From NCBI RefSeq assembly GCF_020405225.1, contig NZ_CP084472.1, positions 1,240,001-1,304,000 of the forward strand: a DNA stretch of 64,000 bases, given 5' to 3'. This document shows positions 1 to 64,000 of the stretch, piece after piece. Position 1 is the stretch's first letter, and each line of letters opens with the position of its first letter. Origin of the DNA: Natrinema sp. DC36 (lineage in GTDB: Archaea; Halobacteriota; Halobacteria; Halobacteriales; Natrialbaceae). The translations under genes and the position numbers were made by a program. The notes under the pieces were generated by a model, which did not search any database, was not told the DNA's origin, and was given only the letters and a program-made list of their open reading frames with translations.

Positions 1-252
1 GGCCTCATCGTCTTCGGTGCCGTCGGGCTGTTCATCGGGCCGGTCGTCCTCGGCGGCGCGAAACTCACCCTCGATTGCTTCGCTCGAGCGCGTACCGATC
101 AACCGATAGCCGGGGCCGTCACCGAAGGCGAGGGAAGAGGGGATGGCCCCGGGGAGCCGGCCAGCGAACCGGAATCCGCGACCGAGTCGGACGAGGGCGC
201 GGGTGTTGAATCAGCGACTGATCCGGGCGATAACTCGCGTTCCGACTCGTAA
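1..252 (+). CDS. AI-2E family transporter, C-terminal end (partial)
   Basis: An open frame runs in from the left edge and stops at TAA 250-252, giving 83 residues. It begins in a hydrophobic glycine-rich helix (GLIVFGAVGLFIGPVVLGG) that matches the last membrane segment of AI-2E/PerM-type exporters, where a GPxGLxxGPVVL motif is usual. The helix is followed by a low-complexity, Glu/Asp/Ser-rich cytoplasmic tail typical of haloarchaeal versions. The substrate cannot be told from this fragment. The family call rests only on this one helix, so it could be another polytopic permease ending in a similar segment. The gene converges on the DUF2270 gene with 17 nt between stop codons. Confidence 0.6.
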   Translation, partial: GLIVFGAVGLFIGPVVLGGAKLTLDCFARARTDQPIAGAVTEGEGRGDGPGEPASEPESATESDEGAGVESATDPGDNSRSDS

Positions 253-269
253 TCGAACTACCGACATCG

Positions 270-1049
270 CTACTCGTTCTTCCACTCGCCGGATTTTACG
301 CCGTGAATCTCTCCTTTCGCCTTCCGTCCCCCGGGCCACAGTCCGAGTACGATCACGCTCACGAAGAAGAGGCCGAGAACTGCCGCAACGACCGCACCGT
401 GAATCCCCGGTAACTCGGCGGCTTCCGTCCACTGCTGCTCCGGGGTAAACATCGTGACTTTGAACGCCCAGCCGACCCCTGCCACCGTGAACAGGAGCCC
501 GTACACGCGACGAATACGCCGAGAGAGGGCCTCTCGAGTCGATACCTTGAACGTCGGGTTCCGGAGATCATCGCTCAGTTCCTCGCGCCAGGCCGGATGT
601 TCGACGCCGACGGGCTCGAAGGCGTTCGCGAACACGTTCTCCTGAATGAACCGGACGCGGGCGCGCCAGTGGTCGTAGAACCGGTAGCGGCGGACCTCGT
701 AAAACAGGAAGATCGAGAGGACGAACATTCCGATCAGGAGCAGGAAGGCAGGCATATTCCGACTCGAGAAGACGATCGAGAGCAACGCGGCGAGGAGCGT
801 AATCGCCCAGTCGGTCGTCCGATCGATCCGATCCTGCGCGCTGTTGGCCTGACTGACCTCCCCGCGATAGAAGTGAGGGAGCACGCCGAGCAGCGAGTCG
901 GTGTCGGCCGCGGCCGCCGCCCCGATCTCCTGGTCCCCGGGATCGAGCGGACCGTCTCGAGCGTCCCGTTCCTCCCCGCCGTCTCCCTCGAGTTCCCCGT
1001 CTCGGGTCTCGCTATCGTCCGCACGTGTCTCGTCGCCTGCGTCGACCAT
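270..1049 (-). CDS. DUF2270 family integral membrane protein
   Basis: The protein has 259 residues. A strongly acidic N-terminal tail of about 60 residues precedes a core with four hydrophobic segments: a first pair ([12 protein letters not shown] and [18 protein letters not shown]), a long amphipathic loop containing [18 protein letters not shown], and a second pair near the C-terminus. This arrangement and the [18 protein letters not shown] signature match the DUF2270 family of archaeal and actinobacterial membrane proteins, whose function is unknown. I chose the ATG at 1049 instead of an ATG five codons earlier because a TATA-like box (about 1070-1082) lies 25-30 nt upstream, which fits a leaderless transcript. 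It stands alone, divergent from gcvPA. Confidence 0.75.
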
Positions 1050-1254
1050 GCGACCCTCCGACACCGGCGTCTTGTATAGTGGTCCGTGTAGCGCCTGCAG
1101 GGTGGCGGAGACGGCGACGACCGGCCCGTCAGTCCGAAACGAGTGCGTTCATAACCCCGTGCCCGCTAGAGACGTGTATCGTGTCTCGGATCGAACGACG
1201 CAATCGACGCGGGTGGGGGCGGACGGGAGCGATCGATCGAGACCACCGCTAATC

Positions 1255-2592
1255 ATGCACGGATCACACGCCACGGGGAGCCCGTACGCTCCCCACACGA
1301 ACGAGGACCGCGCGGCGATGCTCGAGGCGGTCGGTGCGGGAAGTGTCGAAGACCTCTTCGACATTCCGGCCGACGTCGCGTTCGAGGGCCGCTTCGGCAT
1401 CGACGCACGCACGGAACGGGAAACGCGACGACTGGTTCGATCTATCCTGGGTCGCAACGACGACGTGACCGAACTGCTCGGACGCGGCCACTACGGCTAC
1501 TACATTCCGTCGCTGGTCGACCACCTCGCGGATCGCTCGGAGTTTCTCACGTCGTACACGCAGTACCAGCCGGAGATCTCACAGGGGTTCCTGCAGGCCC
1601 TGTTCGAGTACCAGTCGCTGCTGGTCGAACTGACCGGCCTCACGATCGCGAACTGCTCGATCTACGACGCGGCGACGGCGCTCGGCGAGGCCGCGACGCT
1701 GGCCGATCGCGTCCGCGAGACGACGGGCCACCGCGTGCTCGTTCCCGAACTCCTGCGGGAAGAACGGCGGAGCACGCTCGAGAACTACGTGTCCGGTACC
1801 GATCTCGCCGTCGAGGAGTATCCGATCGACGACGGGAACGTCGACCTCGCAGGGCTCAAGGCGACCGTCGACGAGGAGGTCGTGATGCTCTACGCCGAGA
1901 ACCCGACCGTGCGCGGGACGATCGAGGAGCACCTCGCGGCGGTCGGCGACCTCGCTGACGACAACGACGCGCTCTACGCGCTCGGCTCGGATCCGATCGC
2001 GCTGTCCCTACTCGAGCGGCCCGTCGATGTCGGTGCCGACGTCGTCGTCGGCGACGCGAGCGTGCTCGGCCTCCCGACGAGTTACGGAATGGGACTCGGC
2101 CTCTTTGCGACGCGCGAGGAGTACCTGCGCCAGGTTCCCGGCCGACTTGTCGGTGTCAGCGAGGACGCGACCGACCGCCGGGCGTTCACGCTCACCCTCC
2201 AGACCCGCGAACAGCACATCCGCCGGGAACGCGCGACGAGCAATATCTGTACGAACCAGGCCTGGGTCGCGCTCCGAACCGCGATACACGCCGCCGTCCT
2301 CGGGCCGACCGGGATGGTCGATCTCGCGAAACGCGACGTCACGCGAGCGCGGGACCTCGCGGAGCGCCTCGACGACATCGTCGGCGTCAAAGCGCCGGTC
2401 CACGACCGCCACCACGTCCGGGAGTTCGTCGCCCGCGTCGACCAGCCCGCACGGGCCGTCGCCGAGGACCTCGAGCGACTCGGCTTCGCGGTTCACGTCC
2501 TCGGTGACCACGAGATTCAGGTCTGTATCGCCGGCGTTCCCGACGAGCGGATCGACCGCTTCGTCGAAGCCCTCGAGGAGGTGGCACGATGA
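1255..2592 (+). CDS. gcvPA: Glycine dehydrogenase (aminomethyl-transferring), subunit 1
   Basis: This 445-residue protein is the N-terminal half of the split P-protein of the glycine cleavage system, which decarboxylates glycine and passes the aminomethyl group to lipoyl-GcvH. Early motifs typical of the subunit are visible: [18 protein letters not shown]-like text (here [13 protein letters not shown] near residue 75), [16 protein letters not shown]-like text and [12 protein letters not shown]. Its length matches other archaeal GcvPA proteins. The frame stays open far upstream, but the family begins near the [11 protein letters not shown] start chosen here. The stop overlaps the gcvPB start by 4 nt (ATGA), so the two subunits are translationally coupled. 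gcvT and gcvH are not in the window. Confidence 0.95.
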
Positions 2593-4133
2593 GTGACGAC
2601 GGATTCGAGGACCGCGACGCCGCACAGTCGCGCTACGACCAAGCCCGATACATCGAGAACGGTGAGTACGAACCGCTGCTCTCCGAAAAGGATCAGACGC
2701 GGGTCGAGATCGGCGATAGTACTGGTGGTGACACCGGCGGCGATAGTGACGGTCGCGATGCCCGACGCGATGCCGACGGATCGCCGCTCCCCGACGACCT
2801 GACGCGGGACTCGCTCGAGCTGCCCGAACTCTCCGAACCCGAATTAGCGCGTCACTACACGCGACTTTCGCAGATGATCTACGGGATCGACAGCGGGCCC
2901 TACCCGCTGGGGTCGTGCACGATGAAGTACAACCCGAAGTTCACCGAGGACGTGGCCGCGCTTCCGTCGGCCGCCGTTCACCCGGATCGGTCCGAGGAGT
3001 CCGTCCAGGGGACGCTCGAACTCCTCTACCGGTTGCAAGACTATCTGGGACGGATCGGCGGGATGGACGCGGTGACGCTCCAGCCGCCCGCCGGCGCGGC
3101 CGGCGAGTTCGTCGGGATCCGCGTCGCCGCGGCGTACCACGAACACACCGACGAGGGCCATCGGGACGAGGTCATCATCCCGGAGAGCGCCCACGGGACC
3201 AACTTCGCCAGCGCCGCGCTCGGTGGCTACGACGTCGTCTCCCTGCCCAGCGACGACGAGGGACGAGTCGACCTCGAGGCGCTCGAGGCCGCCCTCTCCG
3301 AGCACACCGCGGCGCTCATGCTGACCAACCCGAACACGCTCGGGCTGTTCGAGCGCGACATCACCGAAATCGCGGCGATGGTTCACGACGTCGGCGGCCT
3401 GCTCTACTACGACGGGGCGAACCTGAACGCCCTGCTCGGCCGCGCTCGGCCGGGCGACATGGGCTTCGACGTGATGCACTACAACGTTCACAAGACGTTC
3501 GCGACGCCCCACGGCGGCGGGGGGCCGGGTGCCGGTCCGGTCGGCGTCGTCGACGACCTCGCTCCGTTCCTGCCCGCACCGCGCGTCCGCGAGCGTAGCG
3601 AGGTCTCGAAAGGGGGCGATCCGGTCTACGAGCGGTTCGATCCCGAACACACGATCGGCAAGGTCCACGGGTTCGACGGCAACTGGCTCGTGCTCCTCAA
3701 GGCGTTCGCCTACATCGCCCGCCTCGGCGACGAGGGACTCGCGGACGCGAGCGCCTCCGCGGTGCTCAACGCGAACTATCTCGCAGAGCTGATCGAGTAC
3801 GACATCCCCTACGGCCCGTTCCACCACGAGTTCGTCGCCAGCGCCGGCGAACAGGACGCCGCTGACGTCGCGAAACGGATGCTCGACTACGGCGTCCATC
3901 CACCGACGACCAAGTGGCCCGAGATCGTCCCCGAGGCCCTGATGACCGAACCGACCGAAATCGAGAGCAAGGACACTCTCGATCGACTCGCCGCCGCGTT
4001 CAACGCGGTCGCCGGCGAGGACGATGCGACGCTCGAGGCCGCGCCGGAACGCACTACTGCCCGTCGAATCGACCAGACGAGCGCCGCGCGGAACCCGCGA
4101 CTGTCGTGGCAGGCGCTTTCGGACGACTCGTAA
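2589..4133 (+). CDS. gcvPB: Glycine dehydrogenase (aminomethyl-transferring), subunit 2
   Basis: This 514-residue protein is the PLP-binding half of the split P-protein. The cofactor lysine is Lys302 in [19 protein letters not shown], with the glycine-rich loop right after it. Other family motifs include [13 protein letters not shown] (about residue 100), [13 protein letters not shown] and [11 protein letters not shown]. Between about residues 43 and 75 there is a low-complexity Gly/Asp/Arg insertion ([20 protein letters not shown]) that most bacterial relatives lack; it looks like a haloarchaeal spacer. Together with GcvPA it forms the alpha2beta2 decarboxylase. It is co-transcribed with gcvPA through the ATGA overlap. 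Confidence 0.95.
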
Positions 4134-4305
4134 GCGATCGATCGGTTCGCGGTCTCCGTTCGGCAACCGTGCGGGTATTCGATCGAATCACGGACTCGGT
4201 TGTGGCAGCCTGTCGCGGGACTCGCTGGCGTTTCTACTGCGGCAAAACCATCAGCAGAAGATTTTCCGCGAAACGCGGGTCGAGACGACCGGTTCGGAAT
4301 CGAGT

Positions 4306-4482
4306 CTATGCCGTGCTCGAGTCGACTGCGGTTCCGTCGTCGCCGATTCGGACGAACCCGTAGTCACAGTCCGGGCAGTGCCACTTGACCTTCTCGCCGA
4401 GGTGGAGCGTCGTGCTGGCGGCGCGGTAGAACGTCTTCTCGCCCCCGCAATCGGGACACTCGTGTACGAGTTCCAGAGCCAT
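4306..4482 (-). CDS. Small zinc-ribbon protein (58 aa)
   Basis: A 58-residue protein with two CxxC knuckles, CPDCGG near the N-terminus and CPDCDYG near residue 37, spaced as in a zinc ribbon. The sequence between them (EKTFYRAASTTLHLGEKVKWH) is typical of small haloarchaeal zinc beta-ribbon proteins of unknown function. The frame is open further upstream, but the ATG at 4482 is preceded by a TTAAAC box about 27 nt away, which supports a leaderless start here. It probably binds one zinc ion and may act in protein or nucleic-acid contacts; nothing more specific can be read. Confidence 0.75.
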   Translation of the reverse strand: MALELVHECPDCGGEKTFYRAASTTLHLGEKVKWHCPDCDYGFVRIGDDGTAVDSSTA

Positions 4483-4615
4483 ACGTGACCCTAGAGAGCG
4501 AAGCGAGTTTAACGTACTGATTTTCGAGGCCCCGAATCGAATCTCCGGAGCGAACGCGAACCGCGGCGCGTCGAGTGACAGGGAAGTTAAGTGCGATCCC
4601 TCCGTCGGTCCAGCC

Positions 4616-5149
4616 ATGTCGATCTACACCGGTCGCGGCGACGACGGGCAGACGGACCTTCGGGACATGACCCGCGTCTCGAAGTCCAGCGCCCGTATCG
4701 AGGCCTACGGGACCGTCGACGAACTCAACGCCTTGCTCGGGACGATCCGACCGACCGACCACGACGATATCGACGATCGGCTGGCGGCGATCCAGAACCA
4801 CCTCCACGTCGTCCAGGCGGACTTCGCGAATCCCGATCCGGACGAGGACGATCCCGCGATCCGTCCCGATCACGTCGAGACCGTCGAGGACTGGATCGAC
4901 GAGTACGACGACGAACTCGAGCCCTTGACCTCGTTCATCCTCCCGACCGGCAGCGAACGCGGGGCGGCGCTTCACCACGCTCGCACGGTCTGTCGACGAG
5001 CGGAGCGGCGGGCGGTCGCGCTCGCGGGCGAGGAGCAGATCAACGAGGACGCGGTCCAGTACCTCAACCGGCTCTCGGACGGGCTGTTCACGTTCGCTCG
5101 CGTGGTCAACGCTCGCGACGGCGAACCGGAGGATACGCCGGACTACTAG
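4616..5149 (+). CDS. Cob(I)yrinic acid a,c-diamide adenosyltransferase, PduO type
   Basis: The 177-residue protein carries the hallmarks of PduO-type ATP:corrinoid adenosyltransferases: the N-terminal ATP loop YTGRGDDGQTDLRD, YGTVDELNALLG, and the RRAERRAVAL segment near residue 135 in the C-terminal helix. It transfers the adenosyl group of ATP to cob(I)alamin to make coenzyme B12 and should work as a trimer. A TATA-like box (GAAGTTAAG, about 4583) sits 28 nt before the ATG. Another corrinoid gene candidate (a BluB-like protein) lies at the far right of the window but is not linked to it. Confidence 0.9.
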   Translation: MSIYTGRGDDGQTDLRDMTRVSKSSARIEAYGTVDELNALLGTIRPTDHDDIDDRLAAIQNHLHVVQADFANPDPDEDDPAIRPDHVETVEDWIDEYDDELEPLTSFILPTGSERGAALHHARTVCRRAERRAVALAGEEQINEDAVQYLNRLSDGLFTFARVVNARDGEPEDTPDY

Positions 5150-5280
5150 GTGCAAACGGTCAGGAAATCGGCTTCGATTTCCGCGATAGCTATCCTCGAG
5201 ACGACGGCTCTAGCCTTCGATATCGGCTCGACTCACTATCGCCCCATCGCGGACCGCGTCTGGCCCCGAACGGCGTGGAA

Positions 5281-5475
5281 TTACGAGCGCTCGGTTTCGG
5301 TCATCGGCGGTAATTCGATAGCGACGAGATCGTGTCCCGTCTCTCGTCGGTGGTCGGTTCCGATTCGCGTCGCTTCGTCGCGGCCGTCTGCCGATCGCTC
5401 GTACTCACAGCCGTTGCATTCCACGATGAACCGTTTCCGCTCTCGGGAGCCAGAGGCCGTCTCGTTCGTTGCCAT
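5281..5475 (-). CDS. Small C2H2-like zinc-binding protein (64 aa)
   Basis: A 64-residue protein with Cys20, Cys23, His42 and His48 spaced C-x2-C-x18-H-x5-H, ending the motif in RRETGHDL. This looks like a compact zinc finger of haloarchaeal type with no assigned function. The protein at 50812-51003 has the same pattern and the same RETGH ending, so the two belong to one family. The N-terminal ten residues are Ser/Thr/Glu-rich. The gene stands alone, convergent with the adenosyltransferase gene. Confidence 0.65.
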   Translation of the reverse strand: MATNETASGSRERKRFIVECNGCEYERSADGRDEATRIGTDHRRETGHDLVAIELPPMTETERS

Positions 5476-5619
5476 ACTCTACCAGTCGACGACCGCCCGC
5501 TTGAACTGCCCTCCAAAACAGATTGGATTTCGTCACCGATCGACACGGCGCGCGGACCGGATTCCGGTGAATACACTCCCTCTGCTGACCGTAGAGACGA
5601 CTTCGTTCGTCCGGACGGA

Positions 5620-5772
5620 CTACAGGCCGATGTTCAGCGCGTATCCCACGCCGGCGATGACCAGCACGATCAGGGATGCGCCCAACAGTTCGACGTTCTT
5701 GAGGAAGCGGGTCATTTCGCCTTGCTGCGTGTCCTCGGGCACTGCCCAGAAGTCGTGCATGGGCGGCGTCAC
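5620..5772 (-). CDS. Short DoxX-like membrane protein or fragment (50 aa)
   Basis: Reading GTG 5772 to TAG 5620 gives 50 residues with MHDFWAVPEDTQQGEMTRFL followed by a single hydrophobic segment. That pattern (PMHDFW, a Gln-rich turn, FLKNVxLLGxxL, then a membrane helix) is what the last third of DoxX-family proteins looks like; full-length members have four membrane helices and 120-170 residues. Upstream there is a stop codon in frame and then the divergent gene at 5853, so no N-terminal part is present. The ATG at 5760 is an alternative start. It may be a decayed DoxX gene or a genuine single-helix relative. Confidence 0.45.
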   Translation of the reverse strand: MTPPMHDFWAVPEDTQQGEMTRFLKNVELLGASLIVLVIAGVGYALNIGL

Positions 5773-5852
5773 GACGCTGCTCCGCACGCTCGAATTCTGT
5801 TGGTCGCGAAAGAACTATATTCTCGTCCGGCCTCTCTATGGGAGAGAATCAC

Positions 5853-6119
5853 ATGAACAAACACTTCCACGACAGCCTATACTACCTGCGACGAGCCGCC
5901 GAGCACGCTCGATTCGGTGTAGTGGAGCAGACGGACGGAGTCACGGATCGGGTCCGATCGTCGCTCGGCCGAGAGCGCGACCCGGAACCCGGCCGCGTCG
6001 ACCGGGTTCGCCAGGACGTGACCGACCTCGAGCAACGAGCCGAAACGAGGGTCTTCACGGCGCTCGATTCCGCGCGTGATCGCGTGAGCCGCTCGAGGGT
6101 GGCTGCGGACGACCGCTGA
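5853..6119 (+). CDS. DUF7553-like small haloarchaeal protein (88 aa)
   Basis: An 88-residue, helical, charged protein starting MNKHFHDSLYYLRRAAEHAR. The N-terminal MNKHF-x-D-x-x-YYLxRAxExA pattern is shared by a widespread set of small haloarchaeal proteins (DUF7553, from memory), and the rest is Arg/Glu-rich and probably coiled-coil. I chose the ATG at 5853 over the one at 5838 because a GGGAGAG ribosome-binding-like stretch lies 8-14 nt before it and the family begins here. The function is unknown. The promoter region (CTATATTC about 5815) is shared with the divergent short gene at 5620-5772. Confidence 0.6.
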   Translation: MNKHFHDSLYYLRRAAEHARFGVVEQTDGVTDRVRSSLGRERDPEPGRVDRVRQDVTDLEQRAETRVFTALDSARDRVSRSRVAADDR

Positions 6120-6159
6120 AAGGAAGTCTTAAGTCAAACGCACGGGAATTTCCTCGTGC

Positions 6160-6233
6160 GGGTTGGTGATCTAGTTGGTTATGATACCTCCTTCACACGG
6201 AGGAAGTCGGCGGTTCAAATCCGCCCCAACCCA
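6160..6233 (+). tRNA. tRNA-Val (anticodon CAC)
   Basis: The 74-nt sequence folds as a standard cloverleaf. The acceptor arm is GGGTTGG (6160-6166) paired with CCAACCC (6226-6232) and followed by A73. The D arm contains TAGTTGGTTA. The anticodon stem CCTCC/GGAGG encloses the loop TTCACAC with anticodon CAC (valine, GTG codons). The T arm is GGCGG-TTCAAAT-CCGCC. CCA is not encoded. I see no intron. A decayed IS6-type transposase begins about 155 nt downstream. Confidence 0.95.
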
Positions 6234-6389
6234 CTACTTCTGTCGCGAGCAAATTCGCGAGCAACAGGATCGAAGTTTCGGATTCGTAGAATCCACTCAG
6301 TCGTTCAGACACCGCACGAGCTAAATGGAACTCAGTATCCAACTTCAGCTGCGCGTATTATCACTCTTATAAACTATTTTCATATTGGA

Positions 6390-6876
6390 GAATTCTGGTG
6401 TTGAACGGGAATTCTCGACTGTTCACAGCTGAGTGCAGAAAGCTGATTTACAGCCCACAGCTGGAAAACAGCCGGATCACGTCACGCTCGAGGAAACGGT
6501 GAGCCACCTCGACGATCAACGCTACTGGCTGAATGCTGCCGTCAATCCCGTGACAAACGGATTCCTTCATATCCGCCTCTTTCCAACGCGGAAGGAAGGC
6601 GTTACCTCGATCTTTCTCTCCGAACTCACCGAGAAACGCGCCGTCGGGAGCGCTGTGTTTCTCATCGATTCCAGCTCATGTCTCAACGCAGCACTCCATC
6701 GGCACGGACTCCGATTTCGATACGAAAAACACGGGAACCGGAACATTTCCGAACGCCTATTTTAGGAGACAAAATGGCTCATATACCAGTTTGCGAACCA
6801 TTTTGGCAATGCCGAACCGACAACCGCTGAAACACGGCTCCAGCGCTACGCATACTGCAGGAATCAGCTACTCTGA
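6390..6876 (+). pseudogene. Decayed IS6-family transposase (two in-frame stops)
   Basis: One reading frame keeps recognisable blocks of haloarchaeal IS6-family DDE transposases: a GVERxxSTVHS block, VQKADLQPTAGKQPDHV, a TLEETVSHLDDQRYWLNAAV block, LHIRLFPTR, LHRHGLRFRYEKHGNRN and, after a stop, YQFANHFGNAEPTTAETRLQ. The frame is broken by TGA at 6430-6432, where a Trp is expected (HSW), and by TAG at about 6766, just after the ERLF block where the family continues with FREIKRRT. Residues normally acidic in the catalytic core are also replaced (VDET reads LEET). The N-terminal zinc-binding part is missing. I could not define terminal inverted repeats. It is not active. Confidence 0.75.
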
Positions 6877-6891
6877 ACAATGCCTCGGGAG

Positions 6892-7305
6892 TCAGGGGCC
6901 CTCGTGTGCCGACTCCCGCGAGAGAATCGTCGAGAGGATCGCGGTGTGGACCGTTCGGAGGTCCGTCTCTCGGATCGTGGCGGCCGCCTGAAAGCGTTCG
7001 CGAGCGGCGGCGATCGTCTGGGGCTCGGCCGCGAGATGGGCGAGGACGAACGCGTCGGAATCGACGCCTCGAGGGGCCTCGAAATCCGCCTCGTCGTACA
7101 GTTCTGCGAAGTCCGCCACGACCGCCGAGACGAGCCTGTCGGTCGCGTCGGCACCCGGATCGCCCGCGGGGACCGTCGAGGCGGTCGGATCGAAGTACTC
7201 CTCGTAGTCGACGACGCCGGCGTCTTCGTACAGGAATTCGTCGAGCGCGTCGAAGACGTCCTCCGAGAGGTAGACACCGAACAGTTTGTATCCATCGGCG
7301 GCCAT
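6892..7305 (-). CDS. Uncharacterised acidic protein (137 aa)
   Basis: I do not recognise this 137-residue protein. It starts MAADGYKLFGVYLSEDVFDALDEF-like, is acidic throughout and appears mainly alpha-helical; there is no membrane segment, no signal peptide and no Cys motif. The ATG at 7305 directly follows a GTG that extends the frame by one codon. Codon use (GC-rich third positions) and haloarchaeal acidity support a real gene. It stands between the IS6 remnant and a DUF457-type membrane protein gene on the other strand, which tells nothing about its function. Confidence 0.6.
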   Translation of the reverse strand: MAADGYKLFGVYLSEDVFDALDEFLYEDAGVVDYEEYFDPTASTVPAGDPGADATDRLVSAVVADFAELYDEADFEAPRGVDSDAFVLAHLAAEPQTIAAARERFQAAATIRETDLRTVHTAILSTILSRESAHEGP

Positions 7306-7590
7306 CACGCTGTGATTTCGTGTCGAACCCCATCAAAGGTTGCCCTCGAGAACCGTGACAGTCGCTGGACAGTCGTTCGTTGGGTCGTCGTGTCGTGGCG
7401 ACACGAGCGAGCAGTTCCGGCGGAAAGCCGTCGCGACGCGCTCGAATTCACGCGGATCGCGACGACCTCGAGTCCGTCGGGGTGCCGATCGGTGGCCGAA
7501 CGGAACCACAGCATGCGACTCTAGCGGCCGACCGCTGCTGACGTAACCACCGACATACTCAAACGGCTGTGTTGCCTGTAGTACGACATA

Positions 7591-8220
7591 ATGATGCTGC
7601 CAACGCACGCGCTCATCGGGCTGGCCCTCGCCCTCCCGCTTGCCGCTATCGCCCCCGAATTCGCCGGCGTCGCGCTCACTGCCGGCCTGCTCGGTGGTAT
7701 TCTTCCCGATCTGGATATGTACGTCGGTCATCGAAAGACGCTGCACTATCCCGTCTATTATTCGGTGCTCGCCGTTGCGGTGGCTCCGTTCGCGGTGCTC
7801 GTCCCGACGACGGTGACGATTGCTGCGACGTTCCTGTTGCTCGGTGCGGCCGTCCACAGCGTCATGGATATCTTCGGCGGCGGGTTGGAACTGCGGCCGT
7901 GGGAGGCGACCTCGAGCCGCGCCGTCTACGACCATCGTCGAGGGCGGTGGCTCGCGCCGCGTCGCTGGATCCGCTACGACGGCGCGCCAGAGGACTTGCT
8001 GCTCTCGCTCGCCATCGCCGTCCCGCTCCTGATCGCTCTCGACGGCGTCCTCCGATTAGTCGTGGGAGCCGCGCTGGTCATCGCGGTCGTTTATACGGCC
8101 GTTCGACGGCTGCTCCCGACCATCGCGGAAGTCCTCGTCGCGGGATACCTGGTCCGGACGCTCTCGGATCGCCTCCTGGCAGTGCTCCCCGCTCGGTACG
8201 GACCCGAACGCGGGAAGTGA
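7591..8220 (+). CDS. DUF457/YdjM-type membrane-bound metal-dependent hydrolase
   Basis: A 209-residue polytopic membrane protein. The N-terminus MMLPTHALIGLALALP with the histidine in the first helix, the GGILPDLDMYVGHRKTLHYPV block (PDLD plus H-x3-H) and the later HSVMDIFGGGLELRPWE block are diagnostic of the YdjM/DUF457 family, whose members are annotated as metal-dependent hydrolases because of these conserved His and Asp residues. I count about five to six hydrophobic segments. The next ATG, one codon on, is an equally possible start. It is followed on the same strand by another small polytopic protein gene; the two may be functionally unrelated. Confidence 0.8.
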   Translation: MMLPTHALIGLALALPLAAIAPEFAGVALTAGLLGGILPDLDMYVGHRKTLHYPVYYSVLAVAVAPFAVLVPTTVTIAATFLLLGAAVHSVMDIFGGGLELRPWEATSSRAVYDHRRGRWLAPRRWIRYDGAPEDLLLSLAIAVPLLIALDGVLRLVVGAALVIAVVYTAVRRLLPTIAEVLVAGYLVRTLSDRLLAVLPARYGPERGK

Positions 8221-8342
8221 CCGACTTTCGCGCTGGGAGTGACCGATTCCTGCGCTGGTAGTGTTCGCCGAGCGGCGGCGACCGCAGACTCGTCTCCTTT
8301 CAGTATCGTTATGCGCCTCGACTGCAATCTGCTACCAAACCA

Positions 8343-8933
8343 ATGCAGACATCGGTAGCCAGCGAGGCCGATCGCGGTGTCCGGTACGCGATCCTCGCCG
8401 TCCTCGTCGTCGGTTTCCGTCGGCGTGATCCGGGGGCGGTTTTCAACGCAATCGTCTCGATCGCGGCGACGTTTCTTCCCGGAGCCGTCGAACGCCGATA
8501 CGACGTGACGTTCAGGCCGTGGCAACGCGCGTATCTGAGTACGGCGATGCTCACTCACGCAGTCGGAATGCTGGGTCCCTACGATGACATCTGGTGGTGG
8601 GATCACGTGACCCACACGCACTCGGCGACGATTCTCGGCGGACTAACCTTCGCCGCGGCCCGTCGCCGCGGGCGCGACCCGCGGCCCTGGGTCGTCGCCA
8701 TCGTCGCCTGCGCAGGGGTGCTGTGGGAGGTCGCCGAGTACGCTATTCACGCGACCGCCTCTCGCCTCGGACTCGAACCCGTACTCGTTTCGTATGGGGC
8801 GGCCGACACGTTCTTCGACCTCGTCTTCGATATCGTCGGCGCTCTCGTCGTGGCCGTACTCGGTGACTCCCTCCTCAAGAACCTGATATCGACTGACGAG
8901 AGCCCGTCGTCGACTTCCGATTCACAGCCCTGA
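8343..8933 (+). CDS. YjdF/DUF2238-like membrane protein
   Basis: A 196-residue membrane protein. The conserved blocks WWWDHVTHTHSATILGG, GVLWEVAEYAIHA and DTFFDLVFDIVGALVVA place it in the YjdF/DUF2238 group, where His, Glu and Asp residues lie in or near the membrane helices; the function is unknown. The family usually reads DHxxHxxSG, so the motif here is slightly different. The Ser/Asp-rich tail after the last helix is haloarchaeal. It lies 122 nt downstream of the DUF457-type gene on the same strand, so co-transcription is possible but there is no overlap. Confidence 0.7.
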   Translation: MQTSVASEADRGVRYAILAVLVVGFRRRDPGAVFNAIVSIAATFLPGAVERRYDVTFRPWQRAYLSTAMLTHAVGMLGPYDDIWWWDHVTHTHSATILGGLTFAAARRRGRDPRPWVVAIVACAGVLWEVAEYAIHATASRLGLEPVLVSYGAADTFFDLVFDIVGALVVAVLGDSLLKNLISTDESPSSTSDSQP

Positions 8934-9074
8934 CGACGGACGCTTCGTCCGCGTCCCGGTCGGCTGTTTCTGGCCGTAACCGCCGATTGTCGATCGAGGG
9001 GAACTCAGGCGCTGTACGCAGCGGCTGTGTCGTCCAGCCGGTACCGGCGTTCACACGACGCTGGCACCGTGCGT

Positions 9075-9860
9075 TCACACGAGATCGCCGCTTCCGCGTG
9101 CGGACGGATTGGCCTCGAGCGTCGGTATTTCTCCCGTTTCGGCGAGACTCTTGAATCGGCGTAGCGCCGTTTGGGCGATCGTCTTCGGGACGATTCCCAG
9201 TCGCTGCACCACTGCGGCTCCCAGTTTGCCGCCGGGCGGATCGAACTGCAACTGAAGCGTCACTTGGGTCCCTCGATCCCCCGGGGCCGGCCGAAAGCGA
9301 ACTTCGCCGTCGGCCGGAATCGTCGCTCCCTCGAGCGACTCCCACCGCAGGAGTTCTCCGGGCCGGTCGTCCACGATTTCCGTCTCCCAGGTCAGGGACG
9401 GTCCCCGTGGCGGGTGTACTTCCCAGTGATGGCGGTCTTCGCCGGCCTCCGTCACCTCGGCGACGGGACCCATGATTCGCGTCAACTGCTCCGGATCGCG
9501 CCAGTACGCTGTGAGTTCGTCCGCAGGGACGCCGACCGTGATCGTCCGATCGACCGTCATCGGTCCCACAGCACCGCCGAGGGTCGGTCCATCGAGCTCT
9601 TCGGTCGCTACTGAACCGAGCGTCCTGAGGGGGCGGCTCGCACCGCTCAGTCCTCGAGCGACGAGCCAGCCGCCGCCCAGTGCCATCGCTCCGCCGACGA
9701 GCGACCGTCGCCTGAGTCCGGCGACAACCAGTGCGCCGCCGAAAGCCGTGGCGGCCAGTCGTTCGCCACGACCGATGGAGTGGTCGCCACGAGCGCGTTC
9801 CGATTCGGTCGTCTCACCGTCCGAGTCGCCAGGGATCGGCTCCGTTACGTGATCGCTCAT
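9075..9860 (-). CDS. SRPBCC (START-like) family protein with N-terminal membrane segment
   Basis: A 261-residue protein in two parts. Residues 1-75 are an acidic leader plus a glycine-rich hydrophobic stretch (ATAFGGALVVAGL, then VGGAMALGGGWLVARGL), resembling a DUF2892-type membrane hairpin. Residues about 95-245 form an SRPBCC/polyketide-cyclase-like domain, recognised by VDRTITVGVPADELTAYWRD, HWEVHPPRGPSLTWETEIV and ITQVTLQLQF-like strands (here GTQVTLQLQFDPPGG). Such proteins bind hydrophobic ligands in a helix-grip cavity, and haloarchaeal genomes contain several. The ligand is unknown. It stands alone. Confidence 0.75.
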   Translation of the reverse strand: MSDHVTEPIPGDSDGETTESERARGDHSIGRGERLAATAFGGALVVAGLRRRSLVGGAMALGGGWLVARGLSGASRPLRTLGSVATEELDGPTLGGAVGPMTVDRTITVGVPADELTAYWRDPEQLTRIMGPVAEVTEAGEDRHHWEVHPPRGPSLTWETEIVDDRPGELLRWESLEGATIPADGEVRFRPAPGDRGTQVTLQLQFDPPGGKLGAAVVQRLGIVPKTIAQTALRRFKSLAETGEIPTLEANPSARGSGDLV

Positions 9861-10578
9861 GCTGTCACAAGTGCGTCGGTTAGTTCGAACGAGCGAACGG
9901 CCGCTCGCCGGCGCAGTAGCGGCTCATCGGTCGGTGAACCCTCCGTTTCCCTCGATCGCGTCGGTTCCACCATCAAATGGGGCCGTGTCGGTACCACCGT
10001 CGAATGGGGCCGTGTCGGTCTCGTTTCGGAATAGTTCACACGGCAAACAGGACGGCGGTGATATTGTAGCTTACAACTGCAAATGCAACGCGTACCGGTG
10101 TTCGGTCGCCGACGATACCAGCAACCGGGCCGTTCGAGTCGCGTGGGACCCGTGTACTGTACACGCCAACCCAATGTCACCAGTTGATCGTTTCGCAATT
10201 TCCCTCGATCCGATAGACGATTTAGGGCACGGACTGCTCCCTCTCTCCAATCATATAGTTCATTTGATTGCTACCGTACGATACTATTATTTATATTTTA
10301 CAAGAACAACTCTTGCGGGAGATTCCTTCGGACGGGAAGAGGCAATACGAGACCGTCGAGACGAATCGATTCGACGACGAAAGACACCGACGGGAGAGGG
10401 ATACAGTTATTGAGTTCCCCCGGGAGGGCGTCCATCGACCAGCGGGTCAAACAAAGGTCGCTGAACTATCTCCGCTTGGAGTACTGTTATGTGTATGCTA
10501 TGTACGGGATACTGTCGGCAGCACCGAACGAATTGCACGAACCGATTCAGTCGTTCCGGATCGGCATCGCTCAGCGGC
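9861..10578. other. Intergenic, 718 nt, no supported gene
   Basis: No open frame here resembles a protein I know, and those present are Arg/Ser-rich shadows. The stretch holds a 27-bp tandem repeat (9961-10014) and an AT-rich segment about 10262-10305 (ATTATTTATATTTTAC) that could be a promoter with no recognisable gene behind it. Confidence 0.6.
9961..10014. repeat. 27-bp tandem repeat, two copies
   Basis: Two adjacent 27-nt units (9961-9987 and 9988-10014) are identical at 24 of 27 positions; each contains AATGGGGCCGTG. They lie in non-coding DNA upstream of the SRPBCC gene start. Confidence 0.8.
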
Positions 10579-12531
10579 TTAGATCTCCCGAACGTAGGCG
10601 TACTCGTCCGAGAGCGCTTCGGCGTCCTCGCGGAGCAGAGCGACGACGAGACAGTCGACGTGCTCCTCGAAGTACTCGATGAGATCGGCGATTCGGGTCG
10701 AGTCGATCGCCTCGAGTGAATCCAGGAGCATGAACGGAACGATTTCGTAGACGTCGTGAACCAGATAGCCTGCGAGTGCGAAGACCAGTCCGGTGACTTC
10801 GCGTTCGCTCTCCGAGAGGTGATCGACGGTATCCTCGTACGTCGCTCCGTCGTCGGTCGACCGAACGATGTGCAGGTCGAACGCGGTCCGCGTGACCTTC
10901 TGCCGCCCCTCCCGGACCGTCTTCTCACGACGATCGATCCAGATGCGGTCGATGTTTCGGTATTCGAGGATCGACAGGATCGACTCCATGTGCTCGTTGA
11001 ACGCGTCGACGGCGTTTTCTTCGATCCGGTCGACGCGCGTCCTGAGGTCGGTCAACTCTGCTTCGACGCCCTCGCGGCGGTCCTCGAGTTCGCTTCGCTC
11101 CTCGATTTTGTCCTCGATCTCCTCGATTCGGGCCTGGACGTCGTCTTGGTCGTCCTCGAGTCCCTCGAGTTCGAGCTCGAGACGGTTCAGTTCGCGGTGG
11201 GTGTCGATAACGTCGCCGTACTCCGCGTTTTCGAACGCTTCGGCCTCTGATTCGAGCTCGTCGATACGTGCCTGTTGCTGTTCGACTTCGGTGTCGAGTT
11301 CCTCGATGCGCTGTTCGCGGCGCTCGAGTTCGTCGTCGATCGCCGACAGCCGCGTTTCGATTTTCCCTCGTCGCTGTGTTCGCTCGCGAATCTCCTTCCG
11401 ACGCGAGGAGAGTTCGTCGATCTGTGCTTGCAACTCGCTTCGTTCCTCGAGCTGTTCCTGGCGGAGCGATCGCAATCGCTCGAGCGTCGATTCGATCCGG
11501 TTGCGGCCGACCTGCGAGCCACACGTCCAGCAGACGACGTCGTCGTCCGCAAGGAGTTGTTCGGTAATGTCGCCGTCGTCTTCGTCCGCCGATTCGACGT
11601 GGTCCTCGAGATCCAGCTCGAACCCGTCGTCTGCGAGCCGTTCCTCGTTGAATCGGATCACGCTCTGCAGTTCGCTAACGGTCGTATCGAGCGACCGCTT
11701 TCGGGCGCGAAGCTCCTGAATCCGCCCTTCGAGCCGATCCGCCGACTCGTGATCGTCGTCAAAGGCCTCGAGTTCCGCCTCCAGCTCGTCGCGTTCCCGC
11801 TCGAGTTCGGCGTAGCTCTCCCGTTCGGTCTCGAGATCGTACTCGATGGACTCGAGTTCGGTCCGCGCCGTCTGGAGGTCGGCGAACGCCGATTCGATCT
11901 CCGCTTTCCGGTCGCGGCTCGCCTCGACGTCGAGATCGAACGCCTCGAGTTCGTCCTCGAGATCGGCGATTTCCTCAGTTGTCGTTTCGATCTCGTCCTC
12001 GAGTTCCCGTTTCTTCGACTCGAGCCCCGGGAGTTCGGAATCGAGTTGTTCGAGCCGCTCGAGGCGATCGTCGAGGTCGCGTTTTTCGGCCTCGAGGGTG
12101 GAAATTTCGGCTTCGATCTCGTCCGTATCGATCGGACGCATGATGAGTTCGCGAAGCTCGTCGCCGCGTCTCACTGCCCGGCGTGCTTCGTTGGATTCGA
12201 GCAGGAAGGCAAAGAGGTCCGCGAGTTCCGGATCGTCGAGATAGGGATCACCGTCGAAGACCACTTCGCCGTTGCGTCGCTCGAGGTATCGCTCGTATTG
12301 TTCACCGTCGAATTCCAATTCGGCGCGACCGGCGTCCGCATCGCCTTTCAGCGAGGAGCGCCGACTGCCCAGCGCGGCCATGATCGTCTGGAGAAACGAC
12401 GTTCGGTTCGTCGCGTTCCGTCCAGTCAGGACGTTGACGCCGGGTTGAAGCGTTACCTCGCTACTATCGATACCGCCGATATTCTCCGCGAGAACGGTAA
12501 TCGACGAGGTGACTGACTCTGGAGATGACAC
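10579..12531 (-). CDS. Archaea-specific SMC-related protein (Sph3-like)
   Basis: A 650-residue SMC/Rad50-like protein. An N-terminal nucleotide-binding lobe (residues 1-130) is followed by long coiled coils rich in Glu/Arg/Leu (about 135-330 and 345-535), a CxxC hinge with Cys334 and Cys337 (CWTCGS) like the Rad50 zinc hook, and a C-terminal lobe with LSESEREVTGL and MLLDSLEAID. The P-loop is degenerate: GRNATNRTS at 37-45 has Ala, Asn and Arg where Gly, Gly and Lys are expected, and the Walker B reads LLDS. It starts with GTG, 23-31 nt after a CTATAAATG box. Its neighbour is rdfA; in Haloferax volcanii rdfA is adjacent to the SMC-like gene sph3 and both affect cell shape. The role here is inferred from that pairing. 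Confidence 0.8.
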   Translation of the reverse strand: MSSPESVTSSITVLAENIGGIDSSEVTLQPGVNVLTGRNATNRTSFLQTIMAALGSRRSSLKGDADAGRAELEFDGEQYERYLERRNGEVVFDGDPYLDDPELADLFAFLLESNEARRAVRRGDELRELIMRPIDTDEIEAEISTLEAEKRDLDDRLERLEQLDSELPGLESKKRELEDEIETTTEEIADLEDELEAFDLDVEASRDRKAEIESAFADLQTARTELESIEYDLETERESYAELERERDELEAELEAFDDDHESADRLEGRIQELRARKRSLDTTVSELQSVIRFNEERLADDGFELDLEDHVESADEDDGDITEQLLADDDVVCWTCGSQVGRNRIESTLERLRSLRQEQLEERSELQAQIDELSSRRKEIRERTQRRGKIETRLSAIDDELERREQRIEELDTEVEQQQARIDELESEAEAFENAEYGDVIDTHRELNRLELELEGLEDDQDDVQARIEEIEDKIEERSELEDRREGVEAELTDLRTRVDRIEENAVDAFNEHMESILSILEYRNIDRIWIDRREKTVREGRQKVTRTAFDLHIVRSTDDGATYEDTVDHLSESEREVTGLVFALAGYLVHDVYEIVPFMLLDSLEAIDSTRIADLIEYFEEHVDCLVVALLREDAEALSDEYAYVREI

Positions 12532-12553
12532 GAGGGTTATTTCACGCCGCCGG

Positions 12554-12562
12554 CTATAAATG
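12554..12562 (-). promoter_or_regulatory. TATA box of the SMC-related gene
   Basis: CTATAAATG on the plus strand (CATTTATAG on the coding strand) lies 23-31 nt before the GTG at 12531. This supports a leaderless mRNA and decides that start. Confidence 0.6.
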
Positions 12563-12597
12563 CTATGCGGTAACGGCCGTTTTTCCGACGTGTTACG

Positions 12598-13224
12598 TTA
12601 TGACATCTCCCCGCTCTCACAGTCGCAGCCGCCCTGATCGAGCAACTCGGCGACGGAATAGTCGGTTCCGCAGTTCCCGCAAATGGTCCGGACATCGACG
12701 AAGACGTCGTACTCCCGGTCCGTAATTTCCTCGGCGTTTCTCAGTTCCTCGAGCGTGGATTCCGTGACGACTTGCGTTCGGCCGGCGAGTCGCTGAACGG
12801 TCTCTTTCTTTCGTTCGAGTCGGTCCTCGGTGTCCTCGTCGGGAAGGGACGCGTCGCGAACGTTCGTGAGATACGTATAGATCGTCTGATGAGTGACGAA
12901 ATCGGAGCGGACGGCGTCGATGTCGACCCCTGATCGTTCCAGTTCGCGACGCTTTCTAACCGCGTCCGAGCGCGACACGTCATCGTCCGTTAACGTTCGA
13001 TAGAGCGTTTCGATATCGGAATCGAGTACCGATCCGCCCGCATCGCGGAGGGCCGCTCGGAGGACGGCCTTGTTGAACTCCGTCGCGAGGTCGCGGAGAC
13101 TCGTTCGGTCCGTTCCGTCGCCGATCCACTCGGTCTCGAGGCGATCCCCCCACGACTCGAGGTCGTACTGGTCTATCACCCGCTCGATTTTGGTCCGACG
13201 CCCACCGCTCGAGTCGTCTGTCAT
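12598..13224 (-). CDS. rdfA: Rod-determining factor A
   Basis: A 208-residue soluble protein matching haloarchaeal RdfA. The N-terminus reads KIERVIDQYDLESWGDRLE, followed by WIGDGTDRTSLRDLATEFN (WxG-x6-SLRxLAxxFN), and the C-terminal zinc-ribbon-like part has CGNCG near residue 180 and a closing CDC. RdfA is needed for the rod-shaped stage in Haloferax volcanii. The frame can begin four codons earlier at 13236, but MTDDSSGG at 13224 fits the family. It lies 66 nt upstream of the SMC-related gene on the same strand, which also has a TATA box of its own. A perfect palindrome lies just upstream. Confidence 0.85.
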   Translation of the reverse strand: MTDDSSGGRRTKIERVIDQYDLESWGDRLETEWIGDGTDRTSLRDLATEFNKAVLRAALRDAGGSVLDSDIETLYRTLTDDDVSRSDAVRKRRELERSGVDIDAVRSDFVTHQTIYTYLTNVRDASLPDEDTEDRLERKKETVQRLAGRTQVVTESTLEELRNAEEITDREYDVFVDVRTICGNCGTDYSVAELLDQGGCDCESGEMS

Positions 13225-14217
13225 ACCGGAAATCACTGACGCCTATCGTACAAGTGTTGCGGTTACCGCAATAGGACCCTGGCCACGTACACACTCGACT
13301 ATCATATTAGTATCGGAAACGGTCTGTAGTACGATTTTGTAATCTATCGAATACGAGACGGCTCCGATCGACAATATGTATGTTTGACGATACGCTGTCG
13401 TCTGCCGATGAAACGTGCAATACAAGCGCGATTACAACCCGATGGAACGCGGTCCGTCATGGGAGGAGACTTCCAATCATCGCGCTATACCTATTCGTAC
13501 GCTGACCTCTCAACCGTGGTCCCGGTTGGCGGAGCGGTCCCCAGAGAGTAGCGGCAGCGGGTACCGATCGCCGGCGGTTTGTTGGCCACTCGCAGGCCGT
13601 CGGCCACCGGCGGTTACAGAGATAGGGCTGTAATTGTGTTGGCTCGATTTTCGGATCCTCCTCGGGACGAGGCCCCGTCGCGGTTCGCGGACGAACCGCC
13701 GTTTGGTGCCGTTCGAACGTGAGATTTCCGTTTGCGCGATCGTGTAACGGGTCCGGTCGGCGATAGCCGCGAGGAGCAGCGTGTTCACGGTGTCCGAACG
13801 GGGTGTCGCGTTCGTTCGTCCTCCGATCTGAACGCCCGGTTCTCGCTGTCGAACGCTACTCAGTCGGTCGACGAGTAGAGTGGTGGCGAAGACTGCGTCG
13901 CAGGCCATCGGTTCGACCGCCGCAGGTCGGATACCCGCTCCGATAGACGGCGTCTGCTACTACCGGCTGGGTCGCCGATGAAACCGGCGAGATCAAAACG
14001 TTGTTTCCCATTACCGAACGGTGTGCGACCCGGCTGGCTCGAGTCGTTCGCTCCGATTCGATGGACAGACCCGTGGCGGCTCCTGTCGACGAGCGACGGC
14101 GAATTTTCAGCGCGATATCGACCGGCAATTGCTGTTCGTCGTCGTGGAGATTCCGTTTCACGCCCGTCGTCGCTGAAGGGGAATAAGTTTAACACGGCCC
14201 TTCCCAAAGGGGGAGCC
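13225..14217. other. Intergenic, 993 nt, no supported gene
   Basis: Frames of 100-130 codons exist on the minus strand (for example 13510-13908) but their Arg/Ser-rich translations lack haloarchaeal acidity and match nothing I know. No tRNA, RNase P RNA or SRP RNA fold was evident by eye. The left end carries the rdfA promoter region and palindrome. Confidence 0.55.
13257..13271. promoter_or_regulatory. Palindromic operator candidate upstream of rdfA
   Basis: TTGCGGTTACCGCAA is a perfect 15-nt palindrome (7-bp arms, one central base). It lies 33-47 nt before the rdfA ATG, at or just upstream of where the BRE/TATA element of a leaderless promoter would be. Confidence 0.5.
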
Positions 14218-14346
14218 ATGACAGCTCCCGAAGAAGTAGTGGGACAGACGTATCGATGTCCAGATTGTGAGGGGAAACTCTCGTTCGAACGGCGATCGTG
14301 GGGATGTGTCGATTGCGGTCACGTTCCGCGTCACGCCGCGGATTGA
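14218..14346 (+). CDS. Small zinc-finger protein (42 aa)
   Basis: A 42-residue protein with two CxxC pairs: CPDCEG around residue 14 and CVDCGH around residue 31, on a short basic scaffold (FERRSWG between them). It fits the class of haloarchaeal zinc-finger micro-proteins, several of which have regulatory phenotypes in Haloferax, though no specific homologue can be named. The sequence AATAAGTTTAACAC lies about 25-35 nt upstream and the context GGGGGAGCC precedes the ATG closely. It is 98 nt upstream of maeB on the same strand. Confidence 0.65.
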   Translation: MTAPEEVVGQTYRCPDCEGKLSFERRSWGCVDCGHVPRHAAD

Positions 14347-14444
14347 TCACGGATTTTTGGTACAGACCGGCTCTCTAACGGCGTGAATCGGCCGATCAGA
14401 AGCGTACACTTTTGTCGATCCGCTGGCGACACACGAGCACAACA

Positions 14445-16700
14445 ATGGATGAAGACGCGCTCGAGTATCACCGTGCCGATCCGCCGGGCAAGATCGAGAT
14501 TTCGACGACGAAACCGACGAACACGCAACGCGACCTCTCGCTGGCGTACTCGCCGGGCGTGGCCGCGCCGTGTCGAGAGATCGACGCGGACGCGGACGAC
14601 GCCTACCAGTACACGACGAAGGGCAACCTCGTCGGCGTCGTCTCGAACGGCTCGGCCGTGCTCGGACTCGGCGACATCGGTGCACAGGCGTCGAAACCGG
14701 TCATGGAGGGCAAAGGCGTCCTGTTCAAGCGGTTCGCCGACATCGACGTGTTCGATATCGAACTCGACCTCGACGAACCGGACGCGTTCGTCGAATCGGT
14801 CGCCGCGATGGAGCCGACGTTCGGCGGTATCAATCTCGAGGATATCGCGGCTCCCCACTGCTTCGAAATCGAGAAACGCCTCCGAGATCGGCTGTCGATC
14901 CCGGTCTTTCACGACGACCAACACGGCACCGCAATCATCAGCGGGGCTGCGCTGCTCAACGCCGTCGAAATCTCCGGCAAGGACCTCGAGTCGCTCGCGG
15001 TCACGTTCGCCGGTGCGGGTGCGGCCGCGGTCGCGACGGCCAAGTTCTACGTCTCACTGGGTGTCAAACGAGAGAACATCACGATGTGCGATATCGACGG
15101 GATTCTGACCACTGAACGGGCCGAGTCCGGCGATCTGAACGAGTATAATCGGGAGTTCGCCAGCGACGTACCCGAAGGCGGCATCGCGGAGGCGATAGCG
15201 GGCGCGGACGTCTTCGTTGGCCTCTCGGCCGGCGGCATCGTCAGTCAGGAGATGGTCCGATCGATGGCCGACGACCCGATCATCTTCGCGATGGCCAACC
15301 CCGATCCGGAGATCGGCTACGAGGACGCCAAAGACGCCCGCGACGATACGGTTATCATGGCCACCGGCCGCTCCGACTACCCGAATCAGGTCAACAACGT
15401 CCTCGGTTTCCCTTTCATCTTCCGCGGCGCACTCGACGTGCGTGCGACCGAGATCAACGAGGAGATGAAAGTCGCGGCGGCGTCGGCGCTGGCCGAGCTG
15501 GCCAAACAGGACGTGCCGGACTCGGTGGTGAAGGCGTACGGCGATCGGCCGCTCCAGTTCGGCCCGGACTACATCATTCCGAAGCCGCTGGATGCGCGCG
15601 TCCTCTTCGAGGTCGCCCCCGCAGTCGCGCGGGCAGCGATCGATTCCGGCGCGGCCCGTGTCGACCTCGACGTCGACGAGTACGTCGAAGCCCTCGAGGC
15701 GCGACTCGGCAAGTCCCGAGAGATGATGCGGGTCGTGTTGAACAAGGCGAAATCCGATCCGAAGCGCATCGCGCTGGCCGAGGGGACCGACGAGACGATC
15801 GTACGGGCGGCCTCCCAGATCGTCGAACGAGGCATCGCTGAGCCGGTTCTGATCGGCGACGAGGACGAGGTTCGAAGCACGGTCACGAATCTCGGCCTCG
15901 AGTTCGAACCGGACGTCGTCGACCCCGAGGGCGGCGAGTACGAAGCGTATACCGAACACCTCTACGAGCGACGGAAGCGCAACGGCGTCACTCGCCGCGA
16001 GGCAGCGTCGATGATCCGCGACGACACCAACTACTTCGGCAGCGTCATGGTCGACCGCGGCGACGCCGACGCGATGCTGACGGGACTGACGAACCACTAT
16101 CCGTCGGCGCTCCGGCCGCCCCTGCAGGTGATCGGCACGGCCGACGACGCCGACTACGCCGCCGGCGTCTACATGCTGACGTTCAAGAATCGTGTCATCT
16201 TCGTGGCCGACGCGACGGTCAATCAGGCTCCCGACGAGGACGTCCTCGAGGAAGTCACTCGCCACACCGCAGCGCTGGCTCGCCGGTTCGACGTCGAGCC
16301 TCGCGCCGCCCTCCTCTCGTACTCGGACTTCGGCAGCGTCGACAACGAAGGGACGCGGAAACCTCGCGAAGCGGCCCGTCGGCTCCGTGCTGATCCCGGC
16401 GTCGACTTCCCCGTCGACGGGGAGATGCAGGCCGACACCGCCGTCCTCGAGGAGATGCTGACCGGCACCTACGAGTTCAGCGATCTCGAGAAACCGGCGA
16501 ACGTGCTGGTCTTCCCGAACCTCGAGGCCGGTAACATCGGCTATAAACTGCTCCAGCGGCTCGGTGGGGCCGACGCTATCGGCCCGATGCTGGTCGGGAT
16601 GGACGAACCGGTTCACGTCCTCCAGCGGGGCGACGAGGTCAAGGACATCGTCAACCTCGCGGCCGTGGCGTCGGTCGACGCGCAGGACGACGAGTCCTGA
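14445..16700 (+). CDS. maeB: Malic enzyme (NADP-dependent) with C-terminal phosphotransacetylase-like domain
   Basis: A 751-residue two-domain protein. Residues 1 to about 420 are malic enzyme: [15 protein letters not shown], the [22 protein letters not shown] block, [15 protein letters not shown] and the nucleotide-binding [21 protein letters not shown]. Residues about 430-751 are a phosphate acetyltransferase-like domain ([17 protein letters not shown], then [19 protein letters not shown] and [23 protein letters not shown]), which in this family is thought to sense acetyl-CoA and not to catalyse. The enzyme converts malate to pyruvate plus CO2 and NAD(P)H, useful in gluconeogenic growth or NADPH supply. 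Cofactor preference is from family annotation. Confidence 0.92.
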
Positions 16701-16751
16701 TCGGCGGACCGGCTATCGTCGTCAGTCGTCGTTCGCGGGGGAACCGACCGA

Positions 16752-18269
16752 TCACAGCGGCTCGAGGGTCCACCGCTGGCTCGCGGAGCCGTTCGGGGTC
16801 TCCTGAATCACATCGGCGCCGTCGCTCGCCGACGAGCCCTGCACGTCGAGGGCGAGACCGCTGTTGACGTTCTCGATCGTATAGGTTCCGTCGCCGTTGC
16901 CGTTCAGGAGCCACTTCTGCATCGGGCCGGCCCACCAGCCCCACTGGTGGATACTCGTCCCGGCCGCCGTCGAACCGTCCGGAACGTCGGCGGCCCGGTC
17001 GCTGTTCTCGTTGACGAGCCGATACTGGTCGCTACCGAGGAATTCCACCCACCACTGCTGATTCTCCCCGCCGTGCCAGGCCCACTGCACCACGTTCGCG
17101 CCGTCGGCCGTCGACGACTCGTACACCTCGAGGGCCTTCCCCGTCGCCGCGTTCTCGATTCGATAGACGCCGTCCGAGACGGGCCCCGTGTCGGCGGTGT
17201 GGGGCACGCGGCTCTGGTAACTGGGAGTCCCGTCGCCGGCGACGACCGGCCAGCCGTCCTCCCACTGGATGCGGTCGGTCATGAGGATGCGGTTCCACGT
17301 ACCGTCGACGAACTCCGGTTCCTGATCGTCGTAGGCGTGATAGAGCATCCACCAGTCGCCGTTGTCGTCCTGAATCGCCCCGTTGTGGCCGGGCGCGGTG
17401 AACCGGTCATTGCCCGAGAGGACCGCGACGCCGCTGTTGTGTTCGTTCAGGTCGCGAAGATCCGTCCCGTTCTGATTGTAGTAGGGGCCGGTGAACGACG
17501 TCGATCGGCCGACTTCGACCGAATACGTGCTGTCGTACCCCTCACAGCAGTAGCCGGTCGAGTAGAACAGGTAGTAGTAGCCGTCGCGCTCGAGGAGGAA
17601 CGGAGCCTCTCGGTGATCGCCCGCGAGGTGGAACGTCGTCCCGGGAACGTAGTCCGTGCCGTCAGCCGTCAGCTCGACCCCGTAGAGCCCGTACCAGCTT
17701 CCCCAGACGATGTAGGGAGTACCGTCGACGACGCGGAACTCCGAGTCGATTGCGTTTGTCATCCCGAGATCGCTCTCGCGGAAGACCGGCCCCTGATCCG
17801 TGAACGGTCCCTCGGGCGAATCGGCCGTCGCCAGTCCGATGCCGGGATCGTTGTCGCTCCCCCAGACCGAATACGAGTAGTACAGGTAGTACTGTCCGTC
17901 GTAGTAGTTGATGTCGGGCGCCCACAGCGACGCGTCGTCGCTGCGCCAGTCGGGGTAGCTCTCGAAGGCCTCGCCGACGTAGGTCCAGTCGACGAGGTCG
18001 CTCGAGCGGAGGATCGGAACCATCTCCTCCTGGGATTCCGAGTCCTTCTCCATGTTGGAGGCGTACGCGTAGTACGTCCCATCGCCGGTTCGGATGACGG
18101 TCGGATCGGGAAAAACGCGATCCGAATAGGTCGGATTGTGGTAGTGCGTCGCGCTCTCGTCGGCCGCGGCGGTCCCGGTCGATCCGACCGCGCCGGCGAC
18201 GGCGATCGAACCGGCTCCGATCGTTTTGAGAACGTCGCGTCTGCTGCGACTGTTGCTATCGAATAGCAT
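16752..18269 (-). CDS. Tat-exported GH43 glycosidase (arabinanase-like) with ricin-type lectin domain
   Basis: A 505-residue secreted enzyme. The N-terminus has a twin-arginine signal (SRRDVLKTIGAGSIAVAGAVG). The GH43 five-bladed propeller follows: Asp55 in FPDPT is the expected general base, NAIDSEF carries the pKa-modulating Asp, and HREAPFLLERDGYYYLFYS carries the expected acid Glu. Residues about 365-505 form a ricin-type beta-trefoil (CBM13-like) with repeated QW motifs (QQWWVEF, QKWLL, QRWTLEPL). The likely role is cleavage of arabinan or arabinoxylan outside the cell. A TATA box lies 22-31 nt upstream. The next gene upstream is a paralogue, which points to a tandem duplication. Confidence 0.88.
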   Translation of the reverse strand: MLFDSNSRSRRDVLKTIGAGSIAVAGAVGSTGTAAADESATHYHNPTYSDRVFPDPTVIRTGDGTYYAYASNMEKDSESQEEMVPILRSSDLVDWTYVGEAFESYPDWRSDDASLWAPDINYYDGQYYLYYSYSVWGSDNDPGIGLATADSPEGPFTDQGPVFRESDLGMTNAIDSEFRVVDGTPYIVWGSWYGLYGVELTADGTDYVPGTTFHLAGDHREAPFLLERDGYYYLFYSTGYCCEGYDSTYSVEVGRSTSFTGPYYNQNGTDLRDLNEHNSGVAVLSGNDRFTAPGHNGAIQDDNGDWWMLYHAYDDQEPEFVDGTWNRILMTDRIQWEDGWPVVAGDGTPSYQSRVPHTADTGPVSDGVYRIENAATGKALEVYESSTADGANVVQWAWHGGENQQWWVEFLGSDQYRLVNENSDRAADVPDGSTAAGTSIHQWGWWAGPMQKWLLNGNGDGTYTIENVNSGLALDVQGSSASDGADVIQETPNGSASQRWTLEPL

Positions 18270-18289
18270 GCATAGTGTCGATCAACGGA

Positions 18290-18300
18290 TTATATAATAA
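18290..18300 (-). promoter_or_regulatory. TATA box of the first GH43 gene
   Basis: The AT-only stretch TTATATAATAA lies 21-31 nt before the ATG at 18269, consistent with a leaderless transcript. Confidence 0.6.
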
Positions 18301-18456
18301 GTGTTTTGAATATTTAAATTGGTATTAGCTTGACGAAGACGAATCGATCCGTCTGCTCTCAAGACCGTTTCTGCCGATATCGAGGTGCTCGAGCGGATTT
18401 ACACCGAACGATGATCGTCGATCAGTCGTCGGCTCGATCCGTCGCGACGAAAGCGC

Positions 18457-18543
18457 CTACTGTGGGGTGAGCGTCCGGCGCTGGCTCGCGGCACCGGTCG
18501 GCGTCGCCCGAATCACGTCGGTTTGCGAGTACACAGCGAGTGA
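18457..18543 (-). pseudogene. Orphan C-terminal tail of a third ricin-type lectin domain
   Basis: Reading the minus strand to TAG at 18457-18459 gives LAVYSQTDVIRATPTGAA followed by SQRRTLTPQ and stop. This lines up with the last residues of the GH43 protein at 16752-18269 (ADVIQETPNGSASQRWTLEPL and stop), with R for the Trp of the QxW motif. It starts 14 nt after the stop codon of the second GH43 gene and in another frame, so it is not translated with it. It looks like the leftover end of a lectin module after recombination between GH43 paralogues. Confidence 0.65.
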
Positions 18544-18556
18544 AGGCGGAGCGCCG

Positions 18557-20095
18557 CTACACCGGATCGAACGTCCACTTCTGGTTATCGCCGCCCAGCC
18601 AGTCGTACTGGATCACGGTGGCGCCGTCGGCCGTCGAGAAGTCCTCGACGTCGGCGACACGCCCGCTGTGTTCGGCCACCAGTCGGTACGTGCCGTCGCC
18701 GTTATCCACGACGTTCCAGCGCTGACACGGGTGTCCGGAGCGTTCCCACTGCTGGACGTTCGCCCCGTTGCCGTAGTTGGCCTCGGCTACCTCGAGGTAC
18801 AGGCCGCTGTTGACGTTCGTGATGTCGTAGGTACCGTCCCGGTTCTGCGAGAGGGTCCACTGCTGGCAGGGACTGCCGGTGTCCGCGTACTGGCGGACGT
18901 CGTCGCCGTTCGCGGTGCCGGCGTTGGCGACCTCCAGCAACTTCCCGCTGTTGACGTTCGTGATGGAGTAGGTCCCCTCGGCGAGAGGGCCGGACACCGG
19001 CCCGCTGCAGTCGTTCGCGCTGCCGGGCACCTGGGCCGTCGTGCTCGGGGTGTTGGTACACCCGACGACCGGCCAGTCGTTCTCCCACGTGATCCGGTCC
19101 AGCATGAGGACGCGACGCGGGACGCCGTCGACGAAGCCGCCGTCCTGTCGGTCGTAGGCGTGGTAGATCGTCCACATCGATCCGTCGTCGTCGGTGATGA
19201 CGTCGCCGTGACCCGGCCCCGGGAAGCGCCGGTTCCCGGTCAGGATCGGTACCCCCTTGTTGTTGACGTCGCGATCGATCAGATCCGTCCCGTTCTGGTT
19301 GTAGTACGGGCCGAAGAACGACGTGGACCGCCCGACCTCGTACTCGTACGTGCTGGAGAGGCCGTCGCAACAGCCGCCGGTCGAGACGATGAGGTAGTGG
19401 TAACCGTTGGCCTCGAAGTGAGTCGTCCCCTCGTAGGCGTCGCCGGCCACCTGCGTCTGCGTCGACATGTCGTAGCTCCGCAGGTCCGAACTCAACTCGC
19501 CGACGTAGATACCCTGGAAGCTTCCCCAGAACAGGTATGGCGTGCCGTCGTACTCGGCGACGTACGCGTCGATGGTGCCACCGCCCGTCTCGTCGTCGCC
19601 GATGATCTGCCCGTGGTCGGTGAACGGTCCGGTCGGCGAACTCGACGTGGCCAGCCCGATACCGAACTCGCCACTCTCCCACGGCCGGGGCGACAGCGAG
19701 TAGAACAGCTTCCACTCGCCGTCGTCGTAGTGGATATCGGGCGCCCAGATCGAGCCGTAGGTCCACCCCGGTCGGGAATCGAACGCCTCTCCCTCGTACG
19801 TCCAGTTGGCCAGGTCCGTCGACGAGAGGATCGGGATCAGCAACTCCTCGGAGTCGTTGGACCCGTCGTCCCGGTTCATGTTGGTGCCGTAGGCGTAGTA
19901 GGTGCCGTCGGGCGCCCGGTGGATCGTCGGATCGGGGAAGTGTGGCTCGTAGAGGGGATTGTGGTAATGCGTTGCACTCTCGTCGGCGGCGACGGAGCCG
20001 CTCATGCCCGCAGCGCCAGCCGTCGTGAGCGCACCGATACCGATCGTCTGCAGCACTGTCCGTCGGTCGAAATCGCTTTCGCAACCATCAGGCAT
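18557..20095 (-). CDS. Tat-exported GH43 glycosidase with ricin-type lectin domain (paralogue)
   Basis: A 512-residue paralogue of the neighbouring GH43 enzyme. It has a Tat signal (FDRRTVLQTIGIGALTTAG), the mature start ADESATHYHNPLYEPHFPDPT (general base Asp55) and the conserved propeller blocks WAPDIHYDDGEWKLFYS, GTIDAYVAEYDGTPYLFWGS and THFEANGYHYLIVSTGGCCDG. The C-terminal 145 residues are a ricin-type trefoil with three QW-like repeats (CQQWTLSQ, CQRWNVV, QKWTF). The lectin part differs more from its neighbour than the catalytic part does, so the polymers bound may differ. A TATA-like TTATATCTTTT lies about 28 nt upstream. It probably acts on arabinan or arabinoxylan; activity on other beta-linked pentosides is possible. 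Confidence 0.88.
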   Translation of the reverse strand: MPDGCESDFDRRTVLQTIGIGALTTAGAAGMSGSVAADESATHYHNPLYEPHFPDPTIHRAPDGTYYAYGTNMNRDDGSNDSEELLIPILSSTDLANWTYEGEAFDSRPGWTYGSIWAPDIHYDDGEWKLFYSLSPRPWESGEFGIGLATSSSPTGPFTDHGQIIGDDETGGGTIDAYVAEYDGTPYLFWGSFQGIYVGELSSDLRSYDMSTQTQVAGDAYEGTTHFEANGYHYLIVSTGGCCDGLSSTYEYEVGRSTSFFGPYYNQNGTDLIDRDVNNKGVPILTGNRRFPGPGHGDVITDDDGSMWTIYHAYDRQDGGFVDGVPRRVLMLDRITWENDWPVVGCTNTPSTTAQVPGSANDCSGPVSGPLAEGTYSITNVNSGKLLEVANAGTANGDDVRQYADTGSPCQQWTLSQNRDGTYDITNVNSGLYLEVAEANYGNGANVQQWERSGHPCQRWNVVDNGDGTYRLVAEHSGRVADVEDFSTADGATVIQYDWLGGDNQKWTFDPV

Positions 20096-20121
20096 GGCGA
20101 TTGGTAAGTCTCCGATGTCAA

Positions 20122-20134
20122 ACTTATATCTTTT
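20122..20134 (-). promoter_or_regulatory. TATA box of the second GH43 gene
   Basis: ACTTATATCTTTT (AAAAGATATAAGT on the coding strand) lies 27-39 nt before the ATG at 20095. Confidence 0.5.
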
Positions 20135-20242
20135 GGTGCATGTTACCAGAAAACAGATCCCGTCTCCGAAGGGAGAAATAGAGGGCCTCGATCAGTGCGG
20201 GCTCCTGCATCGATCATCGCGTTCGCAGCCTCCCGTCGCCAG

Positions 20243-21316
20243 TCACTCGAGCGCGACCGGCTCACCTCGTTCCGCGGAGTCGTGGATTGCCTCGATGATC
20301 CGCATGTCCTGCAGGCCGTGTCGACCGTCCGGATAGAGGTCGCCGTCGCCGAGGAGACGGTCCGCGAAGTAGTCGAACTCCTCTTTCATCTCGCGCTCCG
20401 CGTCGAAACTTCCGTGTTCGATCGTGACCGACACGTCGCCGCGCGAGAGGTGGAGCGAACACTCTCCGTGGAACGCCGGCCGGAGTTCGATCCGCCCCTC
20501 GGTTCCCGTGATCTTGAGATGGGTGTCTTCGTGGGCGTGCTGGCTCGAGGTCGAGATCATCTGCACGTCGTCTTCGAAGACCAGCAGCGACGAGGACCGC
20601 TCGTCCGGGACGTCGGCGAACGCCTCGTGGTTCGAGACCATCTCGGCCTGCACGCTGACGGGGTCGCGTCGGAGCAGGAATCGGGTCGTGTTGATCGAAT
20701 AGATTCCCAGGTCCATCACCGAGGTGCCGTACCCGCTCAGGTCGGCGTCGAGCCGCCACTGGTCGGGGTCGGGGATCATCTCGAGCAGCGACTGGGTGTT
20801 GTGACCGTAGACGGACACCGGCTCCCCGAGGAAGCCGTCGGCGATCAACTCGCGGGCCCGTTGCACCGCCGGGTCGGTCTGCATGCGATAGGCGATCATC
20901 AACGGCGCGTCCGCGGCGTCGCAGGCCTCCACCATCGCCTCGGCGCGCTCGACGGTCGCCTCCATCGGCTTCTCACAGAGGACCGCCTTGTCCAGTTCGG
21001 CCGCGGTCTCGGCGTACTCGAGGTGGTAGGCGTTCGGCGTCCCGACGTAGATGGCGTCGTACTCGTCGGCGGCCGCACCGTCGTGGAACTCGTCGTAGCT
21101 GATCCCGCTCGCGACGTCGTTCTCGTCGGCGAGTCGCGTCGCCTTTTCGGTCGAACTGCTGACGAGCACCGTCACCTCGCCCAGATCGGACGATTCGATC
21201 GCCGGCAATGCGACGTCGATGGTCCACCACCCCAGGCCGATCAGGGCGTATCTGACGGTCCCGTTCTCTGTCGTCTGCCACGTTCGCTCCTCGTAGCTAT
21301 CGATCCAGTCGCGCAT
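20243..21316 (-). CDS. gfo6: D-xylose 1-dehydrogenase (NADP), Gfo6 type
   Basis: A 357-residue Gfo/Idh/MocA oxidoreductase. The N-terminal Rossmann fold starts at VRYALIGLGWWTIDVALPAI, the CEKPMEAT block carries the conserved Lys, and the C-terminal alpha/beta sheet includes DLGIYSINTTRFLL with the His/Tyr region. It closely resembles the haloarchaeal xylose dehydrogenase that oxidises D-xylose to xylonolactone, the first step of the pathway whose later enzymes flank it. I started at ATG 21316 because it gives the family length and lies 20-30 nt after CTGATAAAAAA; the open frame continues upstream without meaning. L-arabinose may also be a substrate. Confidence 0.85.
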   Translation of the reverse strand: MRDWIDSYEERTWQTTENGTVRYALIGLGWWTIDVALPAIESSDLGEVTVLVSSSTEKATRLADENDVASGISYDEFHDGAAADEYDAIYVGTPNAYHLEYAETAAELDKAVLCEKPMEATVERAEAMVEACDAADAPLMIAYRMQTDPAVQRARELIADGFLGEPVSVYGHNTQSLLEMIPDPDQWRLDADLSGYGTSVMDLGIYSINTTRFLLRRDPVSVQAEMVSNHEAFADVPDERSSSLLVFEDDVQMISTSSQHAHEDTHLKITGTEGRIELRPAFHGECSLHLSRGDVSVTIEHGSFDAEREMKEEFDYFADRLLGDGDLYPDGRHGLQDMRIIEAIHDSAERGEPVALE

Positions 21317-22036
21317 ACCGGTTCTATATCCCGATCTGATAAAAAACGACCGATGCCAACGTGTGACGACCGCGGGAATCCGGCCGCGACGATCGTGCGT
21401 CGTCGCGGGCGAGGACGGGTTTCGACCCCACCGCCTGCGGTACGGCTCGAGAACGCGTCGACTGATCGATTCCGCCGTCGTGCCGTTCAAACAAACCGTT
21501 CGTCGATACCGAACGATCGTTTCCGTCAGAGCGGAGCTTTTCGTCCCGTTTGACGAGCGGAGGACCCTGACTCACTGTACTGGGCCTCGAGCGTAGCGCC
21601 CATTATCACGAACCCGAGAAAGAAAAGCCGTCCGTAATTACTGAACGATCGACTAGGCCCACAGCTGGTCCACAGCCCGTGACATCACCGGCTGAAACCG
21701 CTTACCCGGCACTCCCACAGCCGTCTCGTACGAATTCGCGTTTCGTCTTCTCTCCGCTAGAGATTACAACCATATATCCGTAAGCCCATCTTCCATCGTA
21801 AGACATTGTGTCTCTTTGTTCGTCATCGTGGGACACAATCGATTCGGGAAACGGTGGCGGCGGTACTATCTGGTTTCCGGTAGTCGGCCCGGTTCGGCGC
21901 GCTGGCGGGGCTGTCAGCGCATCGGATTCGGGAGGAGCGCGGCTCGTTTCGCATCGCCGACGGCGATTCTGACCGATCGCGGCCGTCGAAAAAGCGTCGC
22001 TTCCGCGGTGACTCGAGTCGGTCGATCGGGGAGTCG
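21317..22036. other. Intergenic, 720 nt, no supported gene
   Basis: The left end carries the gfo6 promoter (TATA-like 21336-21346). The rest has no frame I can support. An 8-bp inverted repeat (ATTGTGTC 21805-21812 and GACACAAT 21832-21839) and an ACCATATATCC stretch near 21770 are the only structured elements noticed. Confidence 0.55.
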
Positions 22037-23476
22037 TCAGTAGTTGTCGTAGACGGTCTTGCTGATGGTGTAGAAGTCCAGTCCGGCGTCGCCCTGCTCC
22101 CGATAGGTTTCGCTCGAGGAATCTTTCATGCCGCCGAAGGGAACGTGGAGTTCGAGGCCGGTGGTCTTTTCGTTGACTTTGACGACGCCTGCTTCGATCT
22201 CCGCCACGAAGCGGTTGGCCTCGGTGTGATCGTCGGTGACGACGCTCGCGGAGAGCCCGAAGTCGACGTCGTTAGCGACGGCCAGTGCCTCGTCGAAGTC
22301 GCTGACGGGGATGACCGCCAGCACCGGGCCGAAGACCTCCTCCTGGGCGATGCGCATCTCGGAGTCGACATCCGAAAAGACTGCGGGCTCGACGAAGTAG
22401 CCCTCACGGTCCAGCGCCGACCCGCCGTACTCGAGGGTTGCACCCTCTTCCCGTGCGATGTCGACGTACTCGAGCGTGCTCTCGAGCTCCGACTCGCTAA
22501 CGTGGGGGCCCATACCGGGATCGTCGAGCCCGTGACCGTGGTCGATCGCGGCGGCGCGGTCGACCACGGCGTCGACGAACTGGTCGTAGACGTCCTCGTG
22601 GACGATGGCGCGAGAAGCGGCCGTACACGCCTGCCCGGTCACGCCGAACGCGCCGTCGGCGACGATCTCGGCCGCTTCCTCGACATCTGCCGTGTCGCTG
22701 ACGACCGTCGGGTTCTTGCCGCCCATCTCGAGCTGGACGCGCTTGCCGTCCTCGGTCGCGGTGTCGTAGACGGTGTTGCCGACAGCCGTGCTGCCGGTAA
22801 AGGAGATGGCGTCGACATCCTCGTGACTCGCGATCGTGGAGCCGACCTCGCTCCCGGGCCCGGTGACGACGTTGAGCACGCCGTCGGGGAGGCCCGCGTC
22901 GTCAAGCGCCGCGGCCATCTCGTGGACGACGCCGGGCGCGAGCGATGCGGGCTTGATGACGACGGCGTTCCCCGCTGCGAGCGCGGGTGCGATCTTCCAG
23001 GCCGGAATGGCGATTGGGTAGTTCCACGGCGTGATCAGGCCCGCGACACCGAGGGGCTCGTTCGTCGTGTAGAGCGTCGTATCGCGTGCGCTGGAGCCCT
23101 TGACCGTGCCGCCGAGATCGCTCGCCTTCGCACCGTAGTAGTGGAAGATGTCGATCGCGCGCTGTACTTCGCCGCCGGCCTCGCTCCGGGTCTTGCCCTC
23201 CTCGCGGACGAGGAGTTCGGTCAGCTCGTCCTTTCGCTGATCCAGCAGCGATCCGGCCGTCGTGAGGATCCGGCCGCGCTCGGGGCCGGGCGTCGATCCC
23301 CAGTCGTCGCTCGCGTCGCGAGCCGCCTCGATTGCTCGCTCGGTGTCGTCCGCGTCGGACTGGGGATAGGTCGCGACGACCGCCGCGGGGTTCGCGGGAT
23401 CGGTCGTTTCGAAGGTCTCGCCGGTATTCGATTCGCGCCACTCGCCGCTGACGTAGTTCAGCCGCTGGTCTGGCAT
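22037..23476 (-). CDS. xacF: Alpha-ketoglutarate semialdehyde dehydrogenase
   Basis: A 479-residue aldehyde dehydrogenase. The catalytic cysteine is Cys284 in GQACTAASR and the general base is Glu250 in LEMGGKN; FTGSTAVGN and PWNYPIAIPAWKIAPALAAGN form the NADP-binding parts. In the pentose pathway it oxidises 2,5-dioxopentanoate to alpha-ketoglutarate, delivering pentose carbon to the citric acid cycle. The gene is divergent from the dehydratase at 23587 that makes its substrate, and the two share a 110-nt promoter region. The specific role is inferred from this context; the ALDH superfamily itself is certain. Confidence 0.88.
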   Translation of the reverse strand: MPDQRLNYVSGEWRESNTGETFETTDPANPAAVVATYPQSDADDTERAIEAARDASDDWGSTPGPERGRILTTAGSLLDQRKDELTELLVREEGKTRSEAGGEVQRAIDIFHYYGAKASDLGGTVKGSSARDTTLYTTNEPLGVAGLITPWNYPIAIPAWKIAPALAAGNAVVIKPASLAPGVVHEMAAALDDAGLPDGVLNVVTGPGSEVGSTIASHEDVDAISFTGSTAVGNTVYDTATEDGKRVQLEMGGKNPTVVSDTADVEEAAEIVADGAFGVTGQACTAASRAIVHEDVYDQFVDAVVDRAAAIDHGHGLDDPGMGPHVSESELESTLEYVDIAREEGATLEYGGSALDREGYFVEPAVFSDVDSEMRIAQEEVFGPVLAVIPVSDFDEALAVANDVDFGLSASVVTDDHTEANRFVAEIEAGVVKVNEKTTGLELHVPFGGMKDSSSETYREQGDAGLDFYTISKTVYDNY

Positions 23477-23500
23477 ACAGACGGAGGTCGTCCCGTTCGC

Positions 23501-23510
23501 TCATAATTCT
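23501..23510 (-). promoter_or_regulatory. TATA box of xacF
   Basis: TCATAATTCT (AGAATTATGA on the coding strand) lies 25-34 nt before the xacF ATG at 23476. Confidence 0.5.
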
Positions 23511-23556
23511 TGCCGTTCCGACGCTTCCCGCCGCCGAACCGTCCGGGGACGAGACA

Positions 23557-23564
23557 TTTATAAT
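23557..23564 (+). promoter_or_regulatory. TATA box of xacE
   Basis: TTTATAAT lies 23-30 nt before the ATG at 23587, so the mRNA is probably leaderless. It is one of two back-to-back promoters in this divergent region and a likely target of the IclR regulator encoded at 36463. Confidence 0.6.
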
Positions 23565-23586
23565 GGATTAGGTAGTTGATGCCCGC

Positions 23587-24453
23587 ATGCGGTATCAGCG
23601 CCTATCCACTGGCGACCAGTATAGACTGATCGCTGTCGATGACGACACAGCATACGATCTGACAGCCGTCAAACCGAGACTAGACAGGTTTGGTGAACTC
23701 GCTGCGGCGGCGGACATCGCGGGCATCGGGATCGACGAGATGGCGAGCGAGCTCACGGACGAAGCTCCGACGGTCTCTCGCGATTCGCTCACTGACGGGA
23801 CGCTACCGATCGTGCCGGAGGAGGTCTGGGCAGCGGGGGTCACGTACGAGATCAGCGAGGAGGCCCGCGAAGCCGAGAGCGGGATGCCGGAGATGTACCT
23901 CCACGCCTACGAGGCCGAGCGGCCGGAGATCTTCTTCAAAGCGACGCCGAGCCGGACGGTCGGCCCCGGCGAGGCGGTCGGCATCCGAGCCGATTCCTCG
24001 TGGGACGTCCCCGAACCGGAACTCGGTATCGTCCTCTACGACGGCTCGATCGTCGGCTACACGGTCGGCAACGACATGAGCAGCCGCGAGATCGAGGGCG
24101 AGAATCCGTTGTATCTTCCCCAGGCGAAGATGTACGAGCGCTGCTGCTCGATCGGTCCCTGTATCGCCTCCGCCGCCGAGGTCGGCGACCCTCACGAACT
24201 GACGATGTCGATGGAGATCACTCGAGACGGCGAGACCCTCTACGACGGCGAGACCTCGATCGGCAACATGGCCCGTACCTGCGACGAGTTGGTCGAGTAC
24301 TGGCGGGACCACGACGTCGTCCCCGAACTCGGCGTCCTGCTCACCGGCACCTCCCTCGTTCCGGACGACGGATTCACCCTTCAGCCGAACGACGAGGTCC
24401 GCATCGCGATCGACCAGATCGGCGAACTCGTGAATCCGGTCGTCGAAGTCTGA
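23587..24453 (+). CDS. xacE: 2-keto-3-deoxy-pentonate dehydratase (FAH family)
   Basis: A 288-residue protein of the fumarylacetoacetate hydrolase fold. The C-terminal catalytic domain has EIFFKATPSRTVGPG, the metal-binding VPEPELGIVL (Glu-x-Glu), and GYTVGNDMSSREIEGENPLYLPQAK. Relatives in Haloferax dehydrate 2-keto-3-deoxyxylonate (and the arabinonate-derived epimer) to alpha-ketoglutarate semialdehyde. That product is the substrate of the divergent xacF gene, which supports this assignment over the many other FAH reactions. The start at 23587 is set by the TATA box 23-30 nt upstream. Confidence 0.87.
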   Translation: MRYQRLSTGDQYRLIAVDDDTAYDLTAVKPRLDRFGELAAAADIAGIGIDEMASELTDEAPTVSRDSLTDGTLPIVPEEVWAAGVTYEISEEAREAESGMPEMYLHAYEAERPEIFFKATPSRTVGPGEAVGIRADSSWDVPEPELGIVLYDGSIVGYTVGNDMSSREIEGENPLYLPQAKMYERCCSIGPCIASAAEVGDPHELTMSMEITRDGETLYDGETSIGNMARTCDELVEYWRDHDVVPELGVLLTGTSLVPDDGFTLQPNDEVRIAIDQIGELVNPVVEV

Positions 24454-24762
24454 TCGGATCGACGTTCTCTCGCTCCCTTCTCGGCAACCCTCGTCCGAAC
24501 GCGTCCGGTGACGGATGGTCGTTCGAGGCTGGCTGACGAACTCGGACACCGAACGAGGCCATCGAGTCTCGATCGACGGAGCCCGAACCGAGATCCGACC
24601 GGTCGGCGAGCCGGTTCGGTTCCGGACTGAGTCCTCGAGACCGCTTTGTAGCCGACCTATCGACTGAGTCGCTGCGAAGCTACGGCGGTGGACATCGATA
24701 TCGCATAGTACCAGTTCGATAATAAGTGACTATTATATATGGTAATATTATATGGGGAAACG
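24454..24762. other. Intergenic, 309 nt
   Basis: No gene is visible. The right end contains the AT-rich promoter of the gntP-like gene; the rest is GC-rich without structure that I could see. Confidence 0.6.
24731..24740 (+). promoter_or_regulatory. TATA box of the GntP permease gene
   Basis: TATTATATAT lies 23-32 nt before the ATG at 24763. Confidence 0.55.
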
Positions 24763-26148
24763 ATGTTCGGTTGGATACTACAATCCGGTGGACAAGCGCC
24801 ACTCGTATCGCTCGTGGTGGGCATCGTCGTGATCGTACTCCTGCTGGTCGTCCTCGACCTACCGGCGTTCGTCTCGCTCGTTATCGCGGGACTCGCGGTC
24901 GGCATCGTCGCTCCGTCGGTCGCTTTCGCCGACGTTCCCGGCGAGTTCTCAACGGCCTTCGGCGAGAACATGGCCGGAATCGGTATCCCCATCCTGATGG
25001 CTGCGATCATCGGAAAGGCCATGGTCGAGAGCGGTGCGGCCAATCGGATCGTTCGAGCCTTCACGGCCGTACTCGGGGACGAGAACACCGAAATTTCGCT
25101 GTTCAGTAGCAGTTTCATCATGTCTATCCCGGTCTTCTTCGACAACGTGTTCTACTTGCTCGCGCCGCTGGCACGCGCCGCGCGGTCGCGAGACGGTCAA
25201 AACTACGCGCTGTACATCGTCGCCGTCGGCGCTGCCGGCGTCGTTACGCACGGTTTCGTCCCGCCGACACCCGGACCGTTGCTCGCCGTCGAAGAGTTCG
25301 ACGCCAATCTCGGGAGTACCATTCTGGTCGGCGTCCTCGTCGGACTGCCGACGGCGCTCATCTCCGGACTGGGCTACGGCTACTGGATCAACCGCCGAGT
25401 GGAGATCCCGCTCCGAGACGCGATGGGAACGACGGTCGAGGAACTCGAGTCACAAAACCGAATTCCGACAGGCCAGTTGCCGGGCGTGTTCGAATCGCTG
25501 TTGCCTATTTTGCTCGCCGTCCTCCTCGTGACCGCCGACACGACCGCACAAACGATACTCGGCTCGGACGCATCGGTCGGCGACATCACGGGGTTCTTCG
25601 GTGATCCGACCGTCGCCCTCACGGCGGCAGCGCTGGCAGCGGCGCTCACGTACTACCGGATGAGCGATCTCGAGAGCGATGCGTTCTCCGACGAACTCAC
25701 CGAGGCGCTCAAAAGCGGCGGTAACATCGCAGCGATCACCGCCGCCGGCGGTGCGTTCGGCGCAATGCTTCAGGCGGCCGGTGCCGGCGAGTACATCGCT
25801 GGCAGCCTCGAAGGGATCGGCCTCGGCCTGCTCGTGACGGCGTGGGTGATCGCCGCCGGCGTTCGCGTCGTTCAGGGGTCGGCGACGGTCGCGATCGTCA
25901 CCACGGCGAGTATCATGGCTCCGCTCGCCAGCGGACTCGAGGTCAACGTCGCGTACCTCGTCATGTCGATCGGCGCTGGCGCGTCCTTCTGCTCGTGGTA
26001 CAACGATAGCGGTTTCTGGATCGTCAAGGAGATCGGCGGCCTTACGCAGGCGGAGACGTTGAAGACGTGGACGGTCGCAACCATCCTCATCGGCCTCACG
26101 GGCCTGCTGAGTACGCTCGTTTTCTCGTCGATCCTCCCGCTCAGTTAG
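24763..26148 (+). CDS. GntP family sugar-acid permease
   Basis: A 461-residue secondary transporter with about 12 hydrophobic segments. The family blocks GIGIPILMAAIIGKAMVESGAA, SFIMSIPVFFDNVFYLLAPLARA and THGFVPPTPGPL are those of GntP gluconate:H+ symporters, and the C-terminal half has GGAFGAMLQAAG and VVQGSATVAIVTTASI. In a pentose cluster it may import or export aldonates such as xylonate or arabinonate. The frame can start eight codons earlier at 24739; I chose 24763 because of the TATA spacing and the family start MFGWILQSGG. A GntP gene is not part of the xac cluster I know from Haloferax. Confidence 0.88.
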   Translation: MFGWILQSGGQAPLVSLVVGIVVIVLLLVVLDLPAFVSLVIAGLAVGIVAPSVAFADVPGEFSTAFGENMAGIGIPILMAAIIGKAMVESGAANRIVRAFTAVLGDENTEISLFSSSFIMSIPVFFDNVFYLLAPLARAARSRDGQNYALYIVAVGAAGVVTHGFVPPTPGPLLAVEEFDANLGSTILVGVLVGLPTALISGLGYGYWINRRVEIPLRDAMGTTVEELESQNRIPTGQLPGVFESLLPILLAVLLVTADTTAQTILGSDASVGDITGFFGDPTVALTAAALAAALTYYRMSDLESDAFSDELTEALKSGGNIAAITAAGGAFGAMLQAAGAGEYIAGSLEGIGLGLLVTAWVIAAGVRVVQGSATVAIVTTASIMAPLASGLEVNVAYLVMSIGAGASFCSWYNDSGFWIVKEIGGLTQAETLKTWTVATILIGLTGLLSTLVFSSILPLS

Positions 26149-26238
26149 CTACCGCCCGTCTTCCAGCCGTCACCGCGCGATCGAGGCCGGATGATTGGCG
26201 CTCTCGAGGATCGCTTCACTAGAAACAGCGACCGACGC

Positions 26239-27375
26239 TTACGGCCGTACTTCGTTGGTCGGCCCCGTGAAGGATAACTGTCGGTTCTTCACCGCCGTCC
26301 CCGACTCGGCGTCGAAGAGGTGGATCGCCTCCGTCGGGAATGCGACGTCGACGCGGTCACCGTCGCCGACGGTCGGGATCCCCTCGGTCGTCGCCGTGAA
26401 CTCGGTCCCGTCGTCGAACCGGAGATGCACGAGATTCTCGTTGCCCATCGGTTCGACGACGTCCACCGTGGCCTCGAATCGCCGTTCGTCCGCGGCCACC
26501 TCGTCGATCCGAACGTCTTCCGGTCGGACCCCGAGGACGAGTTCGCTCCCGTCCTCGAGGTCGTCGCTCATCGCCGGCTCGAGCGGATAGTCGAACGTGT
26601 CGGTCACGATCCGCGCTCCGTCGAGGCGACCGTCGAAGAAGTTCATCGACGGTTCGCCGATGAAGCCGGCGACGAAGAGATTGTTCGGCTCGTGGTAACA
26701 CTCCAGCGGCGTGCCGACCTGCTGCAGCTCTCCCTGATCCAATACTGCAATCCGATCGCCCATCGTCATCGCCTCGGTCTGGTCGTGCGTGACGTAGACC
26801 GTCGTCACGCCGAGCTGTTCCTGAAGGTGCTGGAGCTCCGTCCGCATCTCCGCGCGCAGCTTCGCGTCGAGGTTGGAGAGCGGTTCGTCCATCAGGAACA
26901 CGTCGGGGTCGCGGACGATCGCCCGTCCCAGCGCGACCCGCTGTTGCTGGCCGCCCGAGAGCTCGCCCGGCTTGCGATCCAGCAGCTCGTCGATTCCCAT
27001 CAGCGCCGCCGTCTCCTCGACCGTCTCGTCGATCTCCGCGTCGGAGAGCTCGGTCGATTCCTCGAGCCCGAAGGCCATGTTCTCGCGGACGGTCTTGTGG
27101 GGGTACAGCGCGTACGACTGGAAGACCATCGCGATGTCGCGGTCCTGTGCCGAGACCTCGTTGATCGTCCGGTCGCCGAGCCTGACCTCGCCGTCCGTGA
27201 CCGTCTCGAGGCCGGCGATCATGCGCAGCGTCGTCGATTTGCCACAGCCCGAGGGGCCGACCAGGACGAGGAAGTCGCCGTCGGGAACCTCGACCGAGAC
27301 GTCTTCGACCGCAACGACGCCTGCGTTTTCGTCCCCGTACACCTTGGTCACGTCGTCGAGTTCTAAGCCCGCCAT
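26239..27375 (-). CDS. xacK: Sugar ABC transporter ATP-binding protein
   Basis: A 378-residue ATPase of the MalK/UgpC type. Walker A GPSGCGKST spans 40-48, the Q-loop is MVFQSYALYPHKTV, the signature LSGGQQQRVALGRAI, Walker B VFLMDEPLSNLDAKLR, and the switch His lies in YVTHDQTEAM. Residues about 240-378 are the regulatory TOBE/OB domain. It powers pentose import with the permeases encoded upstream. It is the last gene of the operon; only one base separates it from the preceding ATPase gene, so they are coupled. Two different ATPases (XacJ and XacK) serve one permease pair in Haloferax too. Confidence 0.88.
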   Translation of the reverse strand: MAGLELDDVTKVYGDENAGVVAVEDVSVEVPDGDFLVLVGPSGCGKSTTLRMIAGLETVTDGEVRLGDRTINEVSAQDRDIAMVFQSYALYPHKTVRENMAFGLEESTELSDAEIDETVEETAALMGIDELLDRKPGELSGGQQQRVALGRAIVRDPDVFLMDEPLSNLDAKLRAEMRTELQHLQEQLGVTTVYVTHDQTEAMTMGDRIAVLDQGELQQVGTPLECYHEPNNLFVAGFIGEPSMNFFDGRLDGARIVTDTFDYPLEPAMSDDLEDGSELVLGVRPEDVRIDEVAADERRFEATVDVVEPMGNENLVHLRFDDGTEFTATTEGIPTVGDGDRVDVAFPTEAIHLFDAESGTAVKNRQLSFTGPTNEVRP

Positions 27376-27376
27376 G

Positions 27377-28522
27377 TTACACCTGGGTGAGTTCGCGTTC
27401 GGTTTCGAGACGACGGTTGCAGAGCGCGTCGCCGCTGGTTCCGTCGAAAACGTGGATCCGCTCGGGATCGAGCGTCACCACGACCGATTCGCCCGCCTCC
27501 ACGACGTGCATCCCGTCGGTCACCGCCTGTAGAACGTCGTGATCGTCCGCCGCGTCGGCGTGCGTGAGGTGGACCACGTTCTGATCGCCGTGGGTCTCCG
27601 TGACCGTCACCGTCATCCGGTACTCGTGGTCGCCGAGCGGAGCCGATTCGTCGTCGTCCCGCCGAACGTCGACCGCCTCGGGACGGATCCCGATGACGAG
27701 GTCGTCGACATCGCCGACGGCGTCGGCCAGTCGGTCGTCGAACGGATACTCGAGGAAGTCGCCCGCGAAGCCGGCTTCGGACCGCCGGCCGCGGAGGAAG
27801 TTCATCATCGGTTCGCCGATGAAGCCCGCGACGAACTGGTTTGCCGGCTCGTGGTAGAGTTCGAGCGGTTCGCCGACCTGTTGCAGGAGACCACCGTCGA
27901 GCACCGCAATCCGGTCACCCATCGTCATCGCCTCGGTCTGATTGTGGGTGACGTAGACCGTCGTCACGTCGAGGCCGGCCTGTAGGTTCTGGAGCTCCGT
28001 CCGCATCTGGGACCGGAGCTTGGCGTCGAGGTTCGCGAGCGGCTCGTCCATCAGGAAAACCTCGGGATCGCGGACGATCGCCCGACCGAGCGCGACCCGC
28101 TGTTGCTGGCCGCCCGAGAGTTCGCCCGGCTTGCGATCGAGGAGGTCCTCGATGCCGAGGTCGGCGGCGACCTCCTCGACTCGCTCGTCCATCTCGTCCG
28201 CGGTGTACCCCGCTTCCTCCTCCAGTCCGAACCGGACGTTCTCGCGAACGGTCATGTGCGGATAGAGGGCGTAATCCTGGAAGACCATCGCGATATCGCG
28301 GTTCTGCGGGACGCGATAGTTCATGTGGTCGCCGTCGATGTAGAGGTTACCCTCGCTGGGCGTCTCGAGGCCGGCGATCATGCGCAACGTCGTCGACTTG
28401 CCACAGCCCGAGGGGCCGACCAGCACGAGGAACTCGCTGTCCTCGACGTCGAGGGTGACGTCCTCGACGGCGACCGTGTCTCCGAACCGTTTCGTCAGGT
28501 GATCGAGTTGAATTCGTCCCAT
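27377..28522 (-). CDS. xacJ: Sugar ABC transporter ATP-binding protein
   Basis: A 381-residue MalK-type ATPase, paralogous to its downstream neighbour. Walker A GPSGCGKST spans 36-44, with MVFQDYALYPHMTV, LSGGQQQRVALGRAI, VFLMDEPLANLDAKLR and YVTHNQTEAM following in order, then a C-terminal regulatory domain with VIGIRPEAVDV. With XacK it should form a heterodimeric ATPase pair. It begins 3 nt after the permease stop at 28526. The J/K naming follows the gene order permease-J-K in Haloferax volcanii. Confidence 0.88.
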   Translation of the reverse strand: MGRIQLDHLTKRFGDTVAVEDVTLDVEDSEFLVLVGPSGCGKSTTLRMIAGLETPSEGNLYIDGDHMNYRVPQNRDIAMVFQDYALYPHMTVRENVRFGLEEEAGYTADEMDERVEEVAADLGIEDLLDRKPGELSGGQQQRVALGRAIVRDPEVFLMDEPLANLDAKLRSQMRTELQNLQAGLDVTTVYVTHNQTEAMTMGDRIAVLDGGLLQQVGEPLELYHEPANQFVAGFIGEPMMNFLRGRRSEAGFAGDFLEYPFDDRLADAVGDVDDLVIGIRPEAVDVRRDDDESAPLGDHEYRMTVTVTETHGDQNVVHLTHADAADDHDVLQAVTDGMHVVEAGESVVVTLDPERIHVFDGTSGDALCNRRLETERELTQV

Positions 28523-28525
28523 CGG

Positions 28526-29458
28526 TTATCCACTCTCCGTGCGCAGTCCTTCCGCGAACTGTTCGGCGAACGCGACGTACAGGATGATCGTCGGCAGAGC
28601 GGCGAGGAACGCGGCCGACATCCGGATCCCGAAATCGACGCCGGAGGTCGACGCGCCGATCGCCGGCAGGATCAGCGTCACCGGTGCCGCGGGGTGATTC
28701 GATCCTGTAATGAGGGTGAACGAGAACAGGAACTCGTTGTAAATCTGGGTGAACTGGTAGATGAAGACCACGGCGAACATCGGCTTCGAGATCGGCAACA
28801 CGATGCGGCGGTAGATCTTCGTGATGCTCGCCCCGTCGATCTTGGCCGCCTCCACCAGCGAGTCGGGGAGACTCTTGTAGTACGACCGAAACAGAATCGT
28901 ACAGATCGGGATCCCGTACGCGACGTGGGTGATGATCAGCGGAACGAGCCGCGAGTGATAGCCCTGAAGGAGCGGCGCGGCCGCGAACATCGGCTCGAGC
29001 ATTCGCGCGAGCGGGAAGAGATTGTTCCAGAAGCGCGCCAGCGGAACGAGAACGGCCTGATACGGGACGAATACCCCCACCAGGAATAGCGAGAGTACCG
29101 CCAGTTGACCGCGCCAGTTGACCATCGTGAGGCCGTAGGCGGCCATACTCGCCAGCAACACGTTGAGGATCGTCGCCGGAATCGCCATGAGAAGCGAGTT
29201 GACGAACGAGTTCGTCAGCTGACTGAACGCGTACTCGAGGTTCTCGAGCGTGAACCCCTCGCCGACCGGGGGCGCGAACGGCAGCGAGCGCGCGACGGCC
29301 TCGTTGGTCTTCAATGCCGTCATGATCCCCGTCTCGAGGGGGACGAGGAAGAACCCCAGAAAGAGGACGACCAGCGTGTACTGACCGACCCGTCTGAGGT
29401 TGACGTCCTCGACGAGCGATGCGACGTCGACGTTCGTATCCGAAGTGGATCGTGACAT
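28526..29458 (-). CDS. xacI: Sugar ABC transporter permease (MalG type)
   Basis: A 310-residue inner-membrane permease with six hydrophobic segments. The EAA loop for ATPase docking reads LVEAAKIDGASITKIYRRIVLPISKP. The first helix is LVVLFLGFFLVPLETGI. The open frame extends 34 codons upstream into the previous gene, but MSRSTSDTN at 29458 overlaps the xacH stop by nothing (2 nt gap) and gives the family length, so it is chosen. It pairs with XacH as the transmembrane channel of the pentose importer. Confidence 0.87.
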   Translation of the reverse strand: MSRSTSDTNVDVASLVEDVNLRRVGQYTLVVLFLGFFLVPLETGIMTALKTNEAVARSLPFAPPVGEGFTLENLEYAFSQLTNSFVNSLLMAIPATILNVLLASMAAYGLTMVNWRGQLAVLSLFLVGVFVPYQAVLVPLARFWNNLFPLARMLEPMFAAAPLLQGYHSRLVPLIITHVAYGIPICTILFRSYYKSLPDSLVEAAKIDGASITKIYRRIVLPISKPMFAVVFIYQFTQIYNEFLFSFTLITGSNHPAAPVTLILPAIGASTSGVDFGIRMSAAFLAALPTIILYVAFAEQFAEGLRTESG

Positions 29459-29460
29459 GG

Positions 29461-30414
29461 TCAGAGACTCCCCTGTCGATGCTGGTAGATGAGATACGGT
29501 GCGATAACGCTGAGCGCGAGTAGCAGTAACATCGTCGCGATCGCGGCCGCGTAGGCCCACTTCCCGAACTTGAACGCTTGCCGGACCATCAGCGTGGCCA
29601 GGATGTCAGTGCCGTTGGGCGGGCGGTACTGCCCGACGAGCGCGTAGAGGAAGGTAAACGCCTTGAGCGCGAACACCATCAGGACGACGGCCGCGCTGAC
29701 CGACGACTCCTTCAGCTGCGGGATGATGATCCGCAGGTAGGTGCGGACGGTACTCGCCCCGTCGACCTTCGCCGCCTCGAACTGGTCGGACGGGATCGAC
29801 TGGAGTCCCGCAAGGTAGACGACCATCGCGTACCCGCTGAACTGCCAGACCAGCGCGAAGATGACCGACGCGAGCGCGATTTCGGGATTTCCGAGCCAGT
29901 TGATCGGCTCGAATCCAAGCGTCGTCACGATGACCGTCAACACCCCGTTCTCCTGGTTGTACATCCACAACCAGAGCTGGGCCGTCACGACGAACGAGAG
30001 CGCCATCGGCATGAGATAGATCGTCTGGATCTTGTCCTTGTACCGGATCCCGTGATCCAGAAGGATCGCGAGAAAGAGCCCCAGGGCGAGCGAAACCGTC
30101 GTAAAGGCGACGAGCAAGACGAGGTTGTTTATCGCCGCCTCCCGAAACGCGTCGTTCGAGAGGGCGGTCGCGTACATTTCGAAGTCGAGGTTCGAAAACG
30201 TCGGCCGGCCGAGGCCGGCGTAGTCGGTGAGCGAAATCACGACGTTGTACCCGATGCCACCGTAGACGGCGATCCCCATCAGAATAAACGGAATCCCCCA
30301 GAACGGTGACGACCGGACGAAGTCGCTGTTCAGGAAGTACCTGAGCTTCGTCTCCCAACCGACCACCTCCTCTGTCGGTACTGATTTCGATTCGGTCGTG
30401 TCTCCTGTTGCCAT
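29461..30414 (-). CDS. xacH: Sugar ABC transporter permease (MalF type)
   Basis: A 317-residue permease with six hydrophobic segments and the EAA loop FEAAKVDGASTVRTYLRIIIPQL. An N-terminal cytoplasmic stretch of about 30 residues (ESKSVPTEEVVGWETKLRYFL) precedes the first helix. The start MATGDTTES at 30414 gives the family length; the frame upstream is not conserved-looking. It sits between the binding protein and XacI genes, as in Haloferax. Confidence 0.87.
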   Translation of the reverse strand: MATGDTTESKSVPTEEVVGWETKLRYFLNSDFVRSSPFWGIPFILMGIAVYGGIGYNVVISLTDYAGLGRPTFSNLDFEMYATALSNDAFREAAINNLVLLVAFTTVSLALGLFLAILLDHGIRYKDKIQTIYLMPMALSFVVTAQLWLWMYNQENGVLTVIVTTLGFEPINWLGNPEIALASVIFALVWQFSGYAMVVYLAGLQSIPSDQFEAAKVDGASTVRTYLRIIIPQLKESSVSAAVVLMVFALKAFTFLYALVGQYRPPNGTDILATLMVRQAFKFGKWAYAAAIATMLLLLALSVIAPYLIYQHRQGSL

Positions 30415-30499
30415 CGAACTAGCCAATACTCGCCACCGTAATAAAAATTGAGTTATGTTACGACGTGGGTCGGATGTCACGTCGAACGACAGCGCGACG

Positions 30500-31795
30500 T
30501 CACTGAGGGACCGCGTCGAGCAGGCCGTCCGCCGTCGCTTCCGCGTCGTACGGGTCCGAGAAGTTGTTCCCGATCGCGCTCTTGCAGGCGTTCATGGACT
30601 CGGGTTCGAGGGCGAGGCCGTGAGCGATCGTCGGCGGATACGCCTCGGAGTTGGTGAGGTCCTCGTAGGTCATCGCCAGGAAGTCCGATAGTTCGTTCGG
30701 ATCGATGTCGGTCCGAAGCGGCACCGATCCCTTGAGGTTATTGAACTCGATCTGTGCCTCCTTCGTCCCCACGAACTTCTGCCACGTGATCGTCTCCTCC
30801 CGGCTCGGGTTGTTCGACGGCGCGACGAACGCGTCGACGTGGTAGAAGTACAGCCCTTCGGTCCCCGGGAAGGGGACCCAGTCCCACTCCTCGCCGAAGT
30901 TAAAATCGTCGTCGTTCCGAAACAGCCCGTAGAGCCAGTTGCCGCCGTGGATACAGGCGGCCTCGTCCGCGATCAATTTCTGTCCGGCCTCCGTGTAGCC
31001 GATCGAAGAGGCGTCGTCGGGAATGTAGTTCTCCTGAATCTCCCGTAACGTCTCGAGCGCATCGATAATCGCGCCCCTGTCGCCGTTCCCCTCGATGAAG
31101 TCCATGTACGCCTCGACGCCGCTCTGGCTCGTGAGGATCTGCGCCCACGTCTGGAGTCCGAGGAACGGGGCTCGCATCCCGTGTGAAAAGGGCGTGTAGT
31201 CGGTGTTCTGGTCGATCGTCTCGAGTGCGTCCATCAGATCGGGAACGCTCCCGAGGCTCTCGGCGTCGACGTCCGCCTCGTCGAACGCCGCCGTGTTGTA
31301 GAACAGGTTGTTCATTCGGTGTGACCCGATCGGGACCGCCGGCATCTTGTCGTTGTATTTGCATATGTCGATGACCCGGTCCTGCATGCTCTCTTTGTAC
31401 CCCTCGGCGTCCCAGACGTCTTCCTCGAGGTCCATCAGCGCGCCGTCGTACCGATTCAGGTTCTTTCCCGGCCAGTTCGCGAAGGAGCTCATCGGATTCG
31501 AGTTGGACAACCGCCGGAGCAGGGTCGCATTCAACTCGACGTTCCCGTCACCGCCGACGGCCTGGAATCTCGGCTCCGGCTCCATGTCGGGATTAGCCTC
31601 CTTGAACGCACTGGTCAGCGCGTCGACCGCGGCGGCGCCGTCGCCGCCGGTCCAGCCGTGCAGGACCTCGAGTTCACCCGATTCGCTGCCGCTGCCGCCG
31701 ACACAGCCCGCGATTCCGAGTGCAGCACCCGCCGCGATGCCACCGAGATACGTTCGTCTACCGATACCCTTGTCCGGTTTGTCATTGTCAACCAT
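30500..31795 (-). CDS. xacG: Sugar ABC transporter substrate-binding lipoprotein
   Basis: A 431-residue extracellular binding protein. The N-terminus MVDNDKPDKGIGRRTYLGG with the RR pair and the lipobox IAGC (Cys about residue 29) marks a Tat-exported lipoprotein. The mature part starts ELEVLHGWTGGDGAAAVDAL, the usual beginning of CUT1-type sugar-binding proteins, and ends with a helical lid. The predicted ligand is xylose or arabinose (monomer or short oligomer) from the context. A TATA box 26-33 nt upstream sets the start and shows that the G-H-I-J-K operon has its own promoter. Confidence 0.88.
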   Translation of the reverse strand: MVDNDKPDKGIGRRTYLGGIAAGAALGIAGCVGGSGSESGELEVLHGWTGGDGAAAVDALTSAFKEANPDMEPEPRFQAVGGDGNVELNATLLRRLSNSNPMSSFANWPGKNLNRYDGALMDLEEDVWDAEGYKESMQDRVIDICKYNDKMPAVPIGSHRMNNLFYNTAAFDEADVDAESLGSVPDLMDALETIDQNTDYTPFSHGMRAPFLGLQTWAQILTSQSGVEAYMDFIEGNGDRGAIIDALETLREIQENYIPDDASSIGYTEAGQKLIADEAACIHGGNWLYGLFRNDDDFNFGEEWDWVPFPGTEGLYFYHVDAFVAPSNNPSREETITWQKFVGTKEAQIEFNNLKGSVPLRTDIDPNELSDFLAMTYEDLTNSEAYPPTIAHGLALEPESMNACKSAIGNNFSDPYDAEATADGLLDAVPQ

Positions 31796-31820
31796 ACGGA
31801 TTGGCAAATAATTCCACATG

Positions 31821-31828
31821 TTTATAAA
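31821..31828 (-). promoter_or_regulatory. TATA box of the xacGHIJK operon
   Basis: TTTATAAA lies 26-33 nt before the ATG at 31795 and marks the start of a leaderless polycistronic message for the importer. Confidence 0.65.
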
Positions 31829-32142
31829 GATACCGGTGCGAGGTGCGATCGAGACGTCATCGCCAAGGTTTAGCGCTGTAGGCGTACTGGCCGCGTTCGG
31901 GAAGGAACGGCCCGCTCGGTGGCATGCGTCACGAACGCGTGCTTCGGGAAAGGGGAGAGAAATGCGATGGGAGGTGACTCTCGTTCGTTTCGTCGGTCGA
32001 CTACCGATTCGTCGACACGATCGACCGTCCCAGTCGGACGGGCGATGCTTCATCGAACGACCCGAAGCAAAGCTCCGTGAGCCTGACTTCGCTCACGCTT
32101 CGTCGAACAACGCTGAGCAACGCTCAGCGAGCTTGACGAAGC
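31829..32142. other. Intergenic, about 310 nt, with repeats after xad
   Basis: No gene. Near the right end, just after the xylonate dehydratase stop, the motif ACGCTTCGTCGAACA occurs twice (about 32096 and 32145), copying the last codons of that gene, and a 7-bp hairpin lies at 32112-32128. Confidence 0.55.
32112..32128 (-). terminator. Hairpin after the xylonate dehydratase gene
   Basis: GCTGAGC-AAC-GCTCAGC forms a perfect 7-bp stem with a 3-nt loop 15-31 nt beyond the stop codon at 32143. It lacks a U-tract, so a termination role is only a possibility. Confidence 0.35.
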
Positions 32143-33372
32143 CTACGCTTCGTCGAACAGCTCCTCGCCCTCGGCCAGATGCTCTTCGACCGCATCGAGG
32201 TCCAGCGTCACGCCGAGCCCCGGTTTCTCCGGCACGTCGGCGTACCCTTCGTGGATGATGTCTTCCTCGACTAAGTCCGACCACCAGCCGAGTTCGTAGG
32301 AGTGGTACTCCACGGCCAGCGAGTTCGGAATCGCCGCCCCGACGTGGACGCTGGCCATCGTCCCGATCGGCGAGGAGACGTTGTGCATCGCGACCGGGAC
32401 GTAGTACAAATCCGCCAGATCGGCGATCTTTCGCGTCTGGCGCATCCCACCGACGCGCGGTACGTCCGGCGCGACGATGTCGACCGCCTGGTTCTCGAGC
32501 AGTCGTCGGTTGCCGTGATTCCGGTAGACGTTCTCGCCGACGGTGATCGGCGTCGAGGTCCGCTTGGTGACCTCCTCCTGGACGTCGTGGTTCTCCGGCG
32601 GGATCGGGTCCTCGAGCCACCAGACATCGTACTCCTCGAGTCGCTTTGCGAGTCGATGCGCGCTGCCGGCGCTGAACGACCAGTGGCAGTCGAAGGCCAC
32701 GTCGGCGCGGTCGCCGACGCGCTCGGTGACTTTCTCGACGATCTCGGCCTTGTGCTCGATCTCCGGATTCCGGAGGTGGCGGTTGGCACGGTCCTTCTCG
32801 TGACCGCTGGGCACGTCGAGATCGAACTTCAGCGCGTCGTAGCCCAGGTCTTCGACGACGCGTTCGGCTTCGTCCGCACAGGCGTCGGGGTCGGCCTCCT
32901 CCTCGGTGTGGCAGTCGCAGTAGATCCGCATCTCGTCGCGGTACTTACCGCCCAGTAGCTGGTAGGCCGGCACCTCGAGGATCTTGCCGGCGACGTCGTG
33001 TAAGGCGAGTTCGATGCCGGAGATCGCGGAGATCGCCTTCCCCGAGATCGACCCCTCGCCGGAGAGTTTCTGGACGAGGTGCTCGTAGAGGCGATCGATG
33101 TCCAGCGGGTTCTCCCCCTCGATGAAGGGGGCCATCCGCTCGATGATCTCCTGTTCGCCGGCGCCCCAGTAGGATTCACCGTTACCGACGAGGCCGGCGT
33201 CGGTGTAGACGCGGACCAGCGTCCACGGGTAGTTGCCGTCGACGATGGTCGTCTGGACGTCCGTGATTTCGACATCGCGCGGCCCGCGGTCGGCGGAGAC
33301 GCCCATCGTCTCCGCCGAGAGGTCGCGCATCGTATACTCTGCGTTCGGGTCGGACAGCTGTCTGTAGTCCAT
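32143..33372 (-). CDS. xacD: D-xylonate dehydratase (enolase superfamily)
   Basis: A 409-residue mandelate racemase/muconate-lactonising-type enzyme. The N-terminal capping domain starts TDVQTTIVDGNYPWTLVRVYTD. The barrel has YDALKFDLDVPSGHE (the lysine strand), DCHWSFSAG, WWLEDPIPPEN and TVGENVYRNHG (metal-binding Asp, Glu and Glu), and the C-terminal HNVSSPIGTMAS with the catalytic His. It should dehydrate D-xylonate, and possibly L-arabinonate, to 2-keto-3-deoxypentonate. I chose ATG 33372 because an AGTTTTAGT box lies about 28-36 nt upstream. The importer operon lies directly downstream, with its own promoter. Confidence 0.87.
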   Translation of the reverse strand: MDYRQLSDPNAEYTMRDLSAETMGVSADRGPRDVEITDVQTTIVDGNYPWTLVRVYTDAGLVGNGESYWGAGEQEIIERMAPFIEGENPLDIDRLYEHLVQKLSGEGSISGKAISAISGIELALHDVAGKILEVPAYQLLGGKYRDEMRIYCDCHTEEEADPDACADEAERVVEDLGYDALKFDLDVPSGHEKDRANRHLRNPEIEHKAEIVEKVTERVGDRADVAFDCHWSFSAGSAHRLAKRLEEYDVWWLEDPIPPENHDVQEEVTKRTSTPITVGENVYRNHGNRRLLENQAVDIVAPDVPRVGGMRQTRKIADLADLYYVPVAMHNVSSPIGTMASVHVGAAIPNSLAVEYHSYELGWWSDLVEEDIIHEGYADVPEKPGLGVTLDLDAVEEHLAEGEELFDEA

Positions 33373-33399
33373 CGACAGTCGTGAATAACTGTAGGTGCT

Positions 33400-33408
33400 A
33401 CTAAAACT
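33400..33408 (-). promoter_or_regulatory. TATA-like box of the xylonate dehydratase gene
   Basis: ACTAAAACT (AGTTTTAGT on the coding strand) lies 28-36 nt before the ATG at 33372. Confidence 0.5.
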
Positions 33409-33460
33409 TCCGCTAGACGGTAGCACGGAACGAGAACGATTGCCTGCGGCGTTCGCGAGT

Positions 33461-34504
33461 TCAGTTCCGGAGGACGGAAACGTCGAAAACCGGCTTGCAG
33501 GTCCCACTCTCGAGGAAGGTCTCGAACGCCTCGTCGGCCTCGAGGAGGCTGAAGCGGTCGTCGAGGAACGTCTCGGCGTCGACGTCGCCCGTGTCGATCA
33601 GGCGCAGCGCGTTCTCGAAGTCCTCGTACTTCGATGCGTAGGAACACTGCAGGTCGATCTCCGCGCGGACGAGCGGCGAGTAGGGCATCGTCGTCTCGCC
33701 GGTCTGGCCGACGAGGACGATCTGGCCGCCCTTCCGGACCTCGTCGACGGCCGACGGCAGTCCCGACGGGTGGCCCGTCGTGTCGAAGACGACGTCGTAG
33801 CCGATGCCGTCGGTCAGTTCGTCGCGGACGGCGTCGAGATCGTCGTCGGCAACGTTGATCGTCTCGAAGCCGAGTTCCTCGGCGAGCGGGAGGCGGTAGT
33901 CGACGTCCTGGCCGACGCCGCTGACGACGACCTCGCCGCCCTGTGCGCGGGCGACCTGCGCGGTGAGGAGCCCGATCGGGCCGGGCCCTTCGACGAGGAC
34001 TCGCGTGCCGGCGCGCACTCGGGAGTTCTGGATGACCGCTCGCGCGCCGATGCTGGTCGGTTCGACCATCGCCGCGTGTTGCTGTTCGACGCTGTCGGGA
34101 ACGGGGTGGAGCGCATCTTCGGGGACGGCGACATAGGGCTCGTAGGCGCCGTCGTGGTCCACGCCCGTGATGACCGCATCCTGGCAGACGTTCGATTCGC
34201 CGATCTCGCACTGATAGCAGTCGCCACAGCCGCGAATCGGCCGCTCGACGACCCGGTCGCCGACCGCGAACTTCGTCACGGCGTCGCCGACCTCGACGAC
34301 GCGACCCGAGTACTCGTGGCCGATGACGGTCGGCAGCTCCATCCGTTCGAACGCCGATTCGAACTCGTAGATCCCGGCGTCGCTCCCGCAGAGGCCCGCG
34401 TAATCGACTTCGATCAACGCCTCGTCGGGCTCCGGCTCTGGCCGATCGCGGTCGACGAGTTCCATGGCTCCCTGACTCCGACTGGTCTTTGCTAATCCGC
34501 GCAT
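33461..34504 (-). CDS. Zinc-dependent alcohol dehydrogenase (polyol/threonine dehydrogenase type)
   Basis: A 347-residue medium-chain dehydrogenase. Catalytic zinc ligands are visible in AGLCGSDAGIYEF (Cys), GHEYSGRVVEVG (His-Glu) and MVEPTSIGARAV; the structural zinc lobe is CGDCYQCEIGESNVC; the Rossmann motif is VLVEGPGPIGLLTAQVA. The structural lobe and the GHE motif resemble sorbitol/threonine dehydrogenases, so a polyol or sugar substrate is likely. Within the cluster it could oxidise a pentitol or a keto-deoxy intermediate. A TATA-like AGTTATAATTC lies about 22-32 nt upstream, back to back with the SDR gene promoter. The substrate is not determined. Confidence 0.82.
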   Translation of the reverse strand: MRGLAKTSRSQGAMELVDRDRPEPEPDEALIEVDYAGLCGSDAGIYEFESAFERMELPTVIGHEYSGRVVEVGDAVTKFAVGDRVVERPIRGCGDCYQCEIGESNVCQDAVITGVDHDGAYEPYVAVPEDALHPVPDSVEQQHAAMVEPTSIGARAVIQNSRVRAGTRVLVEGPGPIGLLTAQVARAQGGEVVVSGVGQDVDYRLPLAEELGFETINVADDDLDAVRDELTDGIGYDVVFDTTGHPSGLPSAVDEVRKGGQIVLVGQTGETTMPYSPLVRAEIDLQCSYASKYEDFENALRLIDTGDVDAETFLDDRFSLLEADEAFETFLESGTCKPVFDVSVLRN

Positions 34505-34605
34505 GCCTTCGGGTCGTTCGCGGGCAGTTATAATTCTGTGGGGTTCCCGATCCGGAGCGCCCCGGGACGGTAAACGTAATAGGGACGGACAGGTACGCTA
34601 GGCGT

Positions 34606-35379
34606 ATGGTCGACTACGAACATAGTCCAGTGACCGTCGACGGCAAGCGTGCAATCGTCGTCGGCGGGACCAGCGGTATCGGACAGGCGATCGCCCTCGG
34701 TTTCGCCGAGGAGGGTGCCGACGTCATTGCGACGAGCCGGGACGAGTCGAAGGTCGCGGAGACCGCGGCGGCGATCGAGGACCGCGGCGTCGAGACGGCG
34801 AGGGTTACGTGCGACGTGACCGACTCCGAGTCGCTCGAGCGCGTCCGCGAGACGGCCGTCGACGAGTTCGGCAGTATCGATATCGTCGTCGCATCGCAGG
34901 GAGCGATCTCGCGGGCGACGGTGCAGGACATCTCCGACGAGGAGTGGGATTTCGTCACCGATGTCGCGCTCGACGGCGTCCGTCGCGTCACTCAGTCGTT
35001 CGCCCCGGCGATGGCTGAGGGCGGGTCGATCGTCAACATCTCCTCGCTGTCGGCTCGACTCTCGATGGCAAACCTGCCCGCCTACACCGCGGCCAAAGGC
35101 GGCGTCGAAGCGTTCACGCGTGCGTCCGCGAAGGAACTCGCTCCCGACATTCGGGTCAACGCGATCGCGCCCGGATTCGTCATCACTCCGCAGAACGCCG
35201 AGACGTACGCCGAAGGAACGGAGAAGCGAGCGCGCATCGACGAACGCACCCCGCTCGGCCGAGTCGCCGAGCGCGAGGAGATCGTCGGCGCGGCGATCTA
35301 CCTCGGCAGCGACGCCTCCTCGTTCGTCACCGGCGAGATCGTCACGGTCGACGGCGGCTTCGCGGATAGCGCGTTCTGA
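34606..35379 (+). CDS. Short-chain dehydrogenase/reductase, probable sugar dehydrogenase
   Basis: A 257-residue classical SDR. The cofactor motif is VVGGTSGIGQAIALGFA; the catalytic tetrad includes NISSLSAR (Ser) and YTAAKGGVEAF (Tyr-x3-Lys); the C-terminus has IAPGFVITPQN and VTGEIVTVDGGFA. Asp/Arg residues after the second strand (SRDESK) suggest NADP. Located in the pentose island and divergent from the ADH gene, it may oxidise arabinose or a pathway intermediate; gluconate or keto-deoxy-sugar dehydrogenases are equally possible from sequence alone. A GTAATA box about 27 nt upstream supports the start. Confidence 0.8.
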   Translation: MVDYEHSPVTVDGKRAIVVGGTSGIGQAIALGFAEEGADVIATSRDESKVAETAAAIEDRGVETARVTCDVTDSESLERVRETAVDEFGSIDIVVASQGAISRATVQDISDEEWDFVTDVALDGVRRVTQSFAPAMAEGGSIVNISSLSARLSMANLPAYTAAKGGVEAFTRASAKELAPDIRVNAIAPGFVITPQNAETYAEGTEKRARIDERTPLGRVAEREEIVGAAIYLGSDASSFVTGEIVTVDGGFADSAF

Positions 35380-35427
35380 TCGGACCAACGTTTTTGTAGC
35401 CGCCGCGCCGACGTTCGACTCGACCCT

Positions 35428-36396
35428 ATGCGAGAGACAGCGACACAGACGTTATCCCCCGGAATCCACCGGATCGAGACCGTCATCGACGACAAGCTAC
35501 ACGGTTACCACGTCCTCGAGGGCGCCAACGGACCGATCGTCGTCGATCCCGGCGTCGTCGACGCGCCGACGACGATCTATCGGCCGTTCCTCGAGGAGAT
35601 GGACTGGTCACTCGCGGACGTGTCCCTGGCGGTGATCACCCACGCGGATGCCGATCACCACGGCGGTACCCACGAACTCCGCGAGCACGCACCGTCGGTT
35701 ACGCTGGCGGCTCACGACGCCGACGTGAACCTGATCGAGAGCACCGACCGGATCATGCGCGAACGCTATGGGATGTTCGCCGACGACCACGGTATCACGT
35801 ACAACGATGACACCACCGAGTGGCTCGAGGGGATGATGGGACCCGGCGAACGGATCGACCTCCGTCTCCGGGGCGGAGAGTCGCTCGCGCTCGCGGATCG
35901 GGAACTGCGGGTCCTACATACTCCCGGGCACACGCGCGGTCACCTCGCGCTCTACGATCCCGTTACCGACCTCGTAATCGGTGGCGACGCGGTCTTCGGC
36001 CGGGGCGTGTTCACCGTCACTGGCGGCTACATTCAGCCGCCGCCGTACTACCGCTCTCCCGCCTACGAGAACACGATCGACCTGCTCCGAACCCTCGATC
36101 CGGACGTGCTGTCGCTGACTCACTACGAGGTCTTCGAGGGTACCGACGTCGAGGACTTCCTCGATGAATCGCTGGCTTTCGCGTCGGAGCTAGACGCGCT
36201 GATACCGACCCTCGTCGACGAGCGCGAACCGATCACCCTGCGCGAGGCGATCGACGCCGTCGTCGAGCGTCGGGGCAGCTACGGACTCGACATCGACCTC
36301 GCGTATCCGCTCTCCGGTCACTTTGCGGCCCACGTCGACCGCGGGACCCTCGAGCGGACGACGGCGGACGGCGTCGTCGCGTGGCGTCAGGCGTGA
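35428..36396 (+). CDS. MBL-fold metallohydrolase, possible lactonase
   Basis: A 322-residue metallo-beta-lactamase-fold enzyme. The metal site is THADADHHGG (His-x-Asp-x-Asp-His in place of the usual HxHxDH, so the first His pair is altered), HTPGHTRGH, the Asp in VIGGDAVFGRG and a His in LTHYEVF. The C-terminal 100 residues form a helical extension (EREPITLREAIDAV) found in MBL hydrolases that cleave thioesters or lactones. It follows the SDR gene by 48 nt on the same strand, so the two may act in sequence. As no gluconolactonase-type gene is visible in the island, it could hydrolyse pentonolactones; that is inference. Confidence 0.78.
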   Translation: MRETATQTLSPGIHRIETVIDDKLHGYHVLEGANGPIVVDPGVVDAPTTIYRPFLEEMDWSLADVSLAVITHADADHHGGTHELREHAPSVTLAAHDADVNLIESTDRIMRERYGMFADDHGITYNDDTTEWLEGMMGPGERIDLRLRGGESLALADRELRVLHTPGHTRGHLALYDPVTDLVIGGDAVFGRGVFTVTGGYIQPPPYYRSPAYENTIDLLRTLDPDVLSLTHYEVFEGTDVEDFLDESLAFASELDALIPTLVDEREPITLREAIDAVVERRGSYGLDIDLAYPLSGHFAAHVDRGTLERTTADGVVAWRQA

Positions 36397-36462
36397 GACG
36401 GTCGTTCGGTATTGATAAACATTTATTCGTGGGGCCAGCTAGCGAGACTCGTGATGAAACGG

Positions 36463-37227
36463 TCAGGAGTACGTCAGGTTCAGCTCGACCACGTTCGCGG
36501 CGCTCTCGAGGAGTTCGGGGAGTTCGGTCTCGAACCGGTCGCCTTTCATGCGGCTCTTCGGTCCGGCGACGCTGAGAGCGCCGATCGGGCGGTCGTCGCG
36601 GTCCAGAATCGGGACGGCGACACAACAGAGTCCGTCGATTCGCTCCTCTCGATCGAACGCCACACCACGGTCCCGGATCGTCTCGAGTTCGGCCTTGAGC
36701 TCGTCGCGGTCGGTGATCGAGTGCGCGGTATCGGCCGACATCCCGTGTTCGTCGAGGATTTCGTCGACGCGCTCCGCCGGGAGATGCGCGAAGATCGCCT
36801 TCCCCAGTCCCGTGTTGTGAAGCGGCACGCGGTGGCCGGTACTCGCCGCGACGTTGACGGCCTGATCGCCGCGCACCCGACAGACGTAGACGCCCTGTCC
36901 GTGCTCTTCGACCAGCAGGTTGACGAGCTCTCCGGTCTCATCCGCGATCGCTTCCATCTCAGGACGGGCCGTCTCGTAAAGGTCGTCACGCTGGCGCGCG
37001 TACCGGCCGAGATCGAGAAACCGGAGGCCGAGGTAGTAGGTCCCGTCCTCTTTGACGACGTACTCCTCCTGCTCGAGCGTGCTGAGATAGTTGTAGACAC
37101 TGCTTTTCGGCAGCTCGAGCTCGTTCGACAGTTCGGTGACCCCGGCACCGTCGAGTCGGCGTAACGTCTGGAGAATGTTGAACGTCGTGACAACCGATTT
37201 GACGGGATTGTTCGCTCGTTTGCCCAT
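36463..37227 (-). CDS. xacR: IclR family transcriptional regulator (XacR-like)
   Basis: A 254-residue regulator. Residues about 10-70 form the winged helix (VVTTFNILQTLRRLDGAGVTELSNELELPKSSVYNYLSTLE in order), and residues about 80-250 the IclR effector domain (AIADETGELVNLLVEEHGQGVYV, PLHNTGLGKAIFAHL, AFDREERIDGLCCVAVPI). In Haloferax the IclR protein XacR activates pentose genes in response to xylose and arabinose; the position at the edge of the island fits that role. A strong AT-rich box (AATATTTATACT, 37248-37259) gives a leaderless start. The symbol is by analogy. Confidence 0.82.
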   Translation of the reverse strand: MGKRANNPVKSVVTTFNILQTLRRLDGAGVTELSNELELPKSSVYNYLSTLEQEEYVVKEDGTYYLGLRFLDLGRYARQRDDLYETARPEMEAIADETGELVNLLVEEHGQGVYVCRVRGDQAVNVAASTGHRVPLHNTGLGKAIFAHLPAERVDEILDEHGMSADTAHSITDRDELKAELETIRDRGVAFDREERIDGLCCVAVPILDRDDRPIGALSVAGPKSRMKGDRFETELPELLESAANVVELNLTYS

Positions 37228-37247
37228 GCAATGGCTAGATAGTGTTT

Positions 37248-37259
37248 AGTATAAATATT
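37248..37259 (-). promoter_or_regulatory. TATA box of the IclR regulator gene
   Basis: AGTATAAATATT lies 21-32 nt before the ATG at 37227. Confidence 0.6.
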
Positions 37260-38392
37260 TGTGTGTTCAGCATTCACGAACGGAAGATGCAGTATGACGA
37301 CTACGCATTCGGATAAAGCGATGCTGGACGGCGTCGATCACTGCTGCTTCGGATATGTGAGTCGTTTGTACCGTCGCTCGCGAGCGAGACGGCAGTTCGT
37401 TATGAATGAACGATTTCCTATACGATCTTTTCAGCGTCGGTACCGGTATATCACTCCAACAGACGCAAATAAACGACCGGGCATGTTGATCCCCTGACTG
37501 ACGACGATACCGCCCGAAAACGGTACGAAAACCAGTCGTACGCGTGGGGGAAAGTTTTCGGTCGAAGCTCTCCCTTCTTCTCGATTTTCATTCGGTATTA
37601 CATAACGATCGGTGAGTTCGTCGAAACGAGAACGTAGTCGGACGAAAGGCGACCACTAGCCGGCTCGCAACCGGTTGAAAACGCGGTTTCCAGTCGAATC
37701 GTCGATCGCTACCCGGTGCCGTCGACATTCTAATTACAACCGTAGGATCGTAATGTAGAACGGCTGACCTCGGTGACCGGCCGCCCGTTAGGAGACCTGA
37801 TCTGCCTAAATACTAGTATATCGTCACTTCCCATAAAACATAATAATTCTAGTACAAAATCAGAGTCGGGGGTCTTTGGCCGTATATGTCACGGCGAAAT
37901 ATACGGACAACCGCCATTTCAGGCCGCTCAAAGGGATACTATCTCGGGGAGACGTCTCCAGTAAATCGCTGTCTCGCGCTGCCGGAGCTATCGCTGAGGG
38001 CCATCGATTCTCGCCCCAAATCGGCTTATTTCGACTCCTTCCCTCCACTACCGAGCGAACTTCCACGATTGTCGCTGTATCAGCCGAATATGTATATTAT
38101 ATTATTCATATTTAATATTACAGTCCTTTAGAACAAGGGAATTGGTCTGGGCCGTTAGATGGCGGGTGCGATAGTGATCGGCTCCTCGAAGCGGTTCATC
38201 CGATTCAAAGGAGCGTTCCGCACTCGTCTCGATATCGTTTCAACTTCACTGTACATCCGTATTCCGTTGTCGAGATCTGTTCGACACCGATCGGTATCGA
38301 GGGAATTCGGCCGGAGTTCCGACCCAATCCATTCGAGCAACGACCAACAACTCAAAAATAGTTTCTGACAACTCGACAGCGTACCGCCTACA

Positions 38393-38401
38393 CTTTTATA
38401 C
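38393..38401 (+). promoter_or_regulatory. TATA box of the ADH gene at 38424
   Basis: CTTTTATAC lies 23-31 nt before the ATG at 38424, giving a leaderless start. Confidence 0.6.
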
Positions 38402-38423
38402 TCGCTGCCACTACCGTTGGAAC

Positions 38424-39485
38424 ATGCGAGCAGCCGTACTCGAAGAACATGGGGAACCGCTGGCAGTCAAAGACGTTGACTATCCGGAGCCGGGAGCCGA
38501 TCAGGTAATCGTCGAGACCGAGGCGTGTGGGATCTGTCGGAGCGACTGGCACGCCTGGCAGGGCGACTGGAGCTGGATCGGCGCGGGCGTCCCGGAAGGG
38601 CAGATCCTCGGCCACGAGCCCGCTGGCGTCGTTTCGGCGGTCGGGAGCGACGTCGAGACCCTCGAGGAAGGCGACCGCGTCGCGGTGCCGTTCCACCTCG
38701 GCGACGGCACCTGTCCGCACTGTCGCGAAGGGCGGGCGAACAACTGTGAGACGGTGCTTCCGCTCGGCCTGTCGGAGTACTCCCAGGGCGCGTTCGCGGA
38801 GGCGTTTCCCGTTCGGGAAGCCGACTTCAACTGCGTGAAACTCCCCGATGACGTCGGCTTCACGGAGATGGCGGGTCTCGGCTGCCGGTTCATGACGGCC
38901 TACCACGCGCTGGCCGACCGGGCCGACCTTCGACCCGGCGACTGGGTCGCCATCCACGGCTGCGGCGGCGTCGGCCTCTCGGCGATCCACATCGCGGACG
39001 CGCTGGGTGCCCACCCGATCGCGATCGACCTCGTCGACGACAAACTCGAGCGCGCCGAGGAACTCGGTGCCCGGGAGACGGTCAACGTGACGGAGGTCGA
39101 CAGTTCGGCCCAGGCGGTCCAGGCCATCACCGACGGCGGTGCCGACGTCTCGATCGACGCACTGGGCGTCGCCGATACCTGCAAGAACTCGGTCAACAGC
39201 CTCGGCACGCGGGGCAGCCACGTGCAGGTCGGACTGACGACCGGCGAGGAGGAGGGCCAGATCGAACTTCCCGTCGACGTCATGACGATGCAGGAGATCG
39301 ACTTCCACGGCTCCTTCGGGATGCCGCTGGTCCGCTACGAGGAACTGTTCAACCTGATCGCACAGGGCACCCTCGAGCCCGACAAGATCATCGGCAAGAC
39401 GCTGTCGCTCGAGGAGGCTCCCGAGACGCTCGCCTCGATGGACGACTACGAAACGGTCGGCATTCCGGTCATCACGGAGTTCTGA
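38424..39485 (+). CDS. Zinc-dependent alcohol dehydrogenase
   Basis: A 353-residue medium-chain alcohol dehydrogenase. Catalytic zinc ligands sit in CGICRSDWHAWQGDW (Cys), GHEPAGVVSAVG (His-Glu) and GLGCRFMTAY (Cys); the structural zinc lobe CPHCREGRANNC has three clear cysteines. The Rossmann motif is AIHGCGGVGLSAIHIADALG with an Asp afterwards (DLVDDK), suggesting NAD. It resembles the alcohol dehydrogenase family acting on primary alcohols or glucitol in haloarchaea; the substrate is unknown. It lies outside the compact pentose operons but in the same island, with its own promoter. Confidence 0.82.
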   Translation: MRAAVLEEHGEPLAVKDVDYPEPGADQVIVETEACGICRSDWHAWQGDWSWIGAGVPEGQILGHEPAGVVSAVGSDVETLEEGDRVAVPFHLGDGTCPHCREGRANNCETVLPLGLSEYSQGAFAEAFPVREADFNCVKLPDDVGFTEMAGLGCRFMTAYHALADRADLRPGDWVAIHGCGGVGLSAIHIADALGAHPIAIDLVDDKLERAEELGARETVNVTEVDSSAQAVQAITDGGADVSIDALGVADTCKNSVNSLGTRGSHVQVGLTTGEEEGQIELPVDVMTMQEIDFHGSFGMPLVRYEELFNLIAQGTLEPDKIIGKTLSLEEAPETLASMDDYETVGIPVITEF

Positions 39486-40045
39486 GCGCGAACTACGAAC
39501 GTCGTTCCGCTCGGTTTTCACTACTGGGTTTCGACTCTGCGAGCCGCGGCTGTACGGGGGACGTATCGTGAAACCCGGGCGGGCGGGAACCGCCCTGGGC
39601 GTGAGAGACATGAGCGTACTCGAAGCGGGGGCGAGTCCACGTCCGAGCGATTCGGGCACGAACGCACGCAATGGCTGGTCAGCGCACAGATGAGCCGAGC
39701 GCGTACCCGGCGGGGAGTTACAACCCCGCAGGTCGACCGTTGCACGTGTTACCCATTGTTATGCAGCCGCTTGGCCACCGGTAGCGACTCCAAACCGAAC
39801 GCAGGTACCGTCTACTCCGATCGTAGCACCCTGCTACCGGTCGGCACTCGGTACACCCCGTCCGTTGTACTCCCTCGCGCTGACGAACCAAGCGGAACGG
39901 ACTCGCGTGGACGAACGGACGAACTCGAGTAGACGATCGGTCGAACCCTCGCCCGTCTCGAGATCGGACGCAACCGGTCGACGGGCAGGAGCTGCTTGCC
40001 TGCGACGCCTCCAGAAGGATGGGACTGCAGCCCGTTCGGGATCGT
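39486..40045. other. Intergenic, 560 nt, no supported gene
   Basis: No frame matches a known protein. A bulged hairpin (GCGGGG 39710-39715 paired with CCCCGC 39724-39729) is the main structure. A short in-frame stretch ending TAA/TGA near 39692 looked like a transposase tail but could not be supported. Confidence 0.45.
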
Positions 40046-41056
40046 ATGAGTGACGACGACGAATCGGAGCCGATTCGGATCGGTATCGTCGGACTGGGCT
40101 ACATCGGGACCACCGTCGGTGGGCAGTTCCACCGTCACCCTGACGCGACCGTCCGCGCGGTCTGCGATCTCGATGCGGCGCTCCGCGACGAAGTTGGCCG
40201 CGGGTTCGGCGTGTCCACAGATCGGCAGTACGCCGAGTACGAGACGATGCTCGCGGAGGCGTCTCTCGACGCAGTGCTCGTCGGGACGCCGCACACTCTC
40301 CACTACGAGCAAGTCGTCGCCGCCCTCGAGCGGGGCTGCCACGTCTACTGCGACAAACCGCTGACGACCGATCTCGAGCGGGCCCGCGACCTCGCGGATC
40401 GAGTCGAGCGAAGCGATCGGACCGTGATGGTCGGCTACCAGCGCCACCTCCAGACGGCGTTTCGAACGGCACGCGCCCGGTTCGACGAGCGCGAGCCGGA
40501 GTGGCTGACCGCCTCCATCACGCAGGGGTGGATCGACGACTCGCGGGAGACCTGGCGGCTCGATCCCGATCTGTCCGGCGGCGGTTTTCTCTACGATACG
40601 GGTAGCCACGTCCTCGACGGTGTTCTCTGGACGACCGGCCTCGAGCCGGCGTCCGTCGCCGCGAGCATGGCGTTCCACGACGACGAGCAGCGGGTCGACC
40701 GCCGCGCTCACCTCGACGTTCGGTTCGAAAACGGTGCGACTGGCACGTTTTCGTTTCACGGCGACGCGCCGTCGGTCCGCGAGCACGTCCACCTCTGGGA
40801 CGAGGAGGGTGCGGTCTACCTCGAGGGAACGCAGTGGGGGCCCCGGGAGGTCGTCGAAATCGATTCCGACGCCGGGGAGTACGTTCCCTATATCGATCCC
40901 CGCGACGAACGGACCCGGGCCGACGCGTTTCTCGAGAGCGTCAGAAGCGGAACCGAGCCGCCGGCGACGGTTCGGGACGCGCACCGGGTGACGGCGCTGA
41001 CCGAGGCGGCTTACGAGGCGGCTCGAACCGGTGATCGAGTTTCCGTCGACCGATGA
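40046..41056 (+). CDS. Gfo/Idh/MocA family oxidoreductase
   Basis: A 336-residue NAD(P)-dependent oxidoreductase. The Rossmann fold begins IRIGIVGLGYIGTTVGGQFH; CDKPLTTDLERARDL carries the conserved Lys; GGGFLYDTGSHVLDGVLW has the substrate-binding Asp and His; the C-terminal sheet is typical. It is clearly distinct from the Gfo6 protein at 20243, so the island has two members of this family. Likely substrates are sugars or inositols; nothing more specific can be read. The start at 40046 (MSDDDESEP) follows GGGATCGT, and an upstream in-frame ATG at 40019 is less likely. Confidence 0.78.
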   Translation: MSDDDESEPIRIGIVGLGYIGTTVGGQFHRHPDATVRAVCDLDAALRDEVGRGFGVSTDRQYAEYETMLAEASLDAVLVGTPHTLHYEQVVAALERGCHVYCDKPLTTDLERARDLADRVERSDRTVMVGYQRHLQTAFRTARARFDEREPEWLTASITQGWIDDSRETWRLDPDLSGGGFLYDTGSHVLDGVLWTTGLEPASVAASMAFHDDEQRVDRRAHLDVRFENGATGTFSFHGDAPSVREHVHLWDEEGAVYLEGTQWGPREVVEIDSDAGEYVPYIDPRDERTRADAFLESVRSGTEPPATVRDAHRVTALTEAAYEAARTGDRVSVDR

Positions 41057-41424
41057 TCGTCGCTCCGCCAGCGCATCGATCGGTGCGGCCGCCGGAACAA
41101 ACCGATCGCGCTTCCCCCGGCGTCGAATCGTCTTTCGGAACCGGTCGTTGCCGTTCGATTTCACCCGGATAAGTGGGATGATAACCGTCTTGTTACGGCT
41201 GTAAAAGCGGCTTTTCGTCGGAATACTCGTCGCCGAGCCATCGGGTCGATCCCGCCTCCGTCCCGGGGTATGAAACAGTTACTCTCGGTCGGTCGGCCGC
41301 GAGCGACGGGGCGAGTCGTCCGGATCCCCGTTCGATGGCGGTCGGCGGGTAAGACCCCCATAGTCGTCTTTGCCGATCGGTTACAAGCCGGATAACTACA
41401 TCTGGTGCTGGCTATCGAACGAGT
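41057..41424. other. Intergenic, 368 nt, nothing supported
   Basis: No gene visible. A weak TATA-like GGATAACTACA lies about 30 nt before the small zinc-protein gene at 41425. Confidence 0.5.
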
Positions 41425-41640
41425 ATGATAACCTGCACTAACTGCGAGACCGCCCAGTTCCTGCAGATCACGCAGAGTCGCGTCTACTTCGAGGACGGCG
41501 AAATGATCAACGAGATCTCCGAGACGTACGAGTGCACCCTGTGTGGGGCGACCGGCCAGTACGTCTACGATGACGACAGCGATGAGGAGACAGTCACTGG
41601 CGAGGTCGAGCACACGACCGAACGCCCGAAATACGCCTGA
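41425..41640 (+). CDS. Small CxxC zinc-finger protein (71 aa)
   Basis: A 71-residue protein with CTNC at residues 4-7 and CTLCG near residue 37, making a two-knuckle zinc ribbon, followed by an acidic tail with a run of Asp and Glu. The stretch FLQITQSRVYFEDGEMINEI is typical of a conserved haloarchaeal small-protein family of unknown function. It is the last gene before the gas-vesicle cluster and is read towards it (convergent with gvpM). Confidence 0.7.
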   Translation: MITCTNCETAQFLQITQSRVYFEDGEMINEISETYECTLCGATGQYVYDDDSDEETVTGEVEHTTERPKYA

Positions 41641-41726
41641 CCGTCAGCCCTCTCGGGGAACGAGACTCTCCGGGGGAACGGGAACGAACGAACCAAACTG
41701 GGTCGGCCGGTTACGTGCAGAGCAGG

Positions 41727-41762
41727 CGCAAAGCCTCGCCGTTCACGGCGGGGAGGATGTCA
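41727..41762 (+). mobile_element. IS200/IS605-type right end (remnant)
   Basis: GCGCAAAGCCTCGCCG is followed by a TTCA loop, the complementary arm CGGCGGGG and then AGGATGTCAA. A hairpin of this form followed by AGGATGTCA is, to my knowledge, the typical right end of haloarchaeal IS605/IS1341-type (TnpB) elements. No tnpA or tnpB gene is attached here, so it is a solo end or the trace of a deleted element. It lies 112 nt past gvpM. Confidence 0.55.
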
Positions 41763-41874
41763 AGCGTGCGGTAGCGGCGTTTCTCTCTCCGTCGATCGCA
41801 ATCGTCACGTCGTCGCTTCGTTCGATCGTCCTTCTCCTGTCAGCAGTCTCGAGTCGACGGTCTCGTGCCCGTAG

Positions 41875-42198
41875 TCAACTCGACGTTCCATCTCCGCCCT
41901 CGGCGTCCTCGTGGGAGCGACCGACACCGAGTTCGTCGAACGTAGTGCGGTTCTCGTCGAGTTCCGGCCGATCGTACTGGCGTCGGCTCACGGCTGCATT
42001 CCGGCGGCTGGCGTCCCACTCCTCGAAGAGGCCGTACTCCGTCATCGTCTCCATACCGGCGATGGCCGCCGTGAGCTTGATCCCGACCAGCGGAATATCC
42101 GCGACGGAGACGATCACGTCCGCGCGGAGGATCGCACCGTCTCTGAGCAACACGTCGAGCACGTCGACGAGCGCATCGTCGTTCTTTTGCGGTCTCAT
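41875..42198 (-). CDS. gvpM: Gas vesicle protein GvpM
   Basis: A 107-residue GvpA-related minor protein. The A-type core is DALVDVLDVLLRDGAILRADVIV followed by SVADIPLVGIKLTAAIAGMETM, matching the two-strand, two-helix fold of the shell protein. The C-terminal 40 residues are polar and specific to GvpM. GvpM interacts with other accessory proteins in the nucleation complex; overproduced alone it aggregates. The start MRPQKNDD at 42198 overlaps the gvpL stop by 4 nt. It ends the minus-strand gvp operon. Confidence 0.9.
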   Translation of the reverse strand: MRPQKNDDALVDVLDVLLRDGAILRADVIVSVADIPLVGIKLTAAIAGMETMTEYGLFEEWDASRRNAAVSRRQYDRPELDENRTTFDELGVGRSHEDAEGGDGTSS

Positions 42199-43163
42199 GG
42201 CTGTGGATTCGCTCGCTCGTCCGCGGCGGTCCCGCCACCGCCGAGTTCCGGTGCGAACGTGTACGGCGGCCACGGTCCCGTGAACCTGACCTCGACTCCG
42301 TCGTTCGCCGCCACGTCGTCGAGTATCGAGCCGATGGCTCCCTCGTCGTCCTCGTGGGCCAGCACCGTGAGCCGACAGAGGGTTTCGCCGTCGCCGGACT
42401 CGTCCGATCCGCCGCTCGAGTCTCCGCCCGTTTCCGACTCGCTGTCGGTTATGTCGTTCGAGAGTTGCGCGCTCGGCGAGCGCTCGAGCGCGTGGACCTC
42501 CCGCGCTTTTGCGGCCAGTCGCTCCTCGAGGTCAGCGGTCAACGATTCCCGTCGCGCGGCTCGAATCTCCGTCAGTCGCTGGTCGAACTTTTTCTCGAGC
42601 AGGAACGCCGTTCCCTCCTCGGAGCCGTCGATCTGCTCGTCCAGTTCGCGCAGCCGTTCGTCGCGCTCGATCAGCGCCTCGTCGCTGATCGGATCGACTT
42701 CGACCACTTCGACGCGGTACTCCCAGTGGTCCGCCAGCCCGGAGAGGGCGCGCTCGAGCGTCTCGGACTCCTCCCGGAGCCACTCTCGGACGGCGGCGTC
42801 GTCGCCGCGCAGAATCGTGTCGAACTGGAACGGGATCGGCGTTCCGAAGGCCTGTCCCGCCTCGTCGACGACCGTCTGGTGGCGGACGAGCCAGCGGCGG
42901 ATCTGTGCGAGATCCGCCGAGTCGTAGATACTGTCGCACGCGTGGACGACGGCTCCGATTCCGTTTTCGACGACGATCGAGACCGGTTCGTCGTCGACGC
43001 CGGTCGTCTCGAGGGCGGCGTCCTCGTCGGCCCGCACGAGACAGTACAGGTAGCGTCCCTCGTCGAGAGCCGGTGTCTCGGCGTGCTCGCCGGCCGGCTG
43101 CTCGTCGAGCGCCTCGAGTCCCTCGGCGCCATCGTCACCGTCGTTCGTGCCGTCGGAGCTCAT
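42195..43163 (-). CDS. gvpL: Gas vesicle protein GvpL
   Basis: A 322-residue member of the GvpF/GvpL family. The first ferredoxin-like part starts [20 protein letters not shown], the central [19 protein letters not shown] and the helical [13 protein letters not shown] follow, and the end is [18 protein letters not shown], the family's C-terminal hallmark. It has two haloarchaeal additions: an acidic N-terminal tail of 35 residues and an acidic Ser/Gly linker (about residues 245-265). GvpL is the hub that binds several Gvp accessory proteins. It overlaps gvpK and gvpM by 4 nt on each side. Confidence 0.92.
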
Positions 43164-43504
43164 TCGCCCTCACCGCCGAACACGGAATACCCAGGTTTCT
43201 GCGTGGCGGTCGGCTCGCCGTGAAGTTGTTCGATCGCGTCGTTGACCAGCCCGTCCAGATTGCCCCGGAGATCGTCGACGCCGTCCTCGATCTCCTCGTC
43301 CGCTTTGAGCTGTTCGATCTCGGCCTCGATCGTTGCGAGCTGGCTCCCGAGGCGTTCGACCTCCTCGTCCGAGAGGTTCCCCGACTCCATGCGACGAACC
43401 GCTTCGCGCTCGAGGGCGTCGATTAGGATTTCAACAACGGTTATGACAAGGGTAACGAGCCCCTGTCGCGCGTCCTCGCCGTCGCCGACGTCGATCGAAG
43501 TCAT
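43160..43504 (-). CDS. gvpK: Gas vesicle protein GvpK
   Basis: A 114-residue protein with the GvpK core: [28 protein letters not shown] followed in two parts by the [23 protein letters not shown] helix. GvpK is an essential accessory protein of gas-vesicle assembly. The C-terminal [25 protein letters not shown] is also family-like. It overlaps gvpJ and gvpL by 4 nt. Confidence 0.92.
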
Positions 43505-44094
43505 GATCCGTCGCCCTCCGCTTCCGGGGCGGCCTCGTTCTCCGCTGACTCCTCGTCAGCCGACTCCGCTTCGTTCTCGCTCGAGTCCGTGTCAGACTCC
43601 GAGTCCGCGTCGGATTCCGACTCGTCACTGAGCAGGTCGAATCCGCCGCTGGTCGGTCTGTCGGGGTTCGGTCTGGCTCCGAGGCGTTCGCTCACTAGCT
43701 CGTCGTCGCTGCCGGCGGCGTCGCGCTCGCTCGCTTCGTCGGTTTCCGCGTCGCGCTCGGCGCTATCGGCAGTTGCGTCGCCGTCTTCGTCGGCGGTGAC
43801 GTTGACGCCTCGAGTCGGATCGATCACCGGATTCGGTCGGTCCATCTCCGCGAGTTCGGGGTCGCCGACCGCTTCGGCGACGCGGCGCATGTCCGTCCCC
43901 TCGGGGAACTCGAGGCCGTACTTCGCCGCGGTCTCGAAGGAGGCGATCGCGGCCCGGACCTGCACGCCGAGCAGCTGGGTATCGCCGATCGAGACGGCGA
44001 TATCGGCGTTGATGACGATTCCCTTGTCCAGGAGCATCTCGACGACTTCGGCCAGGTCGGCCTTCTGGCGGCTGGGCTGGAACTCATCGACCAT
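43501..44094 (-). CDS. gvpJ: Gas vesicle protein GvpJ with long acidic tail
   Basis: A 197-residue protein. Residues 1 to about 85 are a GvpA-like core ([25 protein letters not shown] then [22 protein letters not shown]). Residues about 95-197 are an acidic, Ser/Glu/Asp-rich, presumably disordered tail with repeats of [20 protein letters not shown] type. Usual GvpJ proteins have about 110 residues, so the tail is an addition of about 80. I chose the ATG at 44094: an SD-like GGGGGTGAT lies right before it, and a GTG three codons earlier lies inside that SD. The gap of 86 nt to the preceding gene breaks the otherwise overlapping operon. Confidence 0.9.
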
Positions 44095-44145
44095 TGCGAT
44101 CACCCCCAGCGGTGCGCAGGGTTGGACCGCAGTCAGTCGTCGAAC

Positions 44146-44184
44146 TCACCTCGCAGCCGGTCGATCGTCGGAGTGGTCGGTCAT
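44146..44184 (-). other. 12-codon mini-ORF coupled to the preceding stop
   Basis: ATG 44184-44182 overlaps the TGA of the 308-residue gene (ATGA) and encodes MTDHSDDRPAAR before TGA at 44146-44148. It sits in the only gap of the minus-strand gvp operon. It may be a relic of a lost gene, possibly gvpI, or chance. Confidence 0.35.
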
Positions 44185-45107
44185 TCATTGTCGTTCCTCC
44201 GCTGTCGTTCTTGTCTCCGCTGTCGTTCCCGCTCGAGTTCGAACCGACGGCCGTAGATCCGTTTCCGCGTCGGTGCGGTCGAGAGTTTGACCTCCTGTGG
44301 CACCGTCGAATACCGGGTGCCGCTGCCGAGGTCGAGCCGATCGGTCGAAATCGTCGACGCTGCCGTCGGATTTCGCGAGTTCGTACTCGTGTCCTGCCGG
44401 CGCATCTTCTCGCGGTTGAACTCGTAGAGCTTCTCGAACGTTTCGTGCGTTTCGAGCAGCGCCGACCGGAAGGCGTCGATGCCTTCCATCGCCTGCTGCT
44501 GGATGGCCGCCTGGTAGGCTTCGGGATCCTCCTGGATGTTGATGTCGCCGAGTGCCGCCGTCGCGGCCTCCGTTGAGTCCATGTCCGTCTCGAGGAGTTC
44601 CCCCTCCTCACCGAACAGGCGCTCGTCGCTGGCCACGATCTCCGAGACCGCTTTTTCGACCGTGCCGGCATCGGAACTGTCTTCCAACTCATCGAGGGCC
44701 TCGTCCAGTTCGCGTTTTTCCTCCCAGAGGCCAGTCAGGTCCGCGGCGTTCCAGGTTTCGAGCAGGTCGATCGCGTCGAACAACTCCCTGAAATCCACGA
44801 GTTCGGTCGCGTCCCTATCGTCGTCCGCCAGAATGGCGGGGAGTTCGTCGACATCGATCGCATCCAGGAGTTCCTCCTCCTTGACCGCCTCCGGCAGTTC
44901 GCTGAGGTCCATCTCCTCGAGCAGTTCGCCGACCTCCGTTGCGACTCGTGCGAGAGCGTCGAGATCACCGATTATCGAGTCGATGGCGTCGTCGTCGAGT
45001 TCGTCGATCGCGTCGGCATCGGCGAGGGTCTCGTCGAGACGCTGGAGGCTCTCGGTCGCATCCTCGAGAAGCACTTCGAACGCGTCCGCCGATTCGTCGT
45101 CGCTCAT
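44181..45107 (-). CDS. Unrecognised 308-aa protein in the gvpI position
   Basis: I do not recognise a family for this protein. Residues 1 to about 240 are very acidic and helical (MSDDESADAFEVLLEDATES, then repeated LDALARVATEVGELLEEMDL-like stretches); there is no membrane segment. Residues about 250-308 switch to basic: TRKRIYGRRFELERERQRRQ and then a further Arg/Gln-rich end. It lies between gvpH and gvpJ, exactly where haloarchaeal clusters carry gvpI, a short, Arg-rich protein. So it could be an enlarged GvpI with an acidic N-terminal domain, or an unrelated replacement. It overlaps gvpH by 4 nt, so it is translated with the cluster. Confidence 0.75.
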   Translation of the reverse strand: MSDDESADAFEVLLEDATESLQRLDETLADADAIDELDDDAIDSIIGDLDALARVATEVGELLEEMDLSELPEAVKEEELLDAIDVDELPAILADDDRDATELVDFRELFDAIDLLETWNAADLTGLWEEKRELDEALDELEDSSDAGTVEKAVSEIVASDERLFGEEGELLETDMDSTEAATAALGDINIQEDPEAYQAAIQQQAMEGIDAFRSALLETHETFEKLYEFNREKMRRQDTSTNSRNPTAASTISTDRLDLGSGTRYSTVPQEVKLSTAPTRKRIYGRRFELERERQRRQERQRRNDNE

Positions 45108-45700
45108 TCGTCACCCTCCATCGCTTCGCTATCCCCACCCGTCGCCGTCTCCGGTCTGATTTGGACCGTAAGCACTCCGTTCTTGATCGTCGCCCGGGAC
45201 TCCGTCTCAGGCCAGGGGATATCGACGCGATCGAGTTCGGATCCCTCGACGGCGATGACCAGCGTCGAGTCGTCGAAACCCACCGTCACGTCGTCCGGAT
45301 TGGCTCCGGCGATGTCCGCCGTGACGAGCAGTTCGTCCTCGTGCGTCCGGATCGCCACGTGGTGGTCGCTCGAGGGACCCGACGATCGGATACGGCGCGT
45401 CCGCGATCGATCGCTGTTCCGCCCTCGCGACCCCTCGTCGCCGAGCCGATCCCGATCGAGCGACAACTCGTCTGCGAGATCGTCGCCCGATCGGATCGAG
45501 ATGTCGTAATCGAAGATCGTTCGATCGCCGCGCCGGCGGCCCGAACGAGACGTCGGGCCGTCGTCGAGCGCTTCGAGAGCGGACAGCAGACTCGAGAGCC
45601 AGTGATCGTCCTCGTCGATCTGACTGTCGTCGGTCCGGTGCTCGTCGGATCGGTCGTCGGGCGATTCGTCGCGGTCGTCGTCCGGGGAACTGTCGCTCAT
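45104..45700 (-). CDS. gvpH: Gas vesicle protein GvpH (Hsp20-like)
   Basis: A 198-residue protein. The C-terminal half is an alpha-crystallin-like domain: HHVAIRTHEDELLVTADIAG, then ANPDDVTVGFDDSTLVIAVEG and the end ATIKNGVLTVQI (V-x-I type). The first 95 residues are acidic and Arg-rich (DDGPTSRSGRRRGDRTIFDYDISIRSGDD in parts) as in other GvpH proteins. It is thought to act as a chaperone for aggregation-prone Gvp proteins. It overlaps gvpG by 4 nt and the following gene by 4 nt. Confidence 0.87.
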   Translation of the reverse strand: MSDSSPDDDRDESPDDRSDEHRTDDSQIDEDDHWLSSLLSALEALDDGPTSRSGRRRGDRTIFDYDISIRSGDDLADELSLDRDRLGDEGSRGRNSDRSRTRRIRSSGPSSDHHVAIRTHEDELLVTADIAGANPDDVTVGFDDSTLVIAVEGSELDRVDIPWPETESRATIKNGVLTVQIRPETATGGDSEAMEGDE

Positions 45701-45951
45701 TTTTTCACCTCCACGCGGCCGCTCGAGAGCTGCTCGTGAACCTCGCGGGCGGTCTCGAGCTCCGCCTCGAGTTCTTCTTTGCGGCGCTGATACTCCGTTT
45801 CGGAGCGTTCGCCGAGTTCGTACAGGAGCTGGTTCTCTTTGAGTTCGGCCTCGAGACCCTCCACGTCGTACATCTCGTCGAGCGCGATCGTGTGGAGCGC
45901 GTCGACGATGCCGACGAGCGGCCGGAACAGGAGGTCGTCGAGGATGAACAT
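45697..45951 (-). CDS. gvpG: Gas vesicle protein GvpG
   Basis: An 84-residue helical protein. The N-terminus MFILDDLLFRPLVGIVDALHTIALDEMYD and the following LKENQLLYELGERSETEYQRRKEELEAELE coiled coil (given in parts) are the hallmarks of GvpG. It is one of the accessory proteins needed for nucleation of vesicles. It starts 2 nt after the gvpF stop and overlaps gvpH by 4 nt. Confidence 0.9.
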   Translation of the reverse strand: MFILDDLLFRPLVGIVDALHTIALDEMYDVEGLEAELKENQLLYELGERSETEYQRRKEELEAELETAREVHEQLSSGRVEVKK

Positions 45952-45953
45952 GG

Positions 45954-46577
45954 TTACTGTTTGGCTCCGATTTTCACGTCGACGAAGCTGTACGGTGCGA
46001 ACGGCCCCGTGTACTGGACCATGAGCTCGTCGTGGTCGTCCTCGAAGTCGGCGACCGCGTCGTCGAACGCCTCGCGTTCGTCCTCGTCGACGAGATACGA
46101 TCGGTTCAGCACGAGTCGGTCGCTGAACAGGTCGTTCTCGACGGACTGTGCGGCGATGGGCTCGAGGTGGTCGGCGACCGCCGCCTCGATCTCCTCGCGA
46201 TCGACGTCGGCGTCTTCCTCGCGGACGAGTTTGAGACCGAGTTCGATCTTGCCTTCGATGTCGTTCATCGCGCGTCGGAAGGCCGGTCGCGCCCCGCGAA
46301 GGACGTTCTTCAGCGCTCGATCGCTCTCGAATGCCATCCCGAACTGCATGGGCACGACGGTCGTTCCGCCGTCGTACGCCATGATCTCCCGGAGGACGTC
46401 GTCGTGGATCTGTGCGTCCTCGTCCGTCTCCTCGGGATCGGTCGTGTCGGTATCCGAGACGACGGCACCGAGTCGCCGGTGTGAGATCGTGTAGACGCGG
46501 TCAGCACCGGCGACCGCGTCAGTTTCGAATTCGACGGTATCCGACTCAACGACGCCGTAGACGTACCGGTTATTCAT
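45954..46577 (-). CDS. gvpF: Gas vesicle protein GvpF
   Basis: A 207-residue member of the GvpF/L family, first gene of the minus-strand operon. It starts MNNRYVYGVVESDTVEFETD, has the central VVPMQFGMAFESDRALKNVL block and a charged helical region, and ends LMVQYTGPFAPYSFVDVKI, the family's closing motif. GvpF contacts GvpA and is needed early in assembly. A TATA box 24-33 nt upstream (46601-46610) gives a leaderless start. Confidence 0.92.
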   Translation of the reverse strand: MNNRYVYGVVESDTVEFETDAVAGADRVYTISHRRLGAVVSDTDTTDPEETDEDAQIHDDVLREIMAYDGGTTVVPMQFGMAFESDRALKNVLRGARPAFRRAMNDIEGKIELGLKLVREEDADVDREEIEAAVADHLEPIAAQSVENDLFSDRLVLNRSYLVDEDEREAFDDAVADFEDDHDELMVQYTGPFAPYSFVDVKIGAKQ

Positions 46578-46600
46578 CGGTAGATCACTCGTTGACTGGT

Positions 46601-46610
46601 CATATTATTG
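46601..46610 (-). promoter_or_regulatory. TATA box of the gvpFGHJKLM operon
   Basis: CATATTATTG lies 24-33 nt before the gvpF ATG at 46577. Confidence 0.55.
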
Positions 46611-46831
46611 TCTCGTCGCTAACTCGAGCCCAGTCGTTGCCCGCGACGACCCTGTTGCCGAGACCGACGGGTTGAGAGGCGCGCGCGTAATCCGTCGGCT
46701 CGGTTGGTGATAGGACATCTGGATGACATGGGGGTGCGATAGCTGCGCTCCTCGCGGCCGCTGTGCGCGCCGTGTCGAGCACTCGAGTATCGTCACGAGT
46801 TGTTCGGTTCCGCTGCGGGTTATCGTAGTGC

Positions 46832-46843
46832 TTGCAGCTGCAA
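46832..46843. promoter_or_regulatory. Palindrome upstream of gvpA (TTGCAGCTGCAA)
   Basis: A perfect 12-bp palindrome about 145 nt before gvpA. Its TTGCA/TGCAA halves recur in the inverted repeat nearer the gene, so both may bind the same dimeric regulator. Confidence 0.45.
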
Positions 46844-46931
46844 CCCGCGGTATCACGCCGGAAAAAGGCGACACCGACGGCTGATAGTACCGGGAGTCAC
46901 GACAGTGAGAGAGCGCCACGGGATAGGGTGA

Positions 46932-46950
46932 CTTGCAGTCGCAGTGCAAG
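46932..46950. promoter_or_regulatory. Inverted repeat in the gvpA promoter
   Basis: CTTGCA and TGCAAG flank 7 nt (GTCGCAG). It lies 36-54 nt before the gvpA ATG, where it would overlap the promoter or transcription start. Confidence 0.45.
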
Positions 46951-46985
46951 CCGAGTTAGGAGACGCCGCTCAAACGGAAGGTGTT

Positions 46986-47264
46986 ATGTCCCAACGAACA
47001 CCCGATTCATCGAGTCTGGCAGAAGTACTCGACCGCGTCCTCGACAAGGGCGTCGTCATCGACGTCTGGGCTCGCATCTCCGTTGTCGGGATCGAGTTAC
47101 TGACGATCGAAGCCCGCGTCGTGGTCGCCTCGGTCGACACCTTCCTGCACTATGCGGAGGAGATCGCAAAAATTGAGCAAGCCACGGCGGAGGGCGATCT
47201 CGAAGACCTCGAGGAGGTCGAGGTCGAGCCCCGCCCCGAATCGACGCCGAAATCGGCGGAGTAA
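46986..47264 (+). CDS. gvpA: Gas vesicle major structural protein GvpA
   Basis: A 92-residue shell protein. Residues 8-64 match the highly conserved GvpA core: [20 protein letters not shown], then [20 protein letters not shown] and [17 protein letters not shown]. It builds the ribs of the hollow vesicle. The C-terminal tail is acidic and about 16 residues longer than the 76-residue haloarchaeal GvpA I know. I chose the ATG at 46986 because of the preceding SD-like GGAAGGTG and the family start. gvpN follows after 6 nt; no gvpC lies between. Confidence 0.95.
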
Positions 47265-47270
47265 CTCCCC

Positions 47271-48305
47271 ATGGCCGACGACACTTCGCGCAAGCGTACG
47301 GTCCGTGGCAGGAAGATCACGGCCAGCCGCGAGCAGAAGGACGGTCGCAGAGCGAAGAAAGAGCTCGCGCGAACGGCATCGAACGCAGGTGAACGAAACG
47401 GCGACAGTCCCCTCTCCGATCCCGAGACGGTCGTCCCCGACCCGTTCGTCGAGACCGACGCGGTCAGATCGCTGCGCGATCGGATCGACGGCTGGCTCGA
47501 GGCGGACCAGCCGGTTCACCTGATCGGACCGACGGGCTGTGGCAAGACGGCGCTCGCGCTGTCGGCCGCGGCAGAGCGCGGCCGGCCGGTCGTCTGGCTC
47601 AACGGCGACGAAGCGGTCGACACCGCTGCACTCGTCGGCTCCCACGCCGGCGGCGAGCGCTACGAGGAGAACGATCAGTTCGTCAGCGGCGTCAGCAAGA
47701 AGACGGAGATCGTTCGCGAACGCTGGGTGGACAACCCGCTGTCCGTCGCGGTGCGAGAGGGCGCGACGCTCGTCTACAACGAGTTCTCGCGCAGCGACCC
47801 CGCCGCTCACAACGTCCTGCTCTCGGTCTTCGAGGAGGGCGTCCTCGAGCGGCCGGGCAAACACGGCGACGATCGAACGATCGACGTCCACCCCGAGTTC
47901 CGGGCGATCCTCACGTCCAACGACGTGGAGTACGCCGGCGTCCACGAACAGCAGGACGCGCTTCTCGATCGGTTCGTCGGCGTCCACATCGACTACTACG
48001 ACGACGAGACCGAGCGAGAGATCGTCGCCGCCCACGTCGACCTCTCCGACGACGAGATCGCGACGATCGTCGACACGACGCGGGCGCTTCGCGACGAACT
48101 CGAGATCGTCGTCGGCACGCGCGCGGCGATCACGGCAGCGAAGGGGTTGACCGTCTTCGACGGCCACGCCGAGACCGACGAGGACGGCGAGTTCGACGAC
48201 GAGACGCTGGCGGACGTCTTCACGGACGTCCTCGCGCCCAAGCTGGTCGGCGAGAACGACGCCGGCATCGACGACCTGCGATCGCGGATCACCGAGACGA
48301 TCTGA
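47271..48305 (+). CDS. gvpN: Gas vesicle ATPase GvpN
   Basis: A 344-residue AAA-type (MoxR-like) ATPase. After a basic N-terminal tail of about 60 residues, the Walker A is GPTGCGKT at 86-93; LVYNEFSRSDPAAHNVLLSV and the sensor-like AILTSNDVEYAGVHEQQDAL follow. GvpN is required for vesicles to enlarge to full width, working with GvpC where present. Here gvpC is missing, so GvpN must act without it. The N-terminal tail rich in Arg and Lys is unusual in this acidic proteome. Confidence 0.93.
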   Translation: MADDTSRKRTVRGRKITASREQKDGRRAKKELARTASNAGERNGDSPLSDPETVVPDPFVETDAVRSLRDRIDGWLEADQPVHLIGPTGCGKTALALSAAAERGRPVVWLNGDEAVDTAALVGSHAGGERYEENDQFVSGVSKKTEIVRERWVDNPLSVAVREGATLVYNEFSRSDPAAHNVLLSVFEEGVLERPGKHGDDRTIDVHPEFRAILTSNDVEYAGVHEQQDALLDRFVGVHIDYYDDETEREIVAAHVDLSDDEIATIVDTTRALRDELEIVVGTRAAITAAKGLTVFDGHAETDEDGEFDDETLADVFTDVLAPKLVGENDAGIDDLRSRITETI

Positions 48306-48361
48306 TCCACCGCGGAGGCGATCGGACCGATCCGAACGAACGACAGACCAAACCCAGACCA

Positions 48362-48916
48362 ATGGCCGAAGCCGACACGCAATCACGGGAGCAGTGCAAG
48401 GCCCTCACCACGGACGGCGAGCGCTGCTCACGGCCGGCGCAGGACGACGGCTTCTGCTTCCAACACGACGAGAGTGATCAAACAGTGAGCGACAGTCAGA
48501 CAGCCCAAGAGGAAGAACAGGCCGACCAAACGGACGACACGGCCGAGAGCGGCGACGTCGAGCAGCCCAACTCTCGCGGGACGACCGACATGACCGCGGA
48601 GGAGAAGACCAATCCCGAGGAGGTCGACGAGGATGCCGACGTCGAACAGGAGGAGATCGCGGGCATCCTCCCGATCCGAAACACCGTGCAGTCGACCGCC
48701 GGGCAACTCATCGGCCACGAGTTCGACGGCGTCAGCGAGATTTCGCCGACCGACGACGGCTGGCGCGCGGTCGTCGAGGTCGTCGAGCGCCGAGCCGTCC
48801 CGGACACCCAGGATATCATCGGCCGCTACGAGATCGAACTCGACAGCGACGCCACCGTTCACGGCTACCGACGCCTCGACCGCTACCGCCGCGGCGATAC
48901 CACCGAGTTCGAGTAA
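48362..48916 (+). CDS. gvpO: Gas vesicle protein GvpO with N-terminal Cys/His motif
   Basis: A 184-residue protein. The C-terminal 90 residues (from EEIAGILPIRNTVQSTAGQL to the RRLDRYRRGD end) are GvpO. Before it lies an acidic linker (about residues 36-95) and an N-terminal motif with Cys12, Cys22, Cys32 and His35 (C-x9-C-x9-C-x2-H; CKALTTDGERCSRPAQDDGF then CFQH), resembling small zinc fingers seen in phage and haloarchaeal proteins. Usual GvpO proteins lack such a module as far as I know. It follows gvpN by 56 nt and is followed by a strong hairpin. Confidence 0.88.
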   Translation: MAEADTQSREQCKALTTDGERCSRPAQDDGFCFQHDESDQTVSDSQTAQEEEQADQTDDTAESGDVEQPNSRGTTDMTAEEKTNPEEVDEDADVEQEEIAGILPIRNTVQSTAGQLIGHEFDGVSEISPTDDGWRAVVEVVERRAVPDTQDIIGRYEIELDSDATVHGYRRLDRYRRGDTTEFE

Positions 48917-49346
48917 CGGCCGATCGGCGCTCGTTCGCTCCGAACGAACGAGCTTCGCACGAGGCCGCTCGAGTGGTAACGCAGGCCGCTGTCGCTCACT
49001 CCCGTCGTCTCCTTTGCGTCGTGAATTTCCTCCGCGTGATCGCTCAGATCCGAGGGCCGCCGTCGGCGGCGAGTGCCGATCGATCGTCGGCGGCAGTCGG
49101 ATCGGGCGGCCGATAGTCACAACACCGGCCGGGGTAGTAACGCCGCGCGAGGACCGTCGCGGCGTTGAAATCAGCGGCAACGGTGTCGTACAACCGAAAG
49201 TAGTCGAATCGAAACAGTGCTTTCCCGCCTTCTATTCACTTAGATATTGGGTGAACGCCGTGATAACTACACCTGCGAGTTGACCGATGGTCTCGTCCAA
49301 TCGTGCGTGGATACACTACCGTTGTCTAGGGGTCGGCCGACAGCGG
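48917..49346. other. Intergenic, 430 nt, after the gas-vesicle cluster
   Basis: It starts with the hairpin at 48929-48953. Beyond it there is no frame that I can support. Confidence 0.55.
48929..48953 (+). terminator. Hairpin after gvpO
   Basis: GCTCGTTCG and CGAACGAGC form a perfect 9-bp stem with a 7-nt loop 12 nt after the gvpO stop. There is no T-tract, so the role may be mRNA end protection instead of termination. Confidence 0.45.
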
Positions 49347-49619
49347 TTACGTGACTTGGACGAACTCCGCGGCGCCGCTCTGCTCGACGGTAATGCGATA
49401 GCCGCTGTACGTGAATTCGACCGTTATCTGTGCCTCTGGCGACGGCGGATTCGAATACAACTCCGATATCATCCCGTCGATGCAGTTGTAGGTCGGTGTC
49501 AATTCGTCTGCTTGCTTTCCCTCAAGGTCAGCGATAACTTCCGCTACCGCCACAGCCGGCTCCTCTCTGTCAGTGTCCAATTCCCGGTGAACGATTTCGT
49601 CGTTGTGGCTTTCTGTCAT
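49347..49619 (-). CDS. HalOD1 output domain protein (90 aa)
   Basis: A 90-residue stand-alone HalOD1 domain: VAVAEVIADLEGKQADELTP, then YNCIDGMISELYSNPPS and ITVEFTYSGYRITVEQSG. HalOD1 is a haloarchaeal domain seen alone or after receiver and PAS domains and thought to be a signalling output; its molecular action is unknown. The ATG at 49619 gives the family start; the frame runs on upstream into the next gene. It lies 55 nt downstream of a DUF7344-type regulator gene. Confidence 0.8.
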   Translation of the reverse strand: MTESHNDEIVHRELDTDREEPAVAVAEVIADLEGKQADELTPTYNCIDGMISELYSNPPSPEAQITVEFTYSGYRITVEQSGAAEFVQVT

Positions 49620-49674
49620 AGTATCTCTATAGTTCGGCGTTGTGGACGGAATGAATGTGGGCGAGGCACTGTTC

Positions 49675-50028
49675 TCACTCGCCCGCGACGGGCGGTGCAT
49701 AGCCGTCGATATGTGCCGCTTGGTCGATGAACTGGCCGCCCCTATTTATGCCGTCGAGTTCAATCGATTGCCTCTCCTGGGCGAACGTGATGAGGCCAGC
49801 ATCGGCGAGTTTCGGAAGGTGCATATGACGAAGTTGTACCTCAATGGTAGCACTACTGGTCCGACTCTCCTCAGGTTGGCCAGCGTCCCAGTTGGCGAGT
49901 GAAGACGCTAGCGTGTCGAAGTCCACGGTTTCGGACTCTCGGGTCAGGTGATACAAGACGTAGCGCCGGTACGGATGCCGCAACAGGTCAAACATCTCGT
50001 TCATTCCTGATTGAGTTTGTTCTGCCAT
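49675..50028 (-). CDS. DUF7344-type winged-helix protein (117 aa)
   Basis: A 117-residue protein. FDLLRHPYRRYVLYHLTRES starts the winged-helix domain, and the later IEVQLRHMHLPKLADAGLITF is the recognition/wing part. The pattern RHPYRRYVLYHL...HLPKLADAGLI is that of the haloarchaeal DUF7344 family, often next to HalOD1 genes. It may regulate the adjoining HalOD1 gene. There is an in-frame GTG or ATG one codon earlier (50031). Confidence 0.75.
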   Translation of the reverse strand: MAEQTQSGMNEMFDLLRHPYRRYVLYHLTRESETVDFDTLASSLANWDAGQPEESRTSSATIEVQLRHMHLPKLADAGLITFAQERQSIELDGINRGGQFIDQAAHIDGYAPPVAGE

Positions 50029-50204
50029 CACCCATCGTCTGGGCCGGACCGCCTTAGTCTCTTTTTTGCGATAATTTTACCTATTTGATAATACAACCAA
50101 GAGCGGCTATTTACTTGACTTTCCCAAGCACGATAGAGGAGACAGCCGGGCCGAATCCAGTATGAGTTCGGGACTCCGGCAATTGCTATCCTTCCCGCCG
50201 GTGG

Positions 50205-50720
50205 CTACTCCTCGGACGAACCGATTTCCTCGGGCGCATCGGCATCCTCTCCGGCGAACTCCTGATGGAAGTGATTCCACGGTTGGATGTGTTCTTCTGC
50301 CAGAATGTTGCTACTCACGATTCGCAGGCCGAGGTCGTCTAACTGGTTGGTACTCTCCTCGATCTCGGAGGTCGATTCGGCGACGACCTCGACGTGGAGG
50401 TTCTCCTCGCCGGACAGCATCTCCCGGACGTTGACGACACCCCGAACTTCTAAGGTATTCTCCGCCATCTCCGACCGGCGGGAGAGGTCCGTCGAGCAGA
50501 TGAACAACACTTGCATCGGATACCCCGCCTGTTCGTAGTCAAGTTCCGGATTGTAGCCGGTGATGATTCCCTTCTCCTTCAGTTGCTTGATTCGGTTGTG
50601 GATGGTTGTTCCAGTTACGTCCGTTTCCTCCGCAATGTCCGTGTCGGAGGCCTCGCGGGCGTCCACCTGCAACAGGTGTAGAATGCGGCGGTCGAGGTTG
50701 TCGAGTGGGTCATCGTTCAT
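50205..50720 (-). CDS. Lrp/AsnC family transcriptional regulator
   Basis: A 171-residue regulator. The helix-turn-helix is LDRRILHLLQVDAREASDTD, then IAEETDVTGTTIHNRIKQL and the wing GIITGYNPELDYEQAGYP. The RAM-like domain follows (about residues 65-145; VRGVVNVREMLSGEENLHVEV). The C-terminal 25 residues are acidic. It stands alone; its target and effector are not evident. Confidence 0.85.
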   Translation of the reverse strand: MNDDPLDNLDRRILHLLQVDAREASDTDIAEETDVTGTTIHNRIKQLKEKGIITGYNPELDYEQAGYPMQVLFICSTDLSRRSEMAENTLEVRGVVNVREMLSGEENLHVEVVAESTSEIEESTNQLDDLGLRIVSSNILAEEHIQPWNHFHQEFAGEDADAPEEIGSSEE

Positions 50721-50811
50721 GACGGTCTATTCGGTGCCAAGTCAGTTGAGTTGGTCGCCCAGACTGGACGCGCGTGGAGTCTTCTCCTCTGTACTGAACG
50801 GCTGTGCATAC

Positions 50812-51003
50812 TTACGTATCGTCGTCAGGTTCCTCAACCGTGAGTTTATGCCCAGTTTCCCGCCCGTGTTCAATAATCACCTCAGACGATTTGTTCCCTT
50901 CCTTCGTTACCAGCTTTGAGAAGTTACACACAGTACACACAATATGGACTTTCTGTGGGATTTGCACGGCTTCGTCTGTCGCGATCTCTTTTTGCTTGGT
51001 CAT
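50812..51003 (-). CDS. Small C2H2-like zinc-binding protein (63 aa)
   Basis: A 63-residue protein with Cys23, Cys26, His46 and His52 (C-x2-C-x19-H-x5-H) ending in GRETGHKLTVEE. It is the same type as the protein at 5281-5475. The reading frame continues upstream but MTKQKEIATD at 51003 is the first start that gives a sequence with normal composition. The function is unknown. Confidence 0.6.
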   Translation of the reverse strand: MTKQKEIATDEAVQIPQKVHIVCTVCNFSKLVTKEGNKSSEVIIEHGRETGHKLTVEEPDDDT

Positions 51004-51482
51004 CTCTGCAAACCATGTGGAGAAACAGCGAGTGGCCGGCGACACGCCGTCAGCGATCCGTTCACTGCTTAACTCTCTGTGTCCTTGGATACGTGGAAGA
51101 CGTATAAGGGCCTCCTTCACCCATATCCTCACACTTCCGAACGACCACTGGTTATTCTATCATCGATACTGACCTGCGGGGCACTTCGAGAATTCTTTTG
51201 CCTGTACTGACCGCTCGGTCATAATCTACTCTCTCTCTCCTAAGCGGACTCGACAACACTCGTTATCGAGGTTCCATCCTCCCCTACTACCGGAGCAGCA
51301 CCGTTGTACCGTCTCGAATCGGCCAACTGTGACTTTTCGCGAGCGCGGCGCGCAGAGCGCGCACCGCGCAATTGCCCCGCCTCCGTAGGGGCACTACCGT
51401 TTCAGACGAACTTCTCCTCGAGGCCAAATTACAATCCCATCCAACCACAACACCGAAGCATCCTCTAGCCGTCGAGCCACTC
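51004..51482. other. Intergenic, 479 nt
   Basis: No gene supported. It contains a GC-rich palindromic stretch about 51340-51370 (GCGCGGCGCGCAGAGCGCGC) and otherwise lower-GC sequence. Confidence 0.5.
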
Positions 51483-51833
51483 GTGCAATCGATCGGAGGC
51501 CACACCGTCCACGGCGTCGACGTCGGTCCGGAAACTCGGTGTGCCCACTACGACACAGACCGCGACGTGATCGCGTTCGAATTCGCCTGCTGCGAGCGCT
51601 ACTATCCCTGTTTTTGCTGCCACGAGGAAACGACGGACCACGAGGCCGTGCCGTGGCCTCGAGCCCGATTCGACGAGCCGTCCGTGCTGTGTGGCTGCTG
51701 CGGGAGCGAACTCACCGTCCCCGGCTATCTCGCGACCGACTACAGCTGTCCGGCCTGCGACGCTCCCTTTAATCCCGGCTGTGCAAAGCACGCGTCACTG
51801 TACTTCGAGACGGCGGATTCGGATCTCGAGTGA
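51483..51833 (+). CDS. CHY-type zinc-finger protein
   Basis: A protein of about 116 residues with the complete CHY zinc-finger signature: RCAHYDTDRDVIAFEFACC, then YYPCFCCHEETTDHEAVPWP, and further pairs CGCCGSEL and CPACDAPFNPGC. Such domains bind three zinc ions and occur in ubiquitin ligases of eukaryotes and as stand-alone proteins in microbes; the archaeal role is unknown. The start is uncertain: I used GTG 51483, because the upstream frame (to 51372) looks non-coding. Confidence 0.8.
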   Translation: MQSIGGHTVHGVDVGPETRCAHYDTDRDVIAFEFACCERYYPCFCCHEETTDHEAVPWPRARFDEPSVLCGCCGSELTVPGYLATDYSCPACDAPFNPGCAKHASLYFETADSDLE

Positions 51834-51876
51834 CCGGGCCGACTCGAGACATCCTGCACGCCTCGAGCGACCGAAC

Positions 51877-53193
51877 TCAGTCGTCGGCCGGAATCGCTCG
51901 CGAGTCGGTTTCGGCGGCCCGCTCGTCGGCCAGCGCCGCTTCGACCCGCGGCGGTAGTTCGTTGACCATCGAGCGACCGTCTTTCTCGCGCACGACGAGT
52001 CCGTCGTCCTCGAGCGCGGCGAGGTGATGGGACACCGTGCTCGGGTCGCGCTCGAGCGCGTCTGCCAGCCGGCCGTTGGGCGCGCGCCCGAACTCGGCGA
52101 TCGTCTCGAGCACCTCCCGCTTCGCGGGTTCCGCGAGGGCGGCCAGGAGTTCGGCGTCGTCGCCCTCGAGGAAGTAGCGGCGCTTGCCGTTGACCTTGCG
52201 TGCGGTCACCAGCCCCTCATCCTCGAGGATTCGGACGTGATGGCGAACCGTCGAGAGGGGCACCTCGGTCCGGTCGCTGACCTCCGAGAGGTACGCGCCG
52301 GGTTGCTTCCGAACCGTCTCGTAGATTGCCGCACGGCAGTCGTGCTCGAGCGGGTCCGAATCGTCGTAGCGGCTGTACCGGAAGATCGGTAGGGCCTTCC
52401 AGAGGTCCGCAGCTGCTCGTCGGAGCCGGTCCGTCTCTCGGAGATGACGGAGCCAGCTGGCGGTCGCCGTGCTCGCGCCCCCGGCGGCCCCCGATGCGCC
52501 GGCTCCGCCGGCTCCGCCCGCTGCGACACCGGATGCGGAGATCGCACCCAGCATCCCGACGAGGATCGCGTTCGTGGCCGCTTCGCTCGTGCTCGGCGGA
52601 TCGACGGGAGCGGCGGCACCGCCGATCGCTTGCTCGAGCCGTCCGCCGATTCCGGCTACAGTGCCATTGGTAGTCTCAGCCGTTTCGCCGACGGTCTCGT
52701 TGATGGCCCCCGTCGCCTCGCTGACGGTCTCATTGACGGTTGCCGTCGTGTTGGTGACCGTCTCGTTGGCAATCGTCGTCGTGTTATTGACGGTTTCCGT
52801 CGTGTTCGAGACGGTGTCGGTGACCGTCTCCGTCGTCTCTGTGGTCGTGTTTTCTATGGCGTCAGCCGGGTCGGTTGTCGTATTCTCGAGGCCGTCGGTC
52901 GTGTTCTCCGTGTCGTCAGTCGTGTTTTCGGTGTTAGTTTCGAGGCTCTCAGTCGTACTCTCGAGCTCCTCGCTGGTGTTCTCGGTCGAATTCGTCGTTC
53001 CGTCGTCGGTCGTTTCGAGCGAGTCCGTCGACGCCGTCACGACCGAGCCGCCGCTCGCCGCTCCGGCGACGGCACCCGTGACCGAGCCGCCGCTCGCCGC
53101 TCCGGCGACGGCACCCGTGACCGCGCCGCCGAGGAACACGGCGGCGACGAGACACGCGAAGATGCGGACCCCGACCGACGGATCCGACTCCAT
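51877..53193 (-). CDS. Membrane-anchored double winged-helix regulator with Thr/Asn-rich domain
   Basis: A 438-residue protein. Residues 5-40 include a hydrophobic, signal-like helix (VRIFACLVAAVFLGGAVTGA) and a perfect 13-residue duplication (GSVTGAVAGAASG). Residues about 50-190 are Thr/Asn/Glu-rich with dozens of N-x-T/S sequons, suitable for N-glycosylation outside the cell. A second hydrophobic stretch follows (ATNAILVGMLGAISASGVAA, Gly/Ala-rich). The C-terminal 190 residues carry two winged helices: CRAAIYETVRKQPGAYLSEV... with STVRHHVRILEDEGLV, and AKREVLETIAEF... with STVSHHLAALEDDGLV. It looks like a one-component regulator tied to the membrane. Its signal and targets are unknown. 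Confidence 0.8.
   Translation of the reverse strand: MESDPSVGVRIFACLVAAVFLGGAVTGAVAGAASGGSVTGAVAGAASGGSVVTASTDSLETTDDGTTNSTENTSEELESTTESLETNTENTTDDTENTTDGLENTTTDPADAIENTTTETTETVTDTVSNTTETVNNTTTIANETVTNTTATVNETVSEATGAINETVGETAETTNGTVAGIGGRLEQAIGGAAAPVDPPSTSEAATNAILVGMLGAISASGVAAGGAGGAGASGAAGGASTATASWLRHLRETDRLRRAAADLWKALPIFRYSRYDDSDPLEHDCRAAIYETVRKQPGAYLSEVSDRTEVPLSTVRHHVRILEDEGLVTARKVNGKRRYFLEGDDAELLAALAEPAKREVLETIAEFGRAPNGRLADALERDPSTVSHHLAALEDDGLVVREKDGRSMVNELPPRVEAALADERAAETDSRAIPADD
53041..53118. repeat. 39-bp perfect tandem duplication
   Basis: Two identical 39-nt units (53041-53079 and 53080-53118) encode the duplicated GSVTGAVAGAASG segment of the regulator gene. Perfect identity points to a recent event. 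Confidence 0.9.
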
Positions 53194-53560
53194 AGCTGTT
53201 GTGCACCTATGAGCGATGGATCGTAATACCTTTTCCCGTTTCGTGACAGTCACGTGATCCGATAGCTATCGTCGCCACTGATAGTCGCTGCGCACCCGAT
53301 CGCAGGATAGTAGCGCGGTCTAGAGCAATGCGCGGTTCGGAGCGAGCGCGGTTCGGAGCGAACGTAGTGAGCGAGAACCGCGGGGATGCGAACGGTGAGC
53401 GAAGCGAGCCGTGAGCGAACGTAGTGAGCGAGAACCGCGATCGAGAACTACGGACTGTCCGATCGGTGTGTCAATCGCTTCAGTTGTTACGAGCGGCTCT
53501 CGAGCCCGAAACGCGGCCGATCCAGCAAGGTATTTCAGCGTCGGGCGGCCGAATTCACGT
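53194..53560. other. Intergenic, 367 nt, with clustered repeats before mutS
   Basis: It holds a 16-bp tandem repeat and a separate 27-bp direct repeat (see those entries). There is no TATA box in clear position before mutS and no supported gene. Confidence 0.55.
53330..53439. repeat. Cluster of short direct and inverted repeats
   Basis: GCGCGGTTCGGAGCGA occurs in tandem at 53330-53345 and 53346-53361. A 27-nt direct repeat containing AACGTAGTGAGCGAGAACC occurs at 53356-53382 and 53413-53439. CGCGGTTC (53347-53354) can pair with GAACCGCG (53375-53382). Motifs of this sort (GAGCGAACGTAGTGAGCGA) are scattered in haloarchaeal genomes. Confidence 0.7.
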
Positions 53561-56305
53561 ATGGATCCGGCGCTTGGCCCTCCCGAGGAGATGGCCGAGA
53601 TACGCGACGAGCTGACGCCGATGATGCGCCAGTATCACGATCTCTGCGCGCGCTACGACGACGCGATCGTCCTCTTTCAGGTCGGGGACTTCTACGAGAC
53701 GTTCTGCGGCGCGGCCGAACGGACGGCGCGCCTCCTCGAGATCGCGCTGACCAGCCGGGAGGACAACACCGGCGAGTACCCGATGTCTGGTATTCCGATC
53801 GACAACGCCGAGTCGTACATCGAGGAGTTGCTGGAGGCCGGCTATCGGGTCGCGGTGGCCGATCAGGTCGAGGAACCCGGCGAGACGTCGGGCGTCGTCG
53901 AACGCGCAGTGACGCGCGTTATCACGCCCGGGACGCTCACCGAGGACGAACTGCTCGCCAGTGACGACAACAACTTCGTGGCCGCGGTGGCTCGCGGCGA
54001 CGCAGCCGCCGGCGAAGACCGCGAACTCGCGCTGGCGTTACTCGACGTCTCGACGGGTGACTTCCTCGCCACGAGTTCCACCTCGAGGGAGTCGATCGTC
54101 GACGAGGTGAGTCGGTTCGATCCCGCGGAGGCCGTCGTCGGCCCGGACGCGCCCGCCGATCTCGTTCCCGACGATTGTATGGTCACGCCGTACGACGTGA
54201 GCGCGTTCGACCGCCAGCGGGCGGGCGAAAAACTCTCCGCGTACTTCCGCAATCCCGATGCGCTGCTCGCGAGCGACGCCGAGATTCGGGCCTGCGGCGC
54301 AGTACTCGCCTACGCGGAGTACGTCCGCGGCGGTACACACGTCGGCGAACGCGGTGAAGCGGACGACGAGACCGAGGACGATTCTGGAGCTGCGGACGGT
54401 ATCGAGAGTGACGACGCACACCTCGAGTACCTCACTCACCTCACGCGGTACGATCCGCGGGAGTACCTGCTGCTCGACGCCGTCGCCCTGCGAAGTCTCG
54501 AGCTGTTCGAACCCCGCGCCGTTCACGGGCGGGACGAGGCGACGCTGGTCGGCGTGCTCGACGACACCGCTAGCGCGCTCGGCGGCCGAAAGCTCAGGGA
54601 CTGGCTCCGGCGGCCGCTGCTCGAGCCCGACCGGATCGAGGCGCGGCTGGACGCCGTGGAGGAACTCACGAGCGCGGTTCAGACGCGCGAGCGGCTGCAC
54701 GACCGGCTGCGGTCGGTCTACGATCTCGAGCGGCTGATCGGACGGATCTCCCGCGAGCGAGCGAATGCGCGGGACCTGCGCTCGCTGCGGGATACCCTCG
54801 CCGTCGTTCCCGACGTTCGCGAGGAGCTCGCCGACGCGGACTGCGAGCGACTAGAACGGCTCCACGAGGCCCTCGATCCGCTGGCCGATGTCCGCGAGCT
54901 GGTCGAGGACGCGATCGTCTCGGACCCACCGATCGAGATCACCGAGGGCGACATCATCGCGGAGGGGTACGACGACGATCTGGACGACCTGCGCGGGACC
55001 GCCCGCGACGGCAAACGGTGGATCGACGACCTCGAGGAGCGCGAACGGGAGCGGACCGGGATCGACTCGCTGAAAGTCGGCTACAACTCGGTCCACGGCT
55101 ACTACATCGAGGTGACGAACCCGAACCTCGAGTCGGTGCCCGACGACTACCAGCGCCGCCAGACCCTCAAGAACTCCGAGCGCTTCGTCACGCCGGAGCT
55201 CAAGGAGCGCGAGGATCAGATCGTCGGCGCTGAGGAGCGGGCGGACGAACGCGAGTACGAACTGTTCTGCGAGGTCCGCCGGGAAATCGCCGACGAGGTC
55301 GAACGCGTCCAGAACCTCGCCGAGGCGCTCGCGACGCTGGACGCGCTCGTCTCACTCTCGAGCGCCGCGGCCCAGTACGACTACTGCCGGCCGGCGATCC
55401 TCGAGCGCGACGGGAGTCAGACCCTCGAGATCGAGGGGGGTCGCCATCCCGTCGTCGAGCGGACGCAGGAGTCGTTCGTCCCGAACGACGCCCGATTCGC
55501 GCGCGATCGGCGGCTGGCAGTGATCACGGGGCCGAACATGTCCGGCAAGTCGACCTACATGCGGCAGGTCGCCCAGATCGTCCTGCTGGCGCAGGTCGGA
55601 AGCTTCGTGCCCGCCAGCGCGGCCCGAATCACGCCGGTCGATCGGATTTTCACCCGCGTCGGAGCCAGCGACGACATCGCGGGCGGCCGCTCGACGTTTA
55701 TGGTCGAGATGGACGAACTCGCGACGATCCTGCAGGAGGCCGACGAACACTCGCTCGTCCTCCTGGACGAAGTCGGACGGGGGACCTCGACGGCCGACGG
55801 GATGGCCATCGCCCAGGCGATCACCGAACACCTCCACGACGCGGTCGGCGCGACGACGCTCTTCGCGACGCACCACCACCCGCTGACCGAACTCGCGGAC
55901 GACCTCGAGGCCGCGTTCACGCTGCACTTCGAGGTCGAGCAGGTCGACGGCGAGGTCGTCTTCCACCACGAAATCGCGCCCGGCGCGGCGACGGGCTCGT
56001 ACGGCGTCGAGGTCGCGACCGCGGCCGGCGTCCCCGACTCCGTCGTCGACCGCGCGCGGGGCCTGGTCGCGGACGAAGCGGACGATGCCCTCGAGACGGA
56101 GAGTGACGACAGGCCGACCGCTCGTGATTCGAACGAGGATGCGGTGCCCGAAGCAACCAGAATTGCAGAATCGGCAGCTACCACGGACGGAGGAGACGTG
56201 CCGACCGACGTGGCCGCAGAACTCCGCGCGCTCGATCTCGCCCACCTCACCCCCGTCGAGGCGCTGACGGAACTCGACCGGCTGAAACGGCTTCTCGAGG
56301 AGTGA
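53561..56305 (+). CDS. mutS: DNA mismatch repair protein MutS
   Basis: A 914-residue MutS1. The mismatch-binding motif is in [12 protein letters not shown] (Phe-x-Glu type, about residue 40). The connector, lever ([20 protein letters not shown]) and clamp follow; the ATPase has Walker [10 protein letters not shown] at 657-665, Walker [17 protein letters not shown] and the [13 protein letters not shown] motif. Acidic insertions occur near residues 265-290 and 840-885. It recognises base mismatches and starts repair with MutL, which is not in the window. The frame is open upstream, but the family begins at ATG 53561. Confidence 0.94.
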
Positions 56306-56321
56306 GGCTGGCGCTTTCCAC

Positions 56322-56849
56322 TCAGCCGTCGTCGACCAGGGGTTTCCGATAGACGAGGAGTTCGAAGGGGTCGTCGAACGCCTCGATCCGTTCGCGGTGG
56401 ACTTCTTCGAAGCCCTGCGCCTCGTAGAGCCGGCGCGCTGCGGTTTGTTTCGCCATCGTGTCGAGTACGATCCGTGTGGCACCCTGCGACCGAGCGCGCC
56501 GCTCGAGTTCCTCGTAGATCCGGCGGCCGTATCCTCGTCGCTGATAGTCGGGGTCGACGCGCATTCGAGTGAGTTCGACTGCGCCGTCCATCAGGTCGGG
56601 AACGATCTCCGCGATGTAGTCCGTTTCTCCGACCGGACGAAATCCGCCCATCGCGACGACGCTTCCGTCTAAGTCGCCGACGAGGAACTCCCCATCACCG
56701 TCGACGTACGTCTCGAAAACTCGCTCGAGATCGGTATCCGAAACGGTGTCGACGTAGGCCCCCGCGTCTCGCATGGCCGTTTCGTGCAGCTCACGGACCT
56801 GCTCGCCGTCTTCCGGCCGATATCGACGGATCGTCGGAGCGGTCTCCAT
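56322..56849 (-). CDS. GNAT family N-acetyltransferase
   Basis: A 175-residue acetyltransferase. Motif A, which binds acetyl-CoA, is RMRVDPDYQRRGYGRRIYEEL; beta-strands GEFLVGDLDGSVVAMGGFRP and the end ARRLYEAQGFEEVHRERI complete the fold. The substrate is unknown. I chose the ATG at 56849 (METAPTIRRYRP) because it gives the family start; the frame continues upstream. It is convergent with mutS, with 16 nt between stop codons. Confidence 0.83.
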   Translation of the reverse strand: METAPTIRRYRPEDGEQVRELHETAMRDAGAYVDTVSDTDLERVFETYVDGDGEFLVGDLDGSVVAMGGFRPVGETDYIAEIVPDLMDGAVELTRMRVDPDYQRRGYGRRIYEELERRARSQGATRIVLDTMAKQTAARRLYEAQGFEEVHRERIEAFDDPFELLVYRKPLVDDG

Positions 56850-56955
56850 ATTCGAATAGTGTGTTTCCGATCTGAAAAATAACATCGGTTTGGTGTATCG
56901 TCGGGCTGCAGTGACCAGCACAACACACAACTATAGTGGTGATGTCGTGGTTTTC

Positions 56956-57099
56956 ATGACATATCAAACGACGATCGGCTGGTCGCTCATCACCTCGGGT
57001 ATCGTCACGCTGTTGCTGGCGTATCTCCCGGGCCAGTCGTGGATGTGGGGGGTCGGACTGCTGGTGCTAGGGATCGTGGTATTCGCTGTTCGCCGGTAG
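56956..57099 (+). CDS. Small membrane protein (47 aa)
   Basis: A 47-residue protein with two hydrophobic segments (IGWSLITSGIVTLLLAYL and MWGVGLLVLGIVVFAV) and a two-Arg end. The start MTYQTTIGW at 56956 fits; a longer frame upstream lacks support. Tiny two-helix membrane proteins of this kind are common and uncharacterised in haloarchaea. Confidence 0.5.
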   Translation: MTYQTTIGWSLITSGIVTLLLAYLPGQSWMWGVGLLVLGIVVFAVRR

Positions 57100-57231
57100 C
57101 ACCTGTTTCGACCGGAAACAGATTCGATCGCGATGATTTCGGTGGCCCTATCGTAACCAGCAGGAGCTGTAAGTTTCTTCTATTCCGGTAGTGAACGGCC
57201 GACGCGGAAGTTACACGGAGGTCAAACCGAC

Positions 57232-57693
57232 ATGGGAGATTTCACGCTCGAGAGTCCCGCATTCGACGACGGCGACCGAATCCCCGAGGAGTACGGCTAT
57301 ACGAAGGACAACGTCAACCCGCCGCTCGAGATCGATGGCGTTCCGGACGGCGCCGAGGCGCTCGCGCTGGTTGTGGACGACCCCGATGCGAGGGAACCCG
57401 CCGGCAAGGTGTGGGACCACTGGGTGGTCTGGAATGTCTCGCCGGAGACGGGGATGCTTCCGGAAGACTGGCAGTCGGACGAGGTGACCGTCGGAACGAA
57501 CGATTGGGGAGAACGCGACTACGGCGGCCCGAATCCGCCGGACGGAGAACACACCTACCGATTCATACTGTTCGCGCTGGATACGACGCTCGATCTCGGG
57601 CCCGACGCCGGCGCGGACGACCCCGAGTCGGCAATGGATGGCCACGTCCTCGATCGAGCGCTACTCGAGGGTACATACCGCCCTAACGAGTGA
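57232..57693 (+). CDS. YbhB/YbcL family Raf kinase inhibitor-like protein
   Basis: A 153-residue PEBP-fold protein. Signature blocks are NPPLEIDGVPDGAEALALVV, then DDPDAREPAGKVWDHWVVWN (DPD and HW), GTNDWGERDYGGPNPPDGEH and YRFILFALDTTLDL. Members bind anionic ligands in a conserved pocket; the physiological role in prokaryotes is unclear. The frame starts cleanly at MGDFTLESPAF. Confidence 0.9.
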   Translation: MGDFTLESPAFDDGDRIPEEYGYTKDNVNPPLEIDGVPDGAEALALVVDDPDAREPAGKVWDHWVVWNVSPETGMLPEDWQSDEVTVGTNDWGERDYGGPNPPDGEHTYRFILFALDTTLDLGPDAGADDPESAMDGHVLDRALLEGTYRPNE

Positions 57694-57779
57694 ATTGCAC
57701 GCTTATCTCACCTCAAAGAGCCCTCGATAAGAAACTGTAGTCTGAATAGTTCCGCCTTGACAGTAGCTGTAGTCTTTGC

Positions 57780-57962
57780 TCAATCTGAGTCTGCGAGGAG
57801 ACGAGGGTCGAAAACGTACCAGACGATCGTCGTCAGGAGTCCAACCAGCAACGCTCTCGGGACGCTCGGATAGTCGAATATAATGGCCACAAGTAAGAGG
57901 GCCATTGTTCCCGATAACCCCATGAGTAACGCGGACTGTAGTCGAGAGAGGTTGTCGTCCAT
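57780..57962 (-). CDS. Small membrane protein (60 aa)
   Basis: A 60-residue protein with two hydrophobic segments (SALLMGLSGTMALLLVAIIF and ALLVGLLTTIVWYVF), framed by MDDNLSRLQ and DPRLLADSD. It is convergent with the YbhB-like gene. No family recognised; the surrounding DNA has lower GC than the neighbouring genes. Confidence 0.5.
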   Translation of the reverse strand: MDDNLSRLQSALLMGLSGTMALLLVAIIFDYPSVPRALLVGLLTTIVWYVFDPRLLADSD

Positions 57963-58141
57963 CGTATTTCGCCGCTTAATATGCTTTTCAACGAATCGTA
58001 ATACTATCGACTCGTCAGCGAGGAACCATCACGTTCGCCATTGATACCGGCAGTGAGCTCTCCGTCGGACTCGGTGGTCCGTGCTGACTGTACTATCTGG
58101 CGGGAGGGAACCGATTCGAAAACCGACACGTCTCACGTCAC

Positions 58142-58885
58142 TCACTCGGCCGGCGGCTCGAGCGAGACGAACTCGAGGCCGTGATCCGTCAGGAGCCGCT
58201 GGGCGCGGTCGGTCACGGAGGGAGCGACCAGCACCCCGCGAACGGCCGCATCGGCGTGTAAATCGCGCTCGAGGGCGTCCACGTAGCGCCGAAGCTGGCT
58301 CACCGCATCGGGGCCGACGCGGCGGCGCTTCAGTTCGACCACGACCGCCCGCCCAGCTGAGTCCTCGCCGTAGATGTCGACCGCACCGGCCGGCGTCTCG
58401 CGCTCGGTTGCCAGCGGCGTGAACCCCGTCTCGAGTAGGCCGGGCTCCTCGAGAATTCGCTGGCGGAGGTCCTCCTCGGTCCCGACGAGTGCGAGTTCGT
58501 TCTCGTCCGAGCCCGAGAACGCGGATACCTGCAGGACCTCCTGGAATCTGACACGCAGCCGTTCGTCCGGCGTCGACCGCAGACTCTCGAGGACGAGCGC
58601 GCCGTCCTCGCAGGACGCGTCGTGGTCACAGCCCGGCGGCTGCCAGTTGACCGGCTGCTGGCCCTCGTCGGTGTGGACCAGCGCCGCCCCGTCGGGTTTG
58701 AGCATGACGTGGCGATCGCCCGCCTCGAGGTAACTCGTTGCCCGGCCGTCGTAATCGACGGTACAGCGACCGTAGACGGTGACGATGGCGTCGCTATCGA
58801 TTCCGCGGGCGATCACGTCGCGGGCCGCTGCCGGTGTCGGCCCCTGGAGGGTTTCCGTTCGGTGGCCGTACTCGGAGTCCGTCAC
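58142..58885 (-). CDS. nucS: Endonuclease NucS
   Basis: A 247-residue nuclease. The N-terminal DNA-binding domain includes VTVYGRCTVDYDGRATSYL and VHTDEGQQPVNWQPPG; the C-terminal nuclease domain has AGAVDIYGEDSAGRAVVVEL, KRRRVGPDAVSQLRRYV (the catalytic Glu-x-Lys in VELKRR) and the family end. NucS cuts branched or mismatched DNA and is the key enzyme of a mutS-independent mismatch repair route; here both nucS and mutS lie within 5 kb. The GTG at 58885 is chosen because a GGATAAAAG box lies 22-30 nt upstream. Confidence 0.9.
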   Translation of the reverse strand: MTDSEYGHRTETLQGPTPAAARDVIARGIDSDAIVTVYGRCTVDYDGRATSYLEAGDRHVMLKPDGAALVHTDEGQQPVNWQPPGCDHDASCEDGALVLESLRSTPDERLRVRFQEVLQVSAFSGSDENELALVGTEEDLRQRILEEPGLLETGFTPLATERETPAGAVDIYGEDSAGRAVVVELKRRRVGPDAVSQLRRYVDALERDLHADAAVRGVLVAPSVTDRAQRLLTDHGLEFVSLEPPAE

Positions 58886-58906
58886 TGGTCGTGGTAGCGC
58901 CGGGAT

Positions 58907-58915
58907 GGATAAAAG
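58907..58915 (-). promoter_or_regulatory. TATA box of nucS
   Basis: GGATAAAAG on the plus strand (CTTTTATCC on the coding strand) lies 22-30 nt before the GTG start and decides it. Confidence 0.6.
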
Positions 58916-59010
58916 ATGCCCGCTGTCGTGCGGATTTCCCATCGGTTCGTCGCGTTCAAATGCAGCCTAACGCAGAAGGTATATCCACGTTCGTCCCCGC
59001 GCAAGACACG

Positions 59011-59610
59011 ATGTCGAACCTATCGACCCGTCGGGGGTTACTCGCACTGTCCGGCACCGGCGTAGCCGCAGCGCTCGCCGGCTGTTCGCAGCTCGATTCC
59101 ATGGGGGGATCGAACGACGAGGGGGAGAACGCGGTCACGCTAACGGTCACGCCGGAACGGGAGGCACTGACCGACCTCGAGGAGGAGATTCGAGCAGATA
59201 TCGACGACGGAAATCTCAGCGATCAGGAGGCGGCACGGGAGTTCGAGGCGGGGCGTCTCGAATTGCGGAAGGAAGCCACGACGTCGTTCGAAGAGTCGGC
59301 CGGCGAGAACGGGATTTCGGTCGAGGAGTCGGAACCGAAGTACGGACTGCTTCGCGTTACGGGGCCCGACGAGGCGATCATGGACGCCCTTCAAAACGGC
59401 GCCGTCGGCGGCATTTATCCCGGTGAACAGTACGAACTACTCGTTCAGCGACAACGGCGCCAGGAGCAACAACAGGCGATGCTCGAAGAACAGCAGCAAG
59501 CACAGGAGGGGAACGAGACGAACGGCTCCGACTCCGGCAACGTGACCAGCGGCTCCGGTTCCAGTAATGAGACGAACGGACCCGCTTCCGGAAACGAGAC
59601 GGACGGCTAA
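59011..59610 (+). CDS. Tat-exported lipoprotein of unknown function (199 aa)
   Basis: A 199-residue lipoprotein. The Tat signal STRRGLLALSGTGVAAALAG ends in a lipobox with Cys (AGCSQ). The mature part is acidic and helical (DLEEEIRADIDDGNLSDQEA), with a central LRVTGPDEAIMDALQNGAVG, a Gln/Arg-rich stretch, and a closing Asn/Ser/Gly tail with NET/NVT sequons in near-repeats. No known family. It is anchored on the outer face of the membrane. The ATG at 59011 is chosen because it gives a standard signal; upstream sequence is not signal-like. Confidence 0.75.
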   Translation: MSNLSTRRGLLALSGTGVAAALAGCSQLDSMGGSNDEGENAVTLTVTPEREALTDLEEEIRADIDDGNLSDQEAAREFEAGRLELRKEATTSFEESAGENGISVEESEPKYGLLRVTGPDEAIMDALQNGAVGGIYPGEQYELLVQRQRRQEQQQAMLEEQQQAQEGNETNGSDSGNVTSGSGSSNETNGPASGNETDG

Positions 59611-59673
59611 CACGAGCACCAGCCGCCTGACTCGAGCACCCGCCGACAGTTGGATACACCCCTCTCGCCGGAG

Positions 59674-60159
59674 TTACCGCTCGAGCGAGAACGGACTCTC
59701 GCGTTCGGTCCAGTTCCAGCCGGGTAGTCGCTCCTGAAAGCCGGCGGCGAGCGCCGCTTCGCAGTCGTCGATGCCGGCGTTTTCGCTCGCATCGCCGTGG
59801 ACCTGGAGATCGGCATAATGGAACGTCGCCTCGCCGAGCGTCCGCAGCGGTTGGTCGCCGGCGATCGTCGCCGCCAGTTCCCGCCCGAGGAGTTCGTCGA
59901 CCACGAACCCCGGGTAATCGTTCTCCACATCGAGGTCCCTGAGAATGGCGATCAGGGCAGCGACGTTGACGGCCAGATCGCCCTCGGCGAAGACGGCGTC
60001 GACCTCCTCACGATACCGATCCGCCGTCACCGCGTCCACGTCGGTACCGAAGACCTCCCCGAGGTCGTCGCGAACGTCGTTGATGAGGGGGACGACCCGA
60101 TCGGTACGGTCGACGACCCAGTTTCGTTCCTCGCGGACTCGAGCGGGCGTGATGCGCAT
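59674..60159 (-). CDS. Uncharacterised protein (161 aa)
   Basis: A 161-residue acidic, helical protein I do not recognise (MRITPARVREERNWVVDRTD, then DVRDDLGEVFG...). It has no membrane segment or Cys motif apart from one Cys near residue 140. The start at 60159 is preferred; the frame extends ten codons upstream. Its convergent neighbour is the lipoprotein gene; a functional link is not evident. Confidence 0.6.
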   Translation of the reverse strand: MRITPARVREERNWVVDRTDRVVPLINDVRDDLGEVFGTDVDAVTADRYREEVDAVFAEGDLAVNVAALIAILRDLDVENDYPGFVVDELLGRELAATIAGDQPLRTLGEATFHYADLQVHGDASENAGIDDCEAALAAGFQERLPGWNWTERESPFSLER

Positions 60160-60343
60160 GGATATCGAAATAACGACCCCGTTTCCCAAAACGCTGTACT
60201 ATTGGTCGCAACCACATTGTCGACGTGGTCGCTGGGAGCGATACCACGATCCCGTCGAGACCCCGTCGTGATCGCCGCACGATCGGGCCTTCACTGACTG
60301 CCGGCCGACGGTAGTCCGTCCGCACGGCCCGGTTTTGCGAAGG

Positions 60344-60352
60344 CTTTTATAC
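60344..60352 (+). promoter_or_regulatory. TATA box 300 nt before the aCPSF1 gene
   Basis: CTTTTATAC, identical to the box of the ADH gene at 38424, with a purine-rich BRE-like GCGAAGG in front. It lies about 300 nt before the ATG. Confidence 0.5.
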
Positions 60353-60489
60353 TACGCAAAGAATAGCCTCGAGTAAGCGGGTTCTCCCTGGAATTGTCCC
60401 GCACGAACCAGGATAACCGATCCGGGAGCGTCTTCGTCAGGTACGGAGTAGGATACGATGATTCGGGAGACGAGACGGAGTGTGAGCTA

Positions 60490-60510
60490 CGTTGTCCCGT
60501 TCGGACAACG
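60490..60510 (+). promoter_or_regulatory. Hairpin in the aCPSF1 leader
   Basis: CGTTGTCC-CGTTC-GGACAACG is a perfect 8-bp stem; outer bases TGTGAG and CTCGCACA extend the pairing with a bulge. Confidence 0.5.
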
Positions 60511-60648
60511 CTCGCACATGTCGCGGCGACCATCCGTTAACGGTCGTCACGACACTGTAATCCGACGCTGGTCTCCTATCGATTCTGCCCCATCCGGCGG
60601 CGCACTCGATCCCGGACGGCGAGTTCACGCAAGCCACATTGGCGACCT

Positions 60649-62583
60649 ATGAGCACTGTAGAGCAGCAACTCGACGATCTCGAAGCACAGATCACGAGCG
60701 AGTTACCGAGCGATATCTCGGTCTCCTCGGTGAAATACGAAGGCCCCGAACTGGTGGTCTACACGCGCGATCCGAAGAAGTTCGCCCAGAAGGGTGACCT
60801 CATTCGGCAACTCGCGAGCAAGCTACGCAAGCGGATCACCGTCCGGCCGGACCCCAGCGTTCTCTCGCGCCCCGAGCAGGCGCGCGAGGAGATCATGAAC
60901 GTCGTCCCCGAGGACGCGGGGGTCACCGACCTGGACTTCCACGCCGACACCGGCGAAGTCGTCATCGAGGCCGAAAAGCCCGGTATGGTCATCGGCCGCC
61001 ACGGGTCGACGCTCCGCGAAATAACGAAGACCGTCGGCTGGACGCCCGAAGTCGTCCGCACGCCGCCGATCGAATCGTCGACCGTCTCCAACGTCCGTAG
61101 TTTTCTCAAACAGGAGCGCGACGAGCGCCGCGATATTCTCGAGAAGGTCGGTCGACAGATCCACCGCGAGGAGATGTCCGACGACGAGTACGTCCGCATC
61201 ACGACGCTGGGGTGCTGTCGCGAGGTCGGCCGCGCCTCGTTCATCCTCTCGACGCCGGAGACGCGGATCCTCATCGACTGCGGCGACAAACCCGGCGCGG
61301 AGGGCGAAGTGCCGTACCTCCACGCGCCCGAAGCGCTCGGCGCGGGTCCACAGACGATCGACGCGGTCGTCCTCACGCACGCCCACCTCGACCATTCCGC
61401 GCTGATTCCGCTGCTGTTCAAGTACGGCTACGACGGGCCGATCTACTGCACCGAGCCCACGCGGGATCTGATGGGGCTGCTGACGCTCGACTACCTCGAC
61501 GTTGCAGCCAAGGAAGGCCGAAGCCCGCCCTACGAGAGCGAGCAGGTCCGCGAGGCGATCAAACACTGCATCCCCCTCGAGTACGGCGACGTCACCGACA
61601 TCGCGCCGGACGTCAAACTCACCTTCCACAACGCCGGTCACATTCTCGGCTCGGCCGTCTCGCACTTCCACATCGGCGACGGCCTCTACAACGTCGCGTT
61701 CTCCGGCGACATTCACTACGACGACACTCGCCTGTTCAACGGCGCAGTCAACGACTTTCCGCGGGTCGAGACGCTCGTCCTCGAGTCGACCTACGGCGGT
61801 CGAAACGACTATCAGACCGACCAGAAGGACTCCGAGCGGAACCTGATAGAGGTCATCAACGAAGCCCACGACAGGGGCGGCAAGGTCGTTATACCCGCCT
61901 TCGCCGTCGGCCGGTCACAGGAGATCATGCTCGTCCTGGAAGAGGCGATGCGCAACGGGAAAATTCCCGAGATGCCGGTCCACCTCGACGGCATGATCTG
62001 GGAGGCGACGGCGATCCACACCACCTACCCCGAGTACCTCCGGGACGATCTGCGGGACCGCATCTTCCACGAGGACGAGAACCCGTTCCTCGCCGAGGAG
62101 TTCAACCACATCGACGCCGGCGAGGAGGAACGACAGGAGGTCGCCGACGGCGAGCCCTGTATCATCCTCTCGACCTCGGGGATGGTCACCGGCGGCCCGA
62201 TCATGTCCTGGCTCGGCCACATCGGCCCCGATCCGGACTCGTCGCTCGTCTTCGTCGGCTACCAGGCCCAGGGGACCCTCGGTCGACGCATCCAGAACGG
62301 CTGGGACGAAATCCCGACGAGCGAGGTCGGCTCCATGGGTGGCGGCGACGGCCGCGGCACTCTCTCGCTGAACATGGATATCGAAACCGTCGACGGCTTC
62401 TCCGGCCACGCCGACCGCGCCGGCCTCGAGAACTTCGTCAAAACGATGAATCCACGCCCCGAGAAAGTGCTCTGCGTCCACGGCGACGAACGCTCCACGC
62501 AGGACCTCTCCTCGGCGCTCTACCACGACTACGACATGCGAACCTTCGCGCCGAAGAACCTCGAGACCTTCCGCTTCCTCTAA
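60649..62583 (+). CDS. Transcription termination factor / beta-CASP ribonuclease aCPSF1
   Basis: A 644-residue protein. Two N-terminal KH-like domains (residues 1-150; VIGRHGSTLREI is the GxxG loop) precede an MBL core with THAHLDHSA (HxHxDH) and a beta-CASP domain with RNA-processing motifs such as VIPAFAVGRSQEIMLVL and the C-terminal FSGHADRAGLENF and VHGDERSTQ. It is the archaeal CPSF73 homologue that cleaves RNA at T-rich sites to end transcription (also called FttA). The length matches the family. It has an unusual hairpin-rich surrounding: a hairpin in the leader and three strong inverted repeats downstream. Confidence 0.94.
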   Translation: MSTVEQQLDDLEAQITSELPSDISVSSVKYEGPELVVYTRDPKKFAQKGDLIRQLASKLRKRITVRPDPSVLSRPEQAREEIMNVVPEDAGVTDLDFHADTGEVVIEAEKPGMVIGRHGSTLREITKTVGWTPEVVRTPPIESSTVSNVRSFLKQERDERRDILEKVGRQIHREEMSDDEYVRITTLGCCREVGRASFILSTPETRILIDCGDKPGAEGEVPYLHAPEALGAGPQTIDAVVLTHAHLDHSALIPLLFKYGYDGPIYCTEPTRDLMGLLTLDYLDVAAKEGRSPPYESEQVREAIKHCIPLEYGDVTDIAPDVKLTFHNAGHILGSAVSHFHIGDGLYNVAFSGDIHYDDTRLFNGAVNDFPRVETLVLESTYGGRNDYQTDQKDSERNLIEVINEAHDRGGKVVIPAFAVGRSQEIMLVLEEAMRNGKIPEMPVHLDGMIWEATAIHTTYPEYLRDDLRDRIFHEDENPFLAEEFNHIDAGEEERQEVADGEPCIILSTSGMVTGGPIMSWLGHIGPDPDSSLVFVGYQAQGTLGRRIQNGWDEIPTSEVGSMGGGDGRGTLSLNMDIETVDGFSGHADRAGLENFVKTMNPRPEKVLCVHGDERSTQDLSSALYHDYDMRTFAPKNLETFRFL

Positions 62584-62594
62584 AGAAAGCCCTC

Positions 62595-62616
62595 GCGATC
62601 GCTTGGCAGCGATCGC
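62595..62616. terminator. Hairpin 1 after the aCPSF1 gene
   Basis: GCGATCGCT-TGGC-AGCGATCGC is a perfect 9-bp stem with a 4-nt loop 12 nt after the stop codon, followed by CCCTTTTC, the best T-run here. Confidence 0.55.
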
Positions 62617-62649
62617 TCGCCCTTTTCATTTCCACCAGGCGCCGCTAGA

Positions 62650-62677
62650 GCGCGGCGCGCGGATCCGCGCGCCGCGC
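62650..62677. repeat. 28-bp perfect palindrome (inverted repeat 2)
   Basis: A perfect 28-bp palindrome of G/C only, apart from the central GGATCC. With no loop it can form a cruciform or a self-paired RNA hairpin. Confidence 0.7.
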
Positions 62678-62701
62678 CAGGTGGCCTGCCCTTCCCCGTG
62701 A

Positions 62702-62739
62702 CTCGAGCGCGCGCCTCCTGATCGAGGCGCGCGCTCGAG
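62702..62739. repeat. 16-bp inverted repeat 3
   Basis: Arms CTCGAGCGCGCGCCTC (62702-62717) and its complement (62724-62739) form a perfect 16-bp stem with a 6-nt loop. It lies midway between the convergent aCPSF1 and BluB-like genes. Confidence 0.7.
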
Positions 62740-62822
62740 CCGGCCACTATGCATGATCGATCCGTGTAACAGACGCGAGGAATTCAGCTAGTACAGAACC
62801 GGTGAATAAGAGCAGACGGCCG

Positions 62823-63521
62823 TCAACTGCTGTCCGGCGAGCCGACCGCTTCGCCGTCGGTCTCGGTCGACTCGTCGGCGTCCCATCGCTCCTCGTGGAC
62901 GAGCGGTTCTACCTCGAGTCGATCGCGCCAGCCCTCCCGCTGGAGGACCGGCTCCTCGGGGAAGCCGTCCTCGGGATAGCCCAGACAGAGGTACGCGACC
63001 GGCTCGACGTGCGGTGGAATCCCGAGCGCCTCCCGGACCTCGTACGGGTAGAGGACGCTCACCCAGCCGACGCCGACGCCCTCCGCTCGAGCGGCCAGCC
63101 AGAGGTTCTGCACCGCGAGACAGGTCGAGTACACGTCGGTCTGCGTCATCGAACTGCGGCCCAGAACGTGGGGCGCGCCGCGGGTCGGATCGCAGGTCAC
63201 GCAGACGTTGATCGGAGACTCGCGGATCCCCTCGAGCTTCAGCGCGGCGAACTCGCTTTTTTGTGGCTCCTCGTAGCCCTCACGGGCGGCCGCGATGGCG
63301 CGCTCCGCGATTTCGGCGATGTCGGCCTTCGTCCCGTCGTCGCCGACGACGACGAGATCCCACGGTTGCGAAAAGCCGACGCTCGGGGCGTGGTGTGCGG
63401 CCCGAATCAGTCGCTCGAGGATCTCGTCCGGAATCGGTTCATCGCGAAACCGCCGGATATCGCGTCGGGCGTAGATCGTCTTGTACACCGCATCCCGCTC
63501 CGCCTCCGTGAATGCAACCAT
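62823..63521 (-). CDS. BluB-like nitroreductase-fold protein (5,6-dimethylbenzimidazole synthase family)
   Basis: A 232-residue flavin enzyme. RRDIRRFRDEPIPDEILERL (RRSxRxF-like start), AAHHAPSVGFSQPWDLVVVG, the C-terminal GVGVGWVSVLYPYEVREAL and YLCLGYPEDGFPEEP match BluB of aerobic B12 synthesis, which turns FMNH2 into the lower ligand dimethylbenzimidazole. Haloarchaeal members are annotated this way but may be other nitroreductases. It is convergent with aCPSF1 across the hairpin array. The C-terminal acidic tail is an addition. Confidence 0.8.
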   Translation of the reverse strand: MVAFTEAERDAVYKTIYARRDIRRFRDEPIPDEILERLIRAAHHAPSVGFSQPWDLVVVGDDGTKADIAEIAERAIAAAREGYEEPQKSEFAALKLEGIRESPINVCVTCDPTRGAPHVLGRSSMTQTDVYSTCLAVQNLWLAARAEGVGVGWVSVLYPYEVREALGIPPHVEPVAYLCLGYPEDGFPEEPVLQREGWRDRLEVEPLVHEERWDADESTETDGEAVGSPDSS

Positions 63522-63626
63522 TGATTCATCTATGAAAGAACGGTTGTTTAAAACCGCTGACTGGCCCTCGGGATGCGAACTCGAGTCCGGTGAACGGCGA
63601 CGGCTGCCGCTCGATCGGCCGGCCGC

Positions 63627-64000
63627 TTACTCGGGTGCGTCCGCCGGGTCGACGACCTCGCCCGTCGCGGGATAGACTCCCACCTGATCGCAGATATCGG
63701 CCATCGGACAGGCGTCGGGATCCTCGAGACAGGCCGGTTTCCGCGCTGTGCAGTACTCGCGACCGAACTGGATCGTCGCCGTGTGACCGAAGCCGCACTT
63801 CGCCGCGGGCACGTCGCGCTCGAGGACGGCCCGAACCCCCTCGTGGTCCGCGTCCGGCGGGGCGATCCCTATGCGGCGATAGATCCGGTGGACATGCGTG
63901 TCGACGGGAAAAACGCCGCCGCGACCGCCCGCGAAGAGCAGGACGCAATCGGCGGTCTTCGGGCCGACGCCGCGGACCTCGAGCAGCGTCTCGCGCACCG
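63627..64000 (-). CDS. nth: Endonuclease III (partial, N-terminus beyond the edge)
   Basis: The C-terminal part (about 124 residues) of a HhH-GPD DNA glycosylase. LLEVRGVGPKTADCVLLFAG is the helix-hairpin-helix with the catalytic Lys, VDTHVHRIYRRIGI contains the catalytic Asp, and CGFGHTATIQFGREYC with the following cysteines (C-x6-C-x6-C-x5-C type) is the 4Fe-4S cluster. It removes oxidised pyrimidines in base excision repair. The start lies to the right of the window, so length and start are unknown. Confidence 0.9.
   Translation of the reverse strand, partial: VRETLLEVRGVGPKTADCVLLFAGGRGGVFPVDTHVHRIYRRIGIAPPDADHEGVRAVLERDVPAAKCGFGHTATIQFGREYCTARKPACLEDPDACPMADICDQVGVYPATGEVVDPADAPE

Follow-up and report, generated by a model that had tools for sequence, protein, structure and literature searches.

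The putative regulator gene and its protein

The window analysed here, a stretch of 64,000 nucleotides from the 5.1 Mb genome of Natrinema sp. DC36, carries on its minus strand an open reading frame (51877-53193, with the ATG at 53193) that encodes a protein of 438 amino acids. A previous sequence-only reading of this DNA had predicted a chain composed of a signal helix, a Thr/Asn-rich stretch, a second helix and two winged helices, and this architecture was confirmed in the 438-residue frame. The features of the locus are the following:

51877..53193, minus strand: whole regulator gene, 438 aa (open reading frame translation and relatives)
53107..53163, minus strand: signal-like hydrophobic N-terminal helix, residues 11-29 (Kyte-Doolittle hydropathy 2.32)
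53046..53123, minus strand: 39-bp tandem duplication, perfect and in frame, with one copy at 53085-53123 and the other at 53046-53084 (repeat comparison)
52600..53037, minus strand: Thr/Asn/Glu-rich low-complexity region, most likely exported, residues 53-198, 14 sequons (composition and sequon tests)
52510..52581, minus strand: predicted second membrane helix, Gly/Ala-rich, residues ~205-228 (Kyte-Doolittle 1.70 and flank charges)
52378..52473, minus strand: positively charged, Arg-rich juxtamembrane helix, residues 241-272 (AlphaFold2 model and charge count)
52345..52377, minus strand: near-invariant YSRYDDSDPLE motif, residues 273-283 (alignments)
52168..52353, minus strand: winged helix 1, residues 281-342 (profile matches and AlphaFold2)
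51958..52155, minus strand: winged helix 2, residues 347-412 (profile matches, AlphaFold2 and Foldseek)
51880..51897, minus strand: C-terminal AIPADD, the Asp C-terminus being a family hallmark (comparison of C-termini)
53238..53253, minus strand: palindrome GTGACTGTCACGAAAC, conserved and located ~60 nt ahead of the ATG, a candidate operator (upstream alignments)
41875..48916, strand not specified: gas-vesicle cluster that lacks gvpD and converges on the regulator (profiles and inspection by eye)
53561..56305, plus strand: mutS, divergent neighbour of the regulator (profile match)

In the AlphaFold2 model, the N-terminal helix was placed at residues 7-32 and the second helix at residues 202-224, both with low confidence. 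The 39-bp duplication noticed beside the first helix is indeed perfect, tandem and in frame; the repeated peptide, VTGAVAGAASGGS, overlaps the end of the signal helix, and the duplication was absent in all eight relatives whose N-termini were compared. The stretch that separates the regulator from mutS contains two copies of a short repeat, gagcgaacgtagtgagcgagaaccgcg (window positions 53320-53450).

A family found in haloarchaeal genomes

The search for the same architecture that the sequence-only reading had proposed recovered a family present at 74 places in 59 of the 292 halobacterial genomes. With a profile built from the cytoplasmic part, matches at E <= 1e-20 were obtained in 104 of the 292 genomes of the class. 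Family places scored above 140 bits in 73 of the 74 cases, the remaining one (G186) being one gene in two pieces of 134 and 112 bits, and a lower-scoring group at ~75-111 bits consisted mostly of frames of 170-200 amino acids of the soluble, HVO_0163-like type. The HVO_0163 family (PF24266, which the window protein matches with 46.1 bits against a cut-off of 31) and the double winged-helix frames of 174 amino acids found in Halobacteria are the next relatives. Frames of 170-200 amino acids are too short to accommodate a signal helix and an ectodomain, and the few low-scoring ones that were inspected lacked the YSRYDD motif. A pattern search retrieved 37 relatives in named genomes, all of them haloarchaeal according to their record titles, and the plasmid-borne relatives bear generic helix-turn-helix names where annotated (four of six records). 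Searches of the open-licence PMC literature brought up no paper on this architecture, and the family is apparently undescribed so far. In the family tree, from which five rows were left out, the rows closest to the window protein are Haloterrigena sp. H1 and its genus-mates, within Natrialbaceae.

Two hallmarks define the family. The alignments show that the YSRYDDSDPLE motif, located directly before winged helix 1, is near-invariant; some divergent members keep the anchor and not the exact motif. The second is a C-terminal Asp, usually as -AD or -ADD, in 71 of the 78 members classed as anchored and nine of the 15 classed as signal-only, compared with none of four soluble paralogues and nine of 172 unrelated neighbour proteins. 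In this count the classes were set by eye, the anchored class by exclusion and without proof of its second helix; the signal-only class includes L116 and L121, and two members were left out (L036, truncated, and L085, with an internal stop). The four soluble paralogues (L111, L112, L122 and L123) have none of three features: the membrane part, the full motif and the C-terminal Asp. They belong to a single Natrialbaceae genus and fall inside the Natrialbaceae branch (support 100/88), and therefore the loss of the anchor, the full motif and the C-terminal Asp looks secondary. Two members, L025 and L026, encode an identical protein on two contigs of Natronomonas gomsonensis YCN60, which could reflect an assembly overlap or a true duplicate.

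Selection for sequons in the low-complexity region

Residues 53-198 (146 amino acids) contain 32% Thr, 14% Glu, 10% Asn, 5% Ser and 1% Pro. Fourteen of the 15 Asn residues stand in N-x-S/T sequons, compared with 5.5 +/- 1.7 in shuffled sequences. The bias extends to the family. Once seven near-duplicates had been left out of 64 ectodomains, the remaining 57 contained 533 Asn, and Ser or Thr was observed at position +2 in 391 cases versus the 155 expected from each protein's own composition, an enrichment of 2.52x (3.04x for Thr and 1.67x for Ser). Absent from these ectodomain counts are 22 of 99 members without an assigned N-terminal start (long, truncated or without a frame) and L070, which was lost for having no anchor pattern. 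None of the offsets -4, -3, -2, -1, +1, +3 and +4 was enriched in the 57 ectodomains (ratios of 0.78 to 1.00). When each of the 496 distinct nine-residue contexts was counted once, the +2 ratio was 2.46x, and a hand-picked, spread-out set of 25 members gave 2.53x, so that repeats and near-copies are not the cause of the peak. Forward sequons outnumbered reversed ones in 51 of the 57 members, with the opposite in two and a tie in four.

Control sequences help to interpret this enrichment. At +2, the ratio was 0.51x in the winged-helix part of the family, 1.11x in cytoplasmic neighbours (MutS, Gvp proteins and others) and 2.0x in putatively secreted neighbours. The S8 subtilases, which are export-like in appearance, gave 0.72x, and thus missing sequons do not prove a cytoplasmic location. 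Single-offset peaks have to be read with caution in conserved sequence, where chance peaks reached 2.2x at -3 and 1.7x at -4 in the cytoplasmic controls and the winged-helix part reached 1.85x at +3. Because the ectodomains are hypervariable, their peak is unlikely to come from fixed columns; within the close group of the window protein (n=9), identity fell from 0.74 in the winged-helix part to 0.68 over helix 2 and the juxtamembrane segment and to 0.45 over the ectodomain. The confinement of the peak to +2 is attributed to selection for N-x-S/T, since composition, repeats or low complexity would lift other offsets too.

The sequence-only reading had placed the Thr/Asn region outside the cell and had named a cytoplasmic location as the finding that would count against it. 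The sequon-specific enrichment across the family, seen together with its controls, agrees with the outside placement, and its restriction to +2 speaks against a cytoplasmic location. An alternative explanation is that the stretch is a cytoplasmic low-complexity filler whose sequons arose from composition or repeat expansion. The region is certainly repetitive and Thr-rich; however, positions -2, +1 and +3 share its composition and are not enriched, forward sequons prevail over reversed ones, and the ratio persists in unique contexts. This explanation is extremely improbable and strongly disfavoured. The source genome encodes an STT3-type oligosaccharyltransferase, and judging from sequence the Thr/Asn region is most likely exported and N-glycosylated.

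The term mucin-like, used previously for this region, fits loosely. A mucin-like domain is rich in Pro, Thr and Ser and O-glycosylated, and the window region is Thr-rich; but its Ser and Pro contents are 5% and 1%, the selected feature is the N-sequon, and its hydrophobic residues recur, as in a helix, with a period of 3.65, a signal that 300 shuffles never equalled in strength. Owing to this period, a Thr/acid helix or rod bearing N-glycans is as plausible as a mucin-like coil. Helical periodicity was not retained as a family-wide rule: 26 of 64 ectodomains had it in the helical band at p<0.05, the members being related so that the p-values do not stand for independent events, and repeat expansion could be the cause. 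Where both the signal helix and the motif were assigned (33 of the 37 named relatives), they are separated by 62 to 566 residues, the shortest stretches belonging to relatives without a clear second helix. Such variable length argues against a conserved folded ligand-binding sensor, and a folded ligand pocket in the ectodomain is unlikely.

The second helix and the orientation in the membrane

The charges that flank helix 2 bear on the orientation of the protein. The 40 residues before it have an average net charge of -7.2 and the segment after it of +4.1; among the 60 members counted (members shorter than 400 aa and L024, L036, L088 and L098 were left out), the net charge is positive after helix 2 in 59 and before it in none. 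Hydropathy was discarded as proof of a second membrane helix. The family median for helix 2 is 1.65 on the Kyte-Doolittle scale, and the best windows of 14 soluble MutS proteins from these loci average 1.59, with a maximum of 1.79, so that hydropathy alone is no proof. Thirteen members have a signal helix and no clear second helix, with one sequon among 11 Asn, and therefore the two-helix topology should not be taken as general among the members. These members (L032, L035, L037, L107, L110, L117-L120 and L124-L127) are short and have winged helices; L116 and L121 resemble them, with no signal helix assigned.

The marginal hydropathy of helix 2, the existence of members with a signal helix only and the absence of sequon enrichment in the export-like subtilases would also suit a different topology, with helix 2 not spanning the membrane, the entire chain exported and the winged helices outside. 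This topology is very improbable given the sharp charge switch across helix 2 in nearly all members counted, the existence of paralogues without any signal helix and the conservation of the DNA-binding helices. The positive charge after helix 2, together with the lack of +2 enrichment in the winged-helix part, sustains the earlier claim that the winged helices lie inside.

A probable cytoplasmic part with two winged helices

Pfam profiles, among them HTH_20 and HTH_5, matched the cytoplasmic part above their curated cut-offs in two stretches, and the NCBIfam profile HTH_metalloreg (NF033788) matched with 82.8 bits (cut-off 55). AlphaFold2 modelling of residues 196-438 with 32 sequences gave a mean pLDDT of 82; most of the two winged helices exceeded 90, the juxtamembrane helix comprised 32 residues and the membrane helix had low confidence. 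The full-length model had a mean pLDDT of 56 and was poor outside the winged helices. Foldseek comparison with the PDB retrieved mainly repressors of the ArsR/SmtB type; these results corroborate the ArsR-like folds proposed beforehand. The winged-helix match is shared with the ArsR/SmtB metalloregulators, whereas their metal-binding cysteines are not present in the window protein. The cytoplasmic part has one Cys (HDCRAAIYE), which is not conserved in the alignment, and thus nothing points to a metal sensor.

Winged helices can also bind proteins, and the Foldseek matches include the tandem winged helices of ScpAB and ESCRT-II at an rmsd of ~10-16 A. The protein might then serve to anchor DNA at the membrane or to scaffold protein-protein contacts, tethering the chromosome or a partner and exerting no transcription control. 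In the alignments, however, the expected recognition-helix positions are invariant or nearly so in both winged helices, and the single-domain matches are mainly to ArsR-type repressors, which makes a pure anchor or scaffold quite improbable in comparison with a transcription regulator.

A conserved palindrome upstream of the gene

Upstream of many Natrialbaceae members, the palindrome GTGACTGTCACGA is kept beside a conserved A-rich and TATTA block, and the sequence farther upstream aligns poorly. The site TGACNGTCA was found within one mismatch in 21 of 77 upstream regions, eight of them exact, against ~4 and none, respectively, in shuffled sequences; 12 of the 21 sites are located at -56 to -60 from the ATG. 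A candidate DNA target for residues 273-438 is GTGACTGTCAC. The exact 15-mer occurs once in the 5.1 Mb genome, with six sites at one mismatch, and for this reason the palindrome was discarded as a genome-wide regulon motif. It was not found in the gas-vesicle region of the window. This distribution suggests that the palindrome may serve autoregulation or be the site of another factor, and it does not point to the gvp promoters. An upstream hairpin considered as DNA structure was not notable (z -0.92).

Linkage to gas-vesicle genes

In the gas-vesicle cluster of the window, Pfam identified A, F, G, J and O, together with N as an AAA ATPase and H as HSP20, and K, L and M were assigned by eye. 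The gap between gvpO and the regulator (window positions 49347-51833) contains HalOD1, DUF7344, an Lrp-type regulator and a CHY zinc finger; the gap is shorter in many linked relatives. Two regulators known from other clusters, GvpD and GvpE, are likewise encoded with gas-vesicle genes. GvpD (PF07088) had no match in the source genome; it matched in nine of the 292 genomes, and the regulator is present in none of these nine, although chance alone would place only ~1.8 of them among the 59 regulator-bearing genomes. Available sections of published work describe clusters from which GvpD and GvpE are absent (PMC4390858, PMC3403918), which occur in Natrinema, Natrialba and others and whose expression is presented as an open question (PMC4390858).

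The family could be imagined as the dedicated regulator of gas-vesicle clusters without gvpD and gvpE. The regulator lies less than 5 kb from gvpO at 26 of the 74 places and is convergent with it in all 26; a second family (f8) shows the linkage too, with mutS missing from the 18-19 kb fetched; and GvpD and the regulator do not coincide in any genome, small as the chance expectation is. Against this, gvpO had no match in 16 of the 59 genomes with the regulator and lies elsewhere in a further 17. Further, 29 Natrialbaceae genomes have gvpO and not the regulator, and in 14 of the 20 that were fetched mutS stays near gvpO, inside the 9-12 kb fetched beside it. The gas-vesicle linkage is in part inherited old synteny. 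This, together with the failure to find the palindrome in the gvp region, weakened a gas-vesicle regulator as the main claim, and a dedicated role of this kind is rather doubtful.

Subtilase neighbours and a possible proteolytic release

S8 subtilase genes directly adjoin ten of ~100 members in loci whose flanks are unequal (1.5 to 4 kb or more). The subtilase lies on the regulator's strand and upstream of it in L016, L020, L022, L122, L123, L148 and L149, and it is divergent in L018, L114 and L115; an eleventh, in L070, is cut off at the end of the locus. Neighbouring subtilases with starts at hand have Tat-like signals by eye. The nine genomes examined contain three to 11 S8 matches each, from which we estimate a chance of ~1% for an S8 gene within 3 kb. 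On the family tree, the S8 label (eight rows, L057 and L058, which are the same genes as L148 and L149, being labelled gvp there) requires five changes, at least four of them forced by well-supported branches. The S8 profile detected no subtilase in 20 control flanks, nor in the loci of the mutS-linked relatives of the window gene. L122 and L123 lie between the subtilase and an M14 carboxypeptidase-type gene, and in L148 and L149, both of family f8, the regulator is preceded by two consecutive same-strand subtilase genes and has the gas-vesicle cluster on its other side. In the accessible text of PMC6085418, the regulatory proteins that control the secreted subtilases of haloarchaea are an open question.

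These neighbourhoods suggest a mechanism, on balance fairly unlikely, in which a secreted subtilase would cut the exported region, an intramembrane protease (site-2 or rhomboid) would then cut helix 2 and free the tandem winged helix, and the C-terminal (A)DD would possibly limit its lifetime. The frequency of subtilase neighbours, ten of ~100 against ~1% by chance, speaks for it, as do the repeated change of the S8 label on the tree, the clean control flanks, the site-2-type M50 peptidases encoded in the source genome and the Gly-rich character of helix 2. It has to be set against these points that the S8 profile detected no subtilase near the mutS-linked relatives of the window gene, that two of the ten subtilase-linked members (L122 and L123) are paralogues without a membrane part, and that each genome has several S8 families in addition to the unequal flanks. 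Proteolytic release is a strong form of the explanation preferred here, a membrane-bound regulator. Its fullest version, a sensor of surface proteolysis in which subtilases trim the brush, an intramembrane protease releases the tandem winged helix, the C-terminal -AD or -ADD sets its lifetime, and secreted proteases or gas vesicles are controlled according to lineage, is unlikely.

A probable transmembrane one-component regulator

The protein is probably a one-component transcription regulator that spans the membrane, with a brush outside that is unfolded and glycosylated and two winged helices inside. This explanation is supported computationally by the architecture, the exported and sequon-selected ectodomain, the flank charges, the family hallmarks and the gene neighbourhoods; DNA binding, the signal and the targets are what we infer. 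Its weak points are the marginal hydrophobicity of helix 2 and its low AlphaFold2 confidence, the 13 one-helix members, a palindrome that is unique in the genome and was not found in the gas-vesicle region, and a gas-vesicle linkage that is partly inherited. The N-terminal helix would export the Thr/Asn-rich stretch, which, once N-glycosylated, may form a flexible or rod-like brush between the membrane and the S-layer. The Gly/Ala-rich helix 2 would cross the membrane back, and the positive juxtamembrane helix with the YSRYDDSDPLE segment would couple it to the tandem winged helices, predicted to bind DNA in the cytoplasm. A change at the surface (cleavage by a secreted protease, altered glycosylation, or the state of the S-layer or salt) might act on the brush, and the signal transmitted through helix 2 would alter how the protein binds DNA, whether it stays in the membrane or is released. 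The regulator would likely act on its own promoter and, in some lineages, on the neighbouring gas-vesicle or secreted-protease genes.

Transmembrane transcription regulators (TTRs) have been reported in 367 of 404 archaeal species (Demey et al., 2023; PMC10269533), and they combine a DNA-binding domain and a transmembrane region in one chain, as the window protein appears to do. Its DNA-binding part consists of two winged helices above the Pfam and NCBIfam cut-offs with a confident fold. The candidates for a membrane span are the N-terminal helix (2.32), possibly cleaved, and helix 2, marginal by hydropathy and backed by sequons outside and positive charge inside. The survey, as far as its text is available, names neither a glycosylated low-complexity ectodomain nor a tandem winged helix of this type, and its main text contains no word beginning with 'halo' (PMC10269533). 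The window regulator is best explained as a new architecture that would fit within the broad TTR class. ArnR and ArnR1 of Sulfolobus acidocaldarius are, according to the available part of PMC6396743, archaeal membrane-bound one-component regulators of surface structures with one N-terminal HTH, HAMP-like and sensor domains and two C-terminal transmembrane segments, an order of parts reversed with respect to the window protein.

The analysis illustrates that the export of a low-complexity region can be deduced from sequence alone, through sequon enrichment at a single offset. In eukaryotes, SREBP, ATF6 and Nrf1 are membrane-bound factors with lumenal domains, that of Nrf1 including an Asn/Ser/Thr-rich glycodomain. 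The parallel is only functional, a membrane-bound factor with an exported part, since their DNA-binding domains are unrelated to those of the window protein. If the surface-proteolysis reading were true, the family would be an archaeal counterpart of the SREBP/site-1 protease and Nrf1 glycodomain systems, in logic and not in ancestry. In the parts of the literature available, the control of gas-vesicle clusters without gvpDE, which this family adjoins, is an open question in print (PMC4390858), and the control of secreted haloarchaeal subtilases is a second one that bears on the family (PMC6085418). Because the family adjoins both kinds of genes, it offers a concrete, deletable candidate for both questions of regulation.
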